Assembly (NCBI GenBank): GCA_027624955.1
Contig: JAQBTG010000001.1
Span: 1 to 64,000, forward strand
From: Pseudomonadota bacterium
Lineage (GTDB): Bacteria > Pseudomonadota > Alphaproteobacteria > UBA828
Direction: 5' to 3'
Length of the DNA: 64,000 bases
Positions 1 to 64,000 of the stretch are shown here, in pieces. Within the stretch, counting starts at the first letter, position 1; each line of letters begins with the position of its first letter. The translations under genes were made by a program, and so were the position numbers. The notes beneath the pieces were generated by a model. That model had not been told where the DNA came from and made no database searches. It was given only the letters and a program-made list of their open reading frames with translations.

Positions 1-69
1 GCTCTGAACATGCGTCCACCGGTGCCCGAAACTCTATCAGAAAATGGTACATAGAGAGGGGGCTTTACA
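1..69. mobile_element. Probable insertion-sequence end (partial, runs off left edge)
   Basis: Homology of the adjacent SPFH gene stops abruptly at base 69/70. Read on the minus strand, the intruding sequence begins TGTAAAGCCCCC, a TG start followed by a C-run, which resembles terminal inverted repeats of IS3-family elements. The other end and any transposase lie outside the window, so family assignment is inference. The junction falls just after the codons for Asp-Glu-Ala-Thr-Thr, where family members normally continue with Pro-Trp-Gly. A target duplication cannot be checked from one end. Confidence 0.45.
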
Positions 70-521
70 GTTGTTGCTTCGTCGATGACTCTCAGCAATC
101 TGGTGTTGATCGCATCGCGTTCCGACAAGACTTCGTCGAGGTCCATACTGCCCATGACCGTGCGGAGGTTCGTCATGGCCAAATTTAGAATTCCACGTTC
201 CAAATTGGTGACTTCGTATGCCGCCTTGGCGGCTTCGACGACTTGGTAAAAGACGATTCCGTTGGCCGTGACCATCGCATTGTCTTTCGTGATCACCTCC
301 TGAGACGGCACGTCGAGCACCGTTTCCATCATGTTCATCTTAGAGCCGATGCGATCTATGACCGGCATGATGGTGTGGAATCCGGGGCGCAATATTCGAG
401 TGAAGCGGCCAAATCGTTCAACGGTGTATTCCGTGCCTTGCGGCACTGCCTTAACCGCCGTCGCGATTAAGACCACCGCAAGGACGACGATCACGATGGC
501 GAATATAGCAAGGCCTGACAT
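70..521 (-). pseudogene. qmcA: SPFH/Band 7 (stomatin/QmcA-like) membrane protein, 5' part only, interrupted
   Basis: Starts at the ATG at 521 with a good ribosome binding site (AAGGAG, 7 bases upstream). The first 150 codons encode an N-terminal transmembrane helix (residues about 3-24), then a Band 7 domain. Typical segments are visible: [17 protein letters not shown], a PGFH turn, [13 protein letters not shown], and the [12 protein letters not shown] helix. These proteins are inner-membrane scaffolds that oligomerise in microdomains, often next to an NfeD partner or FtsH-type protease. After VIDEATT the sequence diverges into the probable IS end at 69, so the C-terminal half of the SPFH domain and the coiled coil are lost or displaced beyond the window. 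No nfeD gene is visible on the right. The family call is firm. Whether the remainder survives elsewhere is unknown. Confidence 0.7.
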
Positions 522-1092
522 CGGAAACTCCTTCTAATCTGAGACATCGATCTTCGTATCGTCTATGTCTGTAACACCAAGAGTCTAAGTATTTCGCTGC
601 GCAAGTATACGATACTGAGGGCGCCAGTGCGTTTGGGCGGGAAGTTCTAGAAATTTTGATATTGTTTCAGATTTCGATCGCGCCAGGTTAGTGGCGGCGG
701 TGGAGGATTCGTCGCCCTGCCGCGCCGGATGCAGGACATAGGTTTTTTCCGACGGGCAACCAATATGCTTCCCGGGCAATCGGAATGGCTTGCCAGTAGT
801 GATGTTGAATTTGCAGTGTTTTGGTTGGTGCCTGAGCTCATTCTATTTGCCAAACGCGACCACGGGAAGCAAGGCTGCCCATAAGAACAAAGCGACCCGG
901 AAAGGCCTTGTCAGAAGGCTATCCGTGGCCAATTCAGTCAGCGTAGCCAATTCAGACAGTGATACCCACTGATGTATGCGCAGTTCGCGATAGCGCTAAT
1001 TTATGAGTTAGATAAGTGTCGAAGCCTAGCCAAATTGGATAAGCAATCGAAGGCCATCTGCGTGGTGGCTTTCGGAAAAATCTACGGCCGCC
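522..1092. other. 571-base intergenic stretch without a recognisable gene
   Basis: Short open frames occur on both strands but none has a convincing start, codon pattern or recognisable motif. On the minus strand, about 967-848 encodes a short hydrophobic tail (VALFLWAALLPVVAFGK) without a clear start, possibly a gene relic. A short direct repeat is present at about 924-957, where CGTGGCCAATTCAG is repeated 18 bases later with one change. Confidence 0.4.
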
Positions 1093-2259
1093 CTAATAGG
1101 AGCGCGGCAATTCCAGCACACGTTCGGCGATAAAATTGAGGATCATCTCGCGGCTTACCGGCGCGATGCGCGCGATATAGCATTCGCGCAAATAGCGTTC
1201 GACGTGAAATTCCCGGGCATAGCCCATGCCGCCGAGAGTGAGAACCGCGCGTTCGCATGCCTTATGCGCCGCATCGGCAGCGAGATATTTGCCGGCATTG
1301 GCTTCAGCTCCGCAGGGTTCGCCGGCATCGTAGAGGCGCGCTGCTTTGAAAAGCATCAAATTGGCTGCTTCCAGTTCGGCCCAGGCTTCGGCGAGTGGAT
1401 GTTGAATCGCCTGATTTTGTCCGATCGGCCGGCCAAAGACATGGCGCTCGCGCGCATATTGTGTGGCTTTGGCCAACGCCACCCGGCCGAGACCAATGGC
1501 CTCCGCCCCGATCAAGATGCGTTCCGGATTGAGGCCGTGCAGAATGCAGCGAAAGCCCTGACCCTCTTCGCCAATCATATCCTCGCGCGGGATCTTCAGG
1601 CCGTCGATAAAAAGCGCGTTCGAATCGACCGCCTTGCGGCCCATCTTGGCGATCTCGTGGATTTCCACATGCGCCCGGTCAAGATCGGTATAAAACAGCG
1701 AGAGGCCATCGGTGCCCTTTTTGCCTGCGTCTCTCGGCGCGGTGCGGGCCAGCAGCATAATCTTGTTGGCGCGCTGGGCGACCGAAGTCCAGTGCTTTTG
1801 CCCATGCACCACATAATGGCTGCCGTCCCATTCGGCGCGGGTTTCGATGGCGCCCGTATCGAGGCCCGCGTTAGGCTCGGTGACGCCGAAACAGGTCCGG
1901 TCCTCGCCACGGATTAGCGGCGGCAACATGCGCGCCTGCTGCTCCGCGCTGCCGAATTTGACGATCGGATGGGGCCCGAAAATATTTATGTGCACCGATG
2001 ATGCAGCGGCAAAACCGCCACCGGATTGGGCGATACGGCGCATCATCAGCGCCGCTTCGGTCACGCCGAGGCCGGCACCGCCATGCGCTTCCGGCATCGC
2101 GATGCCAAGCCAGCCGCCAGCGGTAATCGCGGCCACGAATTGTTCGGGAAATTCGCCATCGGTGTCGCGCGCCAGCCAATATTCATCGCCGAAATCGGAG
2201 CAAATTTTTCCGATCGCCTCATCAAGCGCGGTCTGGTCGGGGTTGAGCGAATCCGTCAT
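1093..2259 (-). CDS. Acyl-CoA dehydrogenase family protein
   Basis: A 388-residue FAD-dependent acyl-CoA dehydrogenase that introduces an alpha-beta double bond into an acyl-CoA. The N-terminal helical domain contains GWLGIAMPEAHGGAGLG. The middle beta domain has CFGVTEPNAGLDTG and KHWTS. The C-terminal helical domain has FGRPIGQNQAIQHPLAE and LGGMGYAREFHVERYLRE. The usual catalytic Glu of the IYEGT motif is absent (here IAPVS). A Glu is present in LNPERI, where isovaleryl- and long-chain enzymes carry their base, so the enzyme may still be active on branched or unusual acyl groups. The chosen start MTDSLNPDQ fits family length. An upstream in-frame start at 2349 adds 30 residues without homology. 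It stands alone, followed by nothing on its strand, and its substrate cannot be inferred. Confidence 0.85.
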   Translation of the reverse strand: MTDSLNPDQTALDEAIGKICSDFGDEYWLARDTDGEFPEQFVAAITAGGWLGIAMPEAHGGAGLGVTEAALMMRRIAQSGGGFAAASSVHINIFGPHPIVKFGSAEQQARMLPPLIRGEDRTCFGVTEPNAGLDTGAIETRAEWDGSHYVVHGQKHWTSVAQRANKIMLLARTAPRDAGKKGTDGLSLFYTDLDRAHVEIHEIAKMGRKAVDSNALFIDGLKIPREDMIGEEGQGFRCILHGLNPERILIGAEAIGLGRVALAKATQYARERHVFGRPIGQNQAIQHPLAEAWAELEAANLMLFKAARLYDAGEPCGAEANAGKYLAADAAHKACERAVLTLGGMGYAREFHVERYLRECYIARIAPVSREMILNFIAERVLELPRSY

Positions 2260-2363
2260 GAACACGGACAATACCAGAAGGCGAAGATTTTCTAACCCGT
2301 TGGCACCAACAGAATGCAATGCGCACAGCGCGGCGAATTCTGACAGCACACCAAGCCAAGGAC

Positions 2364-2393
2364 GCGGACGCCGCCGCCTGGCGATTGAGGGGG
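2364..2393 (+). repeat. Degenerate 3' fragment of the dispersed hairpin repeat
   Basis: GCGGACGCCGCCGCCTGGCG followed by ATTGAGGGGG is a divergent match to the 3' end (GCGGAGGCGACCGCCCGGCG, then TTTGAGGG) of the repeats at 2405 and 2515. It makes three pieces in tandem. Confidence 0.4.
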
Positions 2394-2404
2394 CATTAAA
2401 AGAG

Positions 2405-2478
2405 GCGCGCCCGAGTTAATACGAGGTAAGCCCCCAGGGAGTCATGTGGAGCGGAGGCGACCGCCCGGCGTCTGAGGG
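2405..2478 (+). repeat. Dispersed intergenic repeat, copy A (lacks the 5' hairpin)
   Basis: Contains GCGCGCCCGAGTTAATACGA, then GGTAAGCCCCCAGGGAGTCA and GCGGAGGCGACCGCCCGGCG, and ends TCTGAGGG. It is nearly identical to copy B 110 bases downstream, and related to copies at 41668 and 51241. It lies upstream of the acyl-CoA dehydrogenase, beyond the end of the outer-membrane operon. Confidence 0.75.
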
Positions 2479-2514
2479 AACGCGCAAAGACTCGTTCAAG
2501 CGGAACCATCAACC

Positions 2515-2620
2515 GGAATGCGCAACGCATTCCGGCAAGCGCGACCGCGCGCCCGAGTTAATACGAGGTAAGCCCCCGGGGAGTCATGTGGAGCGGAGGC
2601 GACCGCCCGGCGTCTGAGGG
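2515..2620 (+). repeat. Dispersed intergenic repeat, copy B (complete)
   Basis: The unit opens with the perfect hairpin GGAATGCG-CAA-CGCATTCC, then CGGCAAGCGCGACCGCGCGC, CCGAGTTAATACGAGGTA, and ends GCGGAGGCGACCGCCCGGCG plus TCTGAGGG. Copy A matches its 3' two thirds almost exactly. The element ends 6 bases before the stop codon of the outer-membrane protein gene. Confidence 0.75.
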
Positions 2621-2625
2621 GAAAA

Positions 2626-3858
2626 TCAATAGTGATAAGTCAGGTCGAGTTGAACAAAACTGTCTTTGCGGAGAGAGAACTGGCCATCTTGTTGATCCAC
2701 ATTGACAAACCCGGTGCCCTCGATGCCGAGCGTAATATTGTCGCTGAGGCGGCGGTTAGCCTCCAAGAAAAAAGTGCGCGTCGGTTTGTCTAAATCCTGT
2801 ATGACGCCGAACAGGATATCCGTGCTGGCCTCATCATTGAAGGCCAGACGCAATGCCGCGAAGACATCCTCTTCGGTGACGACGGTGGCGCGTTCGTCGC
2901 GTCCGTCATAGAGAAATTCCATCAACATGCCAAGATCGGCATCGCCGCCGAAGACGCCGTACAAAGTGTATTCGAAGCCACCGACCAAGGAGAGATAGTC
3001 CGTTTCTAGTTGCGCTGCGTCTCGCTCGCCATCGCGCCAAAAGCTTTCGAACTTGAGTAGCCAGGCGCCCGTGGTGACCTGGGCGTCGAGACTCACCTGG
3101 CGCATTTGCTCGTAAAAGGGCACCAGCACCGGCGAGCCCTGGTCGTCAAACCCCAGGCTGAAAGCGGGGTTGCGATTGGTGCCTTCAAACCAGGCGAGGC
3201 CGAAATCTAGCGCCCCGATGTTTTTGCCGTAACGCGCGGCAACATCGAGATGGTGCTGTTTGGCCGCGCTTTCGTAGGCCGTCTGATCACCATCGACATG
3301 AAGTGCGGGGCGCAGACGGCCTGCGCGTCCCTGAAATGTACGCTTGCGGAAGTATGGTAGGGCGAAGGCCTCGAACGTGCCGTAATCATTGAGCCATGTC
3401 AGATGCACCATCGGCTGGCCGAGTTTTTCCTCCTGATCAGGGCTCTCCACCAGATCGGTCTGGTTGATGACATCGACCAAATGACGCGATTCGGCAACGC
3501 CCCAAAACACCTTGTCGATGCCGGCGCGCAATTCCCACTCGCTGTCCTCGAATTCACCGAAGAACAGGCCATAGGCCTCGCGAATGTCCCAATGGGTGCG
3601 CCGTGCATCGGCGCTGTCGTAGCGAAAAAACGGTTTGAGAACGAGGCCCTCACCGGCCTCGTTCTCGAGATAGGCTTCGGGTTCCGCGACTACTGACAAG
3701 CTCTGCTCGCGCTGGCCGCTCTGGATGCTCGATTGCGGGAAGTAGCGCCCTTCGACGGTGAAGCGTCCGGTCACTTCCTGGACGATCGTTTCGGCTCCGG
3801 CCGGCGCGGCCAACAAAAGGAAGAGGCCGCCCAGAAGCAAGGCCCGGCCGGGCGACAT
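2626..3858 (-). CDS. Outer-membrane beta-barrel protein (DUF1302-like)
   Basis: A 410-residue protein with a clear signal peptide (MSPGRALLLGGLFLLLAAPAGA, cleavage near residue 22). The mature part is rich in alternating aromatic/polar strands (for example FRYDSADARRTHWDIREAY, HLTWLNDYGTFEAFALPYF). It ends in a C-terminal strand LDLTYHY, as expected for an outer-membrane barrel. The ATG overlaps the stop of the upstream LolA-like gene by one base (TAATG), so the two are translationally coupled. Gene trios of an MMPL/RND exporter, a LolA-like protein and such a barrel are common in proteobacteria. The barrel may provide the outer-membrane step of lipid export or uptake. This role is inference; the barrel call rests on strand pattern and context. 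Confidence 0.7.
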   Translation of the reverse strand: MSPGRALLLGGLFLLLAAPAGAETIVQEVTGRFTVEGRYFPQSSIQSGQREQSLSVVAEPEAYLENEAGEGLVLKPFFRYDSADARRTHWDIREAYGLFFGEFEDSEWELRAGIDKVFWGVAESRHLVDVINQTDLVESPDQEEKLGQPMVHLTWLNDYGTFEAFALPYFRKRTFQGRAGRLRPALHVDGDQTAYESAAKQHHLDVAARYGKNIGALDFGLAWFEGTNRNPAFSLGFDDQGSPVLVPFYEQMRQVSLDAQVTTGAWLLKFESFWRDGERDAAQLETDYLSLVGGFEYTLYGVFGGDADLGMLMEFLYDGRDERATVVTEEDVFAALRLAFNDEASTDILFGVIQDLDKPTRTFFLEANRRLSDNITLGIEGTGFVNVDQQDGQFSLRKDSFVQLDLTYHY

Positions 3859-4670
3859 TAGCGCGCCCGTTTCAAGCTTACTTTGCTGAAATCATTTTCG
3901 TCGAGATCGGTGCCGAAGCTGTAGTTCTGCCAGATCAGCCGGGTGCTCTTGCCGGTCAAATGGTTGACCATCTGCATTTCGTCGGCGCGCCAATGTTTAT
4001 CGAGATATTGCTGATGGCTTGGCACGGTCAAGGTTTTCAGATGCAATTTCTTGCGATCGTAATACTCCACCTTCCAGACTCGGTATTCGTCCTGGTCGAC
4101 CCAAGATACTTGCCGCGTATAGCCGGAATCTTTATCAATCGGCGCCCGCTCAGACACCCAACACGTCATCTCACCGCACGGCTCATCGCGCAGCCAGCGA
4201 TAAGTATATTTTTCGATCTCCTGGCTCGTCATATCCTCATAGGCAAATTCGCTGCCCATGAACGAGCCCGCCTTATTGGAAGAAGATATTCGCTTCACGC
4301 GCTTTAGCGCCGGCAGAAAAAGCCATTGGTCGTCATCCTCAACCTTGTGCGAATGGGTGAGCATGGCAGTGCCCTTCACATCGCGTGGGCGGTTGAAAAC
4401 GATCAAGCTTTTGTCGCCGTCGGCTTCGTTTTCGAGCACGCTGATTCTGAGATTGCGTTCACTCTCCTGGCCGCGCTTATTGCGTAGAATCATGGTTTGA
4501 TCGGCGGTGTAATTGCCGTAGCCCTTATCGCGCGCCTCGGCTTCGAGGGCGATTCTGAGGCCCTTTTCCTCCGGGGTTTCGGCTGCAGCCGGCAAAGCGT
4601 TGAGGGTAAGTGCGGCGGCAAAAGCCACGGCTAAGAAGAGAGCGACTGGGCGCCGAGTCATAGGTTTCAT
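3858..4670 (-). CDS. Outer-membrane lipoprotein-sorting protein, LolA-like
   Basis: About 270 residues from the ATG at 4670, which follows GGAG and overlaps the exporter stop as ATGA. A longer open frame to 4838 lies inside the exporter gene and is not used. It has a signal peptide (hydrophobic FLAVAFAAALTLNALPAAA, cleaved before ETPEEKG). The mature region matches the LolA/LolB-like fold of outer-membrane lipoprotein-sorting proteins: TADQTMILRNKRGQES, FNRPRDVKGTAML, QWLFLPALKRVKRI, GSFMGSEFAYED. These periplasmic half-barrels bind a lipid or lipoprotein acyl chain. Sandwiched between an MMPL exporter and a barrel, it is the likely periplasmic carrier. It is not the general LolA, which works with LolCDE; no LolCDE gene is present. 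Confidence 0.85.
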   Translation of the reverse strand: MKPMTRRPVALFLAVAFAAALTLNALPAAAETPEEKGLRIALEAEARDKGYGNYTADQTMILRNKRGQESERNLRISVLENEADGDKSLIVFNRPRDVKGTAMLTHSHKVEDDDQWLFLPALKRVKRISSSNKAGSFMGSEFAYEDMTSQEIEKYTYRWLRDEPCGEMTCWVSERAPIDKDSGYTRQVSWVDQDEYRVWKVEYYDRKKLHLKTLTVPSHQQYLDKHWRADEMQMVNHLTGKSTRLIWQNYSFGTDLDENDFSKVSLKRAR

Positions 4671-6991
4671 GTCTTGCTCCGGTCGAATTTCATCAACAGT
4701 GGCGGTAGGAAGAAGAAATCGCATGCCAATGCGAGGACGATTGTCATTGCGGTCAGAATGCCGAGGCTCCAATTCACTTCGAAGCCGGAAGTCGCGAGCA
4801 CGACAAAGCCCGCTGCGAGCACCGCCGTGGTCGTCCACAGGGCATGCCCCACCGAGCGGAAGGCAAAGCGCACGGCTCCCTGCGGGTCGAGCTTGTGCTC
4901 GCGCCGCGCACGCAGATATTTACTTAGGAAGTGAATCGTGTCGTCGACCACGATACCGAAGGTGACCGCCGTCACCACCGACGCGGCGACACCGACGTGA
5001 CCGATCAGATAGCCCCATAGGCCGAAGCTCATGGCCGCCGGGACGAAATTGGGCAGCAAGCTAAGCAAGCCGATGGGCAAGCTCTTGAGGGCGACAATCA
5101 GAATCAGCGAAATGATCGCCATGGCGATCATCGTACCGCGCAGCATGCCTTCGATATTCCGCTTCGAAATAAAGGCGAACATCATCGTCAGGCCGGTGGC
5201 TTCTGTGATCATTTCTGCCGGCATGTTGTCCTTCAGCCATTGATTTGCAGCGGCAGCGGAAGCGCGTTGCTCCTTGGCCGACATGTCGCGGCCAATGACG
5301 GTCATGCGCGTTGCCGATTTGCCGACATCGATCTGGTCATTCAAGTCACGCCCGAAGGGCAGCGAAAGCTCATACAGCAGGAGATATTGTGCCGCGAGGT
5401 CATGCTCCTCCGGAATGCGATAATAGGCTGGGTCGTCGCCATGCATATTCATGTTGAGCCGCTTCATGATGTCGGGAAAGGCCGACACATGAACGATCTT
5501 GGGTTGGCCGCGGTACCATTCAGCGAACTGGTCTACGCGCGAGATATACTCGGGATCGTTGATCGCCCCCTGTTCGCCGGCCGGCAATGAAAACTCGAAC
5601 GCCTCGACGCCGGTCAGATTGTCGATGATGTAGTCCGTGTCGCGGCGGAACTCGTAGCGTTCGTCGAAATATTTTGTCCAATTGTCATTGAGCTCAACCT
5701 GCGGCACGCCCGCAGCGAGGCCGATGATAATCGCCGTCATGCCCCATAGGAGCGGCCTACGGCGGCGCACTACGAACTCGCCGACCAGATCGAAGAACGC
5801 TTTTTGTCCTTCGCGACGCGGGCGCACGCGGAGCGGCAGGATGTAAATCAATGCCGGCACAAAGGTCAGCGCAAAGACCATTGCGCTGACGACACCGAGC
5901 GCCACCAGATTTCCGAGATTATGAAACGGCGGCGCGTCGGAAAAATTCATGCTCAAAAAGCCGATCGCCGTGGTGACGGTGGTGAGAGACACCGGGAAAA
6001 AATTAACACGGAGCGATTCCAGGATAGCCTCGCGCTTTTCAAGTCCAGAGCGCATACCGAGCATGACGGTGGAGATGACGTGCACGGAGTGGGCGATCGC
6101 CACCGTCATGATGATGGTCGGCGCACCGACATTGCCGCTTGAGAGCACCATACCTGACCAGCCGGCGAAGCCCATCGCCGTGATCGCGGCGAACAAGACC
6201 ACCAGGAGTGTGGTGATGGTGCCGGTGATCGAACGCAGCAGAAGCGCCATGACGATCATGATCACGATAATGATGATCGGCCCGAGCGTCGACAAATCAT
6301 CGAAAGTGGCGTCGCCAAAGGCGCGGCTGGTGATGACGCTGCCGGTGACATAGTAATTTAGGTCCGGGTGTTGGGCGCGCGCTTGCGCGACGATGACCTT
6401 CACCTGGTCGGATATTTCCGTGACCGCTTCCGCCGATTCGTCTGGCAGTACGAAATTTACTAATACAGCCGTGGTGCGCCCGTCTGCCGCTACCAGCCGG
6501 TTGACCAGTTGAATCTCATGAAGCGCGATATCTTCGATGCGGGCCAGGTCTTGCGGGCTCAATTCCGCCGGGTCGGCGACCAGATCCTCGACGATCAACT
6601 CGTCCTCATCAGCCCAGGTGTGGGAGAAATTGGTCAGCGAATCGACGCGCGTGGAATAGGGCAGGAGCCAGCCCTTCTCCGTCAGCTCGGCGATCGCGGT
6701 GAGCGCATCGGGCGTGAAAATACCGCCGGCGCTCGCTTCCTCCTTGGGTGCCACCGCGATGAGCACGGTGTTGGCTTCCGTGTAGGTCGCCTCCAACGCC
6801 TCGAAGGCGATGAGCTGCGGATTGTCTTTACTGAAAAAGATGCGGCTGTCGTTGCTGATTTTGAGATATTGACCGCCGGCGGCCATGACAATGACGAAGA
6901 GGACGGTAAGCCCCAGAATGGGCCAGCGCCAGCGCAATACACCGGTGCCGAAACGCTCCAAACGTTTGGCCGATAAGGCTAAATCGGTCAA
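4667..6991 (-). CDS. MMPL/RND-superfamily lipid exporter
   Basis: A 774-residue inner-membrane protein with the two-fold RND layout. Each half has one helix (first RWPILGLTVLFVIVMAAGG), a large periplasmic loop (about 45-220 and 440-620), and a bundle of helices. The second bundle carries FGIVVDDTIHFLSKYLR, whose acidic pair is characteristic of proton-driven MMPL/HAE-type transporters. Relatives move hydrophobic lipids or hopanoids rather than drugs. It is the first gene of a coupled three-gene operon (overlaps ATGA and TAATG). A palindromic site lies 35 bases upstream of its start, with tetR just beyond. The cargo cannot be inferred from sequence. It is shorter than hopanoid exporter HpnN. 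Confidence 0.88.
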   Translation of the reverse strand: MTDLALSAKRLERFGTGVLRWRWPILGLTVLFVIVMAAGGQYLKISNDSRIFFSKDNPQLIAFEALEATYTEANTVLIAVAPKEEASAGGIFTPDALTAIAELTEKGWLLPYSTRVDSLTNFSHTWADEDELIVEDLVADPAELSPQDLARIEDIALHEIQLVNRLVAADGRTTAVLVNFVLPDESAEAVTEISDQVKVIVAQARAQHPDLNYYVTGSVITSRAFGDATFDDLSTLGPIIIIVIMIVMALLLRSITGTITTLLVVLFAAITAMGFAGWSGMVLSSGNVGAPTIIMTVAIAHSVHVISTVMLGMRSGLEKREAILESLRVNFFPVSLTTVTTAIGFLSMNFSDAPPFHNLGNLVALGVVSAMVFALTFVPALIYILPLRVRPRREGQKAFFDLVGEFVVRRRRPLLWGMTAIIIGLAAGVPQVELNDNWTKYFDERYEFRRDTDYIIDNLTGVEAFEFSLPAGEQGAINDPEYISRVDQFAEWYRGQPKIVHVSAFPDIMKRLNMNMHGDDPAYYRIPEEHDLAAQYLLLYELSLPFGRDLNDQIDVGKSATRMTVIGRDMSAKEQRASAAAANQWLKDNMPAEMITEATGLTMMFAFISKRNIEGMLRGTMIAMAIISLILIVALKSLPIGLLSLLPNFVPAAMSFGLWGYLIGHVGVAASVVTAVTFGIVVDDTIHFLSKYLRARREHKLDPQGAVRFAFRSVGHALWTTTAVLAAGFVVLATSGFEVNWSLGILTAMTIVLALACDFFFLPPLLMKFDRSKT

Positions 6992-7025
6992 TTTCTTCTC
7001 CCCTAAGCCCAGTTTAGTAATTACT

Positions 7026-7047
7026 GAATGATCTCATCATCATTTAT
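7026..7047. promoter_or_regulatory. Candidate TetR operator 1 upstream of the exporter operon
   Basis: TGAATGAT-CTCATC-ATCATTTA is an 8+6+8 inverted repeat with one mismatch between arms. Its size and spacing are the same as sites at 7716 and 21039. It lies between tetR and the exporter, about 35 bases before the exporter start, in an AT-rich promoter-like gap. Confidence 0.5.
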
Positions 7048-7080
7048 CTAAATTACATCTAGTATAGCAATCGCACCGCT

Positions 7081-7701
7081 TCAAGAGGCGGCCGGCATTC
7101 GCTCACGACTCAACCCATCGACGATCAACGAAACCACGGCGCGCACCTCTTCATCGAAGTTTGTTTCACCGCTCAGCGCCAGCAAAGGCGGATATTCGAA
7201 GCGGACAATGGCGTTCAGGACCGCGCGCGCGCTGGCAGCAATATCGGCGATCTCGAAAACGCCGCGTTTGACGCCCTCCCCGAGAATAGAGGCGACAATT
7301 TCATGACAGCTGCCGAGATGTTGCTCCACCAGGTCACGCCGTTCCTCGCAGAGGAAATCCACCATTTCTTGAATATGCGGTGTGTTTCGGAGGCTTTCGA
7401 CGGTGAAACGATTGACGGCCAGGACATACGCTTCGAGTTTTTGCCGCGGACTGAGGCCGGGTTGTGCAATGGCGGCACGGGCGGTTTGATGCAATGCGTC
7501 AAACCAGGCGACGCTGACAGCGGCGCCGATATCAGATTTGCTTTCGAAATAGCGGTACAAATTTCCCGCCGACATGCCGCAATCCCCGGCCACTTCCGCC
7601 ATCGTTGTTTTGCGGTAGCCGTAATGCCGAAAACGTTCGGTCGCCGCTTCCAGGATTTGCGCCTGGGTATCTTCGGCCAGTTCGGCCCCTGCCTTGCTCA
7701 T
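7081..7701 (-). CDS. TetR/AcrR-family transcriptional regulator
   Basis: A 206-residue regulator. The N-terminal helix-turn-helix (residues about 13-60) reads AATERFRHYGYRKTTMAEVA, then CGMSAGNLYRYFESKSDI, a textbook TetR DNA-binding domain. The C-terminal ligand domain contains FTVESLRNTPHIQEMVDFLCEER and RAVLNAIVRFEYPPLL. TetR proteins repress until an effector binds; in lipid regulons this is often an acyl-CoA. It lies immediately upstream of, and on the same strand as, the exporter operon. Candidate operators sit just before its own start (7716) and before the exporter (7026). A stronger version of the same palindrome precedes fadD (21038), which points to a regulator of lipid metabolism. 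Ligand specificity is inference. Confidence 0.9.
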   Translation of the reverse strand: MSKAGAELAEDTQAQILEAATERFRHYGYRKTTMAEVAGDCGMSAGNLYRYFESKSDIGAAVSVAWFDALHQTARAAIAQPGLSPRQKLEAYVLAVNRFTVESLRNTPHIQEMVDFLCEERRDLVEQHLGSCHEIVASILGEGVKRGVFEIADIAASARAVLNAIVRFEYPPLLALSGETNFDEEVRAVVSLIVDGLSRERMPAAS

Positions 7702-7715
7702 AGAAGACCCGGAAA

Positions 7716-7737
7716 TGAATATTGATGATTTCGTTCA
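7716..7737. promoter_or_regulatory. Candidate TetR operator 2 upstream of tetR
   Basis: TGAATATT-GATGAT-TTCGTTCA: the left arm is identical to the site at 21039. The right arm keeps the outer TTCA but is degenerate inside. It lies 14 bases before the tetR start, where repressor binding would give autoregulation. It also lies in the 203-base divergent gap shared with the cupin genes. Confidence 0.5.
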
Positions 7738-7904
7738 ATTATAATCCATTGCGGGTGTGACGCAACGGACAATCACCCTTTATCATCCGGATAAAATGTC
7801 GCACGAAACTTGGCTCGTGCGGCAAAGCATGAAATATTACGCAAAATAATATGGTCTTTCACTGCGGCGAATTGAGCCGGTTTCAGGCATCGGAGAAATA
7901 GAAG

Positions 7905-8453
7905 ATGGTCGAACGGATTGACGCGACGCCGGAATATATGGAAAGCGAACGCATTGGGCGTTTCAGCGAATTGAAATCGAGCGCAAAGGCTTTTATTGAC
8001 GCGCTGATCCCCGGTTACGAACGCGACCTTTACAATATTATTGGTCGCGGCGTGGTCGAGGATAAGGAACTTGTGCCGCCCATCAAGGACAACCGAGATT
8101 TCAACCTCGGCCTGATCAAGGCAGAACCCGGCAAAGGCGCCTCGCCACACATACACGCCACCAATGAAGTGTTTTTCGCGCTGACCGGAAAATGGGGAAT
8201 CTATTGGCAAAATCAGGATGGGACGGAGCATGAAACCATCCTCCACCAATATGATACGGTTTCAGTGCCGATCGGGCTCAGCCGTGGATTTCGCAACGCT
8301 GGCGATGACACCGCATATATGCTGGCGATCGTCGGTGGAACCGATCCGGGCAAGGTGGAGTGGCCTCAGGAAACTGTTGATATGGCACGCGAGCACGGTA
8401 TCGGCCTGGATGAAAACGGCGATTTGGCGATGCTGAATTCGGCGGCAGACTAA
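7905..8453 (+). CDS. Cupin-domain protein 1 of a tandem trio
   Basis: 182 residues with one cupin barrel at about 75-160. Cupin motif 1 is visible as GKGASPHIHATNEVFFALTG (two His and one Glu metal ligands). Motif 2 reads VPIGLSRGFRN. In the usual PxGxxHxFRN motif the His is a metal ligand; here Arg replaces it. GGAG lies 9 bases before the ATG. The first 70 residues (RIGRFSELKSS, AKAFIDALIPG, RDLYNIIGRGV) form an N-terminal extension shared by all three paralogues. No function is assigned. The missing ligand means either a three-residue metal site or a non-catalytic binding protein. It starts a three-gene run divergent from tetR. Confidence 0.8.
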   Translation: MVERIDATPEYMESERIGRFSELKSSAKAFIDALIPGYERDLYNIIGRGVVEDKELVPPIKDNRDFNLGLIKAEPGKGASPHIHATNEVFFALTGKWGIYWQNQDGTEHETILHQYDTVSVPIGLSRGFRNAGDDTAYMLAIVGGTDPGKVEWPQETVDMAREHGIGLDENGDLAMLNSAAD

Positions 8454-8504
8454 CGCGTCCGCGGCTGTCCGCGCCTGAGGTTGGGCAAAAACAAAGGGGA
8501 GCAA

Positions 8505-9044
8505 ATGTCCGAGGGCTGGAGCAAGGACCGCATTCTCGAGGAACGGGTGGCGCGCTTCGATAAGCTGGCGCCGACCAGCAAATCTTTTGTCGACACCGTC
8601 GTGGATGGTCATCAACGCGATATTTACATGGTCATCGGCAATGGGGTGAACGAAGATTCAGGCCATAAGCCTGCGATTGAAGATCATCGTGATTTCTCTG
8701 TCGGCATCATCTCTGCCCAGCATGGTAATGGCGCTTCGCTGCATCTTCACACAACCGTCGAGATGTTCATGCCGCTCGAAGGGCGGTGGGCGATTTACTG
8801 GCTCGATCAAAATAATGAGCAACAGGAAGTGATCCTGGAAAAGCATGACGTTATTTCGGTGCCGCCCGGAATTTTTCGTGGCTTTCGCAACGAAAGCGGG
8901 GAAAAAGCGCTGCTCTTCGCCATCAACGGAAATACAGACCCAGGCCGCGTCGAGTGGCCGCAAGACTTGCTCGATAGAGCCGCCGCGAAGGGTTATTCGC
9001 TCGATGAAAACGGCAATTTGTTGGAAAGTGGAGCAAGCAAATGA
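8505..9044 (+). CDS. Cupin-domain protein 2 of a tandem trio
   Basis: 179 residues from the ATG at 8505 after AAGGGGAG. It has the same architecture as its neighbours: N-terminal extension (VARFDKLAPTSKSFVDTVVDG, RDIYMVIGNGVNED), then cupin motif 1 GNGASLHLHTTVEMFMPLEG and motif 2 VPPGIFRGFRN, again with Arg at the usual His position. The C-terminal GNTDPGRVEWPQDLLDRA matches GGTDPGKVEWPQETVDMA of cupin 1. The paralogues are clearly related but far from identical, so the duplication is old. Function unknown. Its stop overlaps the next start as ATGA. Confidence 0.8.
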   Translation: MSEGWSKDRILEERVARFDKLAPTSKSFVDTVVDGHQRDIYMVIGNGVNEDSGHKPAIEDHRDFSVGIISAQHGNGASLHLHTTVEMFMPLEGRWAIYWLDQNNEQQEVILEKHDVISVPPGIFRGFRNESGEKALLFAINGNTDPGRVEWPQDLLDRAAAKGYSLDENGNLLESGASK

Positions 9045-9583
9045 CAAAACATGTCATCAGTGTTGAAGAATTCGAGCGCACCCGTGTGGCGCGCTTCAAT
9101 GAGCTTGAGGGCTCGAGCCAACCGATGCTCGATGCCGTCATTCCCGGCCAGGAGCGGGAAATTTACCAGGTCATCGGCAAGGGTGTTAGCGAGGACCCTG
9201 ACGCAAAAATTCCGATTGTCGACAATGCCGGCTTTAATGTCGCCATCGTCCGCTGCGCGCCGGGCAAGGGCACGCTGCATCACGATCATAAGACCAACGA
9301 AGTCTTCACGGCGCTAACTGGAAAATGGAAAATATTTTGGGGCGATGACGAAGACAGCCATTTTGTCATTCTCGAGCCTTTCGACACCGCCTCGGTGCCG
9401 CCCAATCTAATGCGCGGTTTCCGCAATGTTGGCGATGAGGAGGGTCTCCTGCTTGGCACCGTCGCGGGCACCGATCCCGGCGGTGTGAAATGGCGCGACG
9501 ACGTATTGGCCGAAGCTTCGCGGCTCGGCCATCGGCTCGACAAAGACGGTCAGATCATTGAGGCACCGGCCGCTGCCGAATAA
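9041..9583 (+). CDS. Cupin-domain protein 3 of a tandem trio
   Basis: 180 residues. The ATG overlaps the stop of cupin 2 by four bases, indicating translational coupling. Motif 1 is GKGTLHHDHKTNEVFTALTG (His-x-His and Glu kept). Motif 2 is VPPNLMRGFRN, lacking both the usual Gly and the metal-ligand His. The extension RVARFNELEGSSQPMLDAVI and REIYQVIGKGVSEDPD is shared with the other two. Co-translation suggests the three proteins may form a hetero-oligomer, since cupins often dimerise or hexamerise; this is inference. It could equally be a set of isoenzymes for related small acids. Confidence 0.8.
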   Translation: MTKHVISVEEFERTRVARFNELEGSSQPMLDAVIPGQEREIYQVIGKGVSEDPDAKIPIVDNAGFNVAIVRCAPGKGTLHHDHKTNEVFTALTGKWKIFWGDDEDSHFVILEPFDTASVPPNLMRGFRNVGDEEGLLLGTVAGTDPGGVKWRDDVLAEASRLGHRLDKDGQIIEAPAAAE

Positions 9584-9596
9584 CGCCTCAGGCGGG

Positions 9597-10313
9597 TTAA
9601 CCGTAGCGTCTAAGCTGTGTGCCGTTGTGGCGTAGCCAGGCGCGTTCCGCGCTAGATTCGCCCACCAGTCCGGCGACCTCAGACCAAAAGCGGGCGCTAT
9701 GGTTCAATTCCCGCAAATGGGCGATTTCGTGCGCCACCACATAGTCGAGCACCGCCGGGGGCGCCAAGATGAGGCGCCAGGAAAAAGATAGCCCGCCCGC
9801 CGCCGAGCAACTGCCCCAGCGTGTCGCCGGGTCACGGATGGAGAGGCGGCGGATTGGCCGCTCCACCCGGCGCGCTAGGCGCTCTGCGCGCTCGCCAATT
9901 TCGCGCCGCGCCTCAGCAATCAGCCAGCGCCGCACGCGCCGGGCAAATATCTCCTCATCGCCCGGTACCAATAGATCGCCGCCAACGCGGCGCGTGCGCT
10001 TGGCGCCGTTCACCGGCCTGGTCAACGTTACTGGTTCCCCCAATAACGGCAGCACGGTGCCGTGGCGAAACGGTATCGCCGGAGGCAACCCTTCTAGCCG
10101 GGCTTCGATCCAGTCCGCGCGGGCATGGGCGAATGCGAGGCCGTCGCGTACCGACGCTCGCCGCGGCAACACCAGCTCGACCCCGCCGCTGGATTCGTCG
10201 ATACGGATCAAAATATGCCGCGCCCGAGCACTACGGCGCAGATTGAGCATGACGACGCTTCCGCCCGGCAGGGCGAGGGAGCGCAAGGGAGTTTCTGGCT
10301 GGAGAATCGACAT
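9597..10313 (-). CDS. YgjP-like M48/DUF45 zinc metallopeptidase
   Basis: 238 residues of the YgjP/DUF45 family. The zinc motif HEIAH lies at about 195-199, followed by LRELNHSARFW with the third ligand His. The preceding RWGSCSAAGGLSFSWRLI is the family signature. The N-terminal part is an Arg-rich beta domain (LRRSARARHILIRID). These are soluble SprT-like proteins of poorly defined function. It is divergent from the ABC-F gene across a 120-base gap, and its start ATG is in good context. No signal peptide, so probably cytoplasmic. Confidence 0.88.
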   Translation of the reverse strand: MSILQPETPLRSLALPGGSVVMLNLRRSARARHILIRIDESSGGVELVLPRRASVRDGLAFAHARADWIEARLEGLPPAIPFRHGTVLPLLGEPVTLTRPVNGAKRTRRVGGDLLVPGDEEIFARRVRRWLIAEARREIGERAERLARRVERPIRRLSIRDPATRWGSCSAAGGLSFSWRLILAPPAVLDYVVAHEIAHLRELNHSARFWSEVAGLVGESSAERAWLRHNGTQLRRYG

Positions 10314-10433
10314 GGCTCAGGTGAGTGTGGCCGGATCGCCTTTTTTTGGCTATAGGCTTGGCGCAATTGGCTGGCGGTGGCGAAACGCTTTATTTGCCGC
10401 CCCACCGCATGGTATGAGCCACGACCGCAAAGC

Positions 10434-12344
10434 ATGTTGACAATCTCCTCCCTCACTTACCGCATCGGCGGGCGCCCTCTCCTGGAAGACGCCTCGGCGC
10501 GCATTCCGCGTGGCCGACGCATCGGTCTTGTGGGGCCGAATGGTAGCGGCAAAACAACCCTCTTGAGCCTGATTGCCGGCACCATTGAGCCCGATGGCGG
10601 AAGCCTGTCGCTGACCCGTGGCGCCCAAGTGGCGAGCGTCGCGCAGGAGGCGCCGGGCGGTACGGCGACGCCTCTGGAAACGGTTCTTGCCGCGCATACC
10701 GAGCGCCATGCCCTTCTTGCCGAGGCCGAGACGGCTGTCGATTCGCACCGCATCGCAGAAATCCAGACCCGCCTGCATGATATCGGCGCCCAGGCGGCGC
10801 CAGCGCGCGCGGCGTCGATTTTGGCTGGTCTCGGCATTGGAGAGGCGGCGCAGCACGAAGCGACTGAGAATCTCTCCGGCGGCTGGCGCATGCGGGTCGC
10901 CCTGGCGGCGGCATTGTTTGCTGAACCGGACCTTCTTTTGCTCGACGAGCCGACCAACCATCTCGACCTTGAAGCGACGATGTGGCTTGAAAATCATTTG
11001 CGCGGTTACCCCCGCACTCTTCTGCTGGTTAGCCATGATCGTCACATTCTGAACGCTGTGCCGGATGGCATTCTGCATTTGTCGGGCCGTGCGCTTAGCC
11101 TATACCCGGGCGGCTACGACAATTTCGCCCGTGTCCTTGCCGAGCGCCAAGCGGCCGAAGCCTCAAACCAGGCGCGACGGGCGGCGAAACGCACCAAGCT
11201 CGAAGGTTTTGTCGCCCGCTTTCGCTACAATGCCAGCAAGGCACGCCAGGCTCAGAGCCGCTTGAAGGCGCTTCAGCGATTGAGCGATGCACCGCCGCCG
11301 GTCGAGCGCTCCAGTGTGGAAATCGATTTTCCGGCCCCCGCGGGACTTGCCCCACCGCTCATCACCTTGTTCGGTACGGCGGCGGGATATACGCCGGGCG
11401 TGCCAGTCCTCAAGGGTCTCGATCTGCGTCTCGATCCTGATGACCGCATCGCCCTGCTTGGTGCCAACGGCAACGGCAAATCCACGTTCGCCAAACTGCT
11501 CGCCGGCGCACTCAAGCCGATGGCGGGCGAAATTCTACGCGCGCCCAAGCTCAGGGTCGGCTATTTCGCGCAACATCAAGTAGATTCCCTGGAAGCTGAT
11601 GAGAGCGCCTTTCAGCAACTAACGCGGAAGATGTCCAATGCGGCGCCGCACCAGGTGCGCGCCCGCCTGGGCACCTTTGGCTTCAGCCAAGACAAAGCCA
11701 ACGTGGTGGCGCATAAACTATCCGGCGGCGAGAAGGCGCGCCTCAATCTGGCTTTAATCAGCCACGGCGCGCCGCAAATATTGGTGCTCGATGAGCCCAC
11801 CAACCATCTCGATTTGGAAACGCGCGATTCTCTGGTGCAGGCGCTGAACGCTTTCCCAGGCGCCGTCATCGTGATCAGCCATGATTGGGATCTGTTGGAA
11901 TTGACGGTGGAGCGTCTGTGGCTGGTGGCGGACGGAACCGTGCGCCCCTATGACGGCGATCTCGAAGATTATCGGCGCTTTGTTATTGGCCGTAGTGGCG
12001 GTAGCGGCGGTGGCGAGAATAGCAAGAGAGCGGTGCGCGACAAATCCGCAAAGGGAAAAATCGTGCGGCAGGACGCGGCGGCCGAGCGGTCTAAGCGCGC
12101 ACCCCTTAAGCGTGCCGCCGAAAGCGCCGAATATCGTCTCAACCAGGCAACTCGGCAAAAAACCGATATCGAAGCCAAGATGGCAGATAGCACGCTTTAT
12201 GAAGGCGCGCCCGAGCGCCTCGCCGAGCTCGGCCGCAAATTGAGCGCCGCCGAGCGTACGATCTCCGAGGCTGAGGCCGATTGGCTGCGGGCCGCCGAAG
12301 CGCTGGAGGCCCTACAAGCCGAAGATGACTCAGCCTGCGACTAG
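10434..12344 (+). CDS. ABC-F family ATPase (Uup/YheS-like)
   Basis: 636 residues with two fused ABC domains and no membrane segment, the ABC-F hallmark. Domain 1: Walker A GPNGSGKTT, signature LSGGWRMR, Walker B LLLLDEPTNHLDLE. Domain 2: GANGNGKST, LSGGEKARL, LVLDEPTNHLDLE. The 80-residue linker is Arg/Lys-rich (RAAKRTKLEGFVARFRYNAS). The C-terminal tail (about 550-636) is charged and predicted to form a coiled coil, as in Uup. ABC-F proteins bind the ribosomal E site and relieve translational stalls; Uup also touches replication intermediates. The start at 10434 (MLTISSLTYRIGG) is chosen because an upstream in-frame start adds non-homologous residues. Its last 15 bases overlap the convergent CoA-transferase gene. 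Confidence 0.92.
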   Translation: MLTISSLTYRIGGRPLLEDASARIPRGRRIGLVGPNGSGKTTLLSLIAGTIEPDGGSLSLTRGAQVASVAQEAPGGTATPLETVLAAHTERHALLAEAETAVDSHRIAEIQTRLHDIGAQAAPARAASILAGLGIGEAAQHEATENLSGGWRMRVALAAALFAEPDLLLLDEPTNHLDLEATMWLENHLRGYPRTLLLVSHDRHILNAVPDGILHLSGRALSLYPGGYDNFARVLAERQAAEASNQARRAAKRTKLEGFVARFRYNASKARQAQSRLKALQRLSDAPPPVERSSVEIDFPAPAGLAPPLITLFGTAAGYTPGVPVLKGLDLRLDPDDRIALLGANGNGKSTFAKLLAGALKPMAGEILRAPKLRVGYFAQHQVDSLEADESAFQQLTRKMSNAAPHQVRARLGTFGFSQDKANVVAHKLSGGEKARLNLALISHGAPQILVLDEPTNHLDLETRDSLVQALNAFPGAVIVISHDWDLLELTVERLWLVADGTVRPYDGDLEDYRRFVIGRSGGSGGGENSKRAVRDKSAKGKIVRQDAAAERSKRAPLKRAAESAEYRLNQATRQKTDIEAKMADSTLYEGAPERLAELGRKLSAAERTISEAEADWLRAAEALEALQAEDDSACD

Positions 12345-13067
12345 GACTTCGCGCGCAAATTTGGGATAGATTTCGGCTATGTCGGCGCCTACACCGCCCC
12401 GTATGAGTTCCAATGTTTCGGTGGAGGGCGGCGGAGTTTGCGGTACGTTCGCAGGGGCGTCGTACTCAAAGCCAGTATTGTCTCTTATGCTTGCCGCCGT
12501 TTCGCCGGCATGAATGCTTTGCAGACGGAAGCATTGCTCGTTGCGCTCGAATGAAAACACGCAGCGTTCCGTCACCAGCGCATAGGGGCCGCCGCGGCGA
12601 TAGATGCCGGGCGGACTAACCCCGGGGGCAGAGATGAAATCGACCTTCGGCACCAATACGCGGCAGCTATGTTCAGGCCGAAACAGAATCACCCGGGGCA
12701 CCAGGAAATAGAGGTAGGCCGATCCGTAGGTGCCGGGAAAGCGCACGTCGAGATCGGGATACTCGCCAAGACCGACCAAATTGACATTGGCCGCGCCGTC
12801 GATCTGCCCGCCGCCGAGAAAAAAGGCGTCGATGCGCCCCTGTGCGGCGCAATCGAACAGCTCGCGCGCGCCGTCGGTAAAATCGTTGTGACGTAGGCTG
12901 GAAAGCACGCTGACTCGCAACCCCTGCTTCGCCTGCGCCCGCGCTAGCAGCGCGGCCGCGCCCGGGATCGGCGAAGACGCGCCGACTGCCACATGGCCGA
13001 GGCCGTCCAGCATGCGGGCGATGACGGCGATGAGAAGCTCGGTTTTGCTGTGCTGCGGCGCGCTCAT
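12330..13067 (-). CDS. CoA-transferase family I, beta subunit (IpdB/GctB-like)
   Basis: 245 residues of the family I CoA-transferase beta subunit. Family segments include GHVAVGASSPIPGAAALLAR and FFLGGGQIDGAANVNLVGLG. True transferases carry a catalytic Glu in the loop after the GxxSP segment that forms the thioester; no equivalent is obvious here. The cholesterol ring-cleaving hydrolase IpdAB likewise lacks it in its beta subunit, so a hydrolase/lyase acting on a cyclic acyl-CoA is a reasonable alternative. The start overlaps the stop of the alpha subunit gene as ATGA. It is the last gene of the beta-oxidation operon and overlaps the convergent ABC-F gene by 15 bases. Confidence 0.8.
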   Translation of the reverse strand: MSAPQHSKTELLIAVIARMLDGLGHVAVGASSPIPGAAALLARAQAKQGLRVSVLSSLRHNDFTDGARELFDCAAQGRIDAFFLGGGQIDGAANVNLVGLGEYPDLDVRFPGTYGSAYLYFLVPRVILFRPEHSCRVLVPKVDFISAPGVSPPGIYRRGGPYALVTERCVFSFERNEQCFRLQSIHAGETAASIRDNTGFEYDAPANVPQTPPPSTETLELIRGGVGADIAEIYPKFAREVLVAG

Positions 13068-13879
13068 GCAGCGCCAAACTCGGCGAGATAGTCCTCAAAG
13101 CCTTCTGGGCTGCGAGCCTTCTTCGCATAGCCCGCGAGATGCATTGCGTCGGGCTCATAATGGCCGGCGAGGCCGAGCGGCCAGGCACCGTTTGGCGCTT
13201 CGGCAATCGCCGACACGTAAAGTGCCGGCAATGAGCCGCCGGCCAATGCCTCGTCCTGCATCAAGTCGATATCGCGTATCTCTTCGACCGTCACCAGGGT
13301 GCCGCGCGAAGCATGGGCCATCGTCACAAGTTCGCGCCGGCGGCCAATCCAGATATTGCCGTTGCGGTCGGCGAACGGCGCATGAAAAAGCGCGATATCA
13401 GGTTTGAGGGCCGGTAGCACGACGATGCGGTCGCCTTGTTCGAAGGGATTTTCGCTCTCTTTCCAATCCTCGCGCACGCGCATGAGATCGCTGCCGATCA
13501 AGCCCCGGAGCGGCATGAAAGGCAGGCCTTTTTCGCTCGCCTGCAGCCCGGCGTGAATGGCCGGGCAGGTCGAATCGCGGATGGCGATTTTGCGGCTCTT
13601 GAGGGCGGAGGTGAATTGTGGCGCCGCGCCAAGCTCGCCCAGGCTGATCGCCGCCGTCTCAATGATCGCAACACAGCCCGCGCCGATCAACATATCCGCC
13701 TGAATGCCGCTTTGCGGCACCGCCAACAGATGAAGATCGCGCGCACCGCGCCGGATCAAGGCGCGCGTCGCCGCCATGGCGACAAATGAATAATCCGGCG
13801 GCACCGCAACCATGATGCCGTTCTCGACGCGCGCCGCCAACGCGTCCAGCGTTATTACCGGCACAGTGCTCATAGCCAT
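13064..13879 (-). CDS. CoA-transferase family I, alpha subunit (IpdA/GctA-like)
   Basis: 271 residues of the alpha subunit. Visible segments are DYSFVAMAATRALIRRGARD (the nucleotide-like fold start), GLPFMPLRGLIGSDL, and the terminal DRNGNIWIGRRRELVTMAHAS. The segment before GLPFMP, where IpdA carries its catalytic Glu, reads IRDSTCPAIHAGLQASEKG, so a different acid may serve. The gene lies 29 bases after fadE and overlaps the beta subunit. Together with FadD, FadA, FadN and FadE this pair could activate, or hydrolytically cleave, an acid fed into beta-oxidation. The exact substrate is unknown. Confidence 0.8.
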   Translation of the reverse strand: MAMSTVPVITLDALAARVENGIMVAVPPDYSFVAMAATRALIRRGARDLHLLAVPQSGIQADMLIGAGCVAIIETAAISLGELGAAPQFTSALKSRKIAIRDSTCPAIHAGLQASEKGLPFMPLRGLIGSDLMRVREDWKESENPFEQGDRIVVLPALKPDIALFHAPFADRNGNIWIGRRRELVTMAHASRGTLVTVEEIRDIDLMQDEALAGGSLPALYVSAIAEAPNGAWPLGLAGHYEPDAMHLAGYAKKARSPEGFEDYLAEFGAA

Positions 13880-13908
13880 CGTCGCGCTTTCCTTGCCGGC
13901 CGCAACGG

Positions 13909-15711
13909 CTAGAAATCATCCTCGTCAAAGTGGGCGATGGCCGCCTTACCGGTCATGATACGGAGAAACAGCGAAGCCGATTCCGGCAACAGTTTGTACA
14001 TGTAAAAGCGCGCCGTCTTGACCTTGTTGGCGTAGTAGCGCGCATCGCCGTTGGCGTCATCGCCTGCCTTCGCCAGTGCCTTTTCGGCCATCATTGCCCA
14101 CATGTAACCGACCGCTACGAGGCCAAACATTTTCAAATAATCGGTGGCGACCGCGGCCGCTTCTTCGGGATCGCCGAGGCCCTTTTGGGCGATCACCAGC
14201 GTCGCTTGCTGCAGCTTGCCAAGCGCCTTGGCGAGCGGCATTACAATTTCCCTTAGTGCCTCGTCGTTCTGGTGCGCCTCAACGAAGGCAGTGGCGGGGT
14301 GAAAGAAAAGGCGCAATAGCCTTCCCGTATGCAGGCCAAGTTTGCGCCCGACCAGATCGAGCGCCTGAATGCCGTTGGTGCCTTCATAGAGCTGTGCAAT
14401 GCGCGCATCGCGTACCAATTGCTCCATGCCATGCTCGGCGATATAGCCGTGTCCGCCATGTACTTGGACCGCCAGATTGGCGCCTTCGAAGCCGCGGTCG
14501 GTCAGGAACGCCTTGATGATCGGCGTCATCAGTTGCACCAGCTCATCGGCGTCTCGGCGCGTCTCGGCGTCCGGATGATGGGTCGAGATATCGAGTTTCA
14601 GCGCCGTCCAATAAGCGAGCGCGCGCGTGCCTTCATTGTAGGCGCGCACCGTGAGCAGCATATTGCGGACGTCGGGATGGACGATGATGGGATCGGCGGC
14701 CTCGGCGCTCTTCGCGCCTTTCGCCAGGCTTTTGCCCGAGCGTCGCTCTTTGGCGTAGGCGGTCGCCGATTGATAGGCGGTCTCGCCGATCGCCAGGCCC
14801 TGCATGCCGACGCCGAGGCGAGCGCCGTTCATCATGGTGAACATGCAGCGTAAGCCTTTATGCGCTTCGCCGATGAGATAGCCTTCGGCCTCGTCGAAAT
14901 TGATTACACAGGTGGCCGAGCCGTGAATGCCCATCTTCTTCTCGATCGAGCCGCAGGAGACGCCGTTGCGCGGGCCGAGTTCGGCGCTGGCGCCGCTGCC
15001 TTTGACATTGAATTTCGGCACCAAAAAGAGCGAGATGCCGCGCACGCCCTCCGGTGCATCGGGCAATTTGGCCAACACCAGATGGATAATGTTATCGACC
15101 AGATCATGTTCGCCGGCGGATATGAACATCTTGCTGCCGCTGATGCTGTACGCGCCACCGCCGGTCGGCGCCGCCTTGGTACGGATGAGGCCAAGATCGG
15201 TGCCGCAATGGCTTTCGGTCAGGCACATGGTGCCGCTCCACGAGCCGTCCGTCAGATGCGGCAGGTAAGTGTCTTTGATCGTCTCGCTACCATGGCGTTC
15301 GATCAGCGCTGCAGCGCCGCGTGACAGCAACGGATAGACACCGAACGCGATGTTGGTCGAGCACACCATCTCTTCGATGACGAAATTCATCAGCGCCGGC
15401 AGCCCCTGGCCACCATATTTGGGATCGGATGAAATCGACTGCCAACCGGCGCCGACAAAATCGTCATAAGCCTGTTTGAATCCGGTTGGCGTGCGCACCA
15501 CGCCGTTCTCATAGGTGCAGCCTTCTTCGTCGCCGACACGGTTAAGCGGCAGCAGCTTGTCTTCGCAGAATTTGGCGCCTTCTTCGAGAATCGCGTCGAT
15601 GGTCTCCGGCGTCGCTTCTTCGAAGCCGGGCAGCCGGCTCAATTGTTCGGAATCCAACATTTCGTGGAGGACGAAGCGCATGTCGCGTAAGGGCGCTTTA
15701 TAAATTTGCAT
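13909..15711 (-). CDS. fadE: Acyl-CoA dehydrogenase, long form (FadE-like)
   Basis: 600 residues, the length of the Bacillus FadE / alphaproteobacterial DmdC-like class rather than the 380-residue short form. It has an N-terminal helical domain, then the beta domain with MCLTESHCGTDLGLIRTKA. The helical domain carries the catalytic Glu in IAQLYEGTNGIQALDLVGRKL. An extra C-terminal domain spans about 470-600 (LMIAEKAL-type helices, ARYYANKVKTARFYMYKLLP). It performs the first oxidation of beta-oxidation with FAD; the electron acceptor ETF is not in the window. Position directly after fadN and fadA matches the Bacillus fadN-A-E arrangement. Chain-length preference cannot be read from sequence. 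Confidence 0.92.
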   Translation of the reverse strand: MQIYKAPLRDMRFVLHEMLDSEQLSRLPGFEEATPETIDAILEEGAKFCEDKLLPLNRVGDEEGCTYENGVVRTPTGFKQAYDDFVGAGWQSISSDPKYGGQGLPALMNFVIEEMVCSTNIAFGVYPLLSRGAAALIERHGSETIKDTYLPHLTDGSWSGTMCLTESHCGTDLGLIRTKAAPTGGGAYSISGSKMFISAGEHDLVDNIIHLVLAKLPDAPEGVRGISLFLVPKFNVKGSGASAELGPRNGVSCGSIEKKMGIHGSATCVINFDEAEGYLIGEAHKGLRCMFTMMNGARLGVGMQGLAIGETAYQSATAYAKERRSGKSLAKGAKSAEAADPIIVHPDVRNMLLTVRAYNEGTRALAYWTALKLDISTHHPDAETRRDADELVQLMTPIIKAFLTDRGFEGANLAVQVHGGHGYIAEHGMEQLVRDARIAQLYEGTNGIQALDLVGRKLGLHTGRLLRLFFHPATAFVEAHQNDEALREIVMPLAKALGKLQQATLVIAQKGLGDPEEAAAVATDYLKMFGLVAVGYMWAMMAEKALAKAGDDANGDARYYANKVKTARFYMYKLLPESASLFLRIMTGKAAIAHFDEDDF

Positions 15712-15730
15712 ATCTCTAGCTCCTGGCCAC

Positions 15731-18064
15731 TTAGTTTCGAAGCGGCTTGCCGGTTTCCAACATGTGCTCCATGCGGGCGAGGGTCAGTGGGTTTCTGGCG
15801 AGGGTTGTCAGCGCCTGCCGTTCCAGGGCAGAGAGATCGTCTTCGCTCACTGCGTCGGTGGTGTCTGTTTTGCCGCCGGTGAGCACGAGCCCGAGCTGAT
15901 CGACCACAGTAAGATCGTGCGGTGTGGCCTTGCGCGTCTTGGCCAGGCCGCGCACTGCCATCATCAGCGCGACGCGGGCAGATTTGCCGGGCAGCTTAAT
16001 CTCCTTCGGCTCTGGCGCGTGGTAATCCACCGCGAGCACCAGCGCGCGCGCCTTGGCGTCTGCCAACAGGCGGTCGCGATTGAAGGTTATATTGTCGCCG
16101 TCGCGGAGATAGCCATATTCGAACGCCTGCGCCGCCGAGCGTGAGACCTTGGCGAGACCAATGGTCTGGAACAGCCTGGAAATCGTCGGCATGGCGCCGC
16201 CGCCTAAAATGCCGCCGCGTTTGTCGGTAAGACCACGCACCAGCATCTCCTTGCAGCCGCCCCAGCCTGGAATGAGACCGACGCCGACTTCGACCAGGCC
16301 GATATAGGTTTCAGCATGGGCCTGCACAGCGTCGCAATGAAGCAGGCTCTCGCAGCCGCCGCCCAAGGCCATGCCGGACGGCGCGCCGATCACCGGAAAG
16401 GGCGCAAATTTGAGCGCCTTGAAGGCGTCTTGGCCCTGTTTGACCATATCCTCCATCATCGGCCAGGCGGCGAGATTGATGGCAAAGAGTGCCAGACCCA
16501 GATTAACCCCGACGGAATAGTTACTGCCCTCGTTGTGCAGCACCAAGGCTTTGAAATCCTTGCTCACCGTCTCGATGGATTTGCCGATCATGCCGAGGAT
16601 TTCTGGGTCGATGGCGTTCATCTTGCTGTGAAACTCGAGGCAGGCAACGCCGTCGCCGATATTCCAGAGACTGGCAGAGCCGTTGCGCAGGATCGGTTTG
16701 CCAGCGCGCTTCACGTCGCTCAGCAGCAGCACACCAGGTGGTCGCTCGACCTTCACATAGGCGCCGTCGGCCGCGAGATATTGCAAGCGCCCCTGATCGA
16801 CGCGGTAGAAACCGCCGTTCTCGGCGGCAAGACGCACCAACTCCGGGACCGCGCGGCCTTCCGCTGCCAGGCGCTCGGCGAACCACTCGGCGCCGATTTT
16901 GTCGATCAACTCGAATGGCCCATTCTTCCACGCATAGCCGAGCTTCATGGCATCGTCGATAGAGATCACCGTATCGGCGATTTCGGGAATTAGATCCGCC
17001 GCGTAGACGAGCGTGGATGACATCACCTGCCAGGCGAAGGCGCTGGCAGCATCGCCATGTTCGAACAAAGCGCGCGGAGAACTGCCGGCGGCGCGCACGC
17101 TGTCCGGCGTCTGGCGGAGCGCCGCCGAATAAATCCCCGTGGTGAGGTCGATGACCTCTTTCACCGGCTTGCCGCTGTCTTTGTTGAGGCGGTAGAAGCC
17201 GCCATTGCCCTTGCGCCCAATCGCGCCCTCCGCGATCATTTTCAACATCAGCTCGGGTTCGCCGTAGAGTGTGCGGTAGGCGTCGTTCTCCGGCACGGCG
17301 TCGTAAAGGCTCTTGCTCACCAGCGGCATCAAATCAATGCCGACCAGATCCATCAGGCCGAATATTCCGGTTTTCGGGATGCCGATGGCGCGGCCGATCG
17401 CGGCGTCGGCTTGTTCGACAGTAACGCCGCTTTTGAAGGCTTCGACCACCGCCGCCTGAATCCAAAAAGTACCAATGCGGTTGGCGATGAACCCGGGCGT
17501 GTCTTTGCAGTCGACCACGCCCTTGCCGAGCTTATGGTCGGCGAATTCGCTGACGGTGGCGACCGCCTCGCTGCGGGTTTTCTCGCCTCTGACGATCTCC
17601 AAAAGGCGCATATAGCGCGGCGGATTGAAGAAATGCGTAATGAGAAAATCGCGCTGGAAGCTTTCGTCCATGCCGTTCATCAGGTCGGCGCAAGGTATCG
17701 TCGAGGTATTGGACGAGACGATGCTGCTGGCTTTGCGCACGCTATCGATCTGGCGGTAGATCGTCTGCTTGACGTCGAGTTTCTCGATCACCGCTTCGAC
17801 GATCCAGTCGGCTTCTGCGAGGAGGGCGAGGTCGTCCTCGATATTGCCACAGGTGATGCGTTTGGCGTTGCGCTTTTCCATAAACGGCGCGGGCTCGGTC
17901 TTCAGCATGCGCTCGACCGCGTTTAGCGCGAGTTCGCTGCGCTTCTTCGCGCCTGCTGGCACGATATCAAGAAGAATCACATCGACGCCGGCATTAGCAA
18001 CATGGGCGGCGATGCCGCCGCCCATCAGCCCGGCGCCGATCACCGCAACTTTATTGATCGCCAT
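15731..18064 (-). CDS. fadN: 3-hydroxyacyl-CoA dehydrogenase / enoyl-CoA hydratase (FadN type)
   Basis: 777 residues. The domain order is dehydrogenase first and hydratase last, as in Bacillus FadN and unlike E. coli FadB. The N-terminal Rossmann motif is GAGLMGGGIAAHVANAG. The catalytic His region is ITHFFNPPRYMRLLEIVRG. Two HCDH C-terminal domains follow to about 450. The crotonase-like domain (about 465-700) keeps both acid segments, MALGGGCESLLHCDAVQAHA and GLVEVGVGLIPGWGGCKEM. It catalyses hydration of enoyl-CoA and NAD-dependent oxidation of the hydroxyacyl-CoA. The start overlaps the thiolase stop by one base (TGATG), so the pair is translationally coupled and may form a trifunctional complex. 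Confidence 0.93.
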   Translation of the reverse strand: MAINKVAVIGAGLMGGGIAAHVANAGVDVILLDIVPAGAKKRSELALNAVERMLKTEPAPFMEKRNAKRITCGNIEDDLALLAEADWIVEAVIEKLDVKQTIYRQIDSVRKASSIVSSNTSTIPCADLMNGMDESFQRDFLITHFFNPPRYMRLLEIVRGEKTRSEAVATVSEFADHKLGKGVVDCKDTPGFIANRIGTFWIQAAVVEAFKSGVTVEQADAAIGRAIGIPKTGIFGLMDLVGIDLMPLVSKSLYDAVPENDAYRTLYGEPELMLKMIAEGAIGRKGNGGFYRLNKDSGKPVKEVIDLTTGIYSAALRQTPDSVRAAGSSPRALFEHGDAASAFAWQVMSSTLVYAADLIPEIADTVISIDDAMKLGYAWKNGPFELIDKIGAEWFAERLAAEGRAVPELVRLAAENGGFYRVDQGRLQYLAADGAYVKVERPPGVLLLSDVKRAGKPILRNGSASLWNIGDGVACLEFHSKMNAIDPEILGMIGKSIETVSKDFKALVLHNEGSNYSVGVNLGLALFAINLAAWPMMEDMVKQGQDAFKALKFAPFPVIGAPSGMALGGGCESLLHCDAVQAHAETYIGLVEVGVGLIPGWGGCKEMLVRGLTDKRGGILGGGAMPTISRLFQTIGLAKVSRSAAQAFEYGYLRDGDNITFNRDRLLADAKARALVLAVDYHAPEPKEIKLPGKSARVALMMAVRGLAKTRKATPHDLTVVDQLGLVLTGGKTDTTDAVSEDDLSALERQALTTLARNPLTLARMEHMLETGKPLRN

Positions 18065-19200
18065 CAGGCCGCCTCAAGTATGGTGGAAATGCCCTGGCCA
18101 CCGCCAATGCATTGCGTGGCGAGCGCATATTGCTTGCCCTCACGCTGCAATAGCTGCGCCGCCTTGCCGGTGATGCGCGCCCCCGTTGCACCGAGCGGAT
18201 GACCGAGCGCAATTGCGCCGCCGTCTAAATTCATTTTGTCAAGATCGAAGGAAAGCTCGCGCACGCAGGCCAGCGCCTGTACGGCGAACGCCTCGTTCAA
18301 TTCGATCACATCGATATCAGCCATGCCGATACCGGCACGCTGGAGCGCCTTGACGGTAGAGACCACCGGGCCGTAGCCCATGATTTCCGGTTGGCAGCCA
18401 GCCACGGCAATGCTCTTGATCTTGGCCAGCACATCCAACTTGTTGGCCGCGGCATAATCCTCGGTGCAAACCAGCACTGCTGAAGCGCCGTCGGTCAGCG
18501 GTGAGGAAGTACCGGCGGTTACCGTGCCGTCGGCGTCAAAAGCGGGCTCCAGGTTGGCTAGCGCCTCGGCGCTGGTGCCTGGGCGAATGCAGCCATCCTG
18601 GTCGATGGTCTCGCCGTTGCACTCGATTGCGACGATCTCGCCGGCGAGGCGTCCCTCCGCACGCGCGGCAGCAGCTTTGGCGTGGCTGGAAACGGCGAGC
18701 GCTTCCTGTTCGTCACGCGGAATTTGGTATTTCTGCGCGAGATTTTCCGCAGTCTCGCCCATCGCCATATAGGCGCCCTCGTTGCGCTCATAAAGATCGG
18801 CGTTGGGCATCGGGTTGTAGCCACCCATCGGCACGCGCGACATGGATTCGACGCCAGCGCAAATGAAAGCCTCTCCGGCATTCATTTGGATCGCGCCCGC
18901 GGCGATGTGAATAGATTGCATCGACGAGCCGCAGAACCTGTTGACCGTGACGCCGGCGACGGAAACAGGTAAATCCGCGAGCAGGCTGACGATGCGCGCC
19001 ACATTGAAGCCTTGTTCGCCTTCGGGAAAGGCGCAGCCCATGATCAGGTCTTCGATGCCGGCGGGATCGACGCCACTGCTCTCGATCAGCCCGCGCACCA
19101 CATCGGCGGCCAGATCGTCAGGCCGTTTTTTCACCAATTGGCCCTTATGGGCGAAGTGGAAAGGCGATCTTTTGTATCCTGCGATGACAACGGGTTTCAT
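18064..19200 (-). CDS. fadA: Acetyl-CoA acyltransferase (3-ketoacyl-CoA thiolase)
   Basis: 378 residues with all thiolase catalytic residues. The nucleophilic Cys is in VNRFCGSSMQSI (about residue 89), the His in ALGHPLGATGAR, and the second Cys in ATQCIGGGQGIS. It cleaves 3-ketoacyl-CoA to acetyl-CoA and a shortened acyl-CoA. It is degradative rather than biosynthetic by context: overlapped with fadN, and followed by fadE. A 67-base gap separates it from fadD upstream. No separate promoter is obvious, so read-through from the fadD promoter is likely. Confidence 0.95.
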   Translation of the reverse strand: MKPVVIAGYKRSPFHFAHKGQLVKKRPDDLAADVVRGLIESSGVDPAGIEDLIMGCAFPEGEQGFNVARIVSLLADLPVSVAGVTVNRFCGSSMQSIHIAAGAIQMNAGEAFICAGVESMSRVPMGGYNPMPNADLYERNEGAYMAMGETAENLAQKYQIPRDEQEALAVSSHAKAAAARAEGRLAGEIVAIECNGETIDQDGCIRPGTSAEALANLEPAFDADGTVTAGTSSPLTDGASAVLVCTEDYAAANKLDVLAKIKSIAVAGCQPEIMGYGPVVSTVKALQRAGIGMADIDVIELNEAFAVQALACVRELSFDLDKMNLDGGAIALGHPLGATGARITGKAAQLLQREGKQYALATQCIGGGQGISTILEAA

Positions 19201-19267
19201 GTTCTAGACCTCGCTAAATTTGCGGTGGTGGCGGCATCAGTATCACGCCGGTGGGTTGGATTGCGAT

Positions 19268-20974
19268 TCATGAAGACGCCGCCGCGTTTCGTTTGGCGGC
19301 CTCTTCTGCGACCAGTTCTTTTTTGGAAAGTTTGCCGATCAGAGTTTTCGGCAACTCGTCGCGGAATTCGATTTGCTTGGGCATTTCGATCAACGAGAGC
19401 TTGTCCTTCAGAAAGTCGGTCAGGTCCTTAGCATTCAGCGACTGTCCAGCGCGCAGTTTCACGAACGCTTTGACGGTTTGCTGACGGTACGAATCCTCGA
19501 TGCCCGCCACGGTGACCTCTTCGACCGCAGGATGACGGTAAATCGCTTCTTCGACATGGCGCGGATAGATATTGTAGCCGCCGGAAAGAATGATTTCCTT
19601 CAGTCGGTCAATTAAATAGGTATAGCCGTCTTCGTCCATATAGCCGACATCGCCGGTATGGAAGCGGCCGTCCAACAGCGCGGTCGCGCTTTCTTCCTCG
19701 CGGTTCCAATAGCCGCGCATCACCTGTGGACCGGTAAGGCAAATTTCACCGGTTTCGCCTTGCGCCAGGACGCGTGATGGATTTTCGATATCGGTAATCT
19801 CGACCACCGTGCCCGGCGCCGGCAAACCGAGCGAACCGGGCCGCGACTCACCGGTCGAGGGATTGCACAACGCGACTGGTGACGTCTCGCTCAGGCCGTA
19901 GCCCTCAAGCAAGGTGCAGCCCGAGAGAGCCTCGAATTTTTCCTGCACCTCGCGCGGCAATGTATCGCCGCCGGCCAGGCAATAGCGCATTGAGGTGAGA
20001 TCGAACTTGCCCGCTGCCACACCCGGATGATTGTTGATGGCGATATAAATCGTCGGCACCGCGGGGAAGAAGGTAGGGCGCTTTTTGTGGATGACTTTGA
20101 GCGCCGCCTCTAATTCGAAGCGCGGCAACAGAATCATCTTGGCGCCGGCATGGACGCTGAAGTTCATCACCACCGTCATGGCGAAGACATGGAACAACGG
20201 CAACACGCCCATCATCACTTCTTCGCCGAATTTGGTTTCCGGAAAGAAATAAGTCGCCTGCTGGACGTTGGCGGTGAGATTGGCGTGGGTGAGCATGGCG
20301 CCCTTGGGCCGCCCGGTGGTGCCGCCGGTATATTGCAGGACTGCGATATCCGTTATCGGGTCTATGTCGACCGGCTCGGGGAGCCCATCATTGGCACATA
20401 GAGCTTTGAACGATAGAAAGCGCGCGTCCGCTGGCAGCGGCACGATATTCTTACGCCGCAGCAGTCGGTAGAGCAGGCTCTTTGGAAACGGCAGCTGTTC
20501 GGCCATTGACGTGAGCACAATTTTTCTTAGCCGGACACCGCCCAGCATTTTCGCTGCCTTATCGTAAATCAGCGGCATATCGAGAGTGATCAGGATATCG
20601 CATCCAGAATCTTCGATCTGAAAGCGAATTTCCTCTTCGGCGTAGAGCGGGTTGAAATTGACCACGGTGCCACCGGCGGTCAGTACTGCGTAATAGGAGA
20701 TCACCATCGCCGGGCAGTTGGGCAGCATCAAGCCAACACGGTCTCCTTTGACGATCCCTTGGCTCTGCAAGCCCTTGGCGGCACGCTTCACCAATTTTGC
20801 AACCTCGGCAAAACTATAAATTCGATCCATGAAATCTATGGCCGGACGGGAGGCGTACTTCTTCGCCGCGTTTTCCATCAGCGCCGGCAGAGCATGTGGC
20901 GTCAGCGGCGCGCTCCAATCAAGATCGGCGGGATAGGATTTTTCCCAGATATAAGGCTGATTCGATTCGGTCAT
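19268..20974 (-). CDS. fadD: Long-chain fatty-acid-CoA ligase
   Basis: 568 residues of the AMP-forming acyl-CoA synthetase family. The P-loop is YTGGTTGRPKGAMLTHANL. The A5 motif is GYGLSETSPVALCNP, A7 is YMDEDGYTYLIDRLKEIILSG, and the catalytic Lys lies in PKTLIGKLSKKEL near the C-terminus. It activates free fatty acid to acyl-CoA for the enzymes downstream. The ATG at 20974 (MTESNQPYIWEK) is preferred over an upstream in-frame start at 20995 because only the former begins the family homology. A perfect 9-base inverted repeat lies 63 bases upstream of the start and is the probable operator of the whole fad operon. Confidence 0.93.
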   Translation of the reverse strand: MTESNQPYIWEKSYPADLDWSAPLTPHALPALMENAAKKYASRPAIDFMDRIYSFAEVAKLVKRAAKGLQSQGIVKGDRVGLMLPNCPAMVISYYAVLTAGGTVVNFNPLYAEEEIRFQIEDSGCDILITLDMPLIYDKAAKMLGGVRLRKIVLTSMAEQLPFPKSLLYRLLRRKNIVPLPADARFLSFKALCANDGLPEPVDIDPITDIAVLQYTGGTTGRPKGAMLTHANLTANVQQATYFFPETKFGEEVMMGVLPLFHVFAMTVVMNFSVHAGAKMILLPRFELEAALKVIHKKRPTFFPAVPTIYIAINNHPGVAAGKFDLTSMRYCLAGGDTLPREVQEKFEALSGCTLLEGYGLSETSPVALCNPSTGESRPGSLGLPAPGTVVEITDIENPSRVLAQGETGEICLTGPQVMRGYWNREEESATALLDGRFHTGDVGYMDEDGYTYLIDRLKEIILSGGYNIYPRHVEEAIYRHPAVEEVTVAGIEDSYRQQTVKAFVKLRAGQSLNAKDLTDFLKDKLSLIEMPKQIEFRDELPKTLIGKLSKKELVAEEAAKRNAAASS

Positions 20975-21037
20975 AGCCAAATTCCATAACGCCAAACGGC
21001 GCGCTTTTCACGCCGCAGAATGCCGCTCAGGTGAATA

Positions 21038-21061
21038 GTGAATATTCTGATCAATATTCAC
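21038..21061. promoter_or_regulatory. Candidate TetR-type operator 3 upstream of fadD
   Basis: GTGAATATT-CTGATC-AATATTCAC is a perfect 9+6+9 inverted repeat in the fadD-ispG gap. Its core shares arm sequence and spacing with sites at 7026 and 7716 beside the tetR gene. The natural reading is repression of fad genes relieved by acyl-CoA. Confidence 0.65.
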
Positions 21062-21144
21062 TCAAAGCCGACCAAGGATCAAGCAATTTTGCCGTTTTGC
21101 AGGGGCCGGCGCAACGATTCCCCAGCGCCGGGCGTCCTTAGCCT

Positions 21145-22380
21145 TTAGACTCTCTTGGGGTATTTGGTCTCGACATAATCTTCGACGATGGTCCGAAATG
21201 CATCCGCGATGCCCTCGCCGCGCAGCGTCACGGTCTTTTTCCCGTCGATAAAGACCGGTGCCGCCGGTGCCTCGCCGGTTCCGGGCAGGCTGATGCCGAT
21301 ATCGGCATGTTTGCTTTCACCGGGACCGTTTACGATGCATCCCATGACGGCGAGCTTCATATCTTCCACGCCGATATGGGTTTCTCGCCATTCCGGCATG
21401 CGGGCACGGACATGGCTCTGGATTTTTTCCGCCAAATCCTGAAATACCGTACTTGTCGTGCGCCCACAGCCCGGACAGGCGGTCACGAGCGGCGTGAAGG
21501 CGCGTAATCCCATGGTTTGCAGGATTTCTTGCGCCACTATCACTTCTTGTGAGCGGTCGCCGCCGGGCGGGGGGGTGAGCGAGATGCGGATGGTATCGCC
21601 AATGCCTTGTTGCAAGAGTATGCCGAGCGCTGCGGTCGAGGCGACGATGCCTTTCGACCCCATGCCGGCTTCGGTCAAGCCGAGATGAAGGGCGTAATCG
21701 GAGCGCGCCGCCAGATCACCATAGACCGCAACCAGATCCTGCACCTGGCTGACCTTGCAGGAAATCACGATGCGGTCGCGGCCGAGGCCTATTTCCTCGG
21801 CCAAAGCGGCACTTCTCAGCGCTGATTCCACCAGCGCCGCGCGCATGACCTCCTGCGACTCGCGCGGTTCATCGAGCGCGGCGTTGTGGTCCATCAATTC
21901 AGCTAAAAGCTCCTGATCGAGGCTACCCCAATTGACGCCGATTCGCACCGGCCGGTCATATTCGAGTGCTACCTCGATCATCGTTTGGAACTGGCGGTCG
22001 CGTTTTTCACGAAAGCCGACATTGCCAGGATTGATGCGGTATTTTGCCAACGCTTCGGCGCAGGCCGGATGCTCGCGCAGCAACTTATGGCCGTTATAGT
22101 GGAAATCGCCAATCAGTGGCACGCCGCAATCCATGGCGTCGAGGCGCTCGCGAATATGCGGCACCGCGGCCGCCGCCGCAGGCGTGTTCACGGTAATGCG
22201 CACAAGCTCCGAGCCGGCCTCGGCCAACGACCGCACTTGTGCCGCCGTGCCTTCGGCGTCTTCGGTGTCGGTATTGGTCATGCTTTGCACGAGGACAGGC
22301 GCGCCACCGCCGATCTGGTGCGGCCCGACAGACACGCCGACGCTGGTATGGCGTGGCGCCTGGAGAATACCGGAATTCAT
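21145..22380 (-). CDS. ispG: 4-hydroxy-3-methylbut-2-enyl-diphosphate synthase (IspG/GcpE)
   Basis: 411 residues. It catalyses the penultimate step of the MEP isoprenoid pathway, reductive dehydration of MEcPP to HMBPP using a [4Fe-4S] cluster. The N-terminal TIM barrel has [18 protein letters not shown] and [11 protein letters not shown]. The C-terminal domain carries the three cluster Cys and a Glu ligand in [10 protein letters not shown] and [15 protein letters not shown]. It lies 15 bases after the alpha/beta hydrolase gene on the same strand, so the two are probably co-transcribed. Being an essential housekeeping gene, it supports a chromosomal origin for the window. Confidence 0.96.
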
Positions 22381-22395
22381 GCCGTGCCGCTTTCG

Positions 22396-23226
22396 CTAGC
22401 CGAGTACTTTCTTCCTGGCGCGGTGCAGGAAATCGATCGTCGAGGCGATCGTCTTTTCCGGGCACTCCACCAGATCGGCATGGCCGATATCCTCGTAAAC
22501 GATGAGTTCACAGCCTGGAACATTGTCCGCTACCCATAGTGCCCCGGCGCCCGAGGCGCCGGTTTCCATGGGCGTCAACATATCCTTTTTCGCCGTGATG
22601 ACGAGAGTTGGGTTTTTGATTTTTTTACAGTCCTCGCGCAAATCCATGTTTTCCATGGCGAGGCAGGCCTGCACTACAGTATCGACCGAGTTGAGACCGA
22701 CGATGGTGCGCACCATCTCGACAATTGCCGGACCGTTGGGGCCATCGAGATAATCCGCGCCGACCGCTTGGGTCAGAACATGGTCGGCGAACTCCGTCGA
22801 GCAACCCCAGGAGCGTGCCATGTGGCGCCAGGTGCGGAACATGATCTTGCGCATCTCATCGCATTTGGCGAACGCGCAATCGCTCACCACACCGATACAT
22901 TTTTCCGGGTATTTGGCGGCGAATTTAAGTGCGATCATGCCGCCGGCGGAGGTGCCCATGACATGAGCGCGGGGAATATCGAGTTTGTCCAATAATGCCG
23001 CGAGATCGTCCGCCCAGAGCTCCACATCATAAGATTGCAGCGGACGGTCTGTCTGGCCGTAGCCGCGTTGGTCATAGCTGATGAGTTTGAAATGCTCGGC
23101 CAAACCCTCCCACACCATGCCGAAGTTCTGGCGCCCGAACAGCGATCCGCCGATTAGCGCAAGCGGCTCGCCGTCGCCCATATATTCGTAAAAAATATTA
23201 ATTCCGTTGGCTTCGACTTTCGGCAT
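22396..23226 (-). CDS. Alpha/beta-fold hydrolase (3-oxoadipate enol-lactonase-like)
   Basis: 276 residues. It has the typical alpha/beta hydrolase order: oxyanion region ALIGGSLFGRQNFGMVWE, SYDQRGYGQTDRP, nucleophile elbow GTSAGG (Ser near residue 98), acid ITAKKDMLTP, and catalytic His in DIGHADLVECPE. No lid domain of unusual size and no signal peptide, so cytoplasmic. Closest in pattern to enol-lactonase and esterase-like hydrolases, but no aromatic-degradation genes are nearby, so the substrate is unassigned. It precedes ispG on the same strand. Confidence 0.85.
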   Translation of the reverse strand: MPKVEANGINIFYEYMGDGEPLALIGGSLFGRQNFGMVWEGLAEHFKLISYDQRGYGQTDRPLQSYDVELWADDLAALLDKLDIPRAHVMGTSAGGMIALKFAAKYPEKCIGVVSDCAFAKCDEMRKIMFRTWRHMARSWGCSTEFADHVLTQAVGADYLDGPNGPAIVEMVRTIVGLNSVDTVVQACLAMENMDLREDCKKIKNPTLVITAKKDMLTPMETGASGAGALWVADNVPGCELIVYEDIGHADLVECPEKTIASTIDFLHRARKKVLG

Positions 23227-23358
23227 TTTCTTGCTTCCCCATTGACGGTCTGCATGTAGCGCGCGCTTCGGCGCGGCGATTCAAGCCTATTATGACGCTC
23301 GATATCGAGGAGGTCGATGGGGAGTTTTGGGGCTCCCATCGCCGCGCTGACCGGGAAA

Positions 23359-24609
23359 CTACGCCGCTCGGTTTGTATTACGCTGTGGGCGCTGTGTATT
23401 GCGGCGGCGTTGACCCTGACGCTGCTTACGTTCGGGGCCGCGTTTGACTGTAACGGCGGCATTTTGGATTTCCGCCGCGTGGAACGGATGATCTGCGAAG
23501 ATCGGCAAGCTTTGACGGATCGTCTTCTCGATGTCGCGCAAATAGGCGCGCTCTTCAGAATCGCAAAACGAGATGGCGATGCCGCCGGCGCCGGCACGGG
23601 CCGTGCGGCCGATGCGATGCACATAGCTTTCTGGTTCGTTGGGCAGGTCGAAATTGATGACATGGGTCACATCTTCAACATCGATACCGCGCGCCGCGAT
23701 GTCGGTCGCCACCAGCGCCCGGATGCGCCCGGTACAAAAGCTCTGAAGCGCCCGTTGACGCGCGTTTTGCGCCTTGTTGCCATGGATGGCGTCGGCTTTG
23801 ATGCCGCCCTGGTGCAAATGCCGGGCGACGCGGTCGGCGCCATGTTTAGTGCGAGTGAAAATAAGCACCCGCCGGATGGTTTCATCCTTCAGCAGTTCGC
23901 TCAGGAGTGCGCGCTTTTTGTCCTTTTGAACAAATAGCACGCGTTGCTCGACCTTTTCGACGGTGGTGGCCGCCGGCGTAATCTCGACCCGCACAGGATC
24001 GCGCAGCAGGCCACCGGCAAGACTTTCGATCGATTTCGGCATGGTCGCCGAGAACAACAATGTCTGGCGCTTTGCCGGAAGCGCCGCGGAGATCTTCTTG
24101 ACGTCGGGAATGAATCCCATATCGAGCATGCGGTCGGCTTCGTCGAGAATAAACGTCTCCACGCCGTCGAGGCGCACATGGCGCTGGTTCATCAGATCGA
24201 GAAGACGTCCTGGCGTCGCGACCAGCACGTGAACGCCCTGGTTCAACGCTTGGATTTGCGCCCGAATTGAAGTCCCGCCAAAAACCACAGTCGTGCGCAA
24301 GCGCAAATGGCGACCGTAAGTTCTGAAGCTGTCATTGATCTGGTTAGCCAATTCACGCGTCGGCGCCAGAATCAGCGCATGCGGCTGTCCGCGCCGGGCC
24401 GGGCCCGCATTTTCCGCCAGACGGTGTAGGATCGGCAGCGCAAAGGCGGCCGTCTTGCCGGTGCCGGTCTGAGCTACCCCGAGCAGGTCGCGCCCTTTGA
24501 GGAGCGCCGGGATGGATTTGAGTTGGATGGGAGTGGGGGTCGTGTAGCCTTCGTCAGAAATCGCGCGAAGGATAGGCTGGGCCAGTTCAAGGCCCGCAAA
24601 GTCGGTCAT
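23359..24609 (-). CDS. rhlE: DEAD-box ATP-dependent RNA helicase (RhlE-like)
   Basis: 416 residues with all helicase motifs: Q motif ([16 protein letters not shown]), Walker [31 protein letters not shown] in [17 protein letters not shown] ([10 protein letters not shown]), and [10 protein letters not shown]. The basic tail ([19 protein letters not shown]) is the RNA-binding extension of the RhlE group. It remodels rRNA and mRNA structure, and is often induced by cold. It stands alone, and the 297-base upstream region shows no obvious regulatory element. Confidence 0.93.
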
Positions 24610-24906
24610 GTATGTGATGTCTTTCTAAATATTGTCACTGTGACGCGCCGCCCCGAATGCGGAACGGTGCGCGTGCAAGCAGAATGCAAGCAAAGTCGGC
24701 TCGCCGTGCGTAAGGCTGTAAGTTGCCGCCTGACGCAATGGCCGGCCTAACGAAACGCCTACATATGTCGGAGAAAAATCTGGCCGGCTGAATTACTTCA
24801 GGGTCGGCGGTCGATCGATATTCGACCTTCAAAGGAGTGTCGCTGAAGTGGCATATGCGTCTTCTAGACACAAAAGTCAAGGAAATTTGTCTGGCGGTCC
24901 AGGTTC
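24610..24906. other. 297-base non-coding gap between helicase start and DUF302 gene end
   Basis: Presumed promoter and 5' leader of the helicase gene on the minus strand. No convincing ORF, hairpin terminator or repeat is seen. Confidence 0.4.
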
Positions 24907-25383
24907 TTAGTGCCGCACTGCCTGCTCTGAGATGGCGGCAAAGATAATATCGAGCTCGCCAGCGATGTCGTTAAGCGCGGCATTTCCATAGGGCGCGAAC
25001 ATCGCCGACGGCGTGCGATAAGTGAGGGTCGCCGTGCCGTCGCCGTCGTCCGTGACGTAGAAGCGCAGCGGCGCTTCGATGCCGACCTCAATACTCGCCG
25101 ACAACATGCGCACAGCGAAATCATTGCGGAACACGCCGATTACCATATTGCCCGCGATATCGACGCCGCGCTGCTTGGCGCCGGCGCTAGCGCTGGCCCT
25201 TGAGACCGCGTTCATGCCGTTGTCCTTGATCGCGCCGTTCAGCGCCGTCACCAATTCGGCGAAGGGTTTTTCGCTTGGCAGGCTGCGGGTGCCCGGGTGG
25301 GGCCATTCGGCTGCAGCAGGCAGCGGCGCGAGAAAGAGAAGTATAACAGCCAAGGCGGTCCAGCGTTTCGAACTTCGTAGCAT
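24907..25383 (-). CDS. DUF302 domain protein, secreted
   Basis: 158 residues with a signal peptide (ALAVILLFLAPLPAAA, cleaved before EWPHPG). The mature part is a DUF302 domain: FAELVTALNGAIKDNGMNAV, IGVFRNDFAVRML, GIEAPLRFYVTDDGDGTATL, TYRTPSAMFAPYG. DUF302 folds resemble TBP-like beta-alpha units. Function is unknown, and they occur as periplasmic proteins in many proteobacteria. No operon partner. Confidence 0.85.
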   Translation of the reverse strand: MLRSSKRWTALAVILLFLAPLPAAAEWPHPGTRSLPSEKPFAELVTALNGAIKDNGMNAVSRASASAGAKQRGVDIAGNMVIGVFRNDFAVRMLSASIEVGIEAPLRFYVTDDGDGTATLTYRTPSAMFAPYGNAALNDIAGELDIIFAAISEQAVRH

Positions 25384-25468
25384 CGTTTCCCCTATTCTTG
25401 AGCTTTCTGCGTTGGCGCCGGATTATAGAGTTCGAGAACCATTCGTGGGGTAACAGCCGAGTGAACAA

Positions 25469-26083
25469 ATGACAAAAAGTTTTGTCAGCGATGCGCGTCA
25501 GGCCGGCGAAACGCTGGTGCGGCTCGCTGAAGTCGACGCGGCAAGCCTGCCATTGTTGGCGGCGGACGAATTGCCTGCGCTGTTATCGGCTGCCGTGGCT
25601 CTTCCGTTTCGTACCGTGCGAAATGAAATTGGCTCAGGCGCAGCGCTGGTGCGTCAGGATTTCGACATCTGCATGGCGCCACCCAAGCCTGGCGCGTTGT
25701 GGGATTTAGCCGCGCGCCTCGAGGCGTATCTTGCCCATGCACTCGGCGCCGTGCGCCAGCCGCTCCTCACCGGGCCGCTCCGCCTGAATGATTTGGTGGC
25801 GCAACGCTACCCCCCCGGCTCGTTGGGTATCACCGCGCATCGCGATCACGCGCGTTACACCGGTCTGGTCGGCCTGATCCTGCTTTCAGGCAACGGCCGT
25901 TTCTTTGTCTGTGAGACGCGCTCGGGAAAGGGCGCGCGCGAAATTCTGTGGCGGCCGGGTGAGCTTCTTTTGATGCGCGCGCCGGGTTTTGCGGGGCGCG
26001 ACGATCGTCCGTTTCACTATCTCAGCGATATCACGTCGCAGCGCTACAGCCTTGGTCTGCGCCACGACACGCAGCCAGGCTAA
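25469..26083 (+). CDS. 2-oxoglutarate/Fe(II)-dependent oxygenase-like protein
   Basis: 204 residues. The C-terminal half shows a double-stranded beta-helix metal triad: His-x-Asp in TAHRDHARYTGLV, distal His in RPFHYLSD, and an Arg in RYSLGLRHD that would bind 2-oxoglutarate. NDLVAQRYPPGSLGITAHRD and LLLSGNGRFFVCE-type strands support the fold. The N-terminal 80 residues are helical. No specific family name is certain. It may hydroxylate a protein or small molecule. It overlaps the convergent allA gene by 4 bases at the 3' end. Confidence 0.7.
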   Translation: MTKSFVSDARQAGETLVRLAEVDAASLPLLAADELPALLSAAVALPFRTVRNEIGSGAALVRQDFDICMAPPKPGALWDLAARLEAYLAHALGAVRQPLLTGPLRLNDLVAQRYPPGSLGITAHRDHARYTGLVGLILLSGNGRFFVCETRSGKGAREILWRPGELLLMRAPGFAGRDDRPFHYLSDITSQRYSLGLRHDTQPG

Positions 26084-26559
26084 GCTTCGATGCGCCGCCG
26101 CTGCTCTGATGCGAGGGTATACCATTCGGTATCAGCCTCACTGCCGTTTTCCCATACCAGCGCGGCGAAGTTTCCGGCGCGCTCGAGTGCCGTCAGCGGG
26201 TGGTGCCAAGTGCCGGGGTTGTAGTTAATGCCTTGGCCCGAGCCGACGATGAAGGCATCGAGCCGCGACATGTCGGGTCCGCCATCTGCTGCGTCTGGGC
26301 ATACCAAGACAATGTAGCTAGACGCCTCGAGCGGAAAAAACGCCTGGCTCGAATGCGGATGGCGTTCCATGACCTCCAAATCGAGCGGCAGAGATTTCGC
26401 CTCGGCGTGCGCCAGCAGCAAATTGGGCGCCGCGTCGGTGCGCCCATTGAAGAGTTCTGCTTGGAAGTCATAGCGCCCCGGCGTTTCGGGAACGTCGAGC
26501 AACTGGCCATAGGGCGCAAAAGAGTCGTTATCGATGGGCCGTGCGGTTACGATTTTCAT
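26080..26559 (-). CDS. allA: Ureidoglycolate lyase (AllA family)
   Basis: 159 residues from the ATG at 26559. Longer in-frame upstream sequence is antisense to the neighbouring gene and not coding. Family segments: SFAPYGQLLD, NLLLAHAEA, MERHPHSSQAFFPLE, and GINYNPGTWHHPLTAL with the metal/substrate-binding His residues. The enzyme splits ureidoglycolate into glyoxylate and urea, the last step of allantoin degradation. No other allantoin gene is adjacent, although the amidase at 40359 could act on allantoate or ureidoglycolate. It is divergent from the DehI-like gene with only 42 bases between starts. Confidence 0.88.
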   Translation of the reverse strand: MKIVTARPIDNDSFAPYGQLLDVPETPGRYDFQAELFNGRTDAAPNLLLAHAEAKSLPLDLEVMERHPHSSQAFFPLEASSYIVLVCPDAADGGPDMSRLDAFIVGSGQGINYNPGTWHHPLTALERAGNFAALVWENGSEADTEWYTLASEQRRRIEA

Positions 26560-26601
26560 GACCTTAGTATATAGAGCGAAGAGGCGTAAAGGGAGGCGAA
26601 T

Positions 26602-27453
26602 TTGGCGAGCGCATCGAGATTGCCCGAATTGTCTGAGCAGGACGCAGGCCACGGTATTTTGGCCATCTATGACGAAATCAAGGCCTGTTGCCGAGTGCCG
26701 ATGGTAGCGCTGATCTACCGCCACCTCGCGACCCATGCTGGCGTTCTCGAATGGAGCTGGAGGGTGTTGGCGCCGGCGATGCGCTCGGGCGCGCTGAGCG
26801 CGGCGGCACAGCGTGCGGCGACGGCGCCGTTTGACGCCGCTTTGCCGGCGCTCACGCCGGAGGCGGCCAGCGCGCTCAGCCTCAAGCCGATGGATCTCGC
26901 CGCCATCGCCTATATCGCCACCGCCTACAACACCGCCAACCCGCACAACATCATCGCGGTCCGGGTGCTGATGGCGGTGCTCGCCACGGACCAAGCGGGC
27001 GGCAGCGCTGGCGCCCCGCACGGTTCGCCGGTGGCGAGAGTTCAGTTTCCCGCCTTGCCGCCGTTGGTTCAGTTGGAGGACATGCCGCCGGCGCTTGCTG
27101 AGCGGATCGGGCGCCTGCGCGTCGCCGGCGATGACGGCTCGCGGGGCATAGTTCCCACCCTTTACCGTCATCTCGCCCACTGGCCAGATTATTTGATGGC
27201 CTCGGCTGAGGCGCTAGAGCCACTGTTCCTCGACGGTAAAGTCGAGGCTGCCGCGTCGAGTATTGCGCGTGAGGCGGATGCCGCCGCGGCGCGCCTTAGC
27301 GGCGAATTGATGACGCATGATACGCTGCCTGGCCGGCCTACGGGTGCTGCACGCCAGGCACTTCTCGCCACCCTCGGAGCCTTCGCCGCCACCATTCCAG
27401 AAATGATCGCTGTCGGCCGTCTGCTGACGAACGCCCTGCCGCGCGAAAATTAA
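26602..27453 (+). CDS. DehI-family protein (2-haloacid dehalogenase-like)
   Basis: 283 residues from a TTG start with GGGAGG upstream. The sequence shows the internal pseudo-repeat of group I haloacid dehalogenase DehI: VPMVALIYRHLATHAGVLEW in the first half and IVPTLYRHLAHWPDYLMA in the second. AYNTANPHNIIAVRVLMA and DDGSRGIVPT lie where DehI keeps its active-site Asn and Asp. True members hydrolyse D- and L-2-haloacids with inversion. Many annotated members are untested, so activity is inference. It shares a 42-base divergent promoter with allA. Confidence 0.75.
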   Translation: MASASRLPELSEQDAGHGILAIYDEIKACCRVPMVALIYRHLATHAGVLEWSWRVLAPAMRSGALSAAAQRAATAPFDAALPALTPEAASALSLKPMDLAAIAYIATAYNTANPHNIIAVRVLMAVLATDQAGGSAGAPHGSPVARVQFPALPPLVQLEDMPPALAERIGRLRVAGDDGSRGIVPTLYRHLAHWPDYLMASAEALEPLFLDGKVEAAASSIAREADAAAARLSGELMTHDTLPGRPTGAARQALLATLGAFAATIPEMIAVGRLLTNALPREN

Positions 27454-27459
27454 GGACGA

Positions 27460-29574
27460 CTATGCCTTAGGATCAAACTCGTCGAGTGCGATCAGGACGG
27501 CGTTGATTACCGACGGCCAATCGCCCGGCACCGCCTGGCGGAAATGCTGCATCGTCGGATACCAGGGATTGTCCGCGCGCTCACGCAAATAGCGCCAATC
27601 GCCGCCATGGGAGAGCATCACCCACACCGGATGGCCGAGCGCGCCAGCGAGATGGGCCACCGCCGAATCGATTGAAATCACCAGATCCAATCCGCCGATC
27701 GCCGCCGCTGTATCGGCGAAATCTGTGAGGCGAGAGCTTAAATCCTCGATCGTCGGATGGCCATAAATATCGGCCGCTGCCGGGCCGACCTGGAGGCCGT
27801 ACCAGGCAATGTCGCGCCGCGCTAAAAGAGGCTGAAGAAATTCGAGGGCGCAGGACCGCCGGCGGTTAATTTTGTTAGCCGGGCTGCCGGACCAGGCGAG
27901 ACCGATCTTAAGCCGGGCTTCCGCCGGGGCGTCCAGGGTCCACGGGGCCTGACTTGCAGGCACATAGGGTGTAGCGGGGGGCAGGCTGTCGGGGGTCGCA
28001 CCGAGAATATGCGGCAAGCTGGCAAGCGCGGCGTGGCGGGCAAACTCAGGCATTTGTCCGTCCATCGCGACGGCCTCGGCAACGCCGTCGACCTGGCACA
28101 ACAATCGCCGCAGCGGCTCCTGGCAGGCGAGCACAACGCGCCCGCCTTTTTGCGCCACCAGTGGCGCAAAGCGGATGAATTGCAGGGTATCGCCGAAGCC
28201 CTGTTCGGCATGAAGCAGGATCGTGGCGCCGTTCAACGGCGTGCCGTCCCACATCGGCGCGGAAAAATGCGATACCGCGCCACCGCCTAATTTGAGGCGC
28301 CATTCATATTCGGCAAAACCGGCGCCGTAATCGCCGGCGCCGAGCAGGTTTAGGGCACGATTGAAATGCGCCTCGACAAGCTCTGGTGCCAATGCGGTCG
28401 CTCGCCCATAGGCAGCACCGGCCTCGGTGTGACGCGCCAGCGCATCGAGGGCACTGCCCAGGCAGTTCTCGGCCTCGGCCGAGCTTCCCGCCGTCAGAGC
28501 CGTTGCGCGTTCCGCCGCGGTGAGCGCCTCCGCCGGCTGATCGAGGGCCAGCAGAGCGCCGGCCAAATTAATCCATCCGGCGGCGAATTCAGCGTTCAAC
28601 TCTACCGCCTGCCACGCATGTGCCGCCGCCTCTTCCGCCCGGTTGTCGCGGTTCAATAGATGACCGAGATTGCTGTGTCCCTCGACCAGAGTGGGGGAGA
28701 TATCGACGGCCCGGCGCAACGCCGTCTCGGCAATTTGCAAGTGCCCGCTTTCCAAAAATGCGACGCCGAGGCTGTTGTGAATGTCGGCCCGCTCAGGGAG
28801 GCGTGCCGCCGCCAGCTGCAATGCGTCCGCTGCCGCGACATGTTGACTAAGCCCGAGCAACGCGTTGCCGAGTGTGGCATAGGGCTCGCCCGAGAGCGGA
28901 TCGATGGCAATGGCTTTGCGGGCGGCTTCCGCCGCCTTCGCGCAATCGTTCTGCATCAGCAGCGCCGCAGCAAGCGAAGCAAACACCGCAGCACATGCCG
29001 GAGCTGAGGCAATCGCCTCATACGCCACATCGACACCTTCCTGGACGCTGCCAATTTCTAGTAACGTTTGTATAAGATTGACATAGGCGTCGGAAAAAGC
29101 CGGCGCGTGCAGGATTGCCAGGCGGAAATGATTGCACGCCGCCGTCAGGTCACCTTCCGATTTCAGCAAGTTGGCAAGATTGTAGTGGGCGCCGTGATAC
29201 TCCGGCTGTTCTTTGAGTATGCGTCCGAGCGTGGCGTGCGCATCTTCGCTGCGGCCGGCGGCCTGATACATCATGGCCAGATTATTTCGCATGGACACAT
29301 TGTCGGGTGTGACGGCGAGGGCGCGTTCGATATGACGCGCCGCTGCGTCATGCTCGCCCGACTGATGCGCGACAAGCGCCATCAGATGCAACGCATCTGG
29401 CTGGTTAGGCATGTCGTGTAAGGCAGCTTCCGCGTGGTTCTTGGCGGCGGCAAAATCGCCTTTGCGGTAGGCCGAGACGCCGGCTTCCAGGACATCCCTG
29501 ACGTCGTCGAGCGTCGGCCCACCAAGCGCGCGCCGCTCCTGGCTTTGGTTATCGTTGGGGCGGGGGTCTGACAT
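27460..29574 (-). CDS. TPR-repeat protein with C-terminal glycosyltransferase-like domain
   Basis: 704 residues. About residues 25-400 are tandem tetratricopeptide repeats (for example ALHLMALVAHQSGEHDAAARH, YNLANLLKSEGDLTAA). The C-terminal 260 residues are a GT-B-like glycosyltransferase domain: ILLHAEQGFGDTLQFIRFAP, KIGLAWSGSPANKINRRRS, DLVISIDSAVAHLAGALGHP, WVMLSHGGDWRYL. This architecture resembles bacterial O-GlcNAc-transferase-like or heptosyltransferase-like proteins (GT9/GT41). Such proteins may glycosylate flagellin or other proteins; no flagellar genes are near. No signal peptide. Confidence 0.88.
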   Translation of the reverse strand: MSDPRPNDNQSQERRALGGPTLDDVRDVLEAGVSAYRKGDFAAAKNHAEAALHDMPNQPDALHLMALVAHQSGEHDAAARHIERALAVTPDNVSMRNNLAMMYQAAGRSEDAHATLGRILKEQPEYHGAHYNLANLLKSEGDLTAACNHFRLAILHAPAFSDAYVNLIQTLLEIGSVQEGVDVAYEAIASAPACAAVFASLAAALLMQNDCAKAAEAARKAIAIDPLSGEPYATLGNALLGLSQHVAAADALQLAAARLPERADIHNSLGVAFLESGHLQIAETALRRAVDISPTLVEGHSNLGHLLNRDNRAEEAAAHAWQAVELNAEFAAGWINLAGALLALDQPAEALTAAERATALTAGSSAEAENCLGSALDALARHTEAGAAYGRATALAPELVEAHFNRALNLLGAGDYGAGFAEYEWRLKLGGGAVSHFSAPMWDGTPLNGATILLHAEQGFGDTLQFIRFAPLVAQKGGRVVLACQEPLRRLLCQVDGVAEAVAMDGQMPEFARHAALASLPHILGATPDSLPPATPYVPASQAPWTLDAPAEARLKIGLAWSGSPANKINRRRSCALEFLQPLLARRDIAWYGLQVGPAAADIYGHPTIEDLSSRLTDFADTAAAIGGLDLVISIDSAVAHLAGALGHPVWVMLSHGGDWRYLRERADNPWYPTMQHFRQAVPGDWPSVINAVLIALDEFDPKA

Positions 29575-29649
29575 GGCCAGAGGGTGCCATGTCGGCCTTA
29601 CTTACTGGTTAACGCCGTAAGGCGGTGACAACTCTGGTTGCCCAAGTCG

Positions 29650-30327
29650 CTAATCCACCGAAAGTGCCAAAATCCTGCTCATTTCGGAAAGGCCGAGGCC
29701 GCTTTCACTCGCCCAATCGTTAAATGCCTGCTGAACATCGCGGCGGGCTTTCTTGCCTTTGGGGTCGCCTTTGTACGCGCCCCATTTGTTGAGCGCCTTG
29801 ATCGTGTCGGTCGTCAGGACGAACGTATTCTTTCCTGCCATGCGCAGGAAATACGGTCCCGACGCGCCGCCCAATTGACTAAAACGCTTTTGCAGCTCGT
29901 CCCACAGTCCGACAATATCAGTTTCAGGCTAGGCCGCGAGCCAGGCGCCGAAGCCACCATGGGCGCCGGATATCTCGACCATCGCCGCCGCATTGTGGTG
30001 TGTGGCTTTGATTTTCCCCCAGTGACGGATGATGCGGGTTTCCTTGAGCAGCGCCTCCAAATTCTCATCCGGGATTGCCGCCACACGTTTGGGATCAAAG
30101 CCAAAGAATATCTCTTCGAAACCCGGCCATTTGCCGGCCACCATGCTGTGCTTCAGTCCGGACGAGAACACCCGAAGTGACATTAGCGACAGATAGCGGT
30201 CGTCCGCCATCGCCTTTAAAGCCTTGGCCGATTTCGATTTCGGCAGCAATTTCTTGAGCGCCGCAGGTCCGCCGGCACGTTGCTCGGCGGTCTCTCTGAT
30301 GGTGGCGAAATTCGTCATGGCTGCCAT
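29650..30327 (-). pseudogene. tag: DNA-3-methyladenine glycosylase I-like (Tag), interrupted by an in-frame amber codon
   Basis: Two adjacent open frames are in the same frame and separated by a single TAG at 29929-29931. Before the stop: PAALKKLLPKSKSAKALKAM, DDRYLSLMSLRVFSSGLKHS, KWPGFEEIFFGF, RIIRHWGKIKATHHNAA. After it: PETDIVGLWDEL, GGASGPYFLRMAGKNTF, AFNDWASESGLGLSEMSRIL. Together they form one glycosylase of about 225 codons. Family members have Trp-Pro at this point (WPxxDIVGLW), so TGG to TAG is the likely change. The reading frame is otherwise intact, so the lesion is recent, or a sequencing error, or suppressed. The protein would remove alkylated bases from DNA. Confidence 0.8.
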
Positions 30328-30393
30328 GGGTTAGATTCTACCCACATGGTGGCTGGCTTGCTATGGTGCGTTCTCAATTAAGGGAGAGATGGC

Positions 30394-31569
30394 ATGCCGA
30401 TGATCAACCGCATCGCGGAGTTCCAGCACGAGATGGCGCGCTGGCGCCAGGATATCCACGCTCACCCGGAGCTTGGCTTCGAAGAAAACAGAACCTCCGA
30501 TGTCGTCGCGCGTGAGCTCGAATCATTCGGTCTTGAGGTGCATCGCGGTTTGGCCAAGACCGGCGTGGTCGGTGTTTTAAAAGGGGCTGCCGGAGACGCC
30601 GCTATCGGGTTGCGGGCTGACATGGACGCGCTTCCCATTCTTGAGCAAAACGATGTCGACTACCGCTCGCGCAATGACGGCGTGATGCACGCCTGCGGCC
30701 ATGACGGCCATACGGCGATGCTGCTGGGTGCGGCCAAATATTTGGCGGAGACCCGCAATTTTTCTGGCACCGTGTATTTCATTTTTCAGCCTGCCGAAGA
30801 GGGCTTGGGCGGTGCGCGTGCCATGGTCAATGAAGGCCTGTTCGAGCAATTCCCCGTGAATGGTGTCTACGGCTTGCACAATTGGCCTGGCATGGATATT
30901 GGCGAGTTCGCGGTGCGGTCGGGACCGATGATGGCAGCATGCGATTCGTTCGAGATCAGCGTCATCGGTGAAGGCGCGCACGGCGCGATGCCGCATCTCG
31001 GTATCGATCCGGTGGTGTGCGCGGCGGAAATCGTTGGCGCCTTGCAGACTATCACCAGTCGCATCAAAGACCCGCTCGATTCGGCGGTCATCAGTGTCAC
31101 CAAAATCCATGGTGGGGACGCTTTTAATGTCATCCCAGGGCGCGTTGAGTTGGGCGGCACGACCAGGAGCTTCACCGAAGCGGTGCGCCTTGAGATCGAA
31201 GCCAGCATCGCGCGTATATCGGAAGGTATCGCCGCTGCGCATCGCTGCCGCGTTGAACTCAACTATATACGCCAATTCCCTGCGACCGTGAACCATGCGG
31301 CGGAAACCGAATTGGCCGCTGCCGCCGCAGCTCGCGTAGCAGGTGAGGCAAAAGTGCGGCGCGATCTGCCGCCCAGCATGGGTTCGGAAGACTTTTCCTA
31401 CATGCTCGAGTCGCGCCCCGGCTCGTATATCTGGATGGGCAATGCGCGCACCGACGGTGGCTGTTTCCTGCACAATCCCAATTACGATTTCAACGATGAA
31501 GCATTGGGCTGGGGGGCGAGCTATTGGGCCACCTTGGTGGAAAGCTTGCAGCCCAAGGCGGGCGATTAG
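30394..31569 (+). CDS. M20-family amidohydrolase (hippurate hydrolase / aminoacylase-like)
   Basis: 391 residues. Family M20D motifs: HAHPELGFEENRTS, LRADMDALPI, MHACGHDGHTAMLLGAA, QPAEEGLGGARAMVNEGLFE, GAHGAMPHLGIDPV in the lid domain, and SMGSEDFSYMLE. It hydrolyses N-acyl or N-aromatic amino acids, or related amides, using a dinuclear metal centre with a bridging Cys/His site. GGGAGAG precedes the ATG at 30394. It stands between the tag pseudogene and the tRNAs. Substrate is unassigned. Confidence 0.9.
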   Translation: MPMINRIAEFQHEMARWRQDIHAHPELGFEENRTSDVVARELESFGLEVHRGLAKTGVVGVLKGAAGDAAIGLRADMDALPILEQNDVDYRSRNDGVMHACGHDGHTAMLLGAAKYLAETRNFSGTVYFIFQPAEEGLGGARAMVNEGLFEQFPVNGVYGLHNWPGMDIGEFAVRSGPMMAACDSFEISVIGEGAHGAMPHLGIDPVVCAAEIVGALQTITSRIKDPLDSAVISVTKIHGGDAFNVIPGRVELGGTTRSFTEAVRLEIEASIARISEGIAAAHRCRVELNYIRQFPATVNHAAETELAAAAAARVAGEAKVRRDLPPSMGSEDFSYMLESRPGSYIWMGNARTDGGCFLHNPNYDFNDEALGWGASYWATLVESLQPKAGD

Positions 31570-31597
31570 GGCGGTGTCTGCTGCCACCGAAAAGTGC

Positions 31598-31684
<87 letters not shown>

Positions 31685-31726
31685 AACGCGCACCAGCGGC
31701 GCAAATCTATTGCGCCACCCAGAGAA

Positions 31727-31813
31727 TGGTGCGGCTGAGAGGACTTGAACCTCCACGGGGTTTCCCCCACAGCGCCCTCAACGCTGCGCGTCTACCAGTT
31801 CCGCCACAGCCGC
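31727..31813 (-). tRNA. tRNA-Leu (anticodon GAG)
   Basis: Minus strand, 87 nt including CCA. Acceptor GCGGCTG pairs with CAGCCGC. The anticodon loop TTGAGGG gives GAG, reading CUC and CUU. Class II variable arm TGGGGGAAACCCCGT and T-loop GGTTCAAGTCC. It is separated from the other tRNA-Leu by 42 bases. Body sequences outside the anticodon stem are highly alike, suggesting tandem duplication. Confidence 0.97.
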
Positions 31814-31951
31814 ATATTCGCCCGGGCGAAACAAAAAGCAGTCCGAGGCCCGGCTTGTCAAGTCTGCGCCCGAAGCGCTTGCCTGCGCGGGCGGTTCGCG
31901 GATAATGCGGCATCGAAATTGGCATGGAACTTAAGAAATCGGGAGATCGAG

Positions 31952-33013
31952 ATGGCGAAGCGGAAAGCGGTTGTCGTAGGCGCACGCGGCACGACGGGAC
32001 GCAACGTGGTTGAAGCGCTGGAGGCCGAAGGCGGTTGGGAGGTAATCGGCCTAAGCCGCGGTGCGCCCGGTTTCGAAACGAGGGCCAGCTTTATTTCCGT
32101 CGACCTCGAAGACGAGGCTGACGCAAACGCCAAGCTCGCGCCGCTCAGCGACGCGACGCACGTGTTTTATTGTGGCCTCGCCGGCGGCTTTGAGGCCGAG
32201 AATGTCGAAGGCAATCTTGCCCTGGTGAAGAATTCCATCGGCGTGCTCGACCGCATCGCGCCCGGCTTGGAGCGCGTCATCCTGACCCAGGGCGGCAAAT
32301 ATTACGGCTGCCATCTCGGGCCCTACAAAACGCCGTCAGTGGAGAGCGATCCGCGCCACATGCCGCCCAATTTCTACTACAATCAGCAGGACTATCTAAC
32401 CGAGCTGCAAAAGAGCAAATCATGGAGTCTCACCATGGTGCGTCCCGAAATCGTCATCGGCCTGTCAGCCGGCGTGCCGCTCAACACGCTCAATTTTGTT
32501 TCCGTCTACGCAATCATTGCGCATGAGCTGGATATACCTTTCGATTTCCCAGGCCGCCCGACCGCTTGGCACGCTCTCAACAAATATACCGATGCCGAAA
32601 TTTTGGGCCGCTTCGAGGTTTGGTCGGCCACCGATCCGAGCTGCGCCAATCAGGAATTCAACATCACCAATGGCGATTGTTTCCGTTGGGAGCATATCTG
32701 GCACCAGATAGGCGAAGCTTTTGGCTGCCGTCGCGGCCAGGTGCGGCCCTGTTCACTGACCATGTTGATGGCCGATAAAGGCCCGGTCTGGGACGAGATC
32801 GTCCAAAAACATCAACTCCAGCCTTACAAGATGGATGAACTCGCCAACTGGATCTTCGCCGACTGGGTGTTCGCGCGCGATTGGGACATCATCCTCGAAG
32901 ACCGCAAGCGTATCCGCCACGGCTACTCTGAGATCATCTACACCGAAGAAATGTTTGCCCGGTATTTCAAGAAAATGCGCGACATGCGGATCATCCCCGA
33001 AGCGCCCGGCTGA
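31952..33013 (+). CDS. PRISE-like short-chain dehydrogenase/reductase
   Basis: 353 residues from the ATG at 31952 with GGGAGA upstream. Upstream in-frame sequence crosses a tRNA gene and is not coding. The Rossmann motif is VVGARGTTGRNVVEALE. The extended SDR of the progesterone-5-beta-reductase/iridoid synthase (PRISE) group is recognised by NFYYNQQDYLTEL (catalytic Tyr region), SLTMVRPEIVIGLSAGVPLN, FDFPGRPTAWHALNKYTDAE and EFNITNGDCFRWEHIW. These NADPH enzymes reduce activated enones. The bacterial substrate is unknown. It is convergent with the XRE-cupin gene across 14 bases. Confidence 0.88.
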   Translation: MAKRKAVVVGARGTTGRNVVEALEAEGGWEVIGLSRGAPGFETRASFISVDLEDEADANAKLAPLSDATHVFYCGLAGGFEAENVEGNLALVKNSIGVLDRIAPGLERVILTQGGKYYGCHLGPYKTPSVESDPRHMPPNFYYNQQDYLTELQKSKSWSLTMVRPEIVIGLSAGVPLNTLNFVSVYAIIAHELDIPFDFPGRPTAWHALNKYTDAEILGRFEVWSATDPSCANQEFNITNGDCFRWEHIWHQIGEAFGCRRGQVRPCSLTMLMADKGPVWDEIVQKHQLQPYKMDELANWIFADWVFARDWDIILEDRKRIRHGYSEIIYTEEMFARYFKKMRDMRIIPEAPG

Positions 33014-33027
33014 GACTGCGCGCGCCG

Positions 33028-33588
33028 CTAAAAACTCGGCGGCGTGCAGGCGGAGACGAGCTCGCATTCTTCCTTGCCAATATTGCGGAAGCGGTGCGGC
33101 AGGCGGGAATCGAAATAATAGGCGTCGCCCGGTCCGAGCACGCGGCGTTGATCGCCGACCGTTACTTCAAGCTTGCCGCGGATCACCACGCCGCCTTCCT
33201 CTGACTCATGGCGCAGCATGGCGCGCCCGGTATCGCTGCCCGGCGCGTAGCGCTCATGCAGGATTTGCAGCTCACGCTGGGCGAGGTCACGTCCGACCTG
33301 GCGGTAGGATATTTTGGTGTCGCCGATTTCCAACAATTCTCCTGCGGAAAAGAATACTTCCTGGCGCGGCGCTGCTTCGAGACTGAAAAAATCCGAAAAC
33401 GACATCGGCAGGCCCTGTAGCACTTTCCTGAGACTACTCACCGAAGGGCTCACCCGATTCTGTTCGATCAGGGAAATTGTTCCGTTGGTGACGCCGGCGC
33501 GCTTGGCCAGCTCGCGTTGTGACATGTGATGCATCTTGCGCACTGCGCTCAAACGCGCGCCGACATCGAAATCCGCGTCCAAAGCCAT
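33028..33588 (-). CDS. XRE-family regulator with C-terminal cupin sensor (PuuR-like)
   Basis: 186 residues. The N-terminal XRE helix-turn-helix (about 11-68) reads RLSAVRKMHHMSQRELAKRA, then GVTNGTISLIEQNRVSPSV. The C-terminal cupin (about 110-180) has SDTGRAMLRHESEEGGVVIRG, LGPGDAYYFDSRLPHRFRN. This architecture is found in PuuR-type regulators of polyamine and omega-amino-acid catabolism. It is divergent from the omega-amino-acid transaminase gene, whose operon it probably represses. A beta-alanine-like effector is inference. Confidence 0.9.
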   Translation of the reverse strand: MALDADFDVGARLSAVRKMHHMSQRELAKRAGVTNGTISLIEQNRVSPSVSSLRKVLQGLPMSFSDFFSLEAAPRQEVFFSAGELLEIGDTKISYRQVGRDLAQRELQILHERYAPGSDTGRAMLRHESEEGGVVIRGKLEVTVGDQRRVLGPGDAYYFDSRLPHRFRNIGKEECELVSACTPPSF

Positions 33589-33605
33589 ACTATCTCCGTT
33601 TCGGC

Positions 33606-33649
33606 TGTTTAAATGGCTATTATATTAAACAAATTATACGCATAATAGC
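33606..33649. promoter_or_regulatory. Candidate operator region for the XRE-cupin regulator
   Basis: AT-rich divergent promoter with two interleaved inverted repeats: GTTTAA (33606-33611) with TTAAAC (33625-33630), and GCTATTAT (33616-33623) with ATAATAGC (33642-33649). It is the only strongly AT-rich stretch between the regulator and the transaminase operon. Confidence 0.45.
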
Positions 33650-33757
33650 AGAAAATCAACAGGTTAACCGGTGTGATCATTCATATTGTCTATTTTATTG
33701 CTTGATGTTAGTCTCCGCCGGAGAAACAGAATTTCCTTGCCAGCCTGGAGGCAAATC

Positions 33758-35101
33758 ATGTCAGAGAGCAGCGAAAGCGCGCGTTACGAAGCTATGCCCA
33801 ATGATCTTGAGCCGTTGTGGATGCCGTTCACTGCCAATCGGCAATTCAAGAGCGCGCCGCGCATGTTCGTCTCGGCTGAGGGCATGCATTACACCACCAG
33901 CGATAACCGCAAGGTGCTCGACGCCACCTCGGGTCTGTGGTGCGTCAATTGCGGCCATGCGCGCAAGGAAATCACCGAAGCGGTGAGCGCCCAGGTCGGG
34001 CGCCTCGAATACGGCCCCGGTTTTCAAATGGGGCATCCGGGAGCGTTCGAATTTGCGGCGCGTCTCGCGGCGCTGGCGCCGGGTGATCTCGACCATGTCT
34101 TTTTCACCAATTCTGGCTCTGAATCTGCCGATACGGCACTGAAGATTGCGCTCGCCTATCACAATATTAGAGGCAACGCCTCGCGCACCCGCCTGATCGG
34201 CCGCGAGAAGGGCTATCACGGCGTCGGTTTCGGCGGCATTGCGGTCGGCGGCATCGCCAATAACCGTAAATATTTTGGCACCAATTTTCCCGGCGTCGAT
34301 CATCTGCCGCATACCCATAGCTTGGAGCACAACGCCTTCACCAAAGGTCAACCTGAATGGGGCGGCCATCTCGCCGAAGATTTGGAGCGCTTGGTCACAC
34401 TACACGACGCGTCGACCATCGCCGCGGTTATCGTCGAGCCGATGGCCGGTTCAGCCGGCGTTATTCTGCCGCCCAAAGGCTATCTCAAGCGCCTGCGCGA
34501 AATCTGCGATAAGCACGGCATTTTGTTGATATTCGACGAGGTCATCACCGGCTTCGGCCGTCTCGGCGACAGCTTCGCCGCCGAACGCTTCGGCGTCGTG
34601 CCCGATATCATGACTCTGGCCAAGGGGCTGACCAATGCCGCCATACCCATGGGCGCGGTGCTGGTGCGCAAGCATATTTACGACGCCTTCATGAACGGTC
34701 CGGAGGGCGCCATCGAGCTGTTTCACGGCTATACCTATTCCGGCCATCCGGTGGCCTGCGCCGCTGGCCAAGCGGCGCTCGACATCTATTTAAACGAAGG
34801 TCTGTTTGAGCGCGCCGCCGAGCTTGAATCCTATTGGATCGACGCCGCTTTTTCGCTCCGCGATCATGCCCATGTTATCGATATCCGCGCCATGGGCCTG
34901 GTCGGCGCAGTAGAATTAGAGCCGATACCCGGCAAGCCCACGGCGCGCGCTTTCGACGCGTTTTTAAAATGCTATGATCGCGGCGTACTGATCCGTACCA
35001 CCGGCGATATCATCGCCCTCTCGCCGCCGCTTATCGTTGAAAAAAACCAGATCGACCAAATCTTCGAAACCATCGGCGACGTCCTCAAGGAAGCCGCCTG
35101 A
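33758..35101 (+). CDS. Omega-amino acid (beta-alanine):pyruvate transaminase
   Basis: 447-residue class III PLP aminotransferase. The start at 33758 follows CTGGAG; the longer frame to 33686 adds non-homologous residues. Diagnostic N-terminus LEPLWMPFTANRQFKSAPRMF and LWCVNCGHARKEI match the beta-alanine:pyruvate group. PLP residues: NSGSESADTALK, IFDEVITGFGRLG, and Schiff-base Lys in TLAKGLTNAAIPMGAV. It transfers the amino group of beta-alanine to pyruvate, giving malonate semialdehyde and alanine. The next two genes consume both products. Two short hairpins separate it from ald. Confidence 0.93.
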   Translation: MSESSESARYEAMPNDLEPLWMPFTANRQFKSAPRMFVSAEGMHYTTSDNRKVLDATSGLWCVNCGHARKEITEAVSAQVGRLEYGPGFQMGHPGAFEFAARLAALAPGDLDHVFFTNSGSESADTALKIALAYHNIRGNASRTRLIGREKGYHGVGFGGIAVGGIANNRKYFGTNFPGVDHLPHTHSLEHNAFTKGQPEWGGHLAEDLERLVTLHDASTIAAVIVEPMAGSAGVILPPKGYLKRLREICDKHGILLIFDEVITGFGRLGDSFAAERFGVVPDIMTLAKGLTNAAIPMGAVLVRKHIYDAFMNGPEGAIELFHGYTYSGHPVACAAGQAALDIYLNEGLFERAAELESYWIDAAFSLRDHAHVIDIRAMGLVGAVELEPIPGKPTARAFDAFLKCYDRGVLIRTTGDIIALSPPLIVEKNQIDQIFETIGDVLKEAA

Positions 35102-35108
35102 GTTGAAC

Positions 35109-35152
35109 CGGGGGCAGCTCCCCTTTTTTGATAAAAAAGCGGCCAAGGCCGT
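35109..35152 (+). promoter_or_regulatory. Two intercistronic hairpins between transaminase and ald
   Basis: A GGGG-CAGCT-CCCC stem followed by six T, then CGGCC-AA-GGCCG. They may partly terminate or stabilise the mRNA at the gene border. The downstream ATG at 35173 follows immediately, so this is an attenuator-like element rather than a full operon end. Confidence 0.4.
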
Positions 35153-35172
35153 TTCACGGAGTAGCGAAACTC

Positions 35173-36291
35173 ATGCTTATCGGCGTTCCTAAGGAAATCA
35201 AAATTCACGAATACCGGGTTGGCGTCCCGCCGGCAGGCGTGCGCGAGCTCGTCAATAACGGCCATCAAGTGATCGTGCAGCGCGACGCGGCCGAGGAAAT
35301 CGGCATGCATAATGAGGATTACGAGCGCGCCGGCGCCGAGTTGGTCGAGACGCCCGAGGAAATCTTCGCGCGCGCCGATATGGTGGTCAAAGTTAAGGAA
35401 CCACAAGCCCAGGAATGCGCCATGCTGCGCGATGGCCAAGTGCTGTTCACCTATCTCCATCTCGCGCCCGATCCCGCGCAGACCACTGCGCTAATGCAAT
35501 CGGGCTGTGTTGCCATCGCCTATGAAACCGTGACCGATTCTCTGGGCGGCCTGCCGCTGTTGGCGCCGATGAGTGAGGTTGCCGGGCGGATGTCGATCCA
35601 GGCTGGCGCCCATTGCCTTGAGAAAGAGCAAGGCGGACGCGGTGTATTGCTGGGTGGCGTGCCCGGCGTCGCGCCGGCCAATGTGGCGATTATCGGCGGC
35701 GGCGTGGTCGGCAGCCACGCGGCGCGCATGGCTGTCGGTATGGGCGCGCAAGTGACCATTCTCGATCGCTCGCTCCCGCGCCTGCGTCAGCTCGATGAGA
35801 TATTCGGCGCCAGCGCGCACACCATCTTTTCCACCACCGAGGCGCTTGAGCAAGCGGTCTACAACGCCGATCTGGTGATCGGCGCGGTGCTCGTCGCGGG
35901 TGCGGCGGCGCCTAAGCTGGTGCGCCGCGATATGCTGCCGAACATGCGGCGCAATTCCGTCGTCGTCGATGTCGCCATCGACCAGGGCGGCTGCTTCGAG
36001 ACCAGCAAGCCGACCACGCATGCCGACCCGACCTATAAGGTCGACCATGTGCTGCATTATTGTGTGGCCAACATGCCTGGTGCGGTGGCTCGCACCTCAA
36101 CCTTGGCGCTATCCAACGCCACGCTGCCGTTCGTGATCGCGCTCGCCAACAAAGGCTACCGCCAAGCGCTATTGGACGACCCACACCTCGCCAACGGCCT
36201 CAACGTGCATCGCGGCGATGTCACCTATGAGGCGGTGGCGCGCGACCTTGGACACCGCTTCGTCGATCCGCATAATGCCTTAGCGGCGTAA
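35173..36291 (+). CDS. ald: Alanine dehydrogenase
   Basis: 372 residues from the ATG at 35173 (MLIGVPKEIK). N-terminal catalytic domain: RVGVPPAGVRELVNNGHQV, MVVKVKEPQ (substrate Lys) and YLHLAPDP (catalytic His). NAD domain: ANVAIIGGGVVGSHAARMA. It deaminates L-alanine to pyruvate and ammonium with NAD. Placed between the beta-alanine transaminase and the semialdehyde dehydrogenase, it regenerates pyruvate for the transaminase and releases the nitrogen. Confidence 0.95.
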   Translation: MLIGVPKEIKIHEYRVGVPPAGVRELVNNGHQVIVQRDAAEEIGMHNEDYERAGAELVETPEEIFARADMVVKVKEPQAQECAMLRDGQVLFTYLHLAPDPAQTTALMQSGCVAIAYETVTDSLGGLPLLAPMSEVAGRMSIQAGAHCLEKEQGGRGVLLGGVPGVAPANVAIIGGGVVGSHAARMAVGMGAQVTILDRSLPRLRQLDEIFGASAHTIFSTTEALEQAVYNADLVIGAVLVAGAAAPKLVRRDMLPNMRRNSVVVDVAIDQGGCFETSKPTTHADPTYKVDHVLHYCVANMPGAVARTSTLALSNATLPFVIALANKGYRQALLDDPHLANGLNVHRGDVTYEAVARDLGHRFVDPHNALAA

Positions 36292-36318
36292 TAGACAGAT
36301 AATTCCTGGAGACCTTCG

Positions 36319-37818
36319 ATGAGCGCAACAATCAGCCATTGGATTAACGGCCAGGCAGTCGCCGGCCAAAGTGGGCGCACGGGCGATGTGTTCAACCCCG
36401 CCATTGGCGAGAAGATTGCCGAAGTGCCATTGGCCAGTGTCGACGAAGTCGCCAAGGTGGTGGCCGCAGCCAAGGCGGCGGCACCCGAATGGGCGGCGGC
36501 GCCGCCAATCCGGCGCGCACGCGTGATGTTCAAGTTCAAAGAGTTGATCGAAGCGCGCATGGGTGATTTCGCCGCCATCGTCACGCGCGAGCATGGCAAA
36601 GTCCTAAGTGATGCAGCCGGCTCGATCACACGCGGCCTCGAAGTGCTCGAATTCGCCTGTGGTATTCCGCATTTGTTGAAGGGTGAATTCAGTGAATCCG
36701 TCGGCACCGGAGTGGACAGCTACTCCATGCGCCAGCCTCTCGGCGTAGTGGCTGGCATTACGCCGTTCAACTTCCCGGCCATGGTGCCGATGTGGATGTT
36801 TCCGATCTCGCTGGCGTGCGGTAACACGTTTATCTTGAAGCCTTCGGAAAAAGACCCGTCTGCGGCAAATTTCATGGCCGAACTGCTGACAGAAGCAGGC
36901 TGTCCGGACGGCGTCTTTAACGTAATTCATGGCGACAAAGTAGCGGTCGATGCAATTCTGGAGCACCCGGATATCGCTGCGGTCAGCTTCGTCGGCTCAA
37001 CGCCGATCGCCGAATATATCTACACCACCGGCTGCGCCCATGGTAAACGCGTGCAGGCTTTGGGCGGCGCCAAGAACCATGCCATCGTACTGCCCGACGC
37101 CGACCTCGATATGACCGCAGATGCCTTGGTGAGCGCCGCTTTCGGCTCCTCCGGCGAGCGTTGCATGGCGGTCTCGGTGGCCGTCGCGGTCGGCGACACG
37201 GCAGGCGACGCGCTGATTGCTGCGCTGCGCCCGCGCATCGCGCAAATCAAGGTCGGTCCGGGAACCGATAAGGATTCCGAGATGGGTCCGTTGGTAAGCA
37301 AACAACATCTTGAGAAAGTGCGCGGCTATATCGACCACGGCGTTGCCGAAGGCGCTGAGCTGGTCATGGACGGACGCGGTCTCACGCTGCAAGGCTATGA
37401 GAACGGCTATTATGTTGGCCCGTGCCTGTTCGACCATGTAACGCCGGAGATGAAAATCTACAAAGAGGAGATTTTCGGTCCCGTGCTCTCGGTCGTGCGC
37501 GCACCCGATTATGATGCCGCAGTGAAGATGGTGAATGACCATGAATTCGGCAACGGCACCGCCATTTTCACCCGCGACGGCGACGCAGCACGCGATTTCG
37601 CCTCTAAGGTGGAAATCGGCATGGTCGGCATCAACGTGCCGATCCCCGTGCCCGTCGCCTATCACAGCTTCGGGGGTTGGAAGCGCTCGCTATTTGGCGA
37701 CCACAACATGCACGGCATGGAAGGTGTGCGCTTTAACACCAAGATGAAAACCATCACCGCCCGCTGGCCGACAGGCATCCGAAGCGGCGTGGATTTGAGC
37801 TTCCCCATGATGGGTTAG
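36319..37818 (+). CDS. mmsA: (Methyl)malonate-semialdehyde dehydrogenase, CoA-acylating
   Basis: 499 residues. An aldehyde dehydrogenase of the MmsA/IolA group: HWINGQAVAGQSGRTGDVFN, GITPFNFPAMVPMWMFP, FVGSTPIAEYIY, catalytic Cys in GSSGERCMAVSVAVAVG, and FTRDGDAARDFASKVEIGM. It oxidatively decarboxylates malonate or methylmalonate semialdehyde with NAD and CoA to acetyl-CoA or propionyl-CoA. Following the transaminase it completes beta-alanine use. It could equally serve valine or inositol catabolism, but no such genes are present. Confidence 0.93.
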   Translation: MSATISHWINGQAVAGQSGRTGDVFNPAIGEKIAEVPLASVDEVAKVVAAAKAAAPEWAAAPPIRRARVMFKFKELIEARMGDFAAIVTREHGKVLSDAAGSITRGLEVLEFACGIPHLLKGEFSESVGTGVDSYSMRQPLGVVAGITPFNFPAMVPMWMFPISLACGNTFILKPSEKDPSAANFMAELLTEAGCPDGVFNVIHGDKVAVDAILEHPDIAAVSFVGSTPIAEYIYTTGCAHGKRVQALGGAKNHAIVLPDADLDMTADALVSAAFGSSGERCMAVSVAVAVGDTAGDALIAALRPRIAQIKVGPGTDKDSEMGPLVSKQHLEKVRGYIDHGVAEGAELVMDGRGLTLQGYENGYYVGPCLFDHVTPEMKIYKEEIFGPVLSVVRAPDYDAAVKMVNDHEFGNGTAIFTRDGDAARDFASKVEIGMVGINVPIPVPVAYHSFGGWKRSLFGDHNMHGMEGVRFNTKMKTITARWPTGIRSGVDLSFPMMG

Positions 37819-37979
37819 AAAAAGCCCTTCTGTCGGAGGAGGGAAGAAGCGGCGAACTTGGCGCGCGGCGCGCACGCACCGGTTCGTGAATTCCTTCCAC
37901 TTTCGTTTGCCTGCTGCCCCCGCTCGGCGCTAGTCTTGGCGAACTTGTCCGGACAATCGGCTTAGGGGAGTTAGCGGCG

Positions 37980-38852
37980 ATGGCAGTGATTAAGGCGGGG
38001 CTCATACAGATGAGCCTCAAAGGCGATGTCGAGAGCGATTCGCCCAAGACCATCATGAAGAAGATGATGGACGCGCATATGGTGCTGATCGAGGACGCGG
38101 CGCGCCAGGGCGTGCAGGTGCTCGGCCTGCAGGAGATTTTCAATATCCCCTATGTCTGCGCCACCCAAGACCCCAAATGGTACGCCACTGCCGAACGGGT
38201 GCCTGATGGGCCGACCGTGCAACACATGCGAAGCGTCGCCAAAGAGCACGGCATGGTGCTGGTCGTGCCAATCTATGAAGAGCAGATGACTGGCGTCTAT
38301 TACAACACCGCCGCCGTGATCGACGCCGATGGCAGCTATCTCGGTAAGTTCCGCAAGATTCATATTCCCCACACCAACGGCTATCACGAAAAGTTCTTCT
38401 TCAAGCCCGGCGACCTCGGCTATCCAGTGTTCCAGACTGCGGTCGGCAAGATCGGGGTCTATATCTGTTACGACCGCCATTTCCCTGAGGGCTGGCGCGA
38501 GCTTGCGTTGAACGGTGCGGAGCTGATCTTCAACCCATCGGCCACCACCAAGGGGCTAAGCGATCATCTGTGGAATATCGAGCAGCCTGCTTCGGCGGTC
38601 GCCAACGGCGTCTTTATCGGGGCCAACAATCGCGTCGGCTGGGAAGCGCCGTGGAACAATGGCGAGTTTTACGGATCGAGCTATTTCGTCAATCCGCGCG
38701 GCGAGATTCTTACCCAGGGTTCGGACGACAAGGACGAACTGGTGGTCGCCGATCTCGATCTCGACATGATCCGCCAGGTGCGCGAAACCTGGTCATTCTT
38801 CCGCGACCGGCGGCCCGACGCCTATACCCATATCGCCGACTGGCACGCTTGA
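37980..38852 (+). CDS. Nitrilase-superfamily N-carbamoyl amidase / beta-ureidopropionase, copy 1
   Basis: 290 residues. The nitrilase-fold catalytic triad is visible: Glu in VLGLQEIFN, Lys in GKFRKIHIPH, Cys in GVYICYDRHFPEG (about residue 161). Further family sequence: NTAAVIDADGSYLGKF, LIFNPSATTKGLSDH, IGANNRVGWE, GSSYFVNPRGEIL. It hydrolyses N-carbamoyl-beta-alanine, or similar N-carbamoyl amines, to the amine, CO2 and ammonia. It lies downstream of mmsA after 161 bases, and 22 bases before a paralogue. Confidence 0.88.
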   Translation: MAVIKAGLIQMSLKGDVESDSPKTIMKKMMDAHMVLIEDAARQGVQVLGLQEIFNIPYVCATQDPKWYATAERVPDGPTVQHMRSVAKEHGMVLVVPIYEEQMTGVYYNTAAVIDADGSYLGKFRKIHIPHTNGYHEKFFFKPGDLGYPVFQTAVGKIGVYICYDRHFPEGWRELALNGAELIFNPSATTKGLSDHLWNIEQPASAVANGVFIGANNRVGWEAPWNNGEFYGSSYFVNPRGEILTQGSDDKDELVVADLDLDMIRQVRETWSFFRDRRPDAYTHIADWHA

Positions 38853-38874
38853 GAGCTGAGGGGGAAATACAATC

Positions 38875-39744
38875 ATGAGTACAATCAAAGCCGCGCTTAT
38901 CCAAATGGAATTGAAGGCCGATCCAATCGGCGATTCGTTCGACACCATCCGTGACAAAATGACCGCCGCCCATATGGTGCTTATTGAAGACGCCGCCAAA
39001 CAAGGCGTTCAGGTGATTGGCCTGCAGGAAGTATGGACCATGCCCTACTTCCCGGCCGAGATCGATGAGCGCTGGTTCGGCACCGCCGAAGTCATCCCCG
39101 ACGGGCCGACCACCCAACTGATGATGGAGACGGCCAAGCGCCTCAACATGGTCATCGTCTCACCGATCTATGAGTTGGGCGACGACGGCAAACTATACAA
39201 CACCGCCGCAGTGATCGACGCCGATGGCCGCTATCTCGGCAAGTTCCGCAAAATTCATATTCCCAAGGTCGGCAAATTCGACGAAAAGTTTTATTTCGCT
39301 TATGGCAATCTCGGTTTCCCCGTCTTCGAGACGGCGGTTGGCAAGGTCGGTGTCTATATCTGTTATGATCGCCATTTCCCGGAAGGTTGGCGCGAGCTCG
39401 CGCTGAACGGCGTGGAACTGGTGTTCAATCCCTCGGCCACCTTCCGCGGTTTGAGCGACCATATCTGGACCCTAGAGCAGCCCGGTGCGGCGATTGCCAA
39501 CGGTATCTTCATCGGCGCCAACAACCGAGTTGGTACCGAGCCGGCGATCGGCAATCATCAATTCTATGGCTCGAGCTATTTCACCGATCCGCGTGGCAAT
39601 GTACTCAACCAGGGCCCTGACGATCGTGACGCGCTGGTGGTTTCCGATCTCGATTTCGATATGATTCGCGAAGTGCGCGATCAATGGCAGTTCTATCGTG
39701 ATCGCCGGCCCGAGACCCACCCCAACGCCGCGCGCCGAGCCTAA
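38875..39744 (+). CDS. Nitrilase-superfamily N-carbamoyl amidase / beta-ureidopropionase, copy 2
   Basis: 289 residues, closely similar to copy 1 along its whole length. It has the same triad: Glu in VIGLQEVWT, Lys in GKFRKIHIPK, Cys in GVYICYDRHFPEG. Substrate-loop differences are visible: EVWTMPYFPAEIDERW here against EIFNIPYVCATQDPKW in copy 1, and FRGLSDHIWTLEQPG against TKGLSDHLWNIEQPA. The duplicates may split N-carbamoyl-beta-alanine and N-carbamoyl-beta-aminoisobutyrate (from thymine), or form a heteromeric spiral; both are inference. It is convergent with the mug-like gene. Confidence 0.88.
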   Translation: MSTIKAALIQMELKADPIGDSFDTIRDKMTAAHMVLIEDAAKQGVQVIGLQEVWTMPYFPAEIDERWFGTAEVIPDGPTTQLMMETAKRLNMVIVSPIYELGDDGKLYNTAAVIDADGRYLGKFRKIHIPKVGKFDEKFYFAYGNLGFPVFETAVGKVGVYICYDRHFPEGWRELALNGVELVFNPSATFRGLSDHIWTLEQPGAAIANGIFIGANNRVGTEPAIGNHQFYGSSYFTDPRGNVLNQGPDDRDALVVSDLDFDMIREVRDQWQFYRDRRPETHPNAARRA

Positions 39745-39753
39745 GCCGCGGCG

Positions 39754-40284
39754 TTAGCGCCCAAGAAATTCACTCAACGCGCGCCACGGTGCGGCGTCCC
39801 ACCAACGCCGCGCCGCGCCCGAGGTAGACGGCAAAACGAACAGCGCAGTCGCACTCAGTGCTTGCGGCTGAAGGCCGTAATCTTTGATTTTGCAGGCGAG
39901 GACCTCGCGCAGGAACACGCTGCCAGCGCGTTTGCCGTTGAACGCAAGCGCGCGCGGTTTGTAGGCGATGATCTTTTCAGCGAGCCCGCCAGTATCGTCG
40001 CCGCCGACATCCAAAGAGCTATCCGCGCCCGACTGAAATTTGCTCAAATCCGTGAGCCCGACGCCGTATTGAAGCACATTGCGAAATTCGCTTGGCAGCA
40101 ATTGGCGCGGCGTCAGGCCGCTTTCATGCAAGATCGGCCAAAAGCGATTGCCCGGCCAGGCGTAATAGGCACCGGCCTGGGCCGAGGCGCTCCCCGCCGC
40201 CGAGCCGCAGAACACCACATCCAGCCCGTCGGCCAATACGTCGGGCAGAATTTGTCCGCTATTGCGCAATTGCGTTTGTTTCAT
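39754..40284 (-). CDS. mug: G/U mismatch-specific uracil/thymine DNA glycosylase (Mug family)
   Basis: 176 residues. UDG-superfamily motifs of Mug: DVVFCGSAAGSASAQAGAYYAWPGNRFW (segmented here as FCGSAAG and YYAWPGNRFWPILHESG), RNVLQYGVGLTDLSK, ALAFNGKRAG, and FVLPSTSGAAR. It removes uracil, thymine or ethenocytosine from mismatches with G. It lies inside the pyrimidine catabolic island but on the opposite strand. The shared pyrimidine theme is probably coincidence. It is divergent from the carbamoylase gene over 74 bases. Confidence 0.9.
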   Translation of the reverse strand: MKQTQLRNSGQILPDVLADGLDVVFCGSAAGSASAQAGAYYAWPGNRFWPILHESGLTPRQLLPSEFRNVLQYGVGLTDLSKFQSGADSSLDVGGDDTGGLAEKIIAYKPRALAFNGKRAGSVFLREVLACKIKDYGLQPQALSATALFVLPSTSGAARRWWDAAPWRALSEFLGR

Positions 40285-40358
40285 GCCGCTTCATCTTGAC
40301 ATCAGGCGGCGATATGGGCCAAGGGTCATGGCAACAGCTTATTCCAGGGAGAGACACA

Positions 40359-41591
40359 GTGCAGAACATGAACATAAACGGCGACCGGCTATGGGACAGC
40401 CTCATGGAGATGGCCAAGATCGGCGCCACAGAAAAGGGCGGCGTCTGCCGTCTGGCGTTGACTGACGAAGACAAGGCGGCGCGCGATCTCTATGTCGAAT
40501 GGTGCGAAGCGGCGGGCTGCACGGTCAGCGTAGACCAGATGGGCAACATCTTCGCCCGGCGGCCTGGGAAAGATAATTCGCTCCCCCCCATCTGCACCGG
40601 CAGCCATATCGATAGCCAACCGACCGGCGGCAAATATGACGGTATCTATGGCGTTCTCGCTGGGCTCGAAGTGGTGCGCACGTTGAACGATCTCGACTAT
40701 GAGACCAACGCGCCGATTGAAATCTCGGCCTGGACCAATGAAGAAGGTTCGCGCTTCGCGCCGGCGATGATCGGCTCGGGCGTATTTGGCGGCGAGTTCA
40801 GCTTGGAAGAGGGCCTTGCCTGCACCGACCGTGAAGGCAACACCCTGGGCGACGAGCTAAAACGCATTGGCTATGACGGCGACATGAAATGCGCACCGCG
40901 CGAACTCGGCGCGTTCTTCGAAGCACATATCGAACAGGGACCGATCCTCGAGGCTGAGGAAAAAACCATCGGCGTGGTGCAGGGCGTGCAGGGTATCCGC
41001 TGGTTCGAGATCGAAGTTACGGGCATGGAATCACATGCCGGCACAACACCGATGGAGCGGCGCAAGGACGCGCTGGTCGGCGCCGCCCGCATGGTCGGCG
41101 AAGCACACCGCATCGGCGAGGCCGCGATGCCAAACGGGCGCACCACCATCGGCTATATGGAAGTGAGCCCCAATTCGACCAACGTCATTCCTGGCAAAGT
41201 GTTTTTCCGAGCTGATATACGCAACCCCGATGCTGTGGCACTTGACGGCATGGAAAGTGAATTTCAGGCGAGTTGCGAAAAAATCTCAGGCGATTTGAGC
41301 CTCAGCCTCGATTTCAAGCGCATCTGGTATTCCGAGCCGGTGATCTTTGACGAAGCCTGCGTCGCAGCGGTGCAGGCCGCAGCAGATGCTCTCGGCCTGG
41401 CCAGCCGCCCGATCACTTCCGGCGCCGGACATGACGCTGTGTATGTATCGCGCCTCGCCCCGACAGCGATGATTTTTATCCCCTGCGAAGACGGCATTAG
41501 CCACAACGAGATTGAGGAAGCCACCCCCAGCGACCTCGCCGCCGGCTGCAACGTACTGCTCAATGCGATGGTTGCCCGCGCCAACGCGTGA
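40359..41591 (+). CDS. Zn-dependent N-carbamoyl-amino-acid hydrolase / allantoate amidohydrolase-like
   Basis: About 410 residues. A GTG start at 40359 is preferred because AGGGAGAG lies 6-7 bases upstream; an ATG at 40368 is the alternative. M20/AmaB motifs: CTGSHIDSQPTGGKYDGIYG, WTNEEGSRFAPAMIG, EAHIEQGPILE, ESHAGTTPMERRKDA, SGAGHDAVYVSRLAP, FIPCEDGISHNEIEE. The family hydrolyses carbamoyl or ureido groups (N-carbamoyl-beta-alanine, allantoate, ureidoglycolate). Here it is a third candidate ureidopropionase beside the two nitrilases. Allantoate use with AllA is another option. Confidence 0.88.
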   Translation: MQNMNINGDRLWDSLMEMAKIGATEKGGVCRLALTDEDKAARDLYVEWCEAAGCTVSVDQMGNIFARRPGKDNSLPPICTGSHIDSQPTGGKYDGIYGVLAGLEVVRTLNDLDYETNAPIEISAWTNEEGSRFAPAMIGSGVFGGEFSLEEGLACTDREGNTLGDELKRIGYDGDMKCAPRELGAFFEAHIEQGPILEAEEKTIGVVQGVQGIRWFEIEVTGMESHAGTTPMERRKDALVGAARMVGEAHRIGEAAMPNGRTTIGYMEVSPNSTNVIPGKVFFRADIRNPDAVALDGMESEFQASCEKISGDLSLSLDFKRIWYSEPVIFDEACVAAVQAAADALGLASRPITSGAGHDAVYVSRLAPTAMIFIPCEDGISHNEIEEATPSDLAAGCNVLLNAMVARANA

Positions 41592-41643
41592 TTAGCCCTT
41601 TTTCCCCTGCTGGGAAGAGGGGTTGGAGAGAAGGGGAGAACTC

Positions 41644-41661
41644 AGCGCAAAGCGCTTTTTC
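41644..41661 (+). terminator. Short rho-independent-like terminator after the carbamoylase gene
   Basis: AGCGC-AAA-GCGCT followed by five T, 53 bases past the carbamoylase stop. The stem is short, so efficiency is uncertain. Confidence 0.5.
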
Positions 41662-41667
41662 CGGTAG

Positions 41668-41760
41668 CCCTCAAACGCCGGGCGGTCGCGTCCGCTCTCT
41701 TGTCTACCTCGTATTAACTCGGGCGCGCAGGCGCGCTTGCCGGAATGCGGCAGGTATTCC
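41668..41760 (-). repeat. Dispersed intergenic repeat, copy C
   Basis: Read on the minus strand it opens with GGAATACCTGCCGCATTCC (arms GGAAT/ATTCC), then CGGCAAGCGCGCCTGCGCGC, CCGAGTTAATACGAGGTA, a variable middle, and GCGGACGCGACCGCCCGGCG with TTTGAGGG. It has the same order and conserved blocks as copy B. It lies between the carbamoylase terminator and the end of dihydropyrimidinase 1. Confidence 0.75.
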
Positions 41761-41830
41761 GCTTGGTGGTGCCCCGTTGCGACGAGCTTTTATGTATTCC
41801 GCTTAGACGCAGGGTAGGCGTTCGGGCCTC

Positions 41831-44820
<2,990 letters not shown>

Positions 44821-44923
44821 TTATTTGTCCGAACCTTAACGCAAAGGCGGCTTGGCGCGCCAGCCCCGCCAGGCGTTGCCGTCACAATTGACAGCGGCGG
44901 AAAATCGCGGCTTTCTTGGACCT

Positions 44924-46141
44924 ATGGAAAAAGCGCAACAAAACAACAAATTGCCGCTCGAAGGGCTGCGCGTGCTCGATCTCGCGACATTCGTCGCCAG
45001 CCCGTTCAGCGCCGCGATCCTCGGTGAATTCGGCGCCGAAGTGATCAAGATCGAGCAGCCAGGCAGCGGCGATCCGCTACGCAAGTTCGGCACGCCGAGC
45101 AAAAACGGCGATGGCTACTGCTGGCTTTCCGAACAGCGCAACAAGCGCTCGGTCACGCTCGACATTCGCACGGAAAAAGGGGTCGAAATCTTCAAGCGTC
45201 TGATCGTCAGCGCCGATGTCCTATGCGAGAATTTCCGCCCCGGCACGCTAGAAAAATGGGGCCTCGGGCCCGACGTGCTGAGAGCGATCAATCCCCGCCT
45301 GGTGATGCTCCGCATCTCGGGCTATGGCCAGACCGGCCCGTATAAGAACCGCCCCGGCTTCGCCCGCATCGCCCATGCCTTTGGCGGCCTCACTTATCTT
45401 ACCGGCGAGCCCGACGGGCCACCTTTGACGCCGGGCTCGACCTCCCTGGCCGATTATATCTCCGGCCTCTACGGCGCTCTCGGCATCCTTCTGTCTTTAC
45501 GTGCGCGCGAAGACACCGGGCGCGGCCAGGAGATAGACGTCGCGCTCTATGAATCGATCTTCCGCGTGCTCGATGAGATGGCGCCGCTCTATGCCGCCAA
45601 CGGTTTCGTACGCCCGCGCCTCGGTTTGGGGACTGCCAATGTCTGCCCACATGGGCATTTCGAATGCGGCGATGGTGAATGGGTGGCGATCGCGTGCACC
45701 AGTGACAAGATGTGGCTGCGCATGGCAGAAGTACTCGGCCGCCCCGAACTCGGCCCAGATCCGCGCTACGCAACCACCGCCAACCGGGTTGCCAACCGCG
45801 AGGACGTGGATGGATTGGTGAGCGCCTTTACGCTCTCGATGACACGCGAGAAGCTGATGCAGGTCTGTGTCGCCGGTGAGGTGCCGATTGCGCCAGTCTA
45901 TTCGATTGCCGATATCTTCGACGATCCACACTATAAGGCGCGCAAAACTCTGGTGACGGTGGAAGACGAAACCGCTGGAGAAATCACCGTGCCGGGTGTG
46001 CTGCCGCACCTGTCTGAGACGCCGGGCCGCATTACCCATCTCGGCCCCACTCTCGCTGAGGGCAATCAGGAAATCTATGGCGACGAGCTTGGCTTCAGCG
46101 CAGCCGAGCTGGCCGAATTGAAACGCGCAGGCGTGATTTAG
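44924..46141 (+). CDS. CaiB/BaiF family (class III) CoA-transferase
   Basis: 405 residues from the ATG at 44924; no strong ribosome binding site is seen. Family motifs: LEGLRVLDLATFVASPFSAA, EFGAEVIKIEQPGSGDPLR, ENFRPGTLEKWGL, and the catalytic-Asp segment TSLADYISGLYGAL. C-terminal domain: EVPIAPVYSIADIFDDPHYK. It moves CoA between a carboxylic acid and an acyl-CoA through mixed anhydride intermediates. Substrates in this family range from carnitine and formate/oxalate to succinate/mesaconate. None can be chosen from context, since only a dioxygenase gene abuts it convergently. Confidence 0.9.
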   Translation: MEKAQQNNKLPLEGLRVLDLATFVASPFSAAILGEFGAEVIKIEQPGSGDPLRKFGTPSKNGDGYCWLSEQRNKRSVTLDIRTEKGVEIFKRLIVSADVLCENFRPGTLEKWGLGPDVLRAINPRLVMLRISGYGQTGPYKNRPGFARIAHAFGGLTYLTGEPDGPPLTPGSTSLADYISGLYGALGILLSLRAREDTGRGQEIDVALYESIFRVLDEMAPLYAANGFVRPRLGLGTANVCPHGHFECGDGEWVAIACTSDKMWLRMAEVLGRPELGPDPRYATTANRVANREDVDGLVSAFTLSMTREKLMQVCVAGEVPIAPVYSIADIFDDPHYKARKTLVTVEDETAGEITVPGVLPHLSETPGRITHLGPTLAEGNQEIYGDELGFSAAELAELKRAGVI

Positions 46142-46144
46142 TTT

Positions 46145-47146
46145 TTATTCTGCCGCGTCAAATTCTGGCGCGCGCAGTTTTTCGAATTTCGCCGTGATGT
46201 GCTCGCCCGAGGTTGTCGGCGCGTGTTTGGGCGGATTGTCAGGTCCCTGACAGTGCGGCAAGCATTCCACCTTGGCGTCGTAATTGGGCTGGTGGAAGAA
46301 CAGCAACGATGTCTTGCTCAGATGCGCCTTGTCGCGCGGTGGATTGGTCACCCGGTGCAGCGTTGAGACCCATTGATCGTTGGTCCAATCGGCCATCAGG
46401 TCGCCGATATTGACGGCAAAAGTGCCGGGCATATACGGCACGGTCTCCCATTCTCCGTCCTTGCGGTGCACTTGGAGGCCGCCGATATCGGTATCGGTGT
46501 GGACGATCGTGAGGTCGCCGTAATCGCAATGCGCGCCGCCGCGCAATTGTTTCTCCAAAGGCGGCTTGGGCTGGGCGGGATAATAATTGATGCACAGGCA
46601 GGTGATGTGCTTGTCGATCTTGGGCTCGAAGAAGTCCTCTTCCAGGCCGAGCGCGAGCGCGAAGATGCGCATTAAATCTCCAGCCAGTTTCTCCATTGCG
46701 CGGTAATAGGTCTCGCACAGGTTCCGCATGTTGCCGGGCTGGTCGGGCCAGATATTGGGCGGAAAATAGCGCGCACCGGCATTGCCGAAATGATATTCAT
46801 CGAACGCGTGATCGAACGGCCCCATATTCCAGGATTCGCGCAAATCCGTCGGTGCATCCTCGTCCATGGTATAGGCCAGACTGTGGCTCTCCTGGGGCGA
46901 ATAGCCGCGCAGGCGATCGGCCGGCAGCTTGTGCCGCATCTTTTCCCAAAACGGCAAAGCGAAGTAGTCGTCGCTCATTTTGTGCACGTCAGCGAGCAAA
47001 TCCGCTGGTACATCATGCCCGGAGATCACAAGAAAGCCGATTTCGCGGCAGGCCTTGTCGACCTGGGCGGCGACCCTTGCCTTGTCCGCCGGCCCGCCAT
47101 GCAGAAATGGCCCGATATCGATAAGTGGTACGATGCCTTCGCTCAT
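46145..47146 (-). CDS. Isopenicillin-N-synthase-like 2OG/Fe(II) oxygenase
   Basis: 333 residues from the ATG at 47146; an in-frame start at 47182 is weaker. The DIOX_N part is PLIDIGPFLHGGPADKARVA, IGFLVISGHDVPADL. The Fe2OG domain keeps His-x-Asp in GAHCDYGDLTIVHTD and the distal His in STLHRVTNPP. At the co-substrate site, usually Arg-x-Ser, it has Lys-Thr-Ser (SKTSLLFFHQPNYD). That may alter 2-oxoglutarate binding, as seen in other members that use no 2-oxoglutarate. It is convergent with the CaiB gene across 3 bases. Substrate unknown. Confidence 0.85.
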   Translation of the reverse strand: MSEGIVPLIDIGPFLHGGPADKARVAAQVDKACREIGFLVISGHDVPADLLADVHKMSDDYFALPFWEKMRHKLPADRLRGYSPQESHSLAYTMDEDAPTDLRESWNMGPFDHAFDEYHFGNAGARYFPPNIWPDQPGNMRNLCETYYRAMEKLAGDLMRIFALALGLEEDFFEPKIDKHITCLCINYYPAQPKPPLEKQLRGGAHCDYGDLTIVHTDTDIGGLQVHRKDGEWETVPYMPGTFAVNIGDLMADWTNDQWVSTLHRVTNPPRDKAHLSKTSLLFFHQPNYDAKVECLPHCQGPDNPPKHAPTTSGEHITAKFEKLRAPEFDAAE

Positions 47147-47251
47147 AACCTGACCCGCTCCCTTTGGAATATGCTCTTGCATTATTACGTATATTGATTG
47201 GAAAGCGCCACACCTGGCGCGAAATCAAGCAATCGGGAAAGAACTGACACG

Positions 47252-48649
47252 ATGACGGATCATGTGATTTCTACCGTCGCCCGTGGCGCGACGGCAGCCG
47301 GCGCCGCACCCACGCGGCACAGAGATGCCGCCGCGAAACGCCTCTCCGCCGCCTTCCACACCGAGGTGATGCGGGGTCTGTTATTTTCTACGCGCGCCCG
47401 GGCGATCGCACTCGGCGCCATTGCGGTTCTCGTCGCGCTGCAGAATTGGGAGGCCGGCGCGGCTGCCACACTTTATTTCGAGGTCATCCTCGCGGTATTT
47501 TTCTTGCTCGGCGTTGGGCATTACAAATTGGCGAAATCGCGCTTCGCCCACCCGCTGCACAAATATCTATTTACCACGGCGGATGTCTTGCTGCTTGGTG
47601 TCGTGATCCTCTTGCCGGCGCCGTTCGATGACAGGTTCGAGTCCGCCGCACTTCATTTGCGCGGCCCAAATTTTCTTTATTTCCTGATCATTATGGCCGG
47701 CACCATCCTGACCTATTCACCGCGTCTGGTGATATGGAACGGCATCGTCACCATCCTGGCGTGGAGCGCCGGCGTGTGGGCAATCATCTCACTGCCCGAA
47801 ACCATCACCTTCATGGATTCCCCCGCGACCCGCCCGGCTGAGGAAACGCGTCGTATATTTCTCGACGAGAATTTTGTGTTCGTCATGGGCTGGGTGCAGC
47901 AAATCGTCATTTTCGCCATCTTCACTGGCATCATGGCGTTGGTGGTGTGGCGCGCCCGGCGTTTGGTCGAGACTCAGGCCTCAACCGAACGCGAGCGCGC
48001 CAATCTTTCGCGCTATTTCTCGCCCAATATGGTGGATGAGCTGGCTGCCTCCGACACGCCCTTGGGCGCGGTCCGGCGGCAGAATGTCGCGGTGTTGTTC
48101 GCCGATATCGTCGGCTTTACCGGCATGAGCGAGACGCGCAGTCCAGAGCAGGTCATCGCCCTGTTGCGCGGCTTTCACGGCCGCATGGAAGAGGTCGTAT
48201 TTGCTCATGGTGGCACGCTCGATAAGTATATCGGCGATGCGGTGATGGCGACGTTCGGCACACCGCATACCGGGTCGCGCGATGCTACCGACGCGCTTAC
48301 CTGCGCCATCGCCATGGCCGATGCGATGGCAACATGGAATCTGGAGCGCATGGCAGAAGGCGAAGCACAGGTCCGCGTCGGCATTGGTCTGCAATTCGGG
48401 CCGGCGGTGCTCGGCGACACCGGCGGTGCGCATCGCCTCGAATTTGCCGTGATTGGCGATACGGTCAATGTGGCGAGCCGCTTGGAACATCTCACCCGTA
48501 CGCTCGACGGAACGATTGTCGCGGGCGGCGTTCTGGTGGCCGAAGTGCGGCGGGAAGGCGGCAGCGAAGCCTTGCTTGAAGGCTTTCGTGAGCGCACCGG
48601 CCAGGAGATTCCGGGGCGCAGCGGAGCAATCACCGTGTGGGCCAAGTAG
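47252..48649 (+). CDS. Membrane-bound class III adenylate/guanylate cyclase
   Basis: 465 residues. The N-terminal half has about six transmembrane helices (IALGAIAVLVALQNW, FEVILAVFFLLGVGHY, ADVLLLGVVILLPAP, YFLIIMAGTILTY, IVTILAWSAGVWAI, IVIFAIFTGIMALVVW). A short linker follows, then a catalytic domain from about 285: VAVLFADIVGFTGMSE (first metal Asp), LDKYIGDAVMATFG (purine Lys and second Asp), EFAVIGDTVNVASRLE (base Asp and transition-state Asn/Arg). All catalytic residues are present, and the Lys/Asp pair predicts ATP specificity. A near-consensus CRP site lies 260 bases downstream, which may be functionally linked. Confidence 0.92.
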   Translation: MTDHVISTVARGATAAGAAPTRHRDAAAKRLSAAFHTEVMRGLLFSTRARAIALGAIAVLVALQNWEAGAAATLYFEVILAVFFLLGVGHYKLAKSRFAHPLHKYLFTTADVLLLGVVILLPAPFDDRFESAALHLRGPNFLYFLIIMAGTILTYSPRLVIWNGIVTILAWSAGVWAIISLPETITFMDSPATRPAEETRRIFLDENFVFVMGWVQQIVIFAIFTGIMALVVWRARRLVETQASTERERANLSRYFSPNMVDELAASDTPLGAVRRQNVAVLFADIVGFTGMSETRSPEQVIALLRGFHGRMEEVVFAHGGTLDKYIGDAVMATFGTPHTGSRDATDALTCAIAMADAMATWNLERMAEGEAQVRVGIGLQFGPAVLGDTGGAHRLEFAVIGDTVNVASRLEHLTRTLDGTIVAGGVLVAEVRREGGSEALLEGFRERTGQEIPGRSGAITVWAK

Positions 48650-48661
48650 CGGTTACAAAAC

Positions 48662-48684
48662 CCTCTCCCCAAGGGGAGAGGGGG
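48662..48684. terminator. Strong inverted repeat after the cyclase gene
   Basis: CCCTCTCCCC-AA-GGGGAGAGGG, 13 bases past the cyclase stop. It has no T-run on the plus side, while the minus side ends in TTTT. It probably acts as a bidirectional barrier or mRNA 3' end. Confidence 0.5.
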
Positions 48685-48772
48685 AAAGCAAAGCACGCGG
48701 CGGGCGCTCAGTTCGTCCCACCAACCCAAACCCTTCCTTCTCGCCGGGGCGGAAGGGCCTAAAATTTTACGC

Positions 48773-48808
48773 AAAAAAAAACCGGGCCGGGTTTTAAGTC
48801 CGGCCCGG
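48773..48808 (-). terminator. Rho-independent terminator, minus strand
   Basis: Read on the minus strand: CCGGGCCGG-9-base loop-CCGGCCCGG followed by nine T. It is the strongest terminator-like structure in the window. It lies 167 bases past the sixA-like stop, far for a simple gene terminator. Confidence 0.85.
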
Positions 48809-48885
48809 AGAGGAGGGAGATGAGATTCGCGGAATGCCGCGCTTCTCTCTTCCGGGAGGGGTACATAGAAGATACCCATGATCAT
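48773..48885 (-). ncRNA. Candidate small RNA with anti-Shine-Dalgarno tract
   Basis: The minus strand from about 48885 to the terminator could form three hairpins: GGGTA/TACCC, CGCGG-CATT-CCGCG, and the terminator stem. A single-stranded tract CTCATCTCCCTCCTCTCC is complementary to purine-rich ribosome binding sites. C/U-rich anti-SD loops are a known feature of alphaproteobacterial sRNAs. A CRP-like palindrome lies just upstream. The 5' end and -10 box are not determinable, so this is a hypothesis. The alternative is a long 3' UTR of the sixA-like mRNA. Confidence 0.45.
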
Positions 48886-48907
48886 GACGATTCTAGGGCA
48901 AGGCGGC

Positions 48908-48923
48908 TGTGATCAGCGTCACA
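48908..48923. promoter_or_regulatory. CRP/FNR-superfamily binding site (TGTGA-N6-TCACA)
   Basis: TGTGATCAGCGTCACA matches the E. coli CRP core TGTGA-N6-TCACA exactly and is fully palindromic in its arms. It lies in the gap next to a cyclase gene, upstream of the candidate minus-strand sRNA and downstream of the sixA-like stop. Confidence 0.55.
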
Positions 48924-48974
48924 ACATGATGATTTTATTGGTTTATTTTGTAACTAACGAAAAAATAAGCTGGA

Positions 48975-49541
48975 TCAAATCAGCTCTTTGGGAGTGATGA
49001 AAGCACGCAGCATGGCGGTGCCGGGCGCAAGATGCGCCCAGACCTCCGAATCAGATGTCAATCTGGCCAGCGCGCCAGCGGGAAAGTCCCGCGCGGCCTT
49101 GCGCGCTGCCCGCCCGCCACCGCTTCCCGCGAGCAGCCCGACAAGCGCATGGAGGCCCGGATTATGCGCCACCAGCAGCACCGCATGGGCCGCTTCGGGC
49201 AAACATCGGAGGACCGTCAGCAGTGTTTCCACGCTGGCCAAATTGAGGTCCTCACGCACTTCGAGTGGCGGCGGGGAATCCATTGCGCCGGCTAACAGTT
49301 GGGCGCTTTCATGTGCGCGCCGGGCGTTTGAGCAGAGTATCGCATCCCAGGTGGCACCCTCGTCTTTGAGATGTGATGCCAAACGGCGGCACTCGACAAT
49401 TCCGCGCGGTGTCAGCGCCCGTGCCGCATCGCCTTCGGCGTTTCGTGCCTCGGCCTCGCCATGGCGCATGATGTAAATGCTTTTGATCTTTGATCTCCTT
49501 GCCGAAAGCGCGCCGCCTCCTGTTAAATGGCGCGCCGTCAA
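48975..49541 (-). CDS. sixA: SixA-like phosphohistidine phosphatase (histidine phosphatase superfamily)
   Basis: The core IYIMRHGEAEARN carries the RHG catalytic motif. DAILCSNARRAHESAQLL and VLLVAHNPGLHALVGLL supply the other phosphate-pocket residues. It removes phosphate from phosphohistidine proteins such as phosphorelay domains. The start is uncertain. The listed end is a TTG at 49541 without a ribosome binding site. A perfect AAGGAG (49495-49500) lies 7 bases before an in-frame ATC at 49487, exactly where family proteins begin (xKSIYIMRHGE). The next ATG would remove the first beta strand. It is divergent from the acyl-CoA synthetase gene. Confidence 0.85.
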   Translation of the reverse strand: MTARHLTGGGALSARRSKIKSIYIMRHGEAEARNAEGDAARALTPRGIVECRRLASHLKDEGATWDAILCSNARRAHESAQLLAGAMDSPPPLEVREDLNLASVETLLTVLRCLPEAAHAVLLVAHNPGLHALVGLLAGSGGGRAARKAARDFPAGALARLTSDSEVWAHLAPGTAMLRAFITPKELI

Positions 49542-49566
49542 TCAACGCAATTGGGAGCGCTAAAGA

Positions 49567-51207
49567 ATGGCCGATGATCGCGCCGCGCGAAACCTTTATG
49601 AAGAGGGCTTGGAGCGCAACCCCGCCAACCATGTGGCGCTGACGCCGCTCGGCTTCCTGTCGCGCGCCGTCCATATTTATCCCGGACGCACCGCCTGGCG
49701 ACACGGCGCACGCAGCGCCACCTACCGAGAATTCTACGCCCGCTCGCGCCGCCTTGCCTCGGCCCTGGCGGCGCGCGGTATCGGCCCCGGCGATACGGTC
49801 AGCATCATGGCGCCCAACATTCCCGCCATGCTGGAAGCGCATTACGGCGTGCCGATGACCGGCGCCGTGTTGAACGCGTTGAATGTCCGCCTTGATGCCC
49901 CGGCAATCGCCTTTATTCTCGACCATGCCGAGGCCAAAATACTCTTTACCGATCGCGCTTTTTCGCCGGTAATTTCCGAAGCGCTTAAGCTCGCCCAATG
50001 CGATCCGTTGGTCATCGATATTGACGACGCGCCGGAAGAGGGCGGCGAATTCCTAGGGTCTATCGAATACGAAGCCTTTCTCGACGCCGGCGATCCCGAC
50101 CATGATTGGCGTTGGCCGGCCGATGAATGGGAGGCGATTTCGCTGTGCTACACCTCAGGCACCACCGGCAACCCCAAAGGCGTGGTGTTGCATCACCGCG
50201 GCGCCTATTTGAACGCCATCGGCAACTCCCTCACCTGGAGCCTCGGCGACGCGCCGGTCTATCTATGGACGCTGCCGATGTTCCACTGCAACGGCTGGTG
50301 CTTTACCTGGACCATCACCGCCCAGGGCGGCACCCATGTGTGCCTGCGCAGAGTGGAGGCCGCGGCGATCTTCGAGGCCATCACACGCGACGGCGTGAAC
50401 CGCTTCTGCGGCGCACCGATCGTCCTCAATATGATCGTCAATGCGCCGCAGGAAGCGCGCGCTGCGTTCGATCACCGCGTCGACGTGATGACTGCCGCCG
50501 CGCCGCCGCCCGCCGCCATCATCGCTGCGATGGAGCGTGACGGTTTTCACGTCACCCATGTTTATGGCCTGACCGAAGTTTATGGCCCGGTCACGGTGTG
50601 CGCTTGGCACGGTGAATGGGACAGCCTCGATATCGAGGCCCAGGCGACGCTGAAAGCGCGCCAGGGCGTGGCCTACGTCACGCTCGACGGCCTCGGCGTC
50701 CAGGCGCCTGGAAGCGGAGATGCGGTGCCCGCCGACGGCAAGACGATGGGCGAAGTGGTGATGCGCGGCAATACGGTGATGAAAGGCTATCTTAAGAACG
50801 GCCCGGCCACAGAGGAAGCGTTTGCCGGTGGCTGGTTCCACACCGGCGATCTCGGCGTAATGCACCCGGACGGCTATATCGAACTCAAGGACCGCGCCAA
50901 GGACATCATCATCTCCGGTGGGGAAAACATCAGCACCATTGAGATCGAAGACGTACTCTACAAACACGCTGCGGTGCTGGAAGCAGCGGTTGTCGGCCGC
51001 CCCGACGACACCTGGGGTGAGACGCCCTGCGCCTTCGTCACCCTGAAGGATGGCGCCACGGCCAGCGCTGACGAGCTGATCGCCCATTGCCGCGCCAACA
51101 TGGCCCATTTCAAGGCGCCGAAGACGGTGGTATTCGGCACCCTCCCCAAAACCTCAACCGGCAAAGTCCAAAAATTCACCCTCCGCGAACGCGCCGCCGA
51201 ATTATGA
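49567..51207 (+). CDS. AMP-forming acyl-CoA synthetase
   Basis: 546 residues of the medium/short-chain acyl-CoA synthetase group (AlkK/MenE-like rather than FadD). P-loop SLCYTSGTTGNPKGVVLHH, A4 LPMFHCNGWCFTW, A5 HVYGLTEVYGPVTVC, A8 DRAKDIIISGGENISTIEIE, and catalytic Lys in PKTSTGKVQKFTLRE. The HCNGWCFTW segment is typical of enzymes for medium-chain or aromatic propionoid acids (DMSP/methylmercaptopropionate ligases also share it). No partner gene is adjacent, so the substrate is open. A dispersed repeat (copy D) lies just downstream. Confidence 0.9.
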   Translation: MADDRAARNLYEEGLERNPANHVALTPLGFLSRAVHIYPGRTAWRHGARSATYREFYARSRRLASALAARGIGPGDTVSIMAPNIPAMLEAHYGVPMTGAVLNALNVRLDAPAIAFILDHAEAKILFTDRAFSPVISEALKLAQCDPLVIDIDDAPEEGGEFLGSIEYEAFLDAGDPDHDWRWPADEWEAISLCYTSGTTGNPKGVVLHHRGAYLNAIGNSLTWSLGDAPVYLWTLPMFHCNGWCFTWTITAQGGTHVCLRRVEAAAIFEAITRDGVNRFCGAPIVLNMIVNAPQEARAAFDHRVDVMTAAAPPPAAIIAAMERDGFHVTHVYGLTEVYGPVTVCAWHGEWDSLDIEAQATLKARQGVAYVTLDGLGVQAPGSGDAVPADGKTMGEVVMRGNTVMKGYLKNGPATEEAFAGGWFHTGDLGVMHPDGYIELKDRAKDIIISGGENISTIEIEDVLYKHAAVLEAAVVGRPDDTWGETPCAFVTLKDGATASADELIAHCRANMAHFKAPKTVVFGTLPKTSTGKVQKFTLRERAAEL

Positions 51208-51240
51208 GAGTACTAATTCATCCAAACGGCACCACCCCGC

Positions 51241-51333
51241 GAAGGCTTTTTCGCCTTCCGGCAAGCGCGACCGCGCGCCCTAGCCTGTGCGAGGTAGCCA
51301 AGGCCGCGGAGGCGGCCGCCCGGCATTTGAGGG
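51241..51333 (+). repeat. Dispersed intergenic repeat, copy D
   Basis: Opens with the hairpin GAAGGC-TTTTTC-GCCTTC, whose arms differ from copies B and C but still pair. Then CGGCAAGCGCGACCGCGCGC, CCTAGCCTGTGCGAGGTA, and GCGGAGGCGGCCGCCCGGCA with TTTGAGGG. It sits directly in front of the glutamine amidotransferase start, within its presumed leader. Confidence 0.75.
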
Positions 51334-51343
51334 ACAAAAAGAG

Positions 51344-52090
51344 ATGAGAATTGCCATCCTCCAACACGCCGGTTTTGAGCATGCCGGCATCTTGCGCGAT
51401 TTCATGCGGGCCGACGGTATCGCGTTCGATGTCGCCGCGCTCGATGAGGGCGACGCCGTACCGATGCTTGATCCCTATGACGCCCTGATCGTGCTAGGTG
51501 GGCCGATGGGGCCGCTCGACTATGGCGCCCATCCCTGGCTTGCCGATGAGACCGCTCTGATCCGCGAGGCGATTGTTGAGCGCGCACTGCCCACACTCGG
51601 TATCTGTCTTGGCCATCAGTTGATGGCGCAGGCGCTCGGCGGCACGCTGGAGCTGCCTGGGCATACCGAAGTCGGCGTGGTCGAGATCATCTTTAACGAA
51701 GCGGGTCGGCGCGATCCCTTGTTCGCAGGCTGGGAGAGTCCCTCTCCCGGCTTGCAATGGCATGAATGGCAAGTGAAAGAGCTGCCGCCAGGCGCGGTGC
51801 CGCTCGCCCATTCCGCCGCCTGCCGGATTCAAGCGATGCGTGCCGCGCCGCGCGCTTGGGGCGTGCAGTTCCACATCGAAGTCTATGATGGCACGATCGA
51901 CGAATGGCTGGCGCCAGAAGGCCATGAAGAAGAGCTGCAAAGTATAATGGGGCCAGAGGCCCACAGAGATTTCGGCTTCCAGGCGGCGCAGAACATGGCC
52001 CGCCTGAACCGCGACGCCCGCCGCCTGTTCGACAATTTCACCGCACTCGCCCGACTGCCGGCGGAAGCGCTGGAGGCGTGTGCAGAATGA
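51344..52090 (+). CDS. Class I glutamine amidotransferase-like protein
   Basis: 248 residues from the ATG at 51344. Triad: Cys in TLGICLGHQLMAQALGG (about residue 89), His in WGVQFHIEVYD, with a Glu two residues on. DALIVLGGPMGPLDYGAHPW is the oxyanion-side loop of the GMP-synthase-like GATase1 family. It would release ammonia from glutamine, or act as a gamma-glutamyl hydrolase in polyamine or amine catabolism. The C-terminal 60 residues are family-typical. No synthetase partner is nearby, so the acceptor is unknown. Confidence 0.85.
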   Translation: MRIAILQHAGFEHAGILRDFMRADGIAFDVAALDEGDAVPMLDPYDALIVLGGPMGPLDYGAHPWLADETALIREAIVERALPTLGICLGHQLMAQALGGTLELPGHTEVGVVEIIFNEAGRRDPLFAGWESPSPGLQWHEWQVKELPPGAVPLAHSAACRIQAMRAAPRAWGVQFHIEVYDGTIDEWLAPEGHEEELQSIMGPEAHRDFGFQAAQNMARLNRDARRLFDNFTALARLPAEALEACAE

Positions 52091-52262
52091 CATGCCGAGT
52101 ATAGATATTGCCAAATTTTCCCGGCAGGCCGGCGGCAACCATTCGGGACAACCAACCGTGTCCAACTTTGTCTGTAGCGATGGTTCAATGCAATCGGACG
52201 ACAACGAGCGTCGCGGCTCCGTCGTTGATATCGCCGATTTCACCTGATTGCCGCCATTGCAC

Positions 52263-53072
52263 CTATGCGAGGGACCGGACGAATTCATCGACTTCTTGGT
52301 TGAATCGCTCGGTCTCTTCCAGGAACGGGCAGTGGCTGCTGTCTTCATAGAGCGAAAATTGCGAGCCGGAAATATTCTCATGCACGAAGCGGATCGCCTC
52401 AGTCGGCAATAACTTATTCTCCGCGGCGCCTGAGATTACCAGGCTGGGAACCGAGACCTTGGATACATCGGGGCGGTAATCCTGCACGGTTTGATCGAAC
52501 AGCACGGCGCTGGCGATGCTCGCTGGGATGCGCATGTTCTCGGCCACCATCCACTCGATTTCTTGTTGCGCCGGCGGTTCCTTGAACATCATCGGCACGA
52601 ACCCGCGGAATATTGCCTCGCGCCCGGTTTGCACTTCCGACATCATGTGAATGAGGGCGGGCAGATCGAACAGGCCATGCTCCCAGTCCGGCCATTTGAA
52701 ATCCGTCGGCGTCTGTTCGACCAATATCGCGGCGGCGATATTGTCGCCGCCGAACTGCTTAAAATAATCCCACACCACCATGCAGCCCATCGACCAGCCA
52801 ACCAGCACCGCGTCGCTGAGGTTCTTGGCCTTGAGGAAGGCGTGCACATCCTGAGCATAGGTCGCCATGGTGTGCCCGTCCGGCGTATGGGAGGAGCCGC
52901 CATGGCCGCGCAAATCGAGCGCGATGGCATGATGATTTTCCCCGAGCGCCGGTAGCTGCTTGTAGAAAAAACGCGCGCTCATCCAAACGCCGTGTAGAAA
53001 GACGATCGGCCGTCCGGCGCCGCTTTCTTCGTAGGCAAGTTCGAGCTGATCGTTAATGCGAATTTTCGCCAT
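52263..53072 (-). CDS. Alpha/beta-fold hydrolase
   Basis: 269 residues. The ATG at 53072 is chosen because AAAGGAAC lies at proper spacing; ATG 53078 is too close. Motifs: PIVFLHGVWMSARFFY, LDLRGHGGSSHTPDG, nucleophile elbow GWSMGC (about residue 94), and catalytic His in DSSHCPFLEET. Closest in pattern to haloperoxidase or esterase-type hydrolases. It lies 29 bases downstream of acdS on the same strand and is probably co-transcribed. Substrate unknown. Confidence 0.85.
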   Translation of the reverse strand: MAKIRINDQLELAYEESGAGRPIVFLHGVWMSARFFYKQLPALGENHHAIALDLRGHGGSSHTPDGHTMATYAQDVHAFLKAKNLSDAVLVGWSMGCMVVWDYFKQFGGDNIAAAILVEQTPTDFKWPDWEHGLFDLPALIHMMSEVQTGREAIFRGFVPMMFKEPPAQQEIEWMVAENMRIPASIASAVLFDQTVQDYRPDVSKVSVPSLVISGAAENKLLPTEAIRFVHENISGSQFSLYEDSSHCPFLEETERFNQEVDEFVRSLA

Positions 53073-53101
53073 GATCATGTTCCTTTCAACTGTTTGGAGT
53101 C

Positions 53102-54115
53102 TCAGCCGTTGCGGTAGATATAGCTGTAGGCATTGATCGCTGGGACGCCACCAAGATGGGCGTACAAGACTCTCGAGCCGGCAGGGAAAAAGCCCTTGCG
53201 CACCAAATCGATCATCCCCTGCATCGATTTTCCTTCGTAGACCGGATCAGTCATCATGCCTTCCATGCGAGCGCAGAGACGGATCGCCTCGTTGGTTTCT
53301 TCCGACGGAACGCCGTAGCAGGGATAGGCATAGTCTTCGTTGAGGATGACGTCCTCCGCGCTGATATCCTGGCCGAGTTCGACCAGCTCTGCGGTCTTTT
53401 GCGCAATGTCTAGAATTTGCGCTTTGGTCTGCGCCGGTGTTGCCGACGCGTCGATGCCGATCACGTTCCGCGCCCTGCCGTCCTTGGCAAATCCAACGAT
53501 CATGCCGGCATGAGTTGACCCGGTGACGCTGCAGACAATGACGTTGTCGAATCTGATGCCCATCTCCGCTTCCTGGGCGCGCACCTCTTCGGCAAAGCCG
53601 ACATAGCCGAGGCCGCCCAATTTGTGCACGCTCGCGCCGGCGGGAATGGCGTAGGGCTTGCCGCCTTTCGCCCGGACATCGTCGAGCGCGCGCGTCCAGC
53701 TCTCGCGGATGCCGATATCGAAGCCCTCGTTCACTAGTTCGATTTCCGCGCCCATCACGCGGCTCATCAGAATGTTGCCGACCCGGTCATAGACCGCATC
53801 CTCGAACGGCACCCAGCCTTCCAGCACGAGGCGGCACTTCATGCCGAGTTTGGCCGCCACGGCGGCGACCTGACGGGTGTGGTTCGATTGAACGCCGCCA
53901 ATGGTAACTAAGGTATCGGCGTTGGTGGCGATGGCATCCGGTACGATATATTCGAGCTTGCGAATCTTATTGCCGCCAAAGGCAAGGCCGGAATTGCAGT
54001 CCTCGCGCTTGGCAAAAATCTCTATTCCGCCGCCGAGATGATCGGACAGTCGGCTCAATTTCTCGATCGGCGTCGGGCCGAAGGTGAGCGGGTAGCGTTC
54101 AAATTTTGCCAGCAT
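53102..54115 (-). CDS. acdS: 1-Aminocyclopropane-1-carboxylate (ACC) deaminase
   Basis: 337 residues, the exact AcdS length, beginning with the characteristic [20 protein letters not shown]. The PLP Lys is in [14 protein letters not shown] (residue 50). Residues that separate ACC deaminase from D-cysteine desulfhydrase are kept: Tyr-Glu in [12 protein letters not shown] and Leu in LYAHLGG. The position after QSN is His ([10 protein letters not shown]), where AcdS usually has Gln and desulfhydrases His. It opens ACC to 2-oxobutyrate and ammonia, giving nitrogen and, in plant-associated bacteria, lowering host ethylene. D-cysteine side activity is possible. Confidence 0.9.
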
Positions 54116-54158
54116 TGCAGCACCTCATGATTGGGCGAAAATTTCGCATCAATTTAGC

Positions 54159-54944
54159 CTATTTGTCGTGAATGGCGGTTTCGTCCGTCCGGGGCCAAGA
54201 TAAAATATGCATTGGCGCCCCTTCTTTCTGCCGGGTGACAAGCAACGCCTTGCTACGTGAAGCGTGCGCGTAGCCCGGCCATTCTGACACACGCAGCAAT
54301 AAATCCTCGACGCCGTCGCCGCTAAAATCGCCGGAGGCGAGGATCTCCATGCGGCTTCTGACGCGCGTCCACTCAAACGTGACGCTTCCGTCCGTCGCTT
54401 CCAGCGCCGTCTCGAGCCCGCTTTTGCGGCTCCCATGCCATTGGCGCCATGACCAACCTTTGGCGTTGGCGGTATCGATGTCACGTTGCTCCACTGGATT
54501 GATCGGGATGGCGATTCCGGCAGGGAGAACATCCGCGGCCCGTTCGTCGAGACGGAAATCGCTGACGAAGCTCTTGCGTGCCGATTGGGCCGAGCGGAGC
54601 GCATTCAGCGCCGTACAGGTGGCGGCGAATTCCCCGAGCAGATTATGGTCGCTTTGCGAGCCGGTCTTGAGATGCGCCAGATCCGCTGCCCAATAGTCGG
54701 CGCAGGAAACAATGCGATGGGGCTCGACAGGATCCGGGGCCTGTCCCTGCCCGACATAGCGCCAGCGACGCGCCAAGATGATTCCCGCCCGATTCCAAAG
54801 CGGCGCCTGCACGCGGCGTTCAAGATCGTCGAGAGAATTCAGGCTGAGGGCAGGAGACCAGCGCGGCGGGTATTCTTCGGCCAGCGCAATGCCGGCGCTC
54901 CCGGTCAGCGTGCCGGCCAGAATTAAGGCGCGCAGCCAAAACAA
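54159..54944 (-). CDS. Hypothetical secreted protein with FG-GAP-like motif
   Basis: 261 residues. Signal peptide FWLRALILAGTLTGSAGIALA, cleaved before EEYPPRW. Near the C-terminus ILASGDFSGDGVEDLLLRVS is a calcium-binding FG-GAP/integrin-like repeat. Two Cys at about residues 81 and 110 could form a disulfide in the periplasm. No family name is recognised. It follows the MIP18-like gene by 8 bases on the same strand and may be co-expressed, but no functional tie is apparent. Confidence 0.65.
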   Translation of the reverse strand: MFWLRALILAGTLTGSAGIALAEEYPPRWSPALSLNSLDDLERRVQAPLWNRAGIILARRWRYVGQGQAPDPVEPHRIVSCADYWAADLAHLKTGSQSDHNLLGEFAATCTALNALRSAQSARKSFVSDFRLDERAADVLPAGIAIPINPVEQRDIDTANAKGWSWRQWHGSRKSGLETALEATDGSVTFEWTRVRSRMEILASGDFSGDGVEDLLLRVSEWPGYAHASRSKALLVTRQKEGAPMHILSWPRTDETAIHDK

Positions 54945-54952
54945 TTAATCGC

Positions 54953-55690
54953 CTATTCGCCGGCCTCGCCGTAGCGGGTTTTCAACAGGCTGCGGCACAT
55001 ATTGGCGTTGAACGCGGCATTCATGCGCACGCGGCGCAAATCCTTGAGATATTCGGTGAAATTTTCGGGGCTCAGGTCCTCGCCCTCGGATGTCGAGAAC
55101 GCCGCATCGCTCCCTTCCGCCGGGCCACCGAACTCGCCGCGTATTTCGAGATAACGCTGGCACATCCGTGCGCCTTCAGCGTCGGCCAATTCGAGCGCCG
55201 CCAAAGCGCTGATCCGCATGGCGCACAGTTGCGTCGCTGTGAAACCATCGGCCAGCAGGCGGCGCAACAGCACTTCCTGGCGGCCTTGAAAGGCCTTACG
55301 GCGGAAGGTGACACGCAGTTCATCAAGTTCTGCGGTAGCCTGGCCGGGGAAGGTTTCGGCGAAGGAGTGCCCGCTTCCAACGCCGCGGTTAATCTCCTCG
55401 GCGTGGCAATGATCGCTGAGAGTAATTTTGGCGCGGGTCACCCAATCGAGTCTCTCCACCGCTTCGCGCATGTCGTGTGCCATGAGAAATGCAAAATTGG
55501 GCGCGCACCAAAATGTCGGCAAGCGCAAGCCGATGCGCACATCGCCGTCGGCGCCGAGCTCGACCGATTCGACGAAGCCCATAGCGGCAACAGATTCGTC
55601 TAGCTCCGGATCGCTTACCGTGGCGAGGCGGGCCCACACATCGTCCAGGCGCGGGTCGCCAGATTGCGGCAGAGGTGCATCCATGGGCAT
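54953..55690 (-). CDS. MIP18/DUF59-type metal-sulfur cluster assembly protein
   Basis: 245 residues. The N-terminal 100 residues match the DUF59/MIP18 fold: VWARLATVSDPELDESVAAM, GFVESVELGADGDVRIGLRL, and TFWCAPNFAFLMAHDMREAV with a Cys in the family loop position. The C-terminal 140 residues are helical and not recognised. The ATG overlaps the upstream amidohydrolase stop by one base (TGATG), so the two are co-translated. Similar pairs accompany soluble di-iron (propane/phenol-type) monooxygenase genes, where they aid enzyme maturation. No monooxygenase is here. Confidence 0.75.
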   Translation of the reverse strand: MPMDAPLPQSGDPRLDDVWARLATVSDPELDESVAAMGFVESVELGADGDVRIGLRLPTFWCAPNFAFLMAHDMREAVERLDWVTRAKITLSDHCHAEEINRGVGSGHSFAETFPGQATAELDELRVTFRRKAFQGRQEVLLRRLLADGFTATQLCAMRISALAALELADAEGARMCQRYLEIRGEFGGPAEGSDAAFSTSEGEDLSPENFTEYLKDLRRVRMNAAFNANMCRSLLKTRYGEAGE

Positions 55691-56691
55691 CAAGCCGCGC
55701 CGAGCGTGGCTTTCTTGGCATCGACATCGATGCCATAGAGCTTGGCCGCGTTGAGGCCAAGGATTTTACGCTTTGCCTCAGGTGTGAGATCGACGCCGGT
55801 CTCGGCCTTGAGGTCTTCGGGCATTTCGAACGCCATGAATTTTTCGATCAGCCATTTGGGCTGCCAGATGCCGTAATCGCTGGCGAACAGCAGGCGGTCC
55901 TCGCCGACCCAAAACAGCAGTTCCGCCATCATCTCGGCGAAATAACGCGGCCGCGCATGGACGAATGCCGAGGCCACAGCGAGGCCGCCATAGACGTTGG
56001 GCTCCTGCACGGCGATCCAGCAGAAATCGTCGAGGCGCGGCAGGCCGACATGATCGACGATAAAATTCAGTTCGGGAAAATCGGTCGCCGCGTCATCAAT
56101 GTCTGCCACATCGAAAGCATCGCGGTTGAGCGGCAGGATGGTCGGGCCTTTGTGGACATGGACATTCTTGATGCCAAGCGACTGAGCCTTCTCCAAATAG
56201 CGCTTGGCCCACGGATCGCTGAGCTTGTAGCCCTTCGAATCGCCACGCCACTCGGCGGTATAGAGTTTTACGCCTTGAAGGCCATAGGTCTCGACCAGCG
56301 CTTCCAGCGCCTCCAATCCGGGTTCGCCGTCGCGCGGGTCGAAGGCGCCATTCAATATAATGCGGTCAGGATATTTATCGCGTAATTTAGAGTTCTGCTC
56401 GGTTGTGTTGAAGCCGGTATTATAGAATTCCTTGAGATAGGTTGGCTGGCAGATCGCCATATCGGCATAGCCGTTCACGAACAGGTCTTCATACAGCGCG
56501 TCGCTGCCATAGTGCTGAAACTTCTCCGCCGTCCAAAGATACTCCGCCGGGCTCAGCGCTTTGTGATAATCGTGAAAGCAGTTGATGAATTGTGCGCCAT
56601 GAATGTTGCGTTGATTTTCTGGCCGCGCGTCCCATAAATGAATATGCGCGTCGACCACAAAGATTTCTTCACCGTCGCCGGTCTTATACAT
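55690..56691 (-). CDS. Amidohydrolase-2 family metal hydrolase
   Basis: 333 residues. The TIM-barrel metal sites are visible: His-x-His in VVDAHIHLWD, His in IKNVHVHKGPTILPL, His in NFIVDHVGLPRLDD, and Asp in LLFASDYGIWQPKW. It belongs with the decarboxylase/hydrolase group of amidohydrolase-2. It resembles the protein encoded in propane-monooxygenase clusters beside a MIP18-like gene, as here. In those clusters its role is thought to be maturation or handling of an unknown intermediate. It is the first gene of a three-gene run and has an 80-base gap to the DMT gene. Confidence 0.85.
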   Translation of the reverse strand: MYKTGDGEEIFVVDAHIHLWDARPENQRNIHGAQFINCFHDYHKALSPAEYLWTAEKFQHYGSDALYEDLFVNGYADMAICQPTYLKEFYNTGFNTTEQNSKLRDKYPDRIILNGAFDPRDGEPGLEALEALVETYGLQGVKLYTAEWRGDSKGYKLSDPWAKRYLEKAQSLGIKNVHVHKGPTILPLNRDAFDVADIDDAATDFPELNFIVDHVGLPRLDDFCWIAVQEPNVYGGLAVASAFVHARPRYFAEMMAELLFWVGEDRLLFASDYGIWQPKWLIEKFMAFEMPEDLKAETGVDLTPEAKRKILGLNAAKLYGIDVDAKKATLGAA

Positions 56692-56770
56692 CTGCTCTCC
56701 CTCGCCCGTATTTTGTTCTTGCGGCCTAGCCTAATGGCAGTTTGCGAATCTGCCTATGAAACTCTCAAAC

Positions 56771-57685
56771 TCAAACTTTCGCGCTACGCACTGTTCTGGA
56801 TTTCGAGTAATTCATTACCGCAAGTCCAAGCGCAATGATGGCAATGGCGGCCCACAGCCAAATGTTGGGTTCGTCGCCGAACAGAAGATAAGCCCACACC
56901 ACCCCCGCCGCGACGACGACATAATTGATCTGGGCGAAAAATACCCCTCCAGCGCGACGCAATATTTCGAAAAAACAAAGATACGTCACAACGGTCGCTG
57001 CGCTCGCCCAAAGCGTCGGCCAAACAGCATCGACGCCGGCATGGGTAAGCGCCACTGGCCCGTCGGTCACGAGCATAATGATAAAGAGCAGGAGCGCGCT
57101 GAGCGTCATCAGCCCGGTGGTGAGCGCAAGCGAATTCACGTCTGGCGGCATCAACCTGGCAGTAAACACATTATTGACAGCGGCACTCGCGGGTAGCAGC
57201 AGCGCGAACAGCACCCAACCTGCCGCCGCTTGATCGGGCAGGCCGTCTTCCGGCAACACGATGAACAGCACCCCGCCGAAGCCGAGCACCACGCCCAACA
57301 GCGCGAGCCAGCGGAACGATTCACTGCGCACGGCAAGGGCGAGCAGATAGGTCGCCGAAGCGATCAGCGCCGCCGCCAGCGTGATGACAGACGGCGGCAG
57401 CTTATTCGCCAGGGTGACGATGATGATGGTTGGGCCTGACAGTCCGACGACAGCCACCAGGCCATAGACCCGCAAATGGCGCAGGCTTAATTTTGGCGGC
57501 GAGCGCAGCAACATCGAGACCGGCAACAGCACCGCGGAGGCGATGACGATCTGCCAAAATGCATAAGCGAAGGCCGGCATGCCGGCGTCCACCGCCAATT
57601 TGTTAGCCGTAAATATACTGCCGTACGAAGTGCCGCCAAGCAGCAGCAGAAAGGTCGGTATCAACAGGCCCGAGGAAATTTTCAT
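56771..57685 (-). CDS. EamA/DMT-superfamily transporter
   Basis: About 304 residues from the ATG at 57685; starts at 57706 and 57721 are in frame but less likely. Ten hydrophobic segments form two EamA halves: ISSGLLIPTFLLLLGGTSYG at the N-terminus, and FFAQINYVVVAAGVVWAYLL followed by WAAIAIIALGLAVMNY at the C-terminus. Inner-membrane exporters of amino acids or small metabolites belong here. No substrate clue in the neighbourhood. Confidence 0.85.
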   Translation of the reverse strand: MKISSGLLIPTFLLLLGGTSYGSIFTANKLAVDAGMPAFAYAFWQIVIASAVLLPVSMLLRSPPKLSLRHLRVYGLVAVVGLSGPTIIIVTLANKLPPSVITLAAALIASATYLLALAVRSESFRWLALLGVVLGFGGVLFIVLPEDGLPDQAAAGWVLFALLLPASAAVNNVFTARLMPPDVNSLALTTGLMTLSALLLFIIMLVTDGPVALTHAGVDAVWPTLWASAATVVTYLCFFEILRRAGGVFFAQINYVVVAAGVVWAYLLFGDEPNIWLWAAIAIIALGLAVMNYSKSRTVRSAKV

Positions 57686-57721
57686 GGCCCATAGCTTGCC
57701 CGGCATCACCGCCACACACAA

Positions 57722-57966
57722 GCATAGATTTTCTTATGCGCCGCAACTTCGTCGAGTGCACCCATGTTTGCCTCAATGGCCATCGGCATTACTGTTCGAC
57801 GGGGTTTCGGAGCGCGGATGCGAGATGACGGCATTCGATAAAATGCCGGCGTATGGCTGGCTGACGCACTGCCGCCCACTGCGCAAGCCGTTATGGCCAA
57901 CTTGACTAATACCTTCGGCAAGGGGCGCCGCGAAATCACGCGGTCGGAAGATTACCCGCTCTTCTA
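57722..57966 (+). pseudogene. Possible gene relic
   Basis: The plus strand between the DMT and NTF2-like genes ends in an open frame reading ANLTNTFGKGRREITRSEDYPLF and stop at 57966. This looks like the C-terminus of a protein, with no intact upstream part. A frame with MPAYGWLTHCRPLRKPLWPT overlaps it. No family is recognised, so this is tentative. Confidence 0.3.
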
Positions 57967-57972
57967 AATCAA

Positions 57973-58362
57973 CTACTCGTCGCCGGCATATTTCCAGTAG
58001 GTGTCCTTGCGCGTGATCATGCCGTCGGCGCGCAGCACCCAGAGATCGCAGCCCATCCAGTTAAGGCGATTGCCGTTGGATTCGGTCCCTGTCACGGTCC
58101 ATTCCGAACAGCCGCGATTGCCACCGACCCAATGGCTGTGAATTTCCCATGCCATGTCGGGAATTGAAGAGAAGCGTTGCTTTAGCATCGCGGCGATAGC
58201 TGGCTTGCCGTAAAGCGTTTGCCCGTCCGGCTGTGCGCCGCGCGAGGTCAGCCAGGCGCTGTCCTCTGCAAATTGCGCCAGTATGGCCTCGGCGTCGTGG
58301 CGGTTGAAGGCTTCGCAGACGTCGGTGATGGTCTTGAGATTTCTTTGCTCGGTTTCGTTCAT
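57973..58362 (-). CDS. NTF2/SnoaL-like domain protein
   Basis: 129 residues from the ATG at 58362 (GGGGAG 5 bases upstream). NTF2-like cone fold: ITDVCEAFNRHDAEAILAQF, DSAWLTSRGAQPDGQTLYGK, AIAAMLKQRFSSIPDMAWEI, NRLNWMGCDLWVLRADGMIT. Such domains act as small isomerases or binding proteins, or have lost activity. It is divergent from livK over 205 bases. Confidence 0.8.
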   Translation of the reverse strand: MNETEQRNLKTITDVCEAFNRHDAEAILAQFAEDSAWLTSRGAQPDGQTLYGKPAIAAMLKQRFSSIPDMAWEIHSHWVGGNRGCSEWTVTGTESNGNRLNWMGCDLWVLRADGMITRKDTYWKYAGDE

Positions 58363-58506
58363 GCCGCTCCCCGCTGGCGCTGTTGGCAACTCGTGCGCCA
58401 CGCTATCCGGATTTGTGCGGAAATCAATCCGCTATACCCACTAATTGTCTGCTGGATATTGAGGGCCGCATGTCTCACAATAGAAGGTTGTTAGTGAAAT
58501 ACGAGG

Positions 58507-58524
58507 GCGGCGATGAATCGCCGC
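58507..58524. promoter_or_regulatory. Perfect inverted repeat upstream of livK
   Basis: GCGGCGAT-GA-ATCGCCGC, 43 bases before the livK start. Either an operator or a leader hairpin; no T-run follows. Confidence 0.4.
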
Positions 58525-58567
58525 TGTCGATTAACAAGCCGACAAATAACTAGGAAGATACAGGGAA

Positions 58568-59788
58568 ATGAAGTTATCAAACAGGATTCTCAGCGCGGCG
58601 GCAGCAGCCGCGTTCGTGGCAGCGACCAGCATTGGGCTGGCGCCTGCCGCCAAGGCCGATGGCCACGAAATTAAGGTCGGAATTATTCTCGGCTTTACCG
58701 GTCCCATTGAATCGCTGACTCCGGGCATGGCTGCTTCGGCGGAACTGGCGATGAAAGAGGTTACGGATTCCGGCAAGCTCCTGGGTGGTAAGGCTCTGGT
58801 CGCAGTCCGTGCCGATTCGACCTGCGTCGATTCAGCCGCGGCAACGGCTGCGGCCGAGCGCCTCATCACGTCCGATTCCGTCGTCGCCATCATGGGCGCC
58901 GATTGTTCCGGCGTGACCACCGCCATCGCCAACAACACAGCGGTGCCGAATGGTGTGGTGATGGTGTCACCATCCGCCACTTCGCCAGCCCTTTCGACCA
59001 TCGAGGACAAAGGCTTTTTCTTCCGTACCGCGCCGTCCGATGCCCGTCAGGGTCAGGTTTTGGCCGATGTGTTGAAATCGCGAGGCATTTCTAATGTCGC
59101 CGTCACCTACACCAACAATGATTACGGCAAAGGCTTGGCGGATAGCTTCATCGCCGCGTTCCAAGCGCAGGGCGGTAAAGTTGAAATGAATGCTGCGCAT
59201 GAAGATGGCAAGGGCGATTATTCCGCCGAAGTGGGCGCGCTTGCAGCCTCGGGTTCGGCGCATCTGGTGGTGCTTGGCTATCTTGATCAGGGTGGCAAGG
59301 GCATCATTCAGACCTCGCTCGACACCGGCGCTTTTGACGCTTTCGTACTCGCGGATGGCATGATCGGACAGTCGCTGATTGATAGCATCGGCGCCGGTCT
59401 GAACGGCACTATCGGCACGCTGCCGGGCTCCGAATCAAAAGGCGCTAAGTTGTTCCTCGATGTTGCCACCGCCGGCGGCGTTGATGGTGACGGACCGTTC
59501 CGCGCCGAATCCTACGATGCGGCGGCCTTGATCGCTTTGGCGATTCAGGCCGGCGGTTCCGCTGATCGCAGCTCCATCCAGGCGAACATGCTGGCCGTAG
59601 CTAATGCACCGGGCGAGCAGATTCTGCCGGGCGAACTTGGCAAGGCACTGCAGATTCTAGCCGATGGTGGTGAGATCGATTATCAAGGCGCGACAAATGT
59701 CGAGCTGATCGGCCCGGGCGAGGCGGCAGGTTCTTATAAAGAGCTTGAAGTCATGGACGGCGCTTTCAAAACCATTAAGGTTCACTAG
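58568..59788 (+). CDS. livK: Branched-chain-amino-acid-type ABC transporter, periplasmic binding protein
   Basis: 406 residues. Signal peptide LSAAAAAAFVAATSIGLAPAAKA, cleaved before DGHEIKVG. Type I periplasmic-binding fold of the Leu/Ile/Val group: IKVGIILGFTGPIESLTPGM, MKEVTDSGKLLGGKAL, VAIMGADCSGVTTAI, VAVTYTNNDYGKGLADSFIA, RAESYDAAALIALA. AGGAAGATACAGGGA precedes the ATG. It is the first gene of a complete importer operon, and separated from livG by two strong hairpins, consistent with higher expression. Ligand could be branched-chain amino acids, amides or other small metabolites. Confidence 0.9.
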   Translation: MKLSNRILSAAAAAAFVAATSIGLAPAAKADGHEIKVGIILGFTGPIESLTPGMAASAELAMKEVTDSGKLLGGKALVAVRADSTCVDSAAATAAAERLITSDSVVAIMGADCSGVTTAIANNTAVPNGVVMVSPSATSPALSTIEDKGFFFRTAPSDARQGQVLADVLKSRGISNVAVTYTNNDYGKGLADSFIAAFQAQGGKVEMNAAHEDGKGDYSAEVGALAASGSAHLVVLGYLDQGGKGIIQTSLDTGAFDAFVLADGMIGQSLIDSIGAGLNGTIGTLPGSESKGAKLFLDVATAGGVDGDGPFRAESYDAAALIALAIQAGGSADRSSIQANMLAVANAPGEQILPGELGKALQILADGGEIDYQGATNVELIGPGEAAGSYKELEVMDGAFKTIKVH

Positions 59789-59804
59789 GCAAGGTGACGT
59801 GTGG

Positions 59805-59873
59805 CGGCCCGGTAGTTTACCGGGCCGTCGCCGCGCCTGACAGGGGGCCGATCCGACGCGTAGCAGGATCGGC
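59805..59873 (+). promoter_or_regulatory. Two intercistronic hairpins between livK and livG
   Basis: CGGCCCGGTA-GTT-TACCGGGCCG (59805-59827) and GCCGATCC-11-base loop-GGATCGGC (59847-59873). Neither has a T-run. They probably stabilise the livK message and reduce read-through, a common way to keep binding protein in excess over the transporter. Confidence 0.7.
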
Positions 59874-59886
59874 GCTTGTCTAGTGA

Positions 59887-60678
59887 ATGCGGACGATGAT
59901 CCGCGTCGAAAACCTTCATAAACGTTTTGGCGGCCTGCGAGCCGTGGATGGCGCCAGCCTGGAAATCTCGGCGGGCTCCATCACCGGTTTGATCGGCCCC
60001 AATGGTGCCGGCAAAACAACGCTGTTCAACGTCATCGCCGGCGCTTTCCGGCCGACGTCAGGCCGCGTATATCTCAATGACAAAGACATTACCGGCCTCA
60101 AACCGCATGAGTTGTTTCATAAGGGGGTCCTGCGCACCTTCCAAATCGCGCATGAATTCACCACCCTGACCGTCACCGAAAATCTGATGATGGTACCGGG
60201 CGGACAGCACGGCGAGCGCCTGCTCGACGCCTGGTTTCGCCCCCGGCTGGTGCGCGAAGAAGAGGCCGCTATTCGCGCCAAAGCCGAAGAGGTGCTTGAG
60301 TTCCTCGGTCTCAGCCACCTTGCCCAGGAGCCGGCGGGCAACCTTTCCGGCGGTCAGAAAAAACTCCTGGAACTCGGCCGCACCATGATGGTCGAGGCCA
60401 AGATCGTCTTTCTCGATGAAGTCGGCGCCGGTGTGAATCGTACACTCCTGCGCACCATCGGCGATGCCATCCAACGGCTCAACACCGAGCGCGGTTATAC
60501 CTTTTGCATGATCGAGCATGACATGGATTTCATCTCGCGCCTGTGCGATCCGGTGATCGTCATGGCCGAGGGCGCTGTCTTGATGGAGGGCAGTGCCGCA
60601 GAAGTAAAATCCGATGCCCGGGTGATCGAGGCTTATCTCGGCACCGGCCTCAAGAACCGCGCGAACGTGCCTGCATGA
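59887..60678 (+). CDS. livG: Branched-chain-amino-acid-type ABC transporter ATPase LivG
   Basis: 263 residues. Walker A GPNGAGKTT, Q-loop region FQIAHEFTTLTVTENLM, signature LSGGQKKLLELGR, Walker B IVFLDEVGAGVN, and H-loop MIEHDMDF. The Walker B glutamate is followed by VGAGVN, where LivG proteins commonly have PMAGVN. The C-terminal extension EVKSDARVIEAYLG is the LivG hallmark. The ATG at 59887 is used; another lies at 59896. It ends in an ATGA overlap with livF. Confidence 0.93.
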   Translation: MRTMIRVENLHKRFGGLRAVDGASLEISAGSITGLIGPNGAGKTTLFNVIAGAFRPTSGRVYLNDKDITGLKPHELFHKGVLRTFQIAHEFTTLTVTENLMMVPGGQHGERLLDAWFRPRLVREEEAAIRAKAEEVLEFLGLSHLAQEPAGNLSGGQKKLLELGRTMMVEAKIVFLDEVGAGVNRTLLRTIGDAIQRLNTERGYTFCMIEHDMDFISRLCDPVIVMAEGAVLMEGSAAEVKSDARVIEAYLGTGLKNRANVPA

Positions 60679-61379
60679 GTTTCCTTATCGGTGAGAACAT
60701 GACCGGCGGCTATGGCGCGGCCGATATTTTGCATGGTTGCACTATCGACGTTGAGCTCGGCGAAATCGTCGTCATCGTCGGCCCCAACGGCGCCGGTAAA
60801 TCCACCGCGATGAAGGCGGTGTTTGGCATGTTAGATTTGCGCGAAGGCTCGGTGCGCCTCGACGGCGAAGATATCACCCGCCTCAGCCCGCAGGAACGCG
60901 TGCGCCGCGGCATGGGCTTTGTGCCGCAAACTTCGAATATTTTTACCAGCATGACGGTGCGCGAGAATCTCGAAATGGGCGCCTATCTGCGCGATGATGA
61001 TTACTCCGCCACCATGGAGCAAATCCTTGAGCTTTTTCCCATCCTCAAGGAAAAGAGCCGCCAGATTGCCGGTGAACTGTCGGGCGGTCAGCGCCAGCAG
61101 GTCGCCGTAGCACGGGCACTGATGATGCAGCCGCGCGTCCTCATGTTGGATGAGCCCACCGCCGGCGTTTCGCCGATCGTCATGGACGAGCTGTTCGACC
61201 GCATCATCGAGATCCGCAATAGCGGCATCGCGGTCCTGATGGTCGAACAGAACGCCGCCCAGGCTCTGGCCATCGCCGATCGCGGCTATGTGCTGGTGAC
61301 GGGCGAGAACCGCTTTACCGATAGCGGCCAGGCGCTTCTTGAAAACCCTGAAGTGCGCCGCTCGTTCCTCGGCGGCTGA
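60675..61379 (+). CDS. livF: Branched-chain-amino-acid-type ABC transporter ATPase LivF
   Basis: 234 residues from the ATG at 60675, four bases overlapping livG. Walker A GPNGAGKST, VPQTSNIFTSMTVRENLEMG, signature LSGGQRQQVAVARAL, Walker B VLMLDEPTAGVSP, H-loop region VLMVEQNAAQALAIAD. The MVEQN form is typical of LivF. It pairs with LivG to power the LivHM channel. Confidence 0.94.
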   Translation: MSFLIGENMTGGYGAADILHGCTIDVELGEIVVIVGPNGAGKSTAMKAVFGMLDLREGSVRLDGEDITRLSPQERVRRGMGFVPQTSNIFTSMTVRENLEMGAYLRDDDYSATMEQILELFPILKEKSRQIAGELSGGQRQQVAVARALMMQPRVLMLDEPTAGVSPIVMDELFDRIIEIRNSGIAVLMVEQNAAQALAIADRGYVLVTGENRFTDSGQALLENPEVRRSFLGG

Positions 61380-61396
61380 GCGAGGGAGGGGCTCCG

Positions 61397-62407
61397 ATGA
61401 CAGATTTCCTCGACGCCCTGGTTCTGCTCACTAATTTTGTTCTTGTGCCGGGCCTGGCCTATGGCTCGCAATTGGCGCTGGGTGCGCTCGGCGTGACGAT
61501 CATTTACGGCATTTTACGCTTCGCCAATTTCGCGCATGGCGATCTGATGGCGTTCGGCACCATGGTGGTGATTCTCTTCACCTGGTGGTTCCAATCTATG
61601 GGCGTCAGTATTGCGCCGCTGCCAGTGGCGCTCTTGGCGCTGCCGATCGGTATTGTAGCCGCCATTGCGATGAGCCTTGGCACCGACCGCCTGGTCTATC
61701 GCTTTTACCGCCGCCGCAAGGCGCCTTCGGTCATCTATATCCTGACTTCGATCGGCGTCATGTTTGTGATGAACGGCATCGTACGTTTCATCATCGGACC
61801 GAACGATCAGCGCTTTACCGACGGCGCGCGTTTTATCATCAAGGCGAGCGAGTTCAAAAAGGCGACCGGCCTGCATGAGGGCTTGGCGATCAAGCTGACG
61901 CAAGGCGTGACTGTCCTGGTGACTCTGATTGTCGTGGTATCGCTATTTCGCTTCTTGCAGAAATCGCGCACCGGTAAGGCGATGCGCGCTTATTCCGACA
62001 ATGAAGATTTGGCGCTGCTGTCCGGAGTCAGCCCGGAGCGCGTCGTGTTTTATGCCTGGGTGATCGCGGCGTCGTTGGCGGCCATCGCCGGCACGCTCTA
62101 CGGCCTCGATAAAAGTTTCAAACCATTCACCTATTTTCAGCTGTTGCTGCCGATTTTTGCCGCCGCCATTGTCGGCGGTATTGGTAATCCTCTCGGCGCC
62201 GTGGTCGGTGGTTTCGTCATCGCCTTTTCCGAGGTGACCATCACCTACGCTTATAGGAAATTCCTGCGCTATCTGCTGCCTGATGACTGGGCGCCTGAGA
62301 GCTTGGTGCAGTTTCTCTCGACCGATTATAAATTCGCCATTTCCTTCATCATCCTGGTGGTCGTGCTGCTGGTGCGCCCGACCGGCATATTCCGCGGGAA
62401 CTCGTGA
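61397..62407 (+). CDS. livH: Branched-chain-amino-acid-type ABC transporter permease LivH
   Basis: 336 residues, about eight transmembrane helices. The family opening YGSQLALGALGVTIIYGILR followed by FANFAHGDLMAFG, and the cytoplasmic loop SRTGKAMRAYSDNEDLALLSG with GVSPERVVFYAW contacting the ATPases. GGGAGGGGC precedes the ATG. The C-terminal end overlaps the livM start by one base. A central insertion (FIIKASEFKKATGL) is longer than in E. coli LivH. Confidence 0.92.
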   Translation: MTDFLDALVLLTNFVLVPGLAYGSQLALGALGVTIIYGILRFANFAHGDLMAFGTMVVILFTWWFQSMGVSIAPLPVALLALPIGIVAAIAMSLGTDRLVYRFYRRRKAPSVIYILTSIGVMFVMNGIVRFIIGPNDQRFTDGARFIIKASEFKKATGLHEGLAIKLTQGVTVLVTLIVVVSLFRFLQKSRTGKAMRAYSDNEDLALLSGVSPERVVFYAWVIAASLAAIAGTLYGLDKSFKPFTYFQLLLPIFAAAIVGGIGNPLGAVVGGFVIAFSEVTITYAYRKFLRYLLPDDWAPESLVQFLSTDYKFAISFIILVVVLLVRPTGIFRGNS

Positions 62408-63720
62408 TGAATCCCGTACTCCGTGCGCCGCTCCTGTTCGCTGTCATGGCGGCGATGCTGGCTGCCGTCGGCTTTGGCCAGTCTTGGCAGGTCGCGCTCA
62501 CCATCCTTAATCTCTGTCTGATTTCTTCGATCATGGCGCTCGGCCTCAACATGCAATGGGGCTATGCCGGCTTGTTCAATGTCGGCGTGATGGGTTTTGC
62601 CGCGGTCGGCGGCCTCGCCACAGTGCTGATCTCCAAGGCGCCGGTAGGCGAAGCCTGGGCCGCTGGTGGCTGGCGGCTCGCGGCGTCGCTCGGCGTGTTG
62701 CTGGCGACAGCCGGTGTGGTGATCGTGGTTCGCCGCCGGCTTGGCCCCGGCGCGATCCGTTCGCTCGCCACGGCGGTCCTGATCATCGCCGGCTATTTTC
62801 TCACTCGCATTTTCTTCGATCCGGCGACCGAGGCGATCGAAGCGGTTAACAGCGCCAAAACCGGTTATCTCGGCGGCCTCGGCCTGCCGATCATCTTGTC
62901 GTGGATTGTCGGCGGCCTGCTCGCTGCCGGCGTTGCCTGGTTTATTGGCAAAGTCGCGCTCGGCCTACGCTCGGATTATTTTGCCATCGCTACCCTCGGA
63001 ATTTCCGAGATCGTCATCGCTGTTCTCAAGAACGAGGATTGGCTGGCGCGCGGCGTGAAGAACGTCACCGGCCTGGAGCGTCCGGTGCCCTATGAGGTGA
63101 ATCTACAGGCCGAACGGTGGTTCGCCGATTTTGCCACCTGGTTCGGCTCTGATGTAATCGAAGCCTCGTCGATCTTCGTCAAGCTGTGCTACGCCGCCTT
63201 GTTTCTGGCTGTGTTGCTGTTCGTCGTGGCGCTTTCGGAGCGCGCGCTGAAATCGCCCTGGGGCCGCATGATGCGCGCCATCCGCGACAATGAAGACGCG
63301 GCAGAAGCGATGGGCAAGGACGTCACGCGCCGCCATTTGCAAATATTCATCATCGGCTCAGGCGTCATCGGTATCGCCGGCGCCATGCTGACCACCCTCG
63401 ACGGCCAGTTCACGCCGGGCACCTACCAGCCGCTGCGCTTTACTTTCCTCATCTGGATCATGGTGATCATCGGCGGCTCGGGCAACAATTGGGGCTCGGT
63501 GCTGGGCGGCTTTCTGGTGTGGTTCGTGTGGATCGAAGCTGAGCCCGCTGGTCTCTGGCTGATGGACAGCATCACCGCAGGCTTGTCCGACGACAGCCCA
63601 TTCCGGGCCCATCTCCTCGATGCGGCCCCCCATATGCGTCTCATCATCATGGGGGTTATTTTGCTGGTGGTGATGCGCTTCGCGCCGCGCGGCCTCATAC
63701 CGGAGGTGATGCGACGATGA
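62407..63720 (+). CDS. livM: Branched-chain-amino-acid-type ABC transporter permease LivM
   Basis: 437 residues from the ATG at 62407 (TGATG overlap with livH); a GTG at 62404 is the alternative. Motifs: IMALGLNMQWGYAGLFNVGV, LGLRSDYFAIATLGISEIVI, SPWGRMMRAIRDNEDAAEAMG with the EAA-like loop, and IGGSGNNWGSVLGGFLVW. It is longer than typical LivM because of extra helices after the first conserved block (DPATEAIEAVNSAKTGY region). Last gene of the operon. Confidence 0.92.
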   Translation: MNPVLRAPLLFAVMAAMLAAVGFGQSWQVALTILNLCLISSIMALGLNMQWGYAGLFNVGVMGFAAVGGLATVLISKAPVGEAWAAGGWRLAASLGVLLATAGVVIVVRRRLGPGAIRSLATAVLIIAGYFLTRIFFDPATEAIEAVNSAKTGYLGGLGLPIILSWIVGGLLAAGVAWFIGKVALGLRSDYFAIATLGISEIVIAVLKNEDWLARGVKNVTGLERPVPYEVNLQAERWFADFATWFGSDVIEASSIFVKLCYAALFLAVLLFVVALSERALKSPWGRMMRAIRDNEDAAEAMGKDVTRRHLQIFIIGSGVIGIAGAMLTTLDGQFTPGTYQPLRFTFLIWIMVIIGGSGNNWGSVLGGFLVWFVWIEAEPAGLWLMDSITAGLSDDSPFRAHLLDAAPHMRLIIMGVILLVVMRFAPRGLIPEVMRR

Positions 63721-63736
63721 GAGGCGCGGCGCCGAA

Positions 63737-64000
63737 TTATTTCTTCGGCGCGCCGATGCGCCGCCAGTAATACGGCTTGATCCGAATCGCGCCCTGGTAA
63801 AATGCCGCCACGCGGTTCGCCGATTCCTGCGCATCGCGATAAACTTGTGATAGTTCGCCGATGGCGTTTGGATGGGCGTCGACGCGCAGATTATGCCACA
63901 TCTCCGGTTGAGGCGACGCCACAATCACTGCTGCCGACATCGAGCTGCCGAAGACTTCTTTTGTTGGAATCACCCGCAGCGATCCGGTCTTTTCATCGAC
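63737..64000 (-). CDS. Hypothetical protein, C-terminal part (runs off right edge)
   Basis: The frame is open from the window edge to the TAA at 63737, about 87 residues: RVIPTKEVFGSSMSAAVIVA, PEMWHNLRVDAHPNAIGELS, QVYRDAQESANRVAAFYQGA, and a basic tail. No recognised family. It is convergent with livM across 16 bases. The true start is beyond 64000. Confidence 0.6.
   Translation of the reverse strand, partial: VDEKTGSLRVIPTKEVFGSSMSAAVIVASPQPEMWHNLRVDAHPNAIGELSQVYRDAQESANRVAAFYQGAIRIKPYYWRRIGAPKK

Follow-up and report, generated by a model that had tools for sequence, protein, structure and literature searches.

A candidate CRP-activated small RNA gene with anti-Shine-Dalgarno-like blocks downstream of sixA in an uncultured alphaproteobacterial lineage

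A conserved element between two convergent genes

The window (the whole 64,000-nucleotide stretch of DNA analysed) contains a gap of 325 bp at positions 48650-48974, flanked by a membrane class III adenylate/guanylate cyclase gene (47252-48649, plus strand, PF00211) and a convergent sixA-like histidine phosphatase gene (48975-49541, minus strand, PF00300). The question raised by this locus is whether the gap holds a gene of its own and, if so, what controls it. A first-pass annotation, made from the letters of the window, had proposed a CRP-controlled sRNA gene on the minus strand. The window genome (G000) is a draft of 3.58 Mb in 84 contigs, 98% complete; its host belongs to an uncultured alphaproteobacterial lineage that is probably marine, judging from the sample codes of related metagenome bins. 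The explanation that we consider best, and hold to be probable, is a stand-alone, CRP-activated sRNA gene in this gap, whose product would pair with Shine-Dalgarno (SD) sequences.

When 142 relatives were searched at the DNA level, the element turned up in two members of the same genus, G001 (79% identity) and G002 (82%). A reading of the sequence after sixA in the remaining members of the family then revealed a fourth copy, in a genome of another genus (G008, L015), where the layout is kept with little sequence identity. This copy sits between sixA and the orthologous cyclase gene. Its CRP site, CTTCCTCC, is perfect, its hairpin differs in sequence, and its terminator, GGGCCGGC/GCCGGCCC, comes with a T run; the distance from the CRP site to CCTCC, counted by eye, is 48 nt in the window and in G008 alike. 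That two genera share the element, in four genomes, supports the proposed minus-strand gene. The comparison of the gap among relatives, which had been suggested as a check, showed that the operator, the spacing to the -10-like hexamer, the C-rich block, the hairpin pairing, the terminator and the synteny with sixA were all kept, and the case for a predicted gene, and for its being non-coding, is built on that comparison.

DNA and covariance-model searches of the relatives, the family and the order returned, beyond the window genome, only G001 and G002, and missed the G008 copy. A composite pattern run on 385 genomes of the class gave one match beyond this element (G217), with zero for the reversed control; by eye the G217 match has no hexamer at +21, and it was taken as chance. 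As far as so strict a pattern can tell, the family appears confined to this lineage.

The sixA-like gene is the constant upstream neighbour and adjoins the sRNA in all four genomes. The cyclase gene adjoins it in G000, G002 and G008, not in G001, so with three of four loci its adjacency is only suggestive. In G001 an unrelated minus-strand ORF (L006, 597-1451) stands in the place of the cyclase, next to the retained sixA and sRNA, and a search of this 87%-complete genome yielded no orthologue of the cyclase. Conversely, G003 keeps the cyclase while lacking the sRNA, and a scan of cyclase loci in public genomes found no sRNA element beside the cyclase on the G003 contig (L032/L192). Two G+C palindromes, CCCTCTCCCC-TTGGGGAGAGGG at 48661-48682 and CCCTTCCTTCTCGCCGGGGCGGAAGGG at approximately 48733-48759, lie in the stretch that separates the cyclase gene from the terminator of the sRNA, and have the look of terminators of the cyclase gene or of dispersed palindromic repeats.

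Operator, regulator and promoter geometry

The annotation had pointed to a perfect CRP-like site upstream on the minus strand, and the palindrome TGTGA-N6-TCACA (TGTGACGCTGATCACA) is indeed present at 48923-48908. It is the sole site in the window with at most one mismatch (chance expectation 0.78). Perfect sites number five across the 3.58 Mb of the genome versus one for the reversed-pattern control, and sites with at most one mismatch number 37 versus 26, a modest enrichment; at the genome's density of perfect sites, ~0.0005 would be expected in the 325-bp gap. The arms are identical in the four copies and the inner six bases vary (CGCTGA, CCGAAA, CTAGAT and CCAGGA), a pattern characteristic of an operator bound by a protein. 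Immediately upstream, an A/T-rich stretch (48924-48957, minus strand), kept within the genus in the three-genome alignment and not in G008, is a possible contact for the alpha subunit of the polymerase.

The window genome encodes two CRP-type paralogues. Both have a cNMP-binding part, and their recognition helices (TSRETV and TTRETV) resemble the one in E. coli CRP. The C8-type CRP homologue is found in all four sRNA-bearing genomes, and it and the sRNA are both missing from the genus members G003 (94% complete) and G005; G004 (84% complete) has the CRP homologue, and the sRNA was not found there. Given the small numbers and possible assembly gaps, this co-occurrence supports the assignment of the regulator but does not decide it. 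The annotation had read a cAMP-linked RNA from the placement next to the cyclase gene. Such a link would be carried by the CRP site and not by the neighbour, because the cyclase adjoins the sRNA at only three of the four loci and pairing of the sRNA with the cyclase mRNA is at the level of chance.

The alternative that survives best is that the sRNA is real while its operator serves another member of the CRP/FNR group or another ligand (cGMP or none), so that it would not report cAMP. FNR sites have the form TTGAT-N4-ATCAA, and the site here is a canonical CRP site and not an FNR site; the CRP homologue, moreover, matches solved cAMP receptors. We regard this alternative as rather unlikely, with the two paralogues of similar recognition helix speaking for it, as do the lack of a reliable way to tell the ligand from the sequence and the response of Sinorhizobium meliloti Clr to cAMP and cGMP alike (PMC10127613).

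In class II CRP promoters of E. coli, where the centre of the site is at -41.5, the 16-bp palindrome and the -10 hexamer are 21 nt apart. The -10-like hexamer CATGAT (48881-48886, minus strand) begins exactly 21 nt after the palindrome, so the predicted sRNA promoter has the class II arrangement. The same position holds CATTAT in G001 and G002 and CAAAGT in G008, an xAxxxT pattern (A2/T6) in 4/4 sRNA promoters. A second conserved perfect CRP site, also with a variable centre, was observed in four genomes just behind crp and ahead of a DUF2336-like gene (L070, at G000:C8:193-208, L071, L072 and L073). Each member of this set has a TAxxxT hexamer at class II spacing (TAACAT, TATGTT, TACTCT and TAACCT at +21; A2/T6 in 4/4), and the set makes up another candidate for a CRP-activated promoter, adjacent to crp. 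When offsets 5 to 49 were scanned, 21 alone gave A2/T6 in all eight promoters, the runner-up reaching 4/8; the sets are mutually independent, but members are related within each set, so that 8/8 does not represent eight independent events. The class II geometry predicts a start at ~48874, about 11 nt downstream of the start near 48885 that had been proposed, and we prefer it as the better supported of the two. Another -10 candidate, TATCTT (48874-48869), is conserved in the genus and absent in G008, and would place CRP at approximately -53; it was rejected.

The promoter geometry bears on the second alternative, in which the structure, lacking a promoter of its own, only ends the sixA mRNA as its 3' untranslated region and terminator, or is an sRNA processed from that mRNA. 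The element does lie downstream of sixA on the same strand in 4/4 genomes, and a possible separate sixA terminator (48986-48959, minus strand, from a consensus scan), which overlaps the sixA stop codon, occurs in the window only, inspection by eye having shown no conservation among relatives. All four genomes, however, have the conserved operator and the -10-like hexamer at class II spacing in the interval from sixA to the RNA, and the conserved RNA begins ~100 bases past the sixA stop; we therefore consider this origin improbable.

The predicted RNA and its relation to known sRNAs

With a start from class II geometry and an end at the T run, the stand-alone gene would give a minus-strand sRNA of ~102 nt (48773-48874). 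The 94-nt window RNA folds at -39.4 kcal/mol with z = -4.4, and none of 200 shuffles was equally stable; across the four genomes the z-scores were -4.3 (window copy), -6.7, -5.8 and -3.3. Its 3' end is an intrinsic terminator (48773-48808) of the form that had been described, with a 9-bp G+C stem (48808-48800 with 48790-48782) followed by nine T (48781-48773), and all four genomes have a terminator. The hairpin GAGAG..CGCGG-CAUU-CCGCG..UCUC (48822-48849, minus strand) has, in G002 and G008, changes on both sides of the stem that preserve its pairing, although with four copies the covariation is thin. Of the two hairpins that had been described, the 5' one was predicted in G001 and G002 but does not belong to the lowest-energy fold of the window copy.

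Two C-rich, anti-SD-like blocks are found in the RNA. Block 1, CCCCTCCC (48854-48861, minus strand; CCCCUCCC in the RNA), is identical in three genomes and reads CUUCCUCC in G008; the mean unpaired probability of CCCCUCCC in the window copy is 0.98. Block 2 is the C/U tract UCUCCCUCCUCUCC (48807-48820, minus strand), which the genus retains and G008 has mostly lost, and which is both less conserved and less exposed than block 1. The annotation had given this tract as 18 bases; the tract is there, but one A lies inside it, and the pure run is 14 bases (48820-48807). The element is thus conserved, non-coding and structured, and has its own predicted promoter and terminator, the features by which a trans-acting sRNA gene is recognised.

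No Rfam family matched the element, whether the gathering threshold was applied or E values up to 10 were admitted. (The only above-threshold Rfam matches in the window are two neighbouring minus-strand tRNA genes, at 31601-31684 and 31730-31813.) The closest relevant family was the alphaproteobacterial sRNA suhB/mmgR (RF00519), with a weak partial resemblance over 48842-48767; at 16.4 bits versus a gathering score of 41 the element is not a member.

Two described systems resemble it in other ways. CyaR (RyeE) of enterobacteria is a cAMP-CRP-activated sRNA, and its gene would share CRP dependence with the one proposed here, the operator and spacing of which fit class II geometry. CyaR pairs with the SD sequence of ompX (PMC11795201). 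The C-rich blocks exposed here would correspond to such a pairing seed, while the target tests gave no specific mRNA. CyaR differs in host class, neighbours and structure, and there is no sequence match; its covariance model gave no match under either of the Rfam cut-offs. AbcR1/AbcR2 (alpha-r15) and NfeR1 of Rhizobiales, at ~100-115 nt and with anti-SD motifs, are similar to the predicted sRNA. In AbcR, CUCCUCCC is in the loop of the 5' hairpin and UUCCCCUC between the stem-loops, and the anti-SD motifs of AbcR1/2 have been proven by mutation (PMC8844928). This layout is close to that of blocks 1 and 2: in the predicted folds of G001 and G002 a 5' loop holds block 1, though not in the lowest-energy fold of the window copy, and block 2 precedes the terminator stem. 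AbcR1/2 depend on LsrB and RpoH1 (PMC8844928), in contrast to the CRP operator found here, and the alpha-r15 family model gave no match at E up to 10. We take the observation to be real and the sRNA family to be new: it would work like CyaR, is AbcR-like in layout, and on its sequence belongs to neither.

Targets, mechanism and significance

Gene content is compatible with an Hfq-assisted RNA, with hfq present in three of the four sRNA-bearing genomes and not found in G008 (78% complete). Given the exposed CCCCUCCC and the C/U tract, both like the AbcR1/2 motifs, and hfq in 3/4 genomes, the sRNA may repress multiple targets at their SD sequences. Predicted duplexes with the ribosome binding sites of the cyclase, sixA, livH and a putative lipoprotein gene were no better than those of shuffled sRNA, and we see no sign that the neighbouring cyclase would be controlled by the sRNA. 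The livH site, at 61382-61399 of the window, belongs to a LivH-type branched-chain amino acid permease-like gene, whose SD GAGGGAGGGG is an 8-base full complement of CCCCUCCC. A search for GAGGGAG-N-ATG, of which part of the sites were assessed and many, most of them in G001, left out, returned the putative lipoprotein gene, whose SD is shared by all three genomes, together with CobU-like genes as a pair in two genomes. The lipoprotein gene (L111 in G000, L112 in G002, L113 in G001) has the SD GAGGGAG, a 7-base complement of the C/U tract, and is a weak candidate target; complementarity ends at 7 bp, so neither it nor the CobU-like match counts as evidence. A GGGAGGGG-N-ATG match in three genomes proved to be antisense inside a coding region and was rejected. 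In these simple tests nothing beyond generic SD complementarity was found, and no single mRNA stood out.

This outcome would also be expected if the sRNA were real but held a protein, as a CsrA-type sponge does, instead of pairing with SD sequences. GGA motifs are few, however, and by eye none lies in a hairpin loop, and the most exposed and conserved part of the RNA is CCCCUCCC; such a role therefore seems quite unlikely.

A plus-strand ORF of 30 codons (48820-48912) behind AGGAGGGAG, given in the annotation as a competing reading, is open in the window but not conserved: it has 18 codons in G001 and G002, with a frame that differs between the two at the hairpin loop, and no counterpart in G008, and its apparent ribosome binding site AGGAGGGAG is formed by the strand complementary to the C/U tract. 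The 35-codon ORF on the minus strand (48866-48759) is likewise open in the window and not kept in relatives. That either frame encodes the conserved product is very unlikely, since neither is conserved and the element evolves like an RNA.

The stand-alone sRNA gene would then operate as follows. CRP, presumably bound to cAMP, would bind the palindrome at -41.5 and activate the class II promoter, and RNA polymerase would start near 48874 and stop at the terminator (48808-48773), giving the ~102-nt RNA. Its exposed C-rich blocks would most likely pair, with Hfq, to the SD regions of several mRNAs and so block their translation. A further step, which we put forward as tentative, is a local cAMP circuit in which the membrane cyclase, CRP and the sRNA form a linked module and CRP-cAMP lowers many mRNAs through a generic anti-SD RNA. 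If so, the sRNA would be an independently evolved counterpart of CyaR with its own regulon.

Much work has been done on the CRP-controlled sRNAs of gammaproteobacteria. In the literature on Alphaproteobacteria, the only precedent found for CRP-type control of an sRNA was SMelC181 of S. meliloti, which is directly induced by the CRP-like Clr-cNMP and is of unknown function (PMC10127613). The likeness is one of description, with no homology claimed, and its authors state that few such cases have been reported (PMC10127613). The second conserved CRP promoter, next to crp, may give this lineage an internal yardstick for the start points of its CRP-dependent transcripts. If the proposed sRNA gene is borne out, the idea embodied in CyaR would have arisen again, and cAMP would be tied to the control of translation in an uncultured marine group.
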